Shown: one piece after another, positions 1 to 13,310 of the stretch
Numbering within the stretch: the stretch's first letter is position 1
Layout: each line of letters opens with the position of its first letter
Assembly (NCBI GenBank): GCA_016937995.1
Contig: JAFGVM010000085.1
Location: 1 to 13,310, forward strand
Length of the DNA: 13,310 bases
Origin: Candidatus Delongbacteria bacterium
Lineage (GTDB): Bacteria > UBA4055
Reading direction: 5' to 3'
Position numbers and translations under genes: made by a program
Notes under the pieces: model-generated
Databases searched by the model: none
The model's input: the letters and a program-made list of their open reading frames with translations, nothing else
What the model was told of the DNA's origin: nothing

Positions 1-16
1 ACTCTGTTTTCCTGTT

Positions 17-81
17 TGACATTTCCCCTCCATTTTAGCCTTATATTTGTAATATAACACTTCGTGAGGGGACATATGTCA
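17..81. repeat. Nested inverted repeat downstream of the DUF3494/T9SS gene
   Basis: The outer arms are 17-30 (TGACATTTCCCCTC) and 66-81 (GAGGGGACATATGTCA), complementary apart from a two-base bulge. Inside lies a perfect 7-bp hairpin, TTATATT-TGT-AATATAA, at 41-57. The structure starts directly at the stop codon of the minus-strand gene ending at 82, so it may be its 3' UTR structure or a transcript end. There is no long U tract, so a standard rho-independent terminator is not supported. Confidence 0.45.
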
Positions 82-1164
82 CTATTTAACAAAAACCATT
101 TTGTTCGTCATAATCATATCATTAGCTTTTAAAGTGTAGTAGTAAACTCCTGCACTTAAGTTTGTTGCATCAAAATCAACTGAGTGGTATCCTGCATCCA
201 TTTTACCATTAACCAAAGAACTAACAAGCTCTCCAGTGTAATTATAAACATTAAGCTCGGCTATTCCTTCACTCTTCAGAGAGAAGTTTATAGTAGTAGT
301 CGGGTTAAATGGATTTGGGTAGTTCTGTAAGAGTTCGAAACCGTTTGGAGTGCCTTGATTGTATTGAATCCCACTTGGTGAACCAGGTAGGACTACGGTA
401 GAAGCATCAAGTGTAACTGCAGCGATCCTGGCTAGTAATCTTCCCTCGATCGTCGCAGCTGTCATCAATGAAATTGCTTGATCAGCCATAATAGTTCCTT
501 TAAAGATAGAGTAAGAACCTAAAACCGCAGAAGCACCTACCTGCCAGAAAATATTCTCCGCTTTAGCTCCATTGATCAGAATAACCTGTGTTCCTGATGC
601 AGTATTTAATTCACTGGTAACCATCATAATAAAAACAGCATTTGAATCATTTTGAGCATCAAAAGTAAGATTCCCTGCAGTTATTTCAGCCATTCCGGTA
701 AACTTATAAAGACCGGGAGCAAGGATCTGATCTCCAAGGTTTCCTGAACCCGGATTTAAAAAATCACCCGTTGGAACCGGTGTTCGTTCAGCAGCATCAT
801 TATATGCTATGGTTAGATCACCCCGAGCTGTAGCTAACATTGATGCTGATGGCACAGAACCTGCCGGACCGGTAGCATCAACAGTATACATAATCCCGGT
901 AACTTCATTTAAACCAAATCCAGTAATGTATGATCCTGCAGCGGGACTTAGACCAACATCTCCTGTAATAGCTGATGTTGGAATATTTGAGATCTGTGAT
1001 GCTGCCAGAATTGCGAAACCGGATGTTGATCCCAGATCTACAGGGTCAATTGGTTGAGCTGTTATTGCGACAGGTACAATTAGGATCATCAAGAATGACA
1101 TTCCTTTTAGAATTTTTTTCCAGCCACTTTTAAGAGCTGCTGTTCTGCATAAGTTGATCTTCAT
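82..1164 (-). CDS. DUF3494 (ice-binding-like) protein with C-terminal T9SS sorting domain
   Basis: This is a 360-residue secreted protein. I start it at the ATG at 1164, which has AGAGAGG upstream at good spacing; the longer frame to 1239 would run into the neighbouring gene. Residues 1-36 form a signal peptide (hydrophobic MSFLMILIVPVAITA, cleavage near AITAQ). Residues about 42-260 are a DUF3494 domain, recognised from SGFAILAASQISN, GDVGLSPAAGSYITGF, GDLTIAYNDAA, LAPGLYKF, NLTFDA, NIFWQVG, FKGTIMA and AVTLDASTVV. After a short linker, residues 279-360 are a type A sorting domain (NYPNPFNPTTTINFSL, then SAGVYYYTLKAND). The family includes ice-binding proteins and adhesin-like beta-solenoids. 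The tail predicts export to the surface by T9SS machinery encoded elsewhere. It probably lies in one transcription unit with the lipoprotein paralogue upstream. Ice binding itself is not shown by the sequence. Confidence 0.9.
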   Translation of the reverse strand: MKINLCRTAALKSGWKKILKGMSFLMILIVPVAITAQPIDPVDLGSTSGFAILAASQISNIPTSAITGDVGLSPAAGSYITGFGLNEVTGIMYTVDATGPAGSVPSASMLATARGDLTIAYNDAAERTPVPTGDFLNPGSGNLGDQILAPGLYKFTGMAEITAGNLTFDAQNDSNAVFIMMVTSELNTASGTQVILINGAKAENIFWQVGASAVLGSYSIFKGTIMADQAISLMTAATIEGRLLARIAAVTLDASTVVLPGSPSGIQYNQGTPNGFELLQNYPNPFNPTTTINFSLKSEGIAELNVYNYTGELVSSLVNGKMDAGYHSVDFDATNLSAGVYYYTLKANDMIMTNKMVFVK

Positions 1165-1210
1165 TATATTCCTCTCTGTTTTTGTTAATAAATTGATATT
1201 GATCACATGC

Positions 1211-2017
1211 TTACGGGTTAACCACTGTAGAAGCATCAATTGTTACCGCAGCACTAAAGGCTAACAATTTACCCACAATTGACGCACCTGTTTCTAAAGA
1301 AATTGATTGCTCGGCCATAATAATTCCTTTGAAAACAGATCCAGTTCCTAGAGTTGCCGATGTACCGACCTGCCAGAAAATGTTCCCTGCTTGTGCACCA
1401 TCGCTCAAAATAACTTGTCTTCCAGATGTTGTTGTTAATGTCGACGCTATCTGAATAATAAAAACAGCAGCTGAGTTACCTTCGGCATCGAAAGTTAGAT
1501 CTCCGGATGATATTTCAAGGGATCCGCTCGATTTATAAAGACCCGGTGTTAAAGTCAATCCACCGATATTTCCGGCAAGAAGTACCATATCTGTTGAAGT
1601 TCTTCCGGCAGCATCATTATATGCTATTGTTAAATCACCCTTGGCTGATGTAAGCCCTGCAACATCTACCACAGAACCTGCCGGACCTGTTGCATCAGTC
1701 GTATAAATTGTTCCGGTAACTTCTGTTGCGCCAAATCCTGAAATATATGAACCTGCGGCCGGACTTAATCCGATATTTCCTAAAATTACAGATGTAGGAA
1801 TATTTGAGAGTAAAGAACCTGCCAGAATTACAAAATTATCATTTGAACTTAAAATCACTGTTTCCTGTATTGTAGTTTGATGAGGTATGGTTACATCGTC
1901 ATTTGAATCCTCCTCCTCATCAGAGCATCCTGTAGCAACAAGAAACATTAGCATCATCATTGCAATTATAGCATTTTTTAGTGAAATACTTGTGAGATTT
2001 ATCAGTCTTTTTTCCAT
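1211..2017 (-). CDS. DUF3494 (ice-binding-like) lipoprotein
   Basis: This is a 268-residue protein. The ATG at 2017 is chosen because GAGGAGGG lies a suitable distance upstream; the ATG at 2035 would precede that site. Residues 1-30 are a lipoprotein signal ending in the lipobox VATG-C31, followed by an acidic Ser/Asp/Glu-rich tether (SDEEEDSNDD). Residues about 55-268 are a single DUF3494 domain with the same landmarks as the downstream gene: NIGLSPAAGSYISGFG, GDLTIAYNDAAGRT, LTPGLYKS, NIFWQVG, FKGIIMAEQSISL and AVTIDASTVVNP at the very C-terminus. It lacks the T9SS tail of its neighbour. The two are tandem paralogues that keep near-identical DNA stretches (for example around 1614-1637 and 790-820). 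It lies 36 bp from the csbD-like gene and is probably co-transcribed with it. The acidic residues after Cys31 may influence surface exposure, but this is inference. Confidence 0.9.
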   Translation of the reverse strand: MEKRLINLTSISLKNAIIAMMMLMFLVATGCSDEEEDSNDDVTIPHQTTIQETVILSSNDNFVILAGSLLSNIPTSVILGNIGLSPAAGSYISGFGATEVTGTIYTTDATGPAGSVVDVAGLTSAKGDLTIAYNDAAGRTSTDMVLLAGNIGGLTLTPGLYKSSGSLEISSGDLTFDAEGNSAAVFIIQIASTLTTTSGRQVILSDGAQAGNIFWQVGTSATLGTGSVFKGIIMAEQSISLETGASIVGKLLAFSAAVTIDASTVVNP

Positions 2018-2053
2018 AATAATTTCCCTCCTCATTAAGTTTTAAAAATATGT

Positions 2054-2344
2054 TTATTTAGTTTGTGTTTTTGTTTTCAGTTTTTTTATTTTCGTATCTG
2101 TTTTTGTTTTCAGTTTACTTAATTTATCATTTGCAGTTTTTAACAAATCAACTGTTTTGTTATACTTTGTGATCATTATCTTCGCATCTTCATGTGCTAT
2201 ACCCAGTTTCTCTTGAAGAGCACCCACAAGTTGCTGATATTTGCCAGCGATAGCGGCCAGCTCATCGTTCATCAAACTGCCCCAGTCATTCATCGCTTTT
2301 CCTCTTTGTTGTTTCCATTTGCCTTCTACACTATCCCAGTTCAT
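2054..2344 (-). CDS. CsbD-like stress protein with Lys/Thr-repeat tail
   Basis: This is a 96-residue, highly charged protein. Residues 1-60 match the CsbD family (UPF0337): MNWDSVEGKWKQQRGKAMNDWG, then LMNDELAAIAGKYQQLVGALQEKLGIAHEDA. CsbD proteins are small, stress-induced proteins of unknown biochemical role, induced by SigB in Bacillus. Usual members end near residue 60-70. Here a further ~30 residues form a Lys/Thr-rich extension in which LKTKT occurs twice (78-82 and 89-93). The start at 2344 is preceded by AGAGG at about 8 bp. One copy of the 63-bp promoter-like repeat lies about 90 bp upstream, and the two DUF3494 genes follow closely, so this is probably the first gene of a three-gene unit. 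Confidence 0.85.
   Translation of the reverse strand: MNWDSVEGKWKQQRGKAMNDWGSLMNDELAAIAGKYQQLVGALQEKLGIAHEDAKIMITKYNKTVDLLKTANDKLSKLKTKTDTKIKKLKTKTQTK
2060..2118 (-). repeat. Short internal repeat encoding LKTKT blocks at the CsbD C-terminus
   Basis: In the coding direction, CTGAAAACAAAAACA occurs twice, separated by ACAAAAATAAAAAAA-like codons. This gives the KLKTKTDTKIKK / KLKTKTQTK tail. It is a low-complexity, slippage-prone tract confined to the extension beyond the CsbD domain. Confidence 0.6.
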
Positions 2345-2433
2345 CTTATGGACCTCTTATTTTAATTTTTTGTAAGGATATTTCCAGTGTGCAATAAATT
2401 TTAGAATTTGATAAAGATTTTATGCACTTAATT

Positions 2434-2496
2434 CAATGTACAGTTAATTGCATAGAAGAACAATCGCCCAAAGGGATGAAAAAGTAGTTAATCCTT
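2434..2496 (-). promoter_or_regulatory. 63-bp duplicated promoter/upstream element, copy A (for csbD-like unit)
   Basis: This block is identical base for base to 3938-4000. Read on the minus strand it contains TTGTTC (2458-2463), a 17-bp spacer and TACATT (2435-2440), which fit a sigma-70-type -35 (3/6) and -10 (4/6) at ideal spacing. About 33 conserved bases lie upstream of the -35, including CCCTTTGGG, where an activator could bind. Identity stops just past the -10. The predicted transcript would start near 2427, giving the csbD-like gene a leader of about 80 nt. The promoter role is inferred; the repeat itself is certain. Confidence 0.6.
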
Positions 2497-2533
2497 TTAT
2501 AAAGTATAAGTTGGTTATTTTTTAGGTGAAGAG

Positions 2534-3007
2534 TTAAAAATAGAATCTTAACCCAAGTGCAGCATCAATAGCAAAATTTGTCGAAGGTGTCAGTTCCAAA
2601 GATGGAGCAACTTCGAGAAAAATATCGATCGGTGTTTCATGAGGTAACCATAATATTCCGAATACACCACGAACCGCGATTGAGCCTTCATCCTTATGAC
2701 TGTTAAAACGCCCGCCTATTCCATAATATAGTGGGAAGCGTTCTGTAGAGTTGATAGCATTAAAGGAATGCCACAAATAATCCATGTGAAAATGAATGTT
2801 GTCACCTGAATCATTTTTATCATTTTCAATAAACGACCATCCCAGAGCAAAATCCAATGCAGTTCTTTTAGATGTCCATAATTTCGCACTGATGCCTGTT
2901 GGTTCACCTATGATTATACCCAGACCAAATCCTTTTTCCTGAGCTTTTGCAAGGTTAATTATCGTCAGCAGTAAAATTACTGTGAATAGTATTTTGAATT
3001 GTTTCAT
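2534..3007 (-). CDS. Small outer-membrane beta-barrel protein
   Basis: This is a 157-residue exported protein. Residues 1-22 are a signal peptide (hydrophobic TVILLLTIINLA, cleavage after AKA). The mature part alternates polar and hydrophobic residues in short beta-strand-like segments (GFGLGIIIGEPTGISAKLW, TALDFALGWSF, FPLYYGIGGRF, SIAVRGVFGILW, IDIFLEVAPSLEL, FAIDAALGLRFYF). It ends in an aromatic Phe, the usual recognition signal for outer-membrane barrel insertion. The GLGIIIGEPTGISAKLW opening resembles DUF3996/BAPKO_0422-type barrels. About eight strands would fit the length. AAGGA precedes the start at 3007. It lies 72 bp downstream of the OmpA-like lipoprotein gene on the same strand and is probably co-transcribed with it. 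Function beyond being an outer-membrane protein cannot be stated. Confidence 0.75.
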   Translation of the reverse strand: MKQFKILFTVILLLTIINLAKAQEKGFGLGIIIGEPTGISAKLWTSKRTALDFALGWSFIENDKNDSGDNIHFHMDYLWHSFNAINSTERFPLYYGIGGRFNSHKDEGSIAVRGVFGILWLPHETPIDIFLEVAPSLELTPSTNFAIDAALGLRFYF

Positions 3008-3079
3008 TTTTCGATCCTTTTTATTTAAAAATTTAAAACTTTAGTGCATAAAGTCTTAGATATTTATTTAACACGCCTG

Positions 3080-3886
3080 TTATTTAACAACTACTTCAAA
3101 AAGTACTCTCATGTTTGCTTGTGCCTCTTCAGACTTGATATCTTCCGGTATTGGTTCATATAAAGCAGATCTATTTTCACCGTATCCTATCATTTCGAGT
3201 CTCTCAAGTTTTATTCCACCTTCTTCATAGATGTATGTCACGACTGTATTTGCTCTTCTTTCACTCAGTTCCTGGTTATATTCCTCTGTTCCGGAAGCTG
3301 ATGTATAGCCTGCAATACGGACTTTAATATCCGGATTTTCTTTAAGGATCTTGATATTAACTTTCAGTGCTTTTTTTCCTTCATCGGTAAGCGTAGCATC
3401 ATTGAACTTGAAATGTGTATCCTTTAGCATTACGAGTTTGTTAATTACTATCACCTGAGTATCAGTCACAATTTCAGGTATTGAGTCTGTCTTAAAACTC
3501 CAGTAGAAATTGTCAGCAAGAGTATTACCTGCGATATCCTTAACACCAGTAGAAATTTTACCAATATATTTAGTGTTCGGGATTAGATCACTAGCCTTAG
3601 TGAATGTGGCAGATGTACTTGTTGTTGCCAAAACATTCCCTGATATAAGTTCAAGAGATTCGCCCTGAAATACCTCGAATGTTTTAGAGTTTATAGTTTT
3701 CACATCAATAGGCTCGCTGAATGCAACACGTATTTTTGTGTGTAGCGGTACTCCCTGAGTAGCATGGTAAGGTACCATAAGAGTTACAAACGGTGGTGTA
3801 ATGTCTTTGATCTGTCTTGTAGATGCACATGAACCAATAAAAGCTGTCAGTGCGATGATGGCAGATAATTTTAAAAACTTGATCAT
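3080..3886 (-). CDS. OmpA-family lipoprotein with Big_5 (Ig-like) domain
   Basis: This is a 268-residue envelope protein. Residues 1-19 are a lipoprotein signal with lipobox FIGS-C20. Residues about 30-133 match a bacterial Ig-like Big_5 domain (ITPPFVTLMVPYHATQGVPL, RVAFSEPID, TFTKASDLIPNTKY, GVKDIAGNTLADNFYWSFKTD). Residues about 155-268 are an OmpA C-terminal domain (FKFNDATLTDEGKKAL, VRIAGYTSASGTEEYNQELSERRANTVVTYI, GYGENRS). OmpA domains normally hold peptidoglycan through an Asp and an Arg fifteen residues apart. Here the Arg (R211 in RRAN) is present, but the Asp of the usual GHTD is Ser196 (GYTS). An AGGAGG site lies just before the ATG at 3886. Copy B of the 63-bp promoter-like repeat begins 52 bp upstream. 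Likely role: outer-membrane anchoring or envelope integrity. Confidence 0.88.
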   Translation of the reverse strand: MIKFLKLSAIIALTAFIGSCASTRQIKDITPPFVTLMVPYHATQGVPLHTKIRVAFSEPIDVKTINSKTFEVFQGESLELISGNVLATTSTSATFTKASDLIPNTKYIGKISTGVKDIAGNTLADNFYWSFKTDSIPEIVTDTQVIVINKLVMLKDTHFKFNDATLTDEGKKALKVNIKILKENPDIKVRIAGYTSASGTEEYNQELSERRANTVVTYIYEEGGIKLERLEMIGYGENRSALYEPIPEDIKSEEAQANMRVLFEVVVK

Positions 3887-3937
3887 ACGATACCTCCTAA
3901 TTTAATATGTTTAAAATGCTTAAGACCGCATTAAAAA

Positions 3938-4000
3938 CAATGTACAGTTAATTGCATAGAAGAACAATCGCCCAAAGGGATGAAAAAGTAGTTAATCCTT
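3938..4000 (-). promoter_or_regulatory. 63-bp duplicated promoter/upstream element, copy B (for OmpA-like unit)
   Basis: This block is identical base for base to 2434-2496. On the minus strand, -35 TTGTTC (3962-3967) and -10 TACATT (3939-3944) are separated by 17 bp. The start of transcription would be near 3931, leaving about 45 nt of leader before the OmpA-like ATG, which has a strong AGGAGG site. The sequences on either side of the two copies are unrelated, so identity is confined to the element. It sits between the response regulator gene and the OmpA-like gene. Confidence 0.6.
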
Positions 4001-4025
4001 AAATATTTAATTGGTATATGTTAAA

Positions 4026-4679
4026 TCAAGTGTCTGAAATGTTCTGTGCGTAATTTGAGATCTGAAGACGACTGGATAAAGCCAATTTCTCAAGAATGTT
4101 ATGAACATGGCTTTTGACAGTGTATGTTGCAATATTTAGCTCATTGGCGATATCTTTATTGCTGCCACCTTCAACGATCAGGGCAATAATTTCTTTCTCA
4201 CGCTTGGTCATTCGAACAGCTTCACTTATTTTAATTTCTCCTTTCATAATAACATTTTCTGCTACCTGAAAAAAGAGTGAGGCTGCCATTGGTGGGGGTA
4301 GTATAGTTTTACCTTCGCTTGTTGATCTTATAGTTCTGATCAGATCTTCAACAGATGCGGTTTTTAAGATAAAACCATCAGCACCACCCTGAACAAAAGA
4401 TAGTATATCTGATTGTGTAGGTACAAGACCCATCCCGATGACTTTGATTTTTGGGATGTCATTTTTTAAGGATTTCAACACATCCAGACTGTTTTGATTC
4501 TGTAAACTGAAATCCAGAAGCACGATATCGGGTTTAGATCGAGTAGCTCTTTTAAGAGCAGTATCTCCATCTTGAACTGCACCAACAACGGAAATATCAG
4601 GTTTTTGTTTTAGCAACGAAGCTAGTCCTAAACGTAAAATCTTATTATCTTCTATTATGAGTACTTTGATCTTAGACAT
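4026..4679 (-). CDS. NarL/LuxR-family response regulator
   Basis: This is a 217-residue two-component response regulator. The start is set at the ATG at 4679 because AAGGA lies 9 bp upstream; the in-frame TTG at 4688 would abut that site. Residues 4-120 are a receiver domain: acidic pair E10/D11, phospho-acceptor D56 (IVLLDFS) and the conserved Lys in GFILKTAS. The usual Thr/Ser switch residue after beta-4 appears to be Gly83 (KVIGMG). Residues about 148-212 are a GerE-type helix-turn-helix (MTKREKEIIALIVEGGSNKDIANELNIATYTVKSHVHNILEKL). No histidine kinase is adjacent, so it is an orphan here. It lies upstream of, and in the same direction as, the OmpA-like, barrel, CsbD and DUF3494 genes, and is the obvious candidate to bind the 63-bp repeats. 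That link is inference. Confidence 0.93.
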   Translation of the reverse strand: MSKIKVLIIEDNKILRLGLASLLKQKPDISVVGAVQDGDTALKRATRSKPDIVLLDFSLQNQNSLDVLKSLKNDIPKIKVIGMGLVPTQSDILSFVQGGADGFILKTASVEDLIRTIRSTSEGKTILPPPMAASLFFQVAENVIMKGEIKISEAVRMTKREKEIIALIVEGGSNKDIANELNIATYTVKSHVHNILEKLALSSRLQISNYAQNISDT

Positions 4680-4867
4680 GCTGGCCAATCCTTAATGGTA
4701 TGAATAGTATTTTGAGCAGTAAAAAATAACATAGTTTTAATCAAGAAAGGTATTTGAACTTCTTCTATAGTCACCTTACTCTGATCGATCTCTTACTATT
4801 TAACCACTCAATTATTTGGTTACTTTAAATCACCAAACGTTGTCAATATAGTCTATTATTACTATTT

Positions 4868-6349
4868 CTACAAGATATATTTGAACACGTTCCTGAAATG
4901 GTATCCATAGATCGAATATGTGATGGCCAAAGAGAAAAATTTTGGTTTCCTGAATATGGTCCAAATTAGTAATCTCCAATAATAAAACCTTGATCTATCA
5001 ACTATTCCAATAAACCAAACTGACTTGAATAATGCCTTTATATGAGTAATATCTAAATTTAATTTGAATTTATTCTTAGGTTTAAACTCTCTGAAAAATT
5101 GCTTGACCCTTTCATTGTATGGTTTTGAAGAATATATTCCGTCAATGATCTTTTTATATCCTGCAATTAATTTATCGTAAGATAATTTAGGAATAAAGTT
5201 CATTGTCATATCAACATTGTCACCGGTGATCTCATTGAGCAGTCTGTTCTCTTCATTCATACGTTCATAGAGTTTTGATCCCTTGGGAGCGTTCAGCAAT
5301 CCGACCATGGCAGTAATAATACCGCTTTTCTGAATGAGATCTGTCTGAGCTTTAAATATCGAGTTCGTGTCATTGTCAAAACCAACAATAAATCCACCTG
5401 TAACCTCAATCCCGAAATTCTGCATTTTATTTATGCAGGAGATCAGATCCCTATTTTTATTCTGTACTTTTTTGCACTCGTTCAGGCTGTCTTCATTCGG
5501 AGTTTCCACACCAACAAAAAGTGTATTCAATCCCATCTTTACCATTGCTCTCATAAGATCTTCATCATCTGCAATATCAAGTGATGCCTGAGTACTAAAA
5601 GAGAACGGGTATTTTTGAGCGATCATCCATTTTGTTATCGCAGGTATTATATTTTCTTTCAATTTCTTTTTATTACCAATGAAATTATCATCTGCAAAGA
5701 ACAGATTTCCTCTCCATCCGCAAAGATACAGTCTGTCCAATTCAGCGATGAGCTGCTCTATCTTTTTTGTTCTGAATTTATGCCCGAACAAACTTGTAAT
5801 ATTACAGAATTCACAGTTATAAGGGCAACCTCTTGAATATTGAATGCTCATAGAAGCATATTTCTTCATGTTCAATAAATCCCATCTCGGGACTGGAGAT
5901 CTTTCTATATCTGCAAATTCGTTAGTTGAATATAAATGTTTAGTTTGCCCTTTTTTCAGATCTTTTAAAAACTCAGGGAAAGTAATTTCAGCTTCATTCA
6001 GAATCAAATGGTCAACTTCATTAAAATCTTCAGGCTCTGAAGTGAACAATGGTCCTCCTGCAATTATCCTAATACCTCTTTTAATACATCTGCTTATAAC
6101 GTCAAACACTGATTTTTTCTGAATTATCATTGCGCTTATAAGCACAATATCGATCCCGTCTAAATCGGAATCTTTTAAGGGTGTTACGTTCATATCAATC
6201 AACCTTGTCTTATAGTTAGCCGGTAACATTGCAGCTATGGTAACTAATCCCAACGGAGGATGAGTTGCTTTTTTAGATATGAATTTTAACGCAAATTTGA
6301 AACTCCAGAACGTATCCGGAAACTTTGGATAAATTAATAAGGTATTCAT
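4868..6349 (-). CDS. B12-binding-domain radical SAM protein (DUF4070-type C-terminus)
   Basis: This is a 493-residue protein. Residues 1-135 form a Rossmann-like cobalamin-binding domain (MNTLLIYPKFPDTFWSFKFA, PPLGLVTIAAMLP, IIAGGPLF); the DxHxxG cobalamin motif is not evident, as in many family members. The radical SAM core (about 165-350) carries C175-x3-C179-x2-C182 (SRGCPYNCEFCNI) for the 4Fe-4S cluster, then FFADDNFIGN, VGVETPNEDSL and GFIVGFDND. The C-terminal ~130 residues resemble the DUF4070 extension of this subfamily. Relatives include hopanoid and other lipid or natural-product methylases, but the substrate here cannot be inferred. It is a solo gene: neither neighbour belongs to an obvious pathway with it. 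The start at 6349 has AAAGGCAG upstream. The C-terminus is rich in aromatic and basic residues. Confidence 0.9.
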   Translation of the reverse strand: MNTLLIYPKFPDTFWSFKFALKFISKKATHPPLGLVTIAAMLPANYKTRLIDMNVTPLKDSDLDGIDIVLISAMIIQKKSVFDVISRCIKRGIRIIAGGPLFTSEPEDFNEVDHLILNEAEITFPEFLKDLKKGQTKHLYSTNEFADIERSPVPRWDLLNMKKYASMSIQYSRGCPYNCEFCNITSLFGHKFRTKKIEQLIAELDRLYLCGWRGNLFFADDNFIGNKKKLKENIIPAITKWMIAQKYPFSFSTQASLDIADDEDLMRAMVKMGLNTLFVGVETPNEDSLNECKKVQNKNRDLISCINKMQNFGIEVTGGFIVGFDNDTNSIFKAQTDLIQKSGIITAMVGLLNAPKGSKLYERMNEENRLLNEITGDNVDMTMNFIPKLSYDKLIAGYKKIIDGIYSSKPYNERVKQFFREFKPKNKFKLNLDITHIKALFKSVWFIGIVDRSRFYYWRLLIWTIFRKPKFFSLAITYSIYGYHFRNVFKYIL

Positions 6350-6505
6350 CGTAAACTGCCTTTACTTGGGAATTAAAGTTTAGAAGGGTTGATTATTATT
6401 CTGAGGTAGGATGGATTAGGCATGTTGAGTCAGGATCATAAGGAATCCTCTATACTGTAATATAATCATTTTTTTGTTATTTTCATAGATAAATAATTAA
6501 TATTT

Positions 6506-6534
6506 TTGATAACATATGCGATTATTTCTATATA
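6506..6534 (+). promoter_or_regulatory. Probable sigma-70-type promoter for cvfB
   Basis: TTGATA (6506-6511, 5/6 to TTGACA) and TATATA (6529-6534, 4/6 to TATAAT) are separated by 17 bp. Transcription would start near 6541, giving cvfB a leader of about 160 nt containing three hairpins. In such AT-rich DNA some chance matches are expected. Confidence 0.4.
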
Positions 6535-6544
6535 TAGAACATGA

Positions 6545-6568
6545 AAAAGAGAGCATCTGTTCTCTTTT
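6545..6568 (+). other. Hairpin at the start of the predicted cvfB leader
   Basis: AAAAGAGA (6545-6552) and TCTCTTTT (6561-6568) form a perfect 8-bp stem around an 8-base loop. The downstream arm ends in a short T run followed by ATATTTG. It could be a weak terminator or attenuator, or a 5' stabilising structure; the sequence does not decide. Confidence 0.4.
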
Positions 6569-6604
6569 ATATTTGTGTTTATTTTCCTGTATAATTAAAG
6601 TATC

Positions 6605-6636
6605 TTGTAGGGGAAGGCTGCTATGCCTTTCTACAA
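6605..6636 (+). repeat. GTAGGGG hairpin, AAGGC type, copy 1
   Basis: GTAGGGGAAGGC (6607-6618) pairs imperfectly with GCCTTTCTAC (6625-6634), extended by TT/AA outside. The loop is TGCTAT. It has the same lead and stem core as the element at 12427-12452. It lies in the untranslated leader of cvfB. Confidence 0.7.
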
Positions 6637-6649
6637 AGAAAAAAAGAAG

Positions 6650-6680
6650 ATTGCCACTCCCGATAAATCGGGATCGCAAT
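6650..6680. repeat. Palindrome ATTGC...CCCGAT-ATCGGG...GCAAT in the cvfB leader
   Basis: The inner stem CCCGAT-AA-ATCGGG (6659-6672) and outer stem ATTGC (6650-6654)/GCAAT (6676-6680) form a two-tier hairpin. It ends 8 bp before the AAAGGA ribosome-binding site of cvfB, close enough to affect access to it. It looks like a dispersed intergenic repeat. Confidence 0.65.
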
Positions 6681-6700
6681 GACAACGTAAAGGAAATACA

Positions 6701-7543
6701 ATGATAGAAATCGGAAAGATGATAAATATTAAAGCTATAAGAAAGTCTGAGAACGGTATGTATCTTGACGGGGGAGAATCGGGAGAGATCCTGTTGCCGA
6801 ATAGATATGTTCCTGAAGGATTCGATGTTTACGATGAAATAGAAGTATTCATATATCACGACCACGAGAAGAGACTTACAGCTACCACAATTGTACCTAA
6901 AATCCAGGTGGGTGAATATGCTTATTTAAAAGTTGTGTCGGTCAGCAAGATAGGAGCATTTATGAACTGGGGTCTGCAAAAAGATCTATTTGTTCCTTAT
7001 GCGGAGCAGAATGTGGATTTTAATGAAGGTGAATCTCATCTGATCTATGCTTTTATTGATGAAATGACCGGCAGAATAACAGGATCATCAAAGATAAATA
7101 AATATTTAGAAATGACACCAAAGGATTTTCTGGCAGGTAATGAAGTAGAAATTCTTATCTGTAATAAAACTGACATAGGCTACAATGTTATCGTTAATAA
7201 CAGATGCTGGGGGTTGATCCATAAAACGGATGTATTGACAGATATCAAAACCGGTCTTAAAATGAAAGCTTATGTCAAAGATGTCAGAGAAGGCAGTAAA
7301 ATAGATATTTCTATTCAGAAACCCGGATTCAAATATGTCTACGAATTGACAGATATGATACTTGACAAGATCAAAGAAAACAGCGGATCATTAACAATTA
7401 CTGATAAAAGTTCACCTGAAGAGATCTTCGCAATGTTCAAGGTAAGTAAAAAGGTTTACAAGAAGTCTATTGGAGCTTTGTATAAGCAGAGGTTGATAAA
7501 ATTTTCCGATGGAAAAATTTTATCAACAATTGACAATGCATAA
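6701..7543 (+). CDS. cvfB: S1-domain RNA-binding protein, CvfB/YitL family
   Basis: This is a 280-residue cytoplasmic RNA-binding protein of the CvfB (conserved virulence factor B/YitL) family. Landmarks are GMYLDGGESGEILLPNRYVPEG and VYDEIEVFIYHDHEKRLTATT (first S1-like domain, about 5-65), VGEYAYLKVVSVSKIGAFMNWGLQKDLFVPYAEQ (second, about 68-135), GYNVIVNNRCWGLIHKTDV...MKAYVKDVREGSKIDISIQ (third, about 145-210), and a C-terminal winged helix (about 220-275, KVYKKSIGALYKQRLIKFSDGKI). Length and domain order are normal. In Staphylococcus, CvfB affects expression of virulence genes, probably by binding RNA. AAAGGA lies 6 bp before the ATG at 6701. The last codons (TIDNA-stop) contain ATTGACAATG, a motif of the tandem repeat found at 10923-10964, so the extreme C-terminus may derive from a repeat. 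It is probably co-transcribed with the next gene. Confidence 0.92.
   Translation: MIEIGKMINIKAIRKSENGMYLDGGESGEILLPNRYVPEGFDVYDEIEVFIYHDHEKRLTATTIVPKIQVGEYAYLKVVSVSKIGAFMNWGLQKDLFVPYAEQNVDFNEGESHLIYAFIDEMTGRITGSSKINKYLEMTPKDFLAGNEVEILICNKTDIGYNVIVNNRCWGLIHKTDVLTDIKTGLKMKAYVKDVREGSKIDISIQKPGFKYVYELTDMILDKIKENSGSLTITDKSSPEEIFAMFKVSKKVYKKSIGALYKQRLIKFSDGKILSTIDNA
7493..7526 (+). other. 15-bp hairpin within the 3' end of cvfB
   Basis: TTGATAAAATTTTCC (7493-7507) and GGAAAAATTTTATCAA (7511-7526) are complementary over 15 bp with one extra A bulged, around the loop GAT. It lies inside codons for LIKFSDGKILST, 15 bases before the stop. No U tract follows, so it is not a standard terminator. Confidence 0.6.
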
Positions 7544-7552
7544 TCGAATAAC

Positions 7553-7577
7553 CAATATCCAACAAGGAATGTCCAAT
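7553..7577 (+). repeat. Degenerate CAATATCCAACA-GGAATGTCCAAT repeat, copy 1
   Basis: This has the pattern CAAT-TCCAACA-GGAAT-TCCAAT. Related blocks lie at 12311-12347 and 12892-12929. It lies in the cvfB/FAD-dehydrogenase gap. Confidence 0.6.
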
Positions 7578-7583
7578 CATGAA

Positions 7584-7607
7584 GTAGGGGCGTAACACTT
7601 TACGCCC
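7584..7607 (+). repeat. GTAGGGG hairpin, GCGTA type, copy 1
   Basis: GTAG is followed by the perfect 8-bp stem GGGCGTAA (7588-7595), loop CACT, TTACGCCC (7600-7607). The same architecture occurs at 12867-12890 with a compensating A/T to T/A change in the top base pair. Confidence 0.75.
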
Positions 7608-7623
7608 ATCAACACGTTTAAAA

Positions 7624-7654
7624 ATGGATACCCGGATCAAGTCCGAGTATGTCA
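7624..7654 (+). repeat. GGAT...TCAAG...ATGTCA palindromic repeat, copy 1
   Basis: The arms ATACcCGGA (7628-7636) and TCCGaGTAT (7642-7650) surround TCAAG; the block ends in GTCA. It is closely related to 11015-11045 and more distantly to the 30-bp elements at 10972-11001 and 12394-12423. Confidence 0.65.
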
Positions 7655-7659
7655 GTAGT

Positions 7660-7679
7660 GATGAACCCATGTGTTCATC
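7660..7679 (+). other. Hairpin just upstream of the FAD-dehydrogenase ribosome-binding site
   Basis: GATGAAC (7660-7666), loop CCATGT, GTTCATC (7673-7679) form a perfect 7-bp stem. It ends 4 bp before the AGGGG ribosome-binding site (7684-7688). It may affect translation of the next gene or simply be another dispersed palindrome. Confidence 0.55.
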
Positions 7680-7694
7680 TGACAGGGGAAATAA

Positions 7695-9227
7695 ATGGGA
7701 TACAAAGAAGTCGAGTTAAAGCTGCCGACAGATTATAATGAAGGTCAGCTGATCAGAAGGATCAGTAAAAAACTATCGATCAGGGAATTTTCATTTCAGA
7801 TAGAGAATAAAAGTCTGGATGCAAGAAAGAAGGATAACATATACTGGCTTGTAAGATGCTCTGTTATCTCAGATGAACTCAAGGAAGAAGAGCACAGGCT
7901 TAGACCTGAGATGAATATACCATATAAGAAAAAAGAGCAGAACATTATAGTCGTTGGTAGTGGACCGGGTGGATTATTCTCTGCATTAACTCTGCAGAAA
8001 GCAGGTTTTAAAGTTACAATTCTTGAACGTGGAACAGATGTTAAAAAGAGAACAAGCGGAATAATTAATTTTGAAGCTACAAGAAATTTTGATCCAATCA
8101 GCAATTATGCTTTCGGTGAAGGTGGAGCAGGAACCTTTTCTGATGGAAAACTTACTTCAAGATCTAAGCATATAAATCTTGAAAGGCAGTTTATTATTTC
8201 AAATTATATCAGTGCAGGTGCACCTGAAGAGATATCTTACATGAAGCACCCTCATCTTGGTAGTGACAATCTTAAGGTAATTGTAAAGAACCTAAGAAAA
8301 AAATTTGAAGAACTTGGCGGTAAAGTCATGTTCGAGACTGAAGTGAAAGACATAAAAACAGTGAATGGTGCTGTCACTGAAGTAATAACAAATGCGGGGA
8401 ATCTTGAAGCAGACCACTTTTTCTTTGCGATCGGTCATTCAGCATATGATACTTACAAAATGTTGATAAGTAACGGGATTCAATTCAGAACAAAGAATTT
8501 TGCGATCGGTTCGAGAGTGGAGCATCCACAAAAATTGATCAATCTTGCACAATGGGGAAGAGAAGAGCTTCCGGGTGTGAAAGCAGCGGAATACAGATTG
8601 ACTTCAAAAGGTCCTAATGGAGAACCTGTCTTTACTTTCTGCATGTGTCCCGGTGGAGATATCGTACCTGCAGGAGCATTCAGTAATACAAATATAGTCA
8701 ACGGGATGAGCAGGTATAAAAGAAATGGGGAATATGCCAATTCTGCGGTTGTAGTCGGAGTTGACCCGAACGTTCTTCTTAAAAAAGAAGCATCAGCTAC
8801 AGAGATTTTGAACTATGTTGAATTACTTGAGAACAAATTTTATGACTTTTCTACAGAATATAAAGCTCCATTTTCAATGATAGAAGATTTTATGATCAGT
8901 AAAGAAACCGATCATATGCCATGCTCAAGCTATATTTTAGGGCTTAAGTCAGCGCCGCTCTGGGATATGTTGCCTTTTGAAATAATTGAATCTATGAGAG
9001 TAGGTCTTAAAGATTTTAGTAAGAAGCTAAAAGGTTTCGAGAAAGGTAAACTTATAGGCCTCGAGAGTAAGACATCTGCGCCTATCCAGGTTGTCAGAGA
9101 ACAGAACGGTCTTTGTGCAGGATTCAGTAATCTTTATATGATCGGAGAAGGCAGTGGTTTCGCAGGCGGGATCATTTCATCTGCTGCAGACGGAATTAAA
9201 GCTGCTATGGGGTTGATGAAGAATTAA
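7695..9227 (+). CDS. FAD-dependent dehydrogenase, COG2509 type
   Basis: This is a 510-residue cytoplasmic flavoprotein. Residues 1-80 are the small N-terminal domain typical of COG2509 proteins (KEVELKLP..., SFQIENKSLDARKKDNIYWLVRCSV). Residues 84-112 are the FAD-binding Rossmann fold (IIVVGSGPGG at 84-93, acidic end of beta-2 in ILERG, E111). Further family signatures are YAFGEGGAGTFSDGKLTSR (138-156), FFFAIGHSAYDTY, CMCPGGDIVPA and a C-terminal GEGSGFAGGIISSAADG that closes the FAD site. The natural substrate of this family is not established; these proteins are annotated as NAD(P)/FAD-dependent oxidoreductases. AGGGG lies 6 bp before the start. The gene follows cvfB after a 151-bp gap made almost entirely of palindromic repeats, so co-transcription is likely but may be modulated there. 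Confidence 0.9.
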   Translation: MGYKEVELKLPTDYNEGQLIRRISKKLSIREFSFQIENKSLDARKKDNIYWLVRCSVISDELKEEEHRLRPEMNIPYKKKEQNIIVVGSGPGGLFSALTLQKAGFKVTILERGTDVKKRTSGIINFEATRNFDPISNYAFGEGGAGTFSDGKLTSRSKHINLERQFIISNYISAGAPEEISYMKHPHLGSDNLKVIVKNLRKKFEELGGKVMFETEVKDIKTVNGAVTEVITNAGNLEADHFFFAIGHSAYDTYKMLISNGIQFRTKNFAIGSRVEHPQKLINLAQWGREELPGVKAAEYRLTSKGPNGEPVFTFCMCPGGDIVPAGAFSNTNIVNGMSRYKRNGEYANSAVVVGVDPNVLLKKEASATEILNYVELLENKFYDFSTEYKAPFSMIEDFMISKETDHMPCSSYILGLKSAPLWDMLPFEIIESMRVGLKDFSKKLKGFEKGKLIGLESKTSAPIQVVREQNGLCAGFSNLYMIGEGSGFAGGIISSAADGIKAAMGLMKN

Positions 9228-9231
9228 ATTC

Positions 9232-9264
9232 TCTCACAGAGTCACAGAGATCACGGAGAAAAAA
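9232..9264 (+). repeat. CACAGAG-type repeat between convergent genes
   Basis: Three units, CACAGAG, CACAGAG and CACGGAG (separated by T and AT), are followed by an A run. The block fills most of the 48-bp gap between the 3' ends of the FAD-dehydrogenase gene and galE. I see no strong terminator hairpin for either gene here. Confidence 0.6.
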
Positions 9265-9275
9265 TAGTATATATA

Positions 9276-10286
9276 TTACTCACGATATCCTTTCGGGTTC
9301 ATGCTCTGCCATTTCCAGGCGGAATTGACCATATCCTCAAGTCCATATTCAGCTTTCCAGCCGAGTTCGTTATTAGCCTTGGTAGGATCAGCTAGAACTT
9401 CAGCTATATCTCCTGCTCTTCTAGGACCGACTTCATAAGGAACTTCATGCCCACAGGCTTTGCTGAAAGCCTTTATCATTTCAAGGACAGTATAACCTCT
9501 TCCAGTCCCAATATTGTATATAAATGAACCTTTATCATTTGATAGTTTATCAACAGCTTTAACGTGAGCTTTTGCAAGGTCAACAATATGAATATAATCT
9601 CTGACACCTGTTCCATCAATTGTATCCCAGTCATCTCCAAAAACTATCACTTTTTCTCTGATACCGGCAGCAACCTGACTTACGAATGGTAAAAGATTTG
9701 CAGGATATTCAGGATCTTCACCGATACGACCTGATCCATGAGCTCCAACAGGATTGAAATATCTCAGGATAACAACATTCCAGTTATAAGCTTGGGCAGC
9801 ATCAAGAAGTATCTGTTCCATCATAGCTTTTGTGTGACCGTAAGGATTTGTTGCACCGATTCTGGCATCTTCTTTCACAGGAGTTTCTTCAGGATCTCCG
9901 TAGACAGTTGCAGATGAACTGAAAACAAAATTCTTAACACCATATTTTTTCATAGCTTTATACAAATTTAAAGAACCTGCAATATTATTTTCGTAGTAAT
10001 CCAGAGGTTTTTCAACTGATTCACCGACAGCTTTTAAAGCTGCAAAATGAATTACAGCATCAAAATACTTTTCCTCAGCGAACATTTTATCAAGTTTATC
10101 AACCTCTAATAGATCAATTTCGTAAAATTTTAATTTCTTTCCCGAAAGTTCTTCTACTCTCTTAACACTCTCAGGTACAGAATTGCAGAAGTTATCCAGA
10201 AGTATTAAATCATGGCCTTCTTTTAAAAGTTCTATGTTTGTATGTGAAGCTATATAACCTGCACCACCGGTGATAAGTATTTTCAT
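9276..10286 (-). CDS. galE: UDP-glucose 4-epimerase
   Basis: This is a 336-residue extended short-chain dehydrogenase that interconverts UDP-glucose and UDP-galactose with bound NAD+, supplying galactose for surface polysaccharides. The N-terminal NAD-binding motif is TGGAGYIASH (6-15); the third Gly of GxxGxxG is Ala13, where most GalE have Gly. D31 of LLDNFCNS, the FAALKAVGES loop (81-90), catalytic SSSATVYG (123-130) and Y149-x3-K153 (NPYGHTKAMME) are present. So are LRYFNPVGAH, the sugar-nucleotide loop DGTGVRDYIHIVDLAKAH and GTGRGYTVLEM. Length is normal. AGGA lies 7 bp before the ATG at 10286. It stands alone on the minus strand between two plus-strand genes, with a divergent upstream region. 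Confidence 0.97.
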   Translation of the reverse strand: MKILITGGAGYIASHTNIELLKEGHDLILLDNFCNSVPESVKRVEELSGKKLKFYEIDLLEVDKLDKMFAEEKYFDAVIHFAALKAVGESVEKPLDYYENNIAGSLNLYKAMKKYGVKNFVFSSSATVYGDPEETPVKEDARIGATNPYGHTKAMMEQILLDAAQAYNWNVVILRYFNPVGAHGSGRIGEDPEYPANLLPFVSQVAAGIREKVIVFGDDWDTIDGTGVRDYIHIVDLAKAHVKAVDKLSNDKGSFIYNIGTGRGYTVLEMIKAFSKACGHEVPYEVGPRRAGDIAEVLADPTKANNELGWKAEYGLEDMVNSAWKWQSMNPKGYRE

Positions 10287-10402
10287 TGTATGTCCTGATA
10301 TTGTTTAATTTGACACTTTATACTGACTAAGCTAAGGAATCGTTCGAGAAAAATCAAATATAATCTCTCACGAGGAATACAAAGGCTTGGAGTATTGTAG
10401 AG

Positions 10403-10440
10403 TTTAAGTAAGGGTCGCAGATCTGCGACCCTTACTTAAA
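10403..10440. repeat. 38-bp perfect palindrome between galE and the cysteine-cluster gene
   Basis: TTTAAGTAAGGGTCGCAGA (10403-10421) is followed directly by its exact reverse complement (10422-10440), with no loop and no mismatch. It lies in the 232-bp region between the divergent galE and cysteine-cluster genes, so it could be an operator, a cruciform site or a dispersed palindrome. The GC-rich core GGGTCGCAGATCTGCGACCC looks like other dispersed elements here. Confidence 0.8.
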
Positions 10441-10518
10441 TACACGTAAAAAAGCAAAAACAATATTGTAATATCCCGTACAAATCCTTATTTTTCTTAT
10501 TCTAATGGAGGAGATCAA

Positions 10519-10917
10519 ATGAGTTTCTATGATGAAGGTGTTGATTTTGAATGTAAAAGGTGCGGTAATTGCTGCACCCGATCAGGTTATGTATTTATTT
10601 TTCAAAGGGATCTGGACCTTATACTGGAGAAAACCAATTATTCAAGATCCGAACTTGAGAAAAGATATTTGTCTAAACTTGATGATTATGTAGTATTAAA
10701 AGACCAGGGTAACGGAGCATGTATATTCTGGGATGATTATATCAAAGGCTGTAAAATATATGAAGCCAGACCGACACAGTGCAGAACTTTTCCGTTCTGG
10801 AATGCTATTATGTCTGATGAGGAGAGCTGGATAAATGCTATGGAGGATTGTCCGGGAATTGGTCAGGGAAATCATTTTACATTTGAAGAGATCGAAAAAC
10901 TGAGGAAGAAAATTTAA
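10519..10917 (+). CDS. YkgJ-family cysteine-cluster (CxxCxxCC) protein
   Basis: This is a 132-residue soluble protein of the zinc/iron-chelating YkgJ family (PF03692). The signature C12-x2-C15-x2-C18-C19 (FECKRCGNCCTRSG) is followed by C68 (GACIF), C78 (KGCKIYEARP), C88 (TQCRTFPFW) and C111 (DCPG). The family is thought to bind metal or an Fe-S cluster through these cysteines; its biochemical role is not settled. A strong GGAGGAG site precedes the ATG at 10519. The amidohydrolase gene follows about 160 bp later, the gap being filled with repeats. Confidence 0.9.
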   Translation: MSFYDEGVDFECKRCGNCCTRSGYVFIFQRDLDLILEKTNYSRSELEKRYLSKLDDYVVLKDQGNGACIFWDDYIKGCKIYEARPTQCRTFPFWNAIMSDEESWINAMEDCPGIGQGNHFTFEEIEKLRKKI

Positions 10918-10922
10918 AACAG

Positions 10923-10964
10923 TTGACAATGGACAATTGACAATGGACAATTGACAATGGACAA
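10923..10964 (+). repeat. Three perfect 14-bp tandem repeats (TTGACAATGGACAA)
   Basis: Three exact copies run at 10923-10936, 10937-10950 and 10951-10964, followed by a decaying partial unit (TGGAGAATG). The array starts 5 bases after the stop of the cysteine-cluster gene. A related ATTGACAATG is found at the end of cvfB (7528-7537). Confidence 0.85.
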
Positions 10965-10971
10965 TGGAGAA

Positions 10972-11001
10972 TGTCATCCTCGTGCTTGACACGGGGATCC
11001 A
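10972..11001 (+). repeat. 30-bp palindromic repeat, left member of an exact inverted pair
   Basis: The hairpin arms ATCCtCGTG and CACGgGGAT surround CTTGA, with a T-G wobble allowing a full 9-bp RNA stem. The whole 30 bp is the exact reverse complement of 12394-12423, on the other side of the amidohydrolase gene. Confidence 0.8.
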
Positions 11002-11014
11002 CAAATAAATCGTT

Positions 11015-11045
11015 ATGGATATCCGGATCAAGTCCGAATATGACA
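11015..11045 (+). repeat. GGAT...TCAAG...ATGACA palindromic repeat, copy 2
   Basis: The arms ATATcCGGA and TCCGaATAT surround TCAAG. It matches 7624-7654 at most positions. It lies in the leader of the amidohydrolase gene, 36 bp before the chosen start. Confidence 0.65.
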
Positions 11046-11080
11046 AATATTGACTTCTAAATTTAAACATGGAGATATAT

Positions 11081-12310
11081 ATGGCAAAGAAGATCGTAAT
11101 TAAAGCAAATGTCCTTTACGATGGTAAAAAGAAAGACCTGAACAAATATATCGTTGTGGAAGGTAATAAGGTAGTTGAAGTTTCATCAAAGAAACAGAAA
11201 TTTGACTTTGAAGGTTTCGTTACACCTGCATTTATCGATGCACACTCTCACATCGGTATGTTCAGAGATGGCGAACCTATGGGTGAATCTGAAGGTAATG
11301 ATATCACAAGACAGTTTATGCCTATGAACGATCCTTTGAACAGTATCTATTTCGATGACAGAGCTTTCAAAGACGCAGTAGATTTTGGAGTTCTTTACAG
11401 CTGTGTCGTTCCGGGCAGCGGAAACTTATTGGGTGGTAGAGCAAAAGTGATCAGGCATTTCGTTGATAATGTAAAAGATGCAGAGATAAAGGATTACGGA
11501 TACAAGATGGCTCTTGGTTTCAATCCAAGATCTACTACAGACTGGAAAGGGGATAGACCTAATACACGTATGGGTGTTTATTCTATGCTTGAAGAAAAAT
11601 TTGATAAATTATTGATCAAGAAAGAAAAAGCTGAGATCACCAGAGATAAAAAGATATATGAGATAAATAAGAAGTCAAAATGCAAAGAGAAACTTTCAGC
11701 AAAAGAAATGGCATTTCAGAAGAAACAGGCAGAGAGAGAGTTTGTACTTGAGTTCGATCCGGAAGAGTTAGCTATATTAGATCTTCTTGCAGGAAAAAAG
11801 ACAGCAAAGATACATGTTCACAAGGAAGATGACGTTCTTTATCTGATCAAATTAGTTAAAAAATATAAGTTAAAAGCAACTGCTGATCATACCTGTGATG
11901 TTTTTCATAAAGAGATCTATGATGAACTTGGGAAAGCAGGAATTCCGGTTATCTTCGGTCCTCTCGGTGGAGTTGGTGGTAAAATAGAACTTGCTCATGC
12001 TTATTATCAAAATGCTTCACTTCTGATGAAATCTAAAGCTACATTTGGATTGATGACAGATCATCCTGTTATATGGACACCGAACCTTAGAGAAAGTTTA
12101 AAATATTTCCTGATCCACGGAATGACAGATGAAGAAGCTATTTCTGTGATAACATATAAGAATGCAAAACTTCTTGAGATCGATGATATACTTGGAACAG
12201 TTGAAAAAGGGAAGACCGCAAGTATTATCGTCTGGGATAAAGAACCATTGAATCTGGCAGCGTTCCCAACAATGGTCATGGCAGAAGGGAAAGTGATAAG
12301 GAAAAGATAG
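11081..12310 (+). CDS. Amidohydrolase, imidazolonepropionase-like (COG1228)
   Basis: This is a 409-residue metal-dependent hydrolase. I choose the ATG at 11081 because GGAG lies 6 bp upstream; the in-frame ATG at 11069 has no such site. The N-terminal beta-sandwich segment (1-45) leads into the TIM-barrel metal site: H55-x-H57 (FIDAHSHIG), H245/H247 (KIHVHKEDD), H270 (ATADHTCDVF) and D327 (MTDHPV). The C-terminal part (LLEIDDILGTVEKGKTASIIVWDKEPL) is the usual second half of the sandwich. The substrate is unknown; family members hydrolyse cyclic amides, dipeptides or related compounds. Residues 171-222 form a Lys/Glu-rich, probably helical stretch that appears longer than in typical homologues. 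No histidine-degradation genes are nearby, so hutI is not supported. Confidence 0.88.
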   Translation: MAKKIVIKANVLYDGKKKDLNKYIVVEGNKVVEVSSKKQKFDFEGFVTPAFIDAHSHIGMFRDGEPMGESEGNDITRQFMPMNDPLNSIYFDDRAFKDAVDFGVLYSCVVPGSGNLLGGRAKVIRHFVDNVKDAEIKDYGYKMALGFNPRSTTDWKGDRPNTRMGVYSMLEEKFDKLLIKKEKAEITRDKKIYEINKKSKCKEKLSAKEMAFQKKQAEREFVLEFDPEELAILDLLAGKKTAKIHVHKEDDVLYLIKLVKKYKLKATADHTCDVFHKEIYDELGKAGIPVIFGPLGGVGGKIELAHAYYQNASLLMKSKATFGLMTDHPVIWTPNLRESLKYFLIHGMTDEEAISVITYKNAKLLEIDDILGTVEKGKTASIIVWDKEPLNLAAFPTMVMAEGKVIRKR

Positions 12311-12347
12311 AACATTCAATATTCAACACGGAATGTTCAATGTTCAA
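12311..12347 (+). repeat. Degenerate ATTCAATATTCAACACGG repeat, copy 2
   Basis: Directly after the amidohydrolase stop comes an ATTCAAT-ATTCAACACGGAATGTTCAATGTTCAA pattern, including the 7-bp inverted repeat AACATTC (12311-12317)/GAATGTT (12331-12337). It is related to 7553-7577 and 12892-12929. Confidence 0.65.
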
Positions 12348-12349
12348 CC

Positions 12350-12375
12350 GTAGAGGACGATTTCTTTTCGTCCCC
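12350..12375 (+). repeat. GTAGaGG hairpin, GACGA type, copy 1
   Basis: GTAGAGGACGA (12350-12360), loop TTTCTT, then TCGTCCCC. One mismatch (A12354) interrupts what would be an 8-bp stem. The same type occurs at 13282-13307. Confidence 0.65.
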
Positions 12376-12393
12376 AAAACGCAATAAAAATAA

Positions 12394-12423
12394 TGGATCC
12401 CCGTGTCAAGCACGAGGATGACA
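12394..12423 (-). repeat. 30-bp palindromic repeat, right member of an exact inverted pair
   Basis: This is the exact reverse complement of 10972-11001 over 30 bp. With that copy it brackets the amidohydrolase gene in inverted orientation. Confidence 0.8.
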
Positions 12424-12426
12424 ACC

Positions 12427-12452
12427 GTAGGGGAAGGCTCCCATGCCTTCCC
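12427..12452 (+). repeat. GTAGGGG hairpin, AAGGC type, copy 2
   Basis: GTAG is followed by the perfect 8-bp stem GGGAAGGC (12431-12438), loop TCCCAT, GCCTTCCC (12445-12452). It lies in the queF leader, about 20 bp before the AAAGGAG site. Confidence 0.75.
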
Positions 12453-12480
12453 TCATGCGATTTAAACAAAGGAGCATATT

Positions 12481-12870
12481 ATGCCAAAAGCAGAAGGAAT
12501 GACATTTGAATTTCAGGATGAAAGTGCGATCAGACCTGAATTACTTGAAACTATAGATTATAATGGTAATAAGCAGGAAATTACTTACGATACTGATGAA
12601 CTCAATGCAGTTTGCCCATTCTCCGGTCTTCCTGATTTTGGAGTTCTGAGAATTTTATATGTGCCTAAGAAAAAGCTTATTGAGCTTAAATCACTGAAGT
12701 ATTATATAACTTCTTTCAGAAATGTTGGTATCTATCAGGAAGCTTTAACGAACAGGATATATAATGACCTGTTCAAGCTGCTTGATCCTGAGTATCTGAG
12801 GATCGAGACTGATTATAATACCAGAGGCGGGATCGATGCGAATTGTGTAATGGACAGTGAGATGGTGTAG
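12481..12870 (+). CDS. queF: NADPH-dependent 7-cyano-7-deazaguanine reductase (preQ1 synthase)
   Basis: This is a 129-residue cytoplasmic unimodular (short) QueF. It reduces the nitrile of preQ0 to the aminomethyl of preQ1 in the queuosine tRNA-modification pathway. The catalytic Cys45 (LNAVCPFSG) and Asp52 (LPDFG) have the 7-residue spacing of the Bacillus enzyme. The NADPH-binding motif ELKSLKYY (68-75) and Glu of YQEAL are present, and RGGIDAN closes the fold. The residue before that Glu, His in the Bacillus enzyme (HE), is Gln here. AAAGGAG precedes the start at good spacing. The stop TAG is the TAG of a GTAGGGG hairpin element (12867-12890), so the last residues may have been reshaped by that repeat. 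No other queuosine gene is in the window. Confidence 0.96.
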   Translation: MPKAEGMTFEFQDESAIRPELLETIDYNGNKQEITYDTDELNAVCPFSGLPDFGVLRILYVPKKKLIELKSLKYYITSFRNVGIYQEALTNRIYNDLFKLLDPEYLRIETDYNTRGGIDANCVMDSEMV

Positions 12871-12890
12871 GGGCGTATCACTATACGCCC
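12867..12890 (+). repeat. GTAGGGG hairpin, GCGTA type, copy 2, supplying the queF stop
   Basis: GTAG is followed by the perfect 8-bp stem GGGCGTAT (12871-12878), loop CACT, ATACGCCC (12883-12890). The TAG at 12868-12870 is the queF stop codon. It is the counterpart of 7584-7607. Confidence 0.75.
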
Positions 12891-12891
12891 G

Positions 12892-12929
12892 GAATATCCA
12901 ATGTCCAACACGGAATATCTAATATTCAA
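12892..12929 (+). repeat. Degenerate GAATATCCAATGTCCAACACGG repeat, copy 3
   Basis: This block has the same pattern as 12311-12347, with TCC replacing TTC in the first half. It is sandwiched between the queF hairpin element and the terminator. Confidence 0.6.
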
Positions 12930-12932
12930 GTG

Positions 12933-12961
12933 AGGGAACTACTTTTGTTCCCTTTTTTTTA
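12933..12961 (+). terminator. Rho-independent terminator after queF
   Basis: AGGGAAC (12933-12939), a seven-base loop, GTTCCCT (12947-12953), then eight Ts. The stem is perfect, and this is the only textbook intrinsic terminator in the window. It ends the queF transcript. Confidence 0.9.
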
Positions 12962-12990
12962 TTGTAAAAAGTAGTAAATATTTGTATATT
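12962..12990 (+). promoter_or_regulatory. Probable promoter of the small gene at 13011
   Basis: TTGTAA (12962-12967, 4/6) and TATATT (12985-12990, 5/6) are separated by exactly 17 bp, directly downstream of the terminator. Transcription would start near 12997, giving a very short leader. Confidence 0.5.
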
Positions 12991-13010
12991 TAAAGTACTA
13001 TTTTGGTTCT

Positions 13011-13259
13011 ATGGAAAATAATATGAAAATGAAAAGAAACATTACAAAACTATCAAATATTTCTGATTCCAAATTTGATGAAGAATTTGTAAAAGGTGAT
13101 ATGCCAACCTTATTTGAAATGGTTTGGGAGATTACTTGTGACCTTTGGACTTTTTCGGGAGAAAACAATGCTGAACAGCCTATGCGAAGGGATGTTGTAA
13201 ATATAATTAGGAAAAAAGATATTCTTGATGTGAAAATGCTTAAGAAATTGAAAAGATAA
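13011..13259 (+). CDS. Small conserved-looking protein of unknown function
   Basis: This is an 82-residue basic-ended protein that I cannot assign to a named family. The central part, MVWEITCDLWTFSG followed by AE and MRRDVVNIIRKK, reminds me of short hypothetical proteins with a W-x-(L/I)-T-x3-W...G...AE...R..VV pattern. I recall these lying next to nucleotidyltransferase-type genes, but this is from memory, and the window ends before any partner could be seen. There is no signal peptide or membrane segment. It is isolated between the terminator at 12933-12961 with its own promoter and a GTAGGGG hairpin after its stop. Neither in-frame start (13011 or 13023) has a good Shine-Dalgarno site; the predicted transcription start leaves only about 14 nt before 13011, so 13023 is possible. 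Confidence 0.6.
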   Translation: MENNMKMKRNITKLSNISDSKFDEEFVKGDMPTLFEMVWEITCDLWTFSGENNAEQPMRRDVVNIIRKKDILDVKMLKKLKR

Positions 13260-13281
13260 ATAATAATTCATAATTTATGAT

Positions 13282-13307
13282 GTAGGGGACGATTCCCATT
13301 CGTCCCC
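13282..13307 (+). repeat. GTAGGGG hairpin, GACGA type, copy 2
   Basis: GTAG overlaps the perfect 8-bp stem GGGGACGA (13285-13292), loop TTCCCAT, TCGTCCCC (13300-13307). It lies 22 bp after the stop of the small gene. It is a repaired version of the mismatched stem at 12350-12375. Confidence 0.75.
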
Positions 13308-13310
13308 AGA

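Follow-up and report, generated by a model that had tools for sequence, protein, structure and literature searches.

The genes considered here lie on the minus strand of a window of 13,310 nucleotides (the whole stretch of DNA that was analysed) from a 2.75-Mb Candidatus Delongbacteria MAG. Read in the direction of transcription, they encode a radical SAM/B12-binding/DUF4070 protein, a response regulator, a Big_5/OmpA-domain protein, a 157-aa outer-membrane-like protein, a CsbD-family protein and two ice-binding proteins (Table 1). A 63-bp block occurs twice, once between the genes for the response regulator and the Big_5/OmpA protein (copy 2) and once between those for the 157-aa protein and the CsbD protein (copy 1). 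No operator of its own was seen in the window for the radical SAM gene, and no promoter was identified for the regulator gene itself. Radical SAM-like genes precede the regulator in several Ignavibacteria too (L214:14645-16123; L110; L221, L223, L227).

The tandem ice-binding genes are about 73-76% identical in blocks, with the Por secretion tail present in one only. Elsewhere in the window, short dispersed repeat families occupy intergenic positions (7546-7654, 10904-11045, 12310-12423, 12862-12929 and 13282-13308) and include a perfect 30-bp inverted pair (10972-11001 / 12394-12423). A loopless perfect 38-bp palindrome at 10403-10440, with arms TTTAAGTAAGGGTCGCAGA, is possibly a bidirectional terminator.

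Table 1. Features of the repeat-bearing locus, in window coordinates, with the basis for each assignment.
Feature	Position	Strand	Basis
Second ice-binding protein, with Por secretion tail	82..1164	-	Pfam; homologs behind sites elsewhere
Ice-binding (DUF3494) protein, probably in csbD operon	1211..2035	-	Pfam; homologs behind sites elsewhere
CsbD-family protein, first gene downstream of copy 1	2054..2344	-	Pfam; homologs behind sites in other phyla
Copy 1 of 63-bp block: predicted promoter before csbD and ice-binding genes	2434..2496	-	Identity to copy 2; non-Delongbacteria model E 4.6e-12
Putative -10 TACATT (FCB type TAnnTT), copy 1	2435..2440	-	Enlarged set: TA at +19 in 61/82 sites, TAnnTT in 41/82
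Putative -35 TTGTTC, copy 1, overlaps operator end	2458..2463	-	Sequence; spacing to TAnnTT fixed (82 sites)
Predicted operator, copy 1 (columns -17 to +20)	2460..2497	-	Weight-matrix score 53.3; about 45 bits over these columns (83 sites)
157-aa outer-membrane-like protein, probably in ompA operon	2534..3007	-	No Pfam match; sites in G004, G014 and G063 directly precede homologs
Big_5/OmpA-domain envelope protein, first gene downstream of copy 2	3080..3886	-	Pfam; in other phyla, sites precede Big_5 homologs
Copy 2 of 63-bp block: predicted promoter before ompA	3938..4000	-	Identity to copy 1; non-Delongbacteria model E 6.6e-11
Putative -10 TACATT, copy 2	3939..3944	-	As copy 1
Putative -35 TTGTTC, copy 2	3962..3967	-	As copy 1
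Predicted operator, copy 2 (columns -17 to +20)	3964..4001	-	Weight-matrix score 53.0
Orphan NarL/LuxR-type response regulator, likely operator binder	4026..4679	-	Response_reg + GerE (Pfam); ortholog co-occurrence and adjacency with sites
Radical SAM/B12-binding/DUF4070 gene, conserved regulator neighbour	4868..6349	-	Pfam; 57% identical homolog directly behind site in G063; similar regulator neighbours elsewhere

Sequence comparison found no base difference between the two blocks over 63 bp, and the minus-strand sequence of both is AAGGATTAACTACTTTTTCATCCCTTTGGGCGATTGTTCTTCTATGCAATTAACTGTACATTG. A looser register of 78 nt (2424-2501 / 3928-4005) is 92% identical, and the flanks are therefore close to unrelated. 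Both blocks point toward a gene start, copy 1 toward csbD (ATG at 2344) and copy 2 toward ompA (ATG at 3886). Chance is not a credible origin for a 63-bp repeat within 13 kb. The identity, the unrelated flanks and the shared orientation had all been claimed in a preliminary description of this DNA, and each held when re-checked. The search of the complete genome that it had proposed returned exactly two copies, each before a codirectional gene and none scattered. The count stays at two when three mismatches are permitted over the central 35 bp, and the third-best BLAST match in the genome, after the two copies, has an E-value of 0.28. A mobile or genome-wide dispersed element is ruled out by there being just two copies, both of them before genes.

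The core of the block, TTCATCCNNNNGGGCGATTGT, is present in other Delongbacteria (G004, G005 and G008). In G004 it stands before LapA-CsbD genes, just 3' of the orthologous response regulator gene, and it occurs there also as a divergent pair, one member of which faces a homolog of the window's outer-membrane protein. In G008 it precedes LapA-CsbD-ice-binding genes. A scan of genome contigs located the core between genes in KSB1, Caldithrix, Ignavibacteria and Marinimicrobia, with the sequence upstream of it conserved as well. The core was matched exactly in 35 records, many of which were chance occurrences inside genes (Alistipes, Clostridia, Actinomycetes and others) and were dropped. A weight matrix was built from 31 seed sites (the sites used score 26 to 70), and it gave no matches at a score of 10 or more in 400 kb of shuffled sequence. 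Ignavibacteria carry up to about 34 sites per genome, and 70 of the 79 KSB1 genomes have no match to the site model at E 1e-3.

An independent sequence model, made from 29 sites of which none is from Delongbacteria, was run on 13 Delongbacteria genomes. It recovered both window sites (E-values in Table 1) and six other Delongbacteria sites at about 1e-5 or better, after which there is a gap to E 0.03. Nothing further in the window's own genome was better than E 0.2 (the next best match is at E 0.29), so that in this genome the regulon probably comprises no more than the two promoters.

A similar core, with its second arm inverted, was seen in Phycisphaerales (L100:7922-7965, L101:862-908), directly 3' of a GerE-domain gene and 5' of a SurE gene. 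The N-terminus of that GerE-domain protein is apparently membrane-spanning. The core and the GerE gene are possibly an analogous regulator-site pair in Planctomycetes.

The conserved part of the sites is about 37 bp long, AAAGAnnTAGTYCCTTTTTCATCCYTTTGGGCGATTG, and its end forms the -35. This element spans motif columns -17 to +20 and holds about 45 bits over 83 sites, or about 55 bits if the -10 is included. When 40 sites are stacked without gaps, 34 of them have TA exactly 19 nt past the motif and 20 have TAnnTT there, and at the other offsets from 8 to 39 the counts are at most 11 and at most 2, respectively (the enlarged set is given in Table 1). Counted from the terminal TTG, this position therefore makes a promoter of -35, 17-bp spacer and -10. 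Because the operator ends on the TTG it overlaps the -35, and with the -10 at standard spacing this is the arrangement of a class II promoter. A codirectional gene start follows within 400 nt at 83 of the 95 testable sites, 92 of 99 sites lie outside genes of over 100 aa, and the median distance from site to start codon is 91 nt.

The preliminary description had read TTGTTC, a 17-bp spacer and TACATT in the blocks, and these are present in both copies. Its view of the blocks as promoters with an activator site is supported by some 80-100 sites in several phyla, which share the 37-bp operator, the spacing to TAnnTT and the position before gene starts. We consider both blocks, on the support of these comparisons, to be two promoters of a multi-phylum regulon, each with a predicted operator. 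The further suggestion that conservation upstream of the -35 marks a regulator-binding site stands, in that a long conserved operator is found, and is refined as to extent: the operator takes up some 37 bp of the 63, and recent copying explains the identity of the remainder. Between genomes, 22 of the block's 63 columns show poor conservation, yet the two window copies agree at all of them (chance about 3e-13); the spacer, too, is not conserved from genome to genome. Constraint accounts for the identity of the operator, and the remaining identity needs recent copying of the promoter cassette by duplication or gene conversion. Recent duplication, gene conversion and strong constraint had been offered as alternatives; constraint and recent copying both apply, each to its own part of the block.

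Among the first genes behind sites (89 in all), those encountered most often encode ice-binding proteins (7), response regulators (6), KaiC-type ATPases (5), Big_5 proteins (5), baeRF release-factor-like proteins (5), outer-membrane beta-barrels (5) and CsbD proteins (4). Genes for YtxH-like, UspA-like and other small membrane proteins, recognised by eye only, also lie behind sites. In other genomes and phyla, sites stand immediately before homologs of the window's outer-membrane protein, CsbD protein and ice-binding proteins, and of the Big_5 part of its OmpA gene. A search of related genomes had also been proposed in advance, and it is in this search that the conserved core appears in other phyla before recurrent gene families (ice-binding, Big_5/OmpA, CsbD, outer-membrane, KaiC and baeRF). 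Judged by these families, the targets resemble those of an envelope and stress response.

The response regulator has a receiver domain (PF00072, 4e-19) and a C-terminal GerE helix-turn-helix (PF00196, 7e-17), the combination found in the NarL/FixJ family. Its nearest solved relatives are VraR (E 3e-34), NarL (1e-29) and DevR (5e-24). None of the NCBIfam equivalog cut-offs is reached, the best score being 141.6 bits for NarL against a cut-off of 250. The alignment indicates that the phospho-acceptor Asp56 and the acidic pocket are kept (IIEDN and LLDF motifs). The switch position, which is Ser/Thr in paralogs, is Gly (residue 84) in the window regulator and Gly/Asp in most orthologs. This suggests a receiver with a non-standard switch in a protein that the domain matches still place in the NarL/FixJ family. 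Control by phosphorylation appears uncertain because the usual switch Thr/Ser is replaced by Gly. No histidine kinase gene was recognised next to the regulator, the neighbours being judged by inspection. Many Ignavibacteria have tandem arrays of two or three paralogous regulator genes, and a site lies between the genes (e.g., G081:C47:30110-31611, G089:C4:25750-27252 and G014:C110:72823-74321), and in some genomes the helix-turn-helix of the second copy has diverged.

Within Delongbacteria, regulator orthologs were found only in the genomes G000, G004 and G005, and in all three the sites adjoin the gene. In G008, which gave no regulator match, a site is present close to the end of a contig. 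In the Ignavibacteria class we compared 149 genomes, calling a strong site at E<=1e-3 and an ortholog at E<=1e-42, the latter cut-off being chosen after the bimodal scores were seen. Site and regulator occur together in 33 of these genomes, the site only in 4, the regulator only in 5 and neither in 107; the Fisher p-value of 2e-23 is inflated by shared ancestry, and the absences are blurred by gaps in the MAGs. A strong site occurs in none of the 8 Ignavibacteria-class genomes that have only weaker paralogs. For the 79 KSB1 genomes the corresponding counts are 6, 3, 1 and 69, with p=2e-6 at the ortholog cut-off and p=0.001 when a sister clade is admitted, values to which the same inflation and blurring apply. 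G014 and three of the KSB1 genomes contributed training sites, and the remaining genomes are independent. Sites without a detected ortholog are found in G008, G017, G021, G028, G049, G090 and G151, and an ortholog without strong sites in G036 and G067; gaps in the MAGs may explain part of this discordance. In all 35 cases with a site on the regulator's contig, the nearest site is on the same strand as the regulator gene; it usually lies 50-90 nt 3' of the regulator stop codon or between tandem regulators. Co-occurrence and adjacency thus tie the regulator, which the preliminary description had put forward for a binding test, strongly to the site and make it the likely candidate for the binder.

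We propose that the orphan NarL/LuxR-type regulator would bind the operator of about 37 bp that ends on the -35, possibly sitting on it as a pair of dimers spaced by about two turns of the helix. The bound regulator would recruit RNA polymerase to the FCB-type -10 TAnnTT(G) beyond the 17-bp spacer, i.e., by class II activation. Two neighbouring operons would be driven in this way, one comprising ompA and the outer-membrane protein gene and the other csbD and the two ice-binding protein genes, and the pair in the window would be a small local version of the envelope/stress regulon that is so much larger in Ignavibacteria. We put the probability that the blocks are regulated promoters, bound and activated by this regulator so as to drive the two operons, at roughly 80%. 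From the sequences we infer that the regulator binds the operator directly, that it activates and does not repress, that its dimers are arranged in this way and that the signal is a stress.

It is unlikely, in our view, that the motif is an operator-promoter bound by some other protein or by a partner response regulator, with the adjacent regulator merely a frequent target. Response regulator genes do themselves lie behind some of the sites, several genomes have sites without a detected ortholog, and some genomes carry two or three tandem paralogs. However, many genomes resemble the window in having the site 3' of the regulator gene, which it does not drive, yet the presence of the two is tightly coupled, and no other regulator recurs near the sites. 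A further option is that an alternative sigma factor recognises the whole element and needs no activator, as a long near-invariant sequence before stress genes and a sharp spacing are what a stress sigma factor would leave. We regard this as very improbable: the 37 bp conserved upstream of and including the -35 extend far beyond the length of a sigma -35, the -10 is an ordinary TAnnTT at 17 bp, and the gene that co-occurs with the sites encodes a response regulator.

Recent copying clearly happened, given the 22 poorly conserved columns that are identical, and the blocks might then be no more than a duplication, a gene conversion tract or a small mobile repeat without a shared regulatory role. 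That account is hardly tenable when the genome has two copies only and the core is kept in other phyla before related genes, with the promoter spacing fixed. A structured RNA or leader element in place of a DNA operator would suit the near-palindromes in the core and the frequent position just 3' of the regulator stop codon. The chance of this seems close to negligible, as many sites do not adjoin a regulator and the element, being positioned upstream of the -10, would not be transcribed from this promoter. No Rfam match was found in 2040-4100 up to E 5.

If the regulated-promoter reading is correct, the regulator and its operator, both recognisable from sequence, define a regulon and give a role to an unnamed subfamily of regulators in groups whose transcriptional control is little studied (Delongbacteria, KSB1, Ignavibacteria, Calditrichota and Marinimicrobia). 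The site would give a likely envelope/stress context to the many unannotated genes behind it, and the pair is testable in cultured relatives. A short perfect repeat in one MAG can also flag a regulon that is common to several phyla. More tentatively, and with the odds somewhat against it, the system could be a general-stress/envelope response of the FCB group, either ancient or shared by horizontal transfer, in which a dedicated subfamily of orphan regulators with an altered receiver switch and a long near-invariant operator does the job of an alternative sigma factor. Among the open-licence papers that the searches listed, none describes the core sequence, the motif or the regulon in its title or abstract. 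The mechanism is of a known kind, and the regulator-site pair appears to be undescribed.

VraR, NarL and DevR/DosR belong to the same two-domain NarL/FixJ (LuxR-type) family as the window regulator. Operators of the VraR/NarL/DevR type contain short dyads, such as ACT..AGT, located upstream of or over the -35, and the sites described here often contain GAACTAGTTC. Unlike those operators, the one here is about 37 bp long and nearly invariant across phyla, and its regulator differs in falling short of any equivalog cut-off, in the Gly/Asp of the switch column in most orthologs and in having no kinase recognised alongside by inspection. The Bacteroidetes-type housekeeping promoter, whose consensus (TTG / TAnnTTTG) is employed in published papers, is matched here by a -10 of TAnnTT(T/G) at a fixed distance from TTG, although the -35 is here embedded in a long conserved operator. 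The general stress regulons SigB of Bacillus and EcfG of Alphaproteobacteria have targets that include CsbD, YtxH-like, UspA-like and small membrane proteins, and the target types behind the sites overlap with these. SigB and EcfG regulons are run by alternative sigma factors, whereas the regulon described here is apparently run by a response regulator, and it adds to such targets the ice-binding, Big_5/OmpA, KaiC and baeRF genes.
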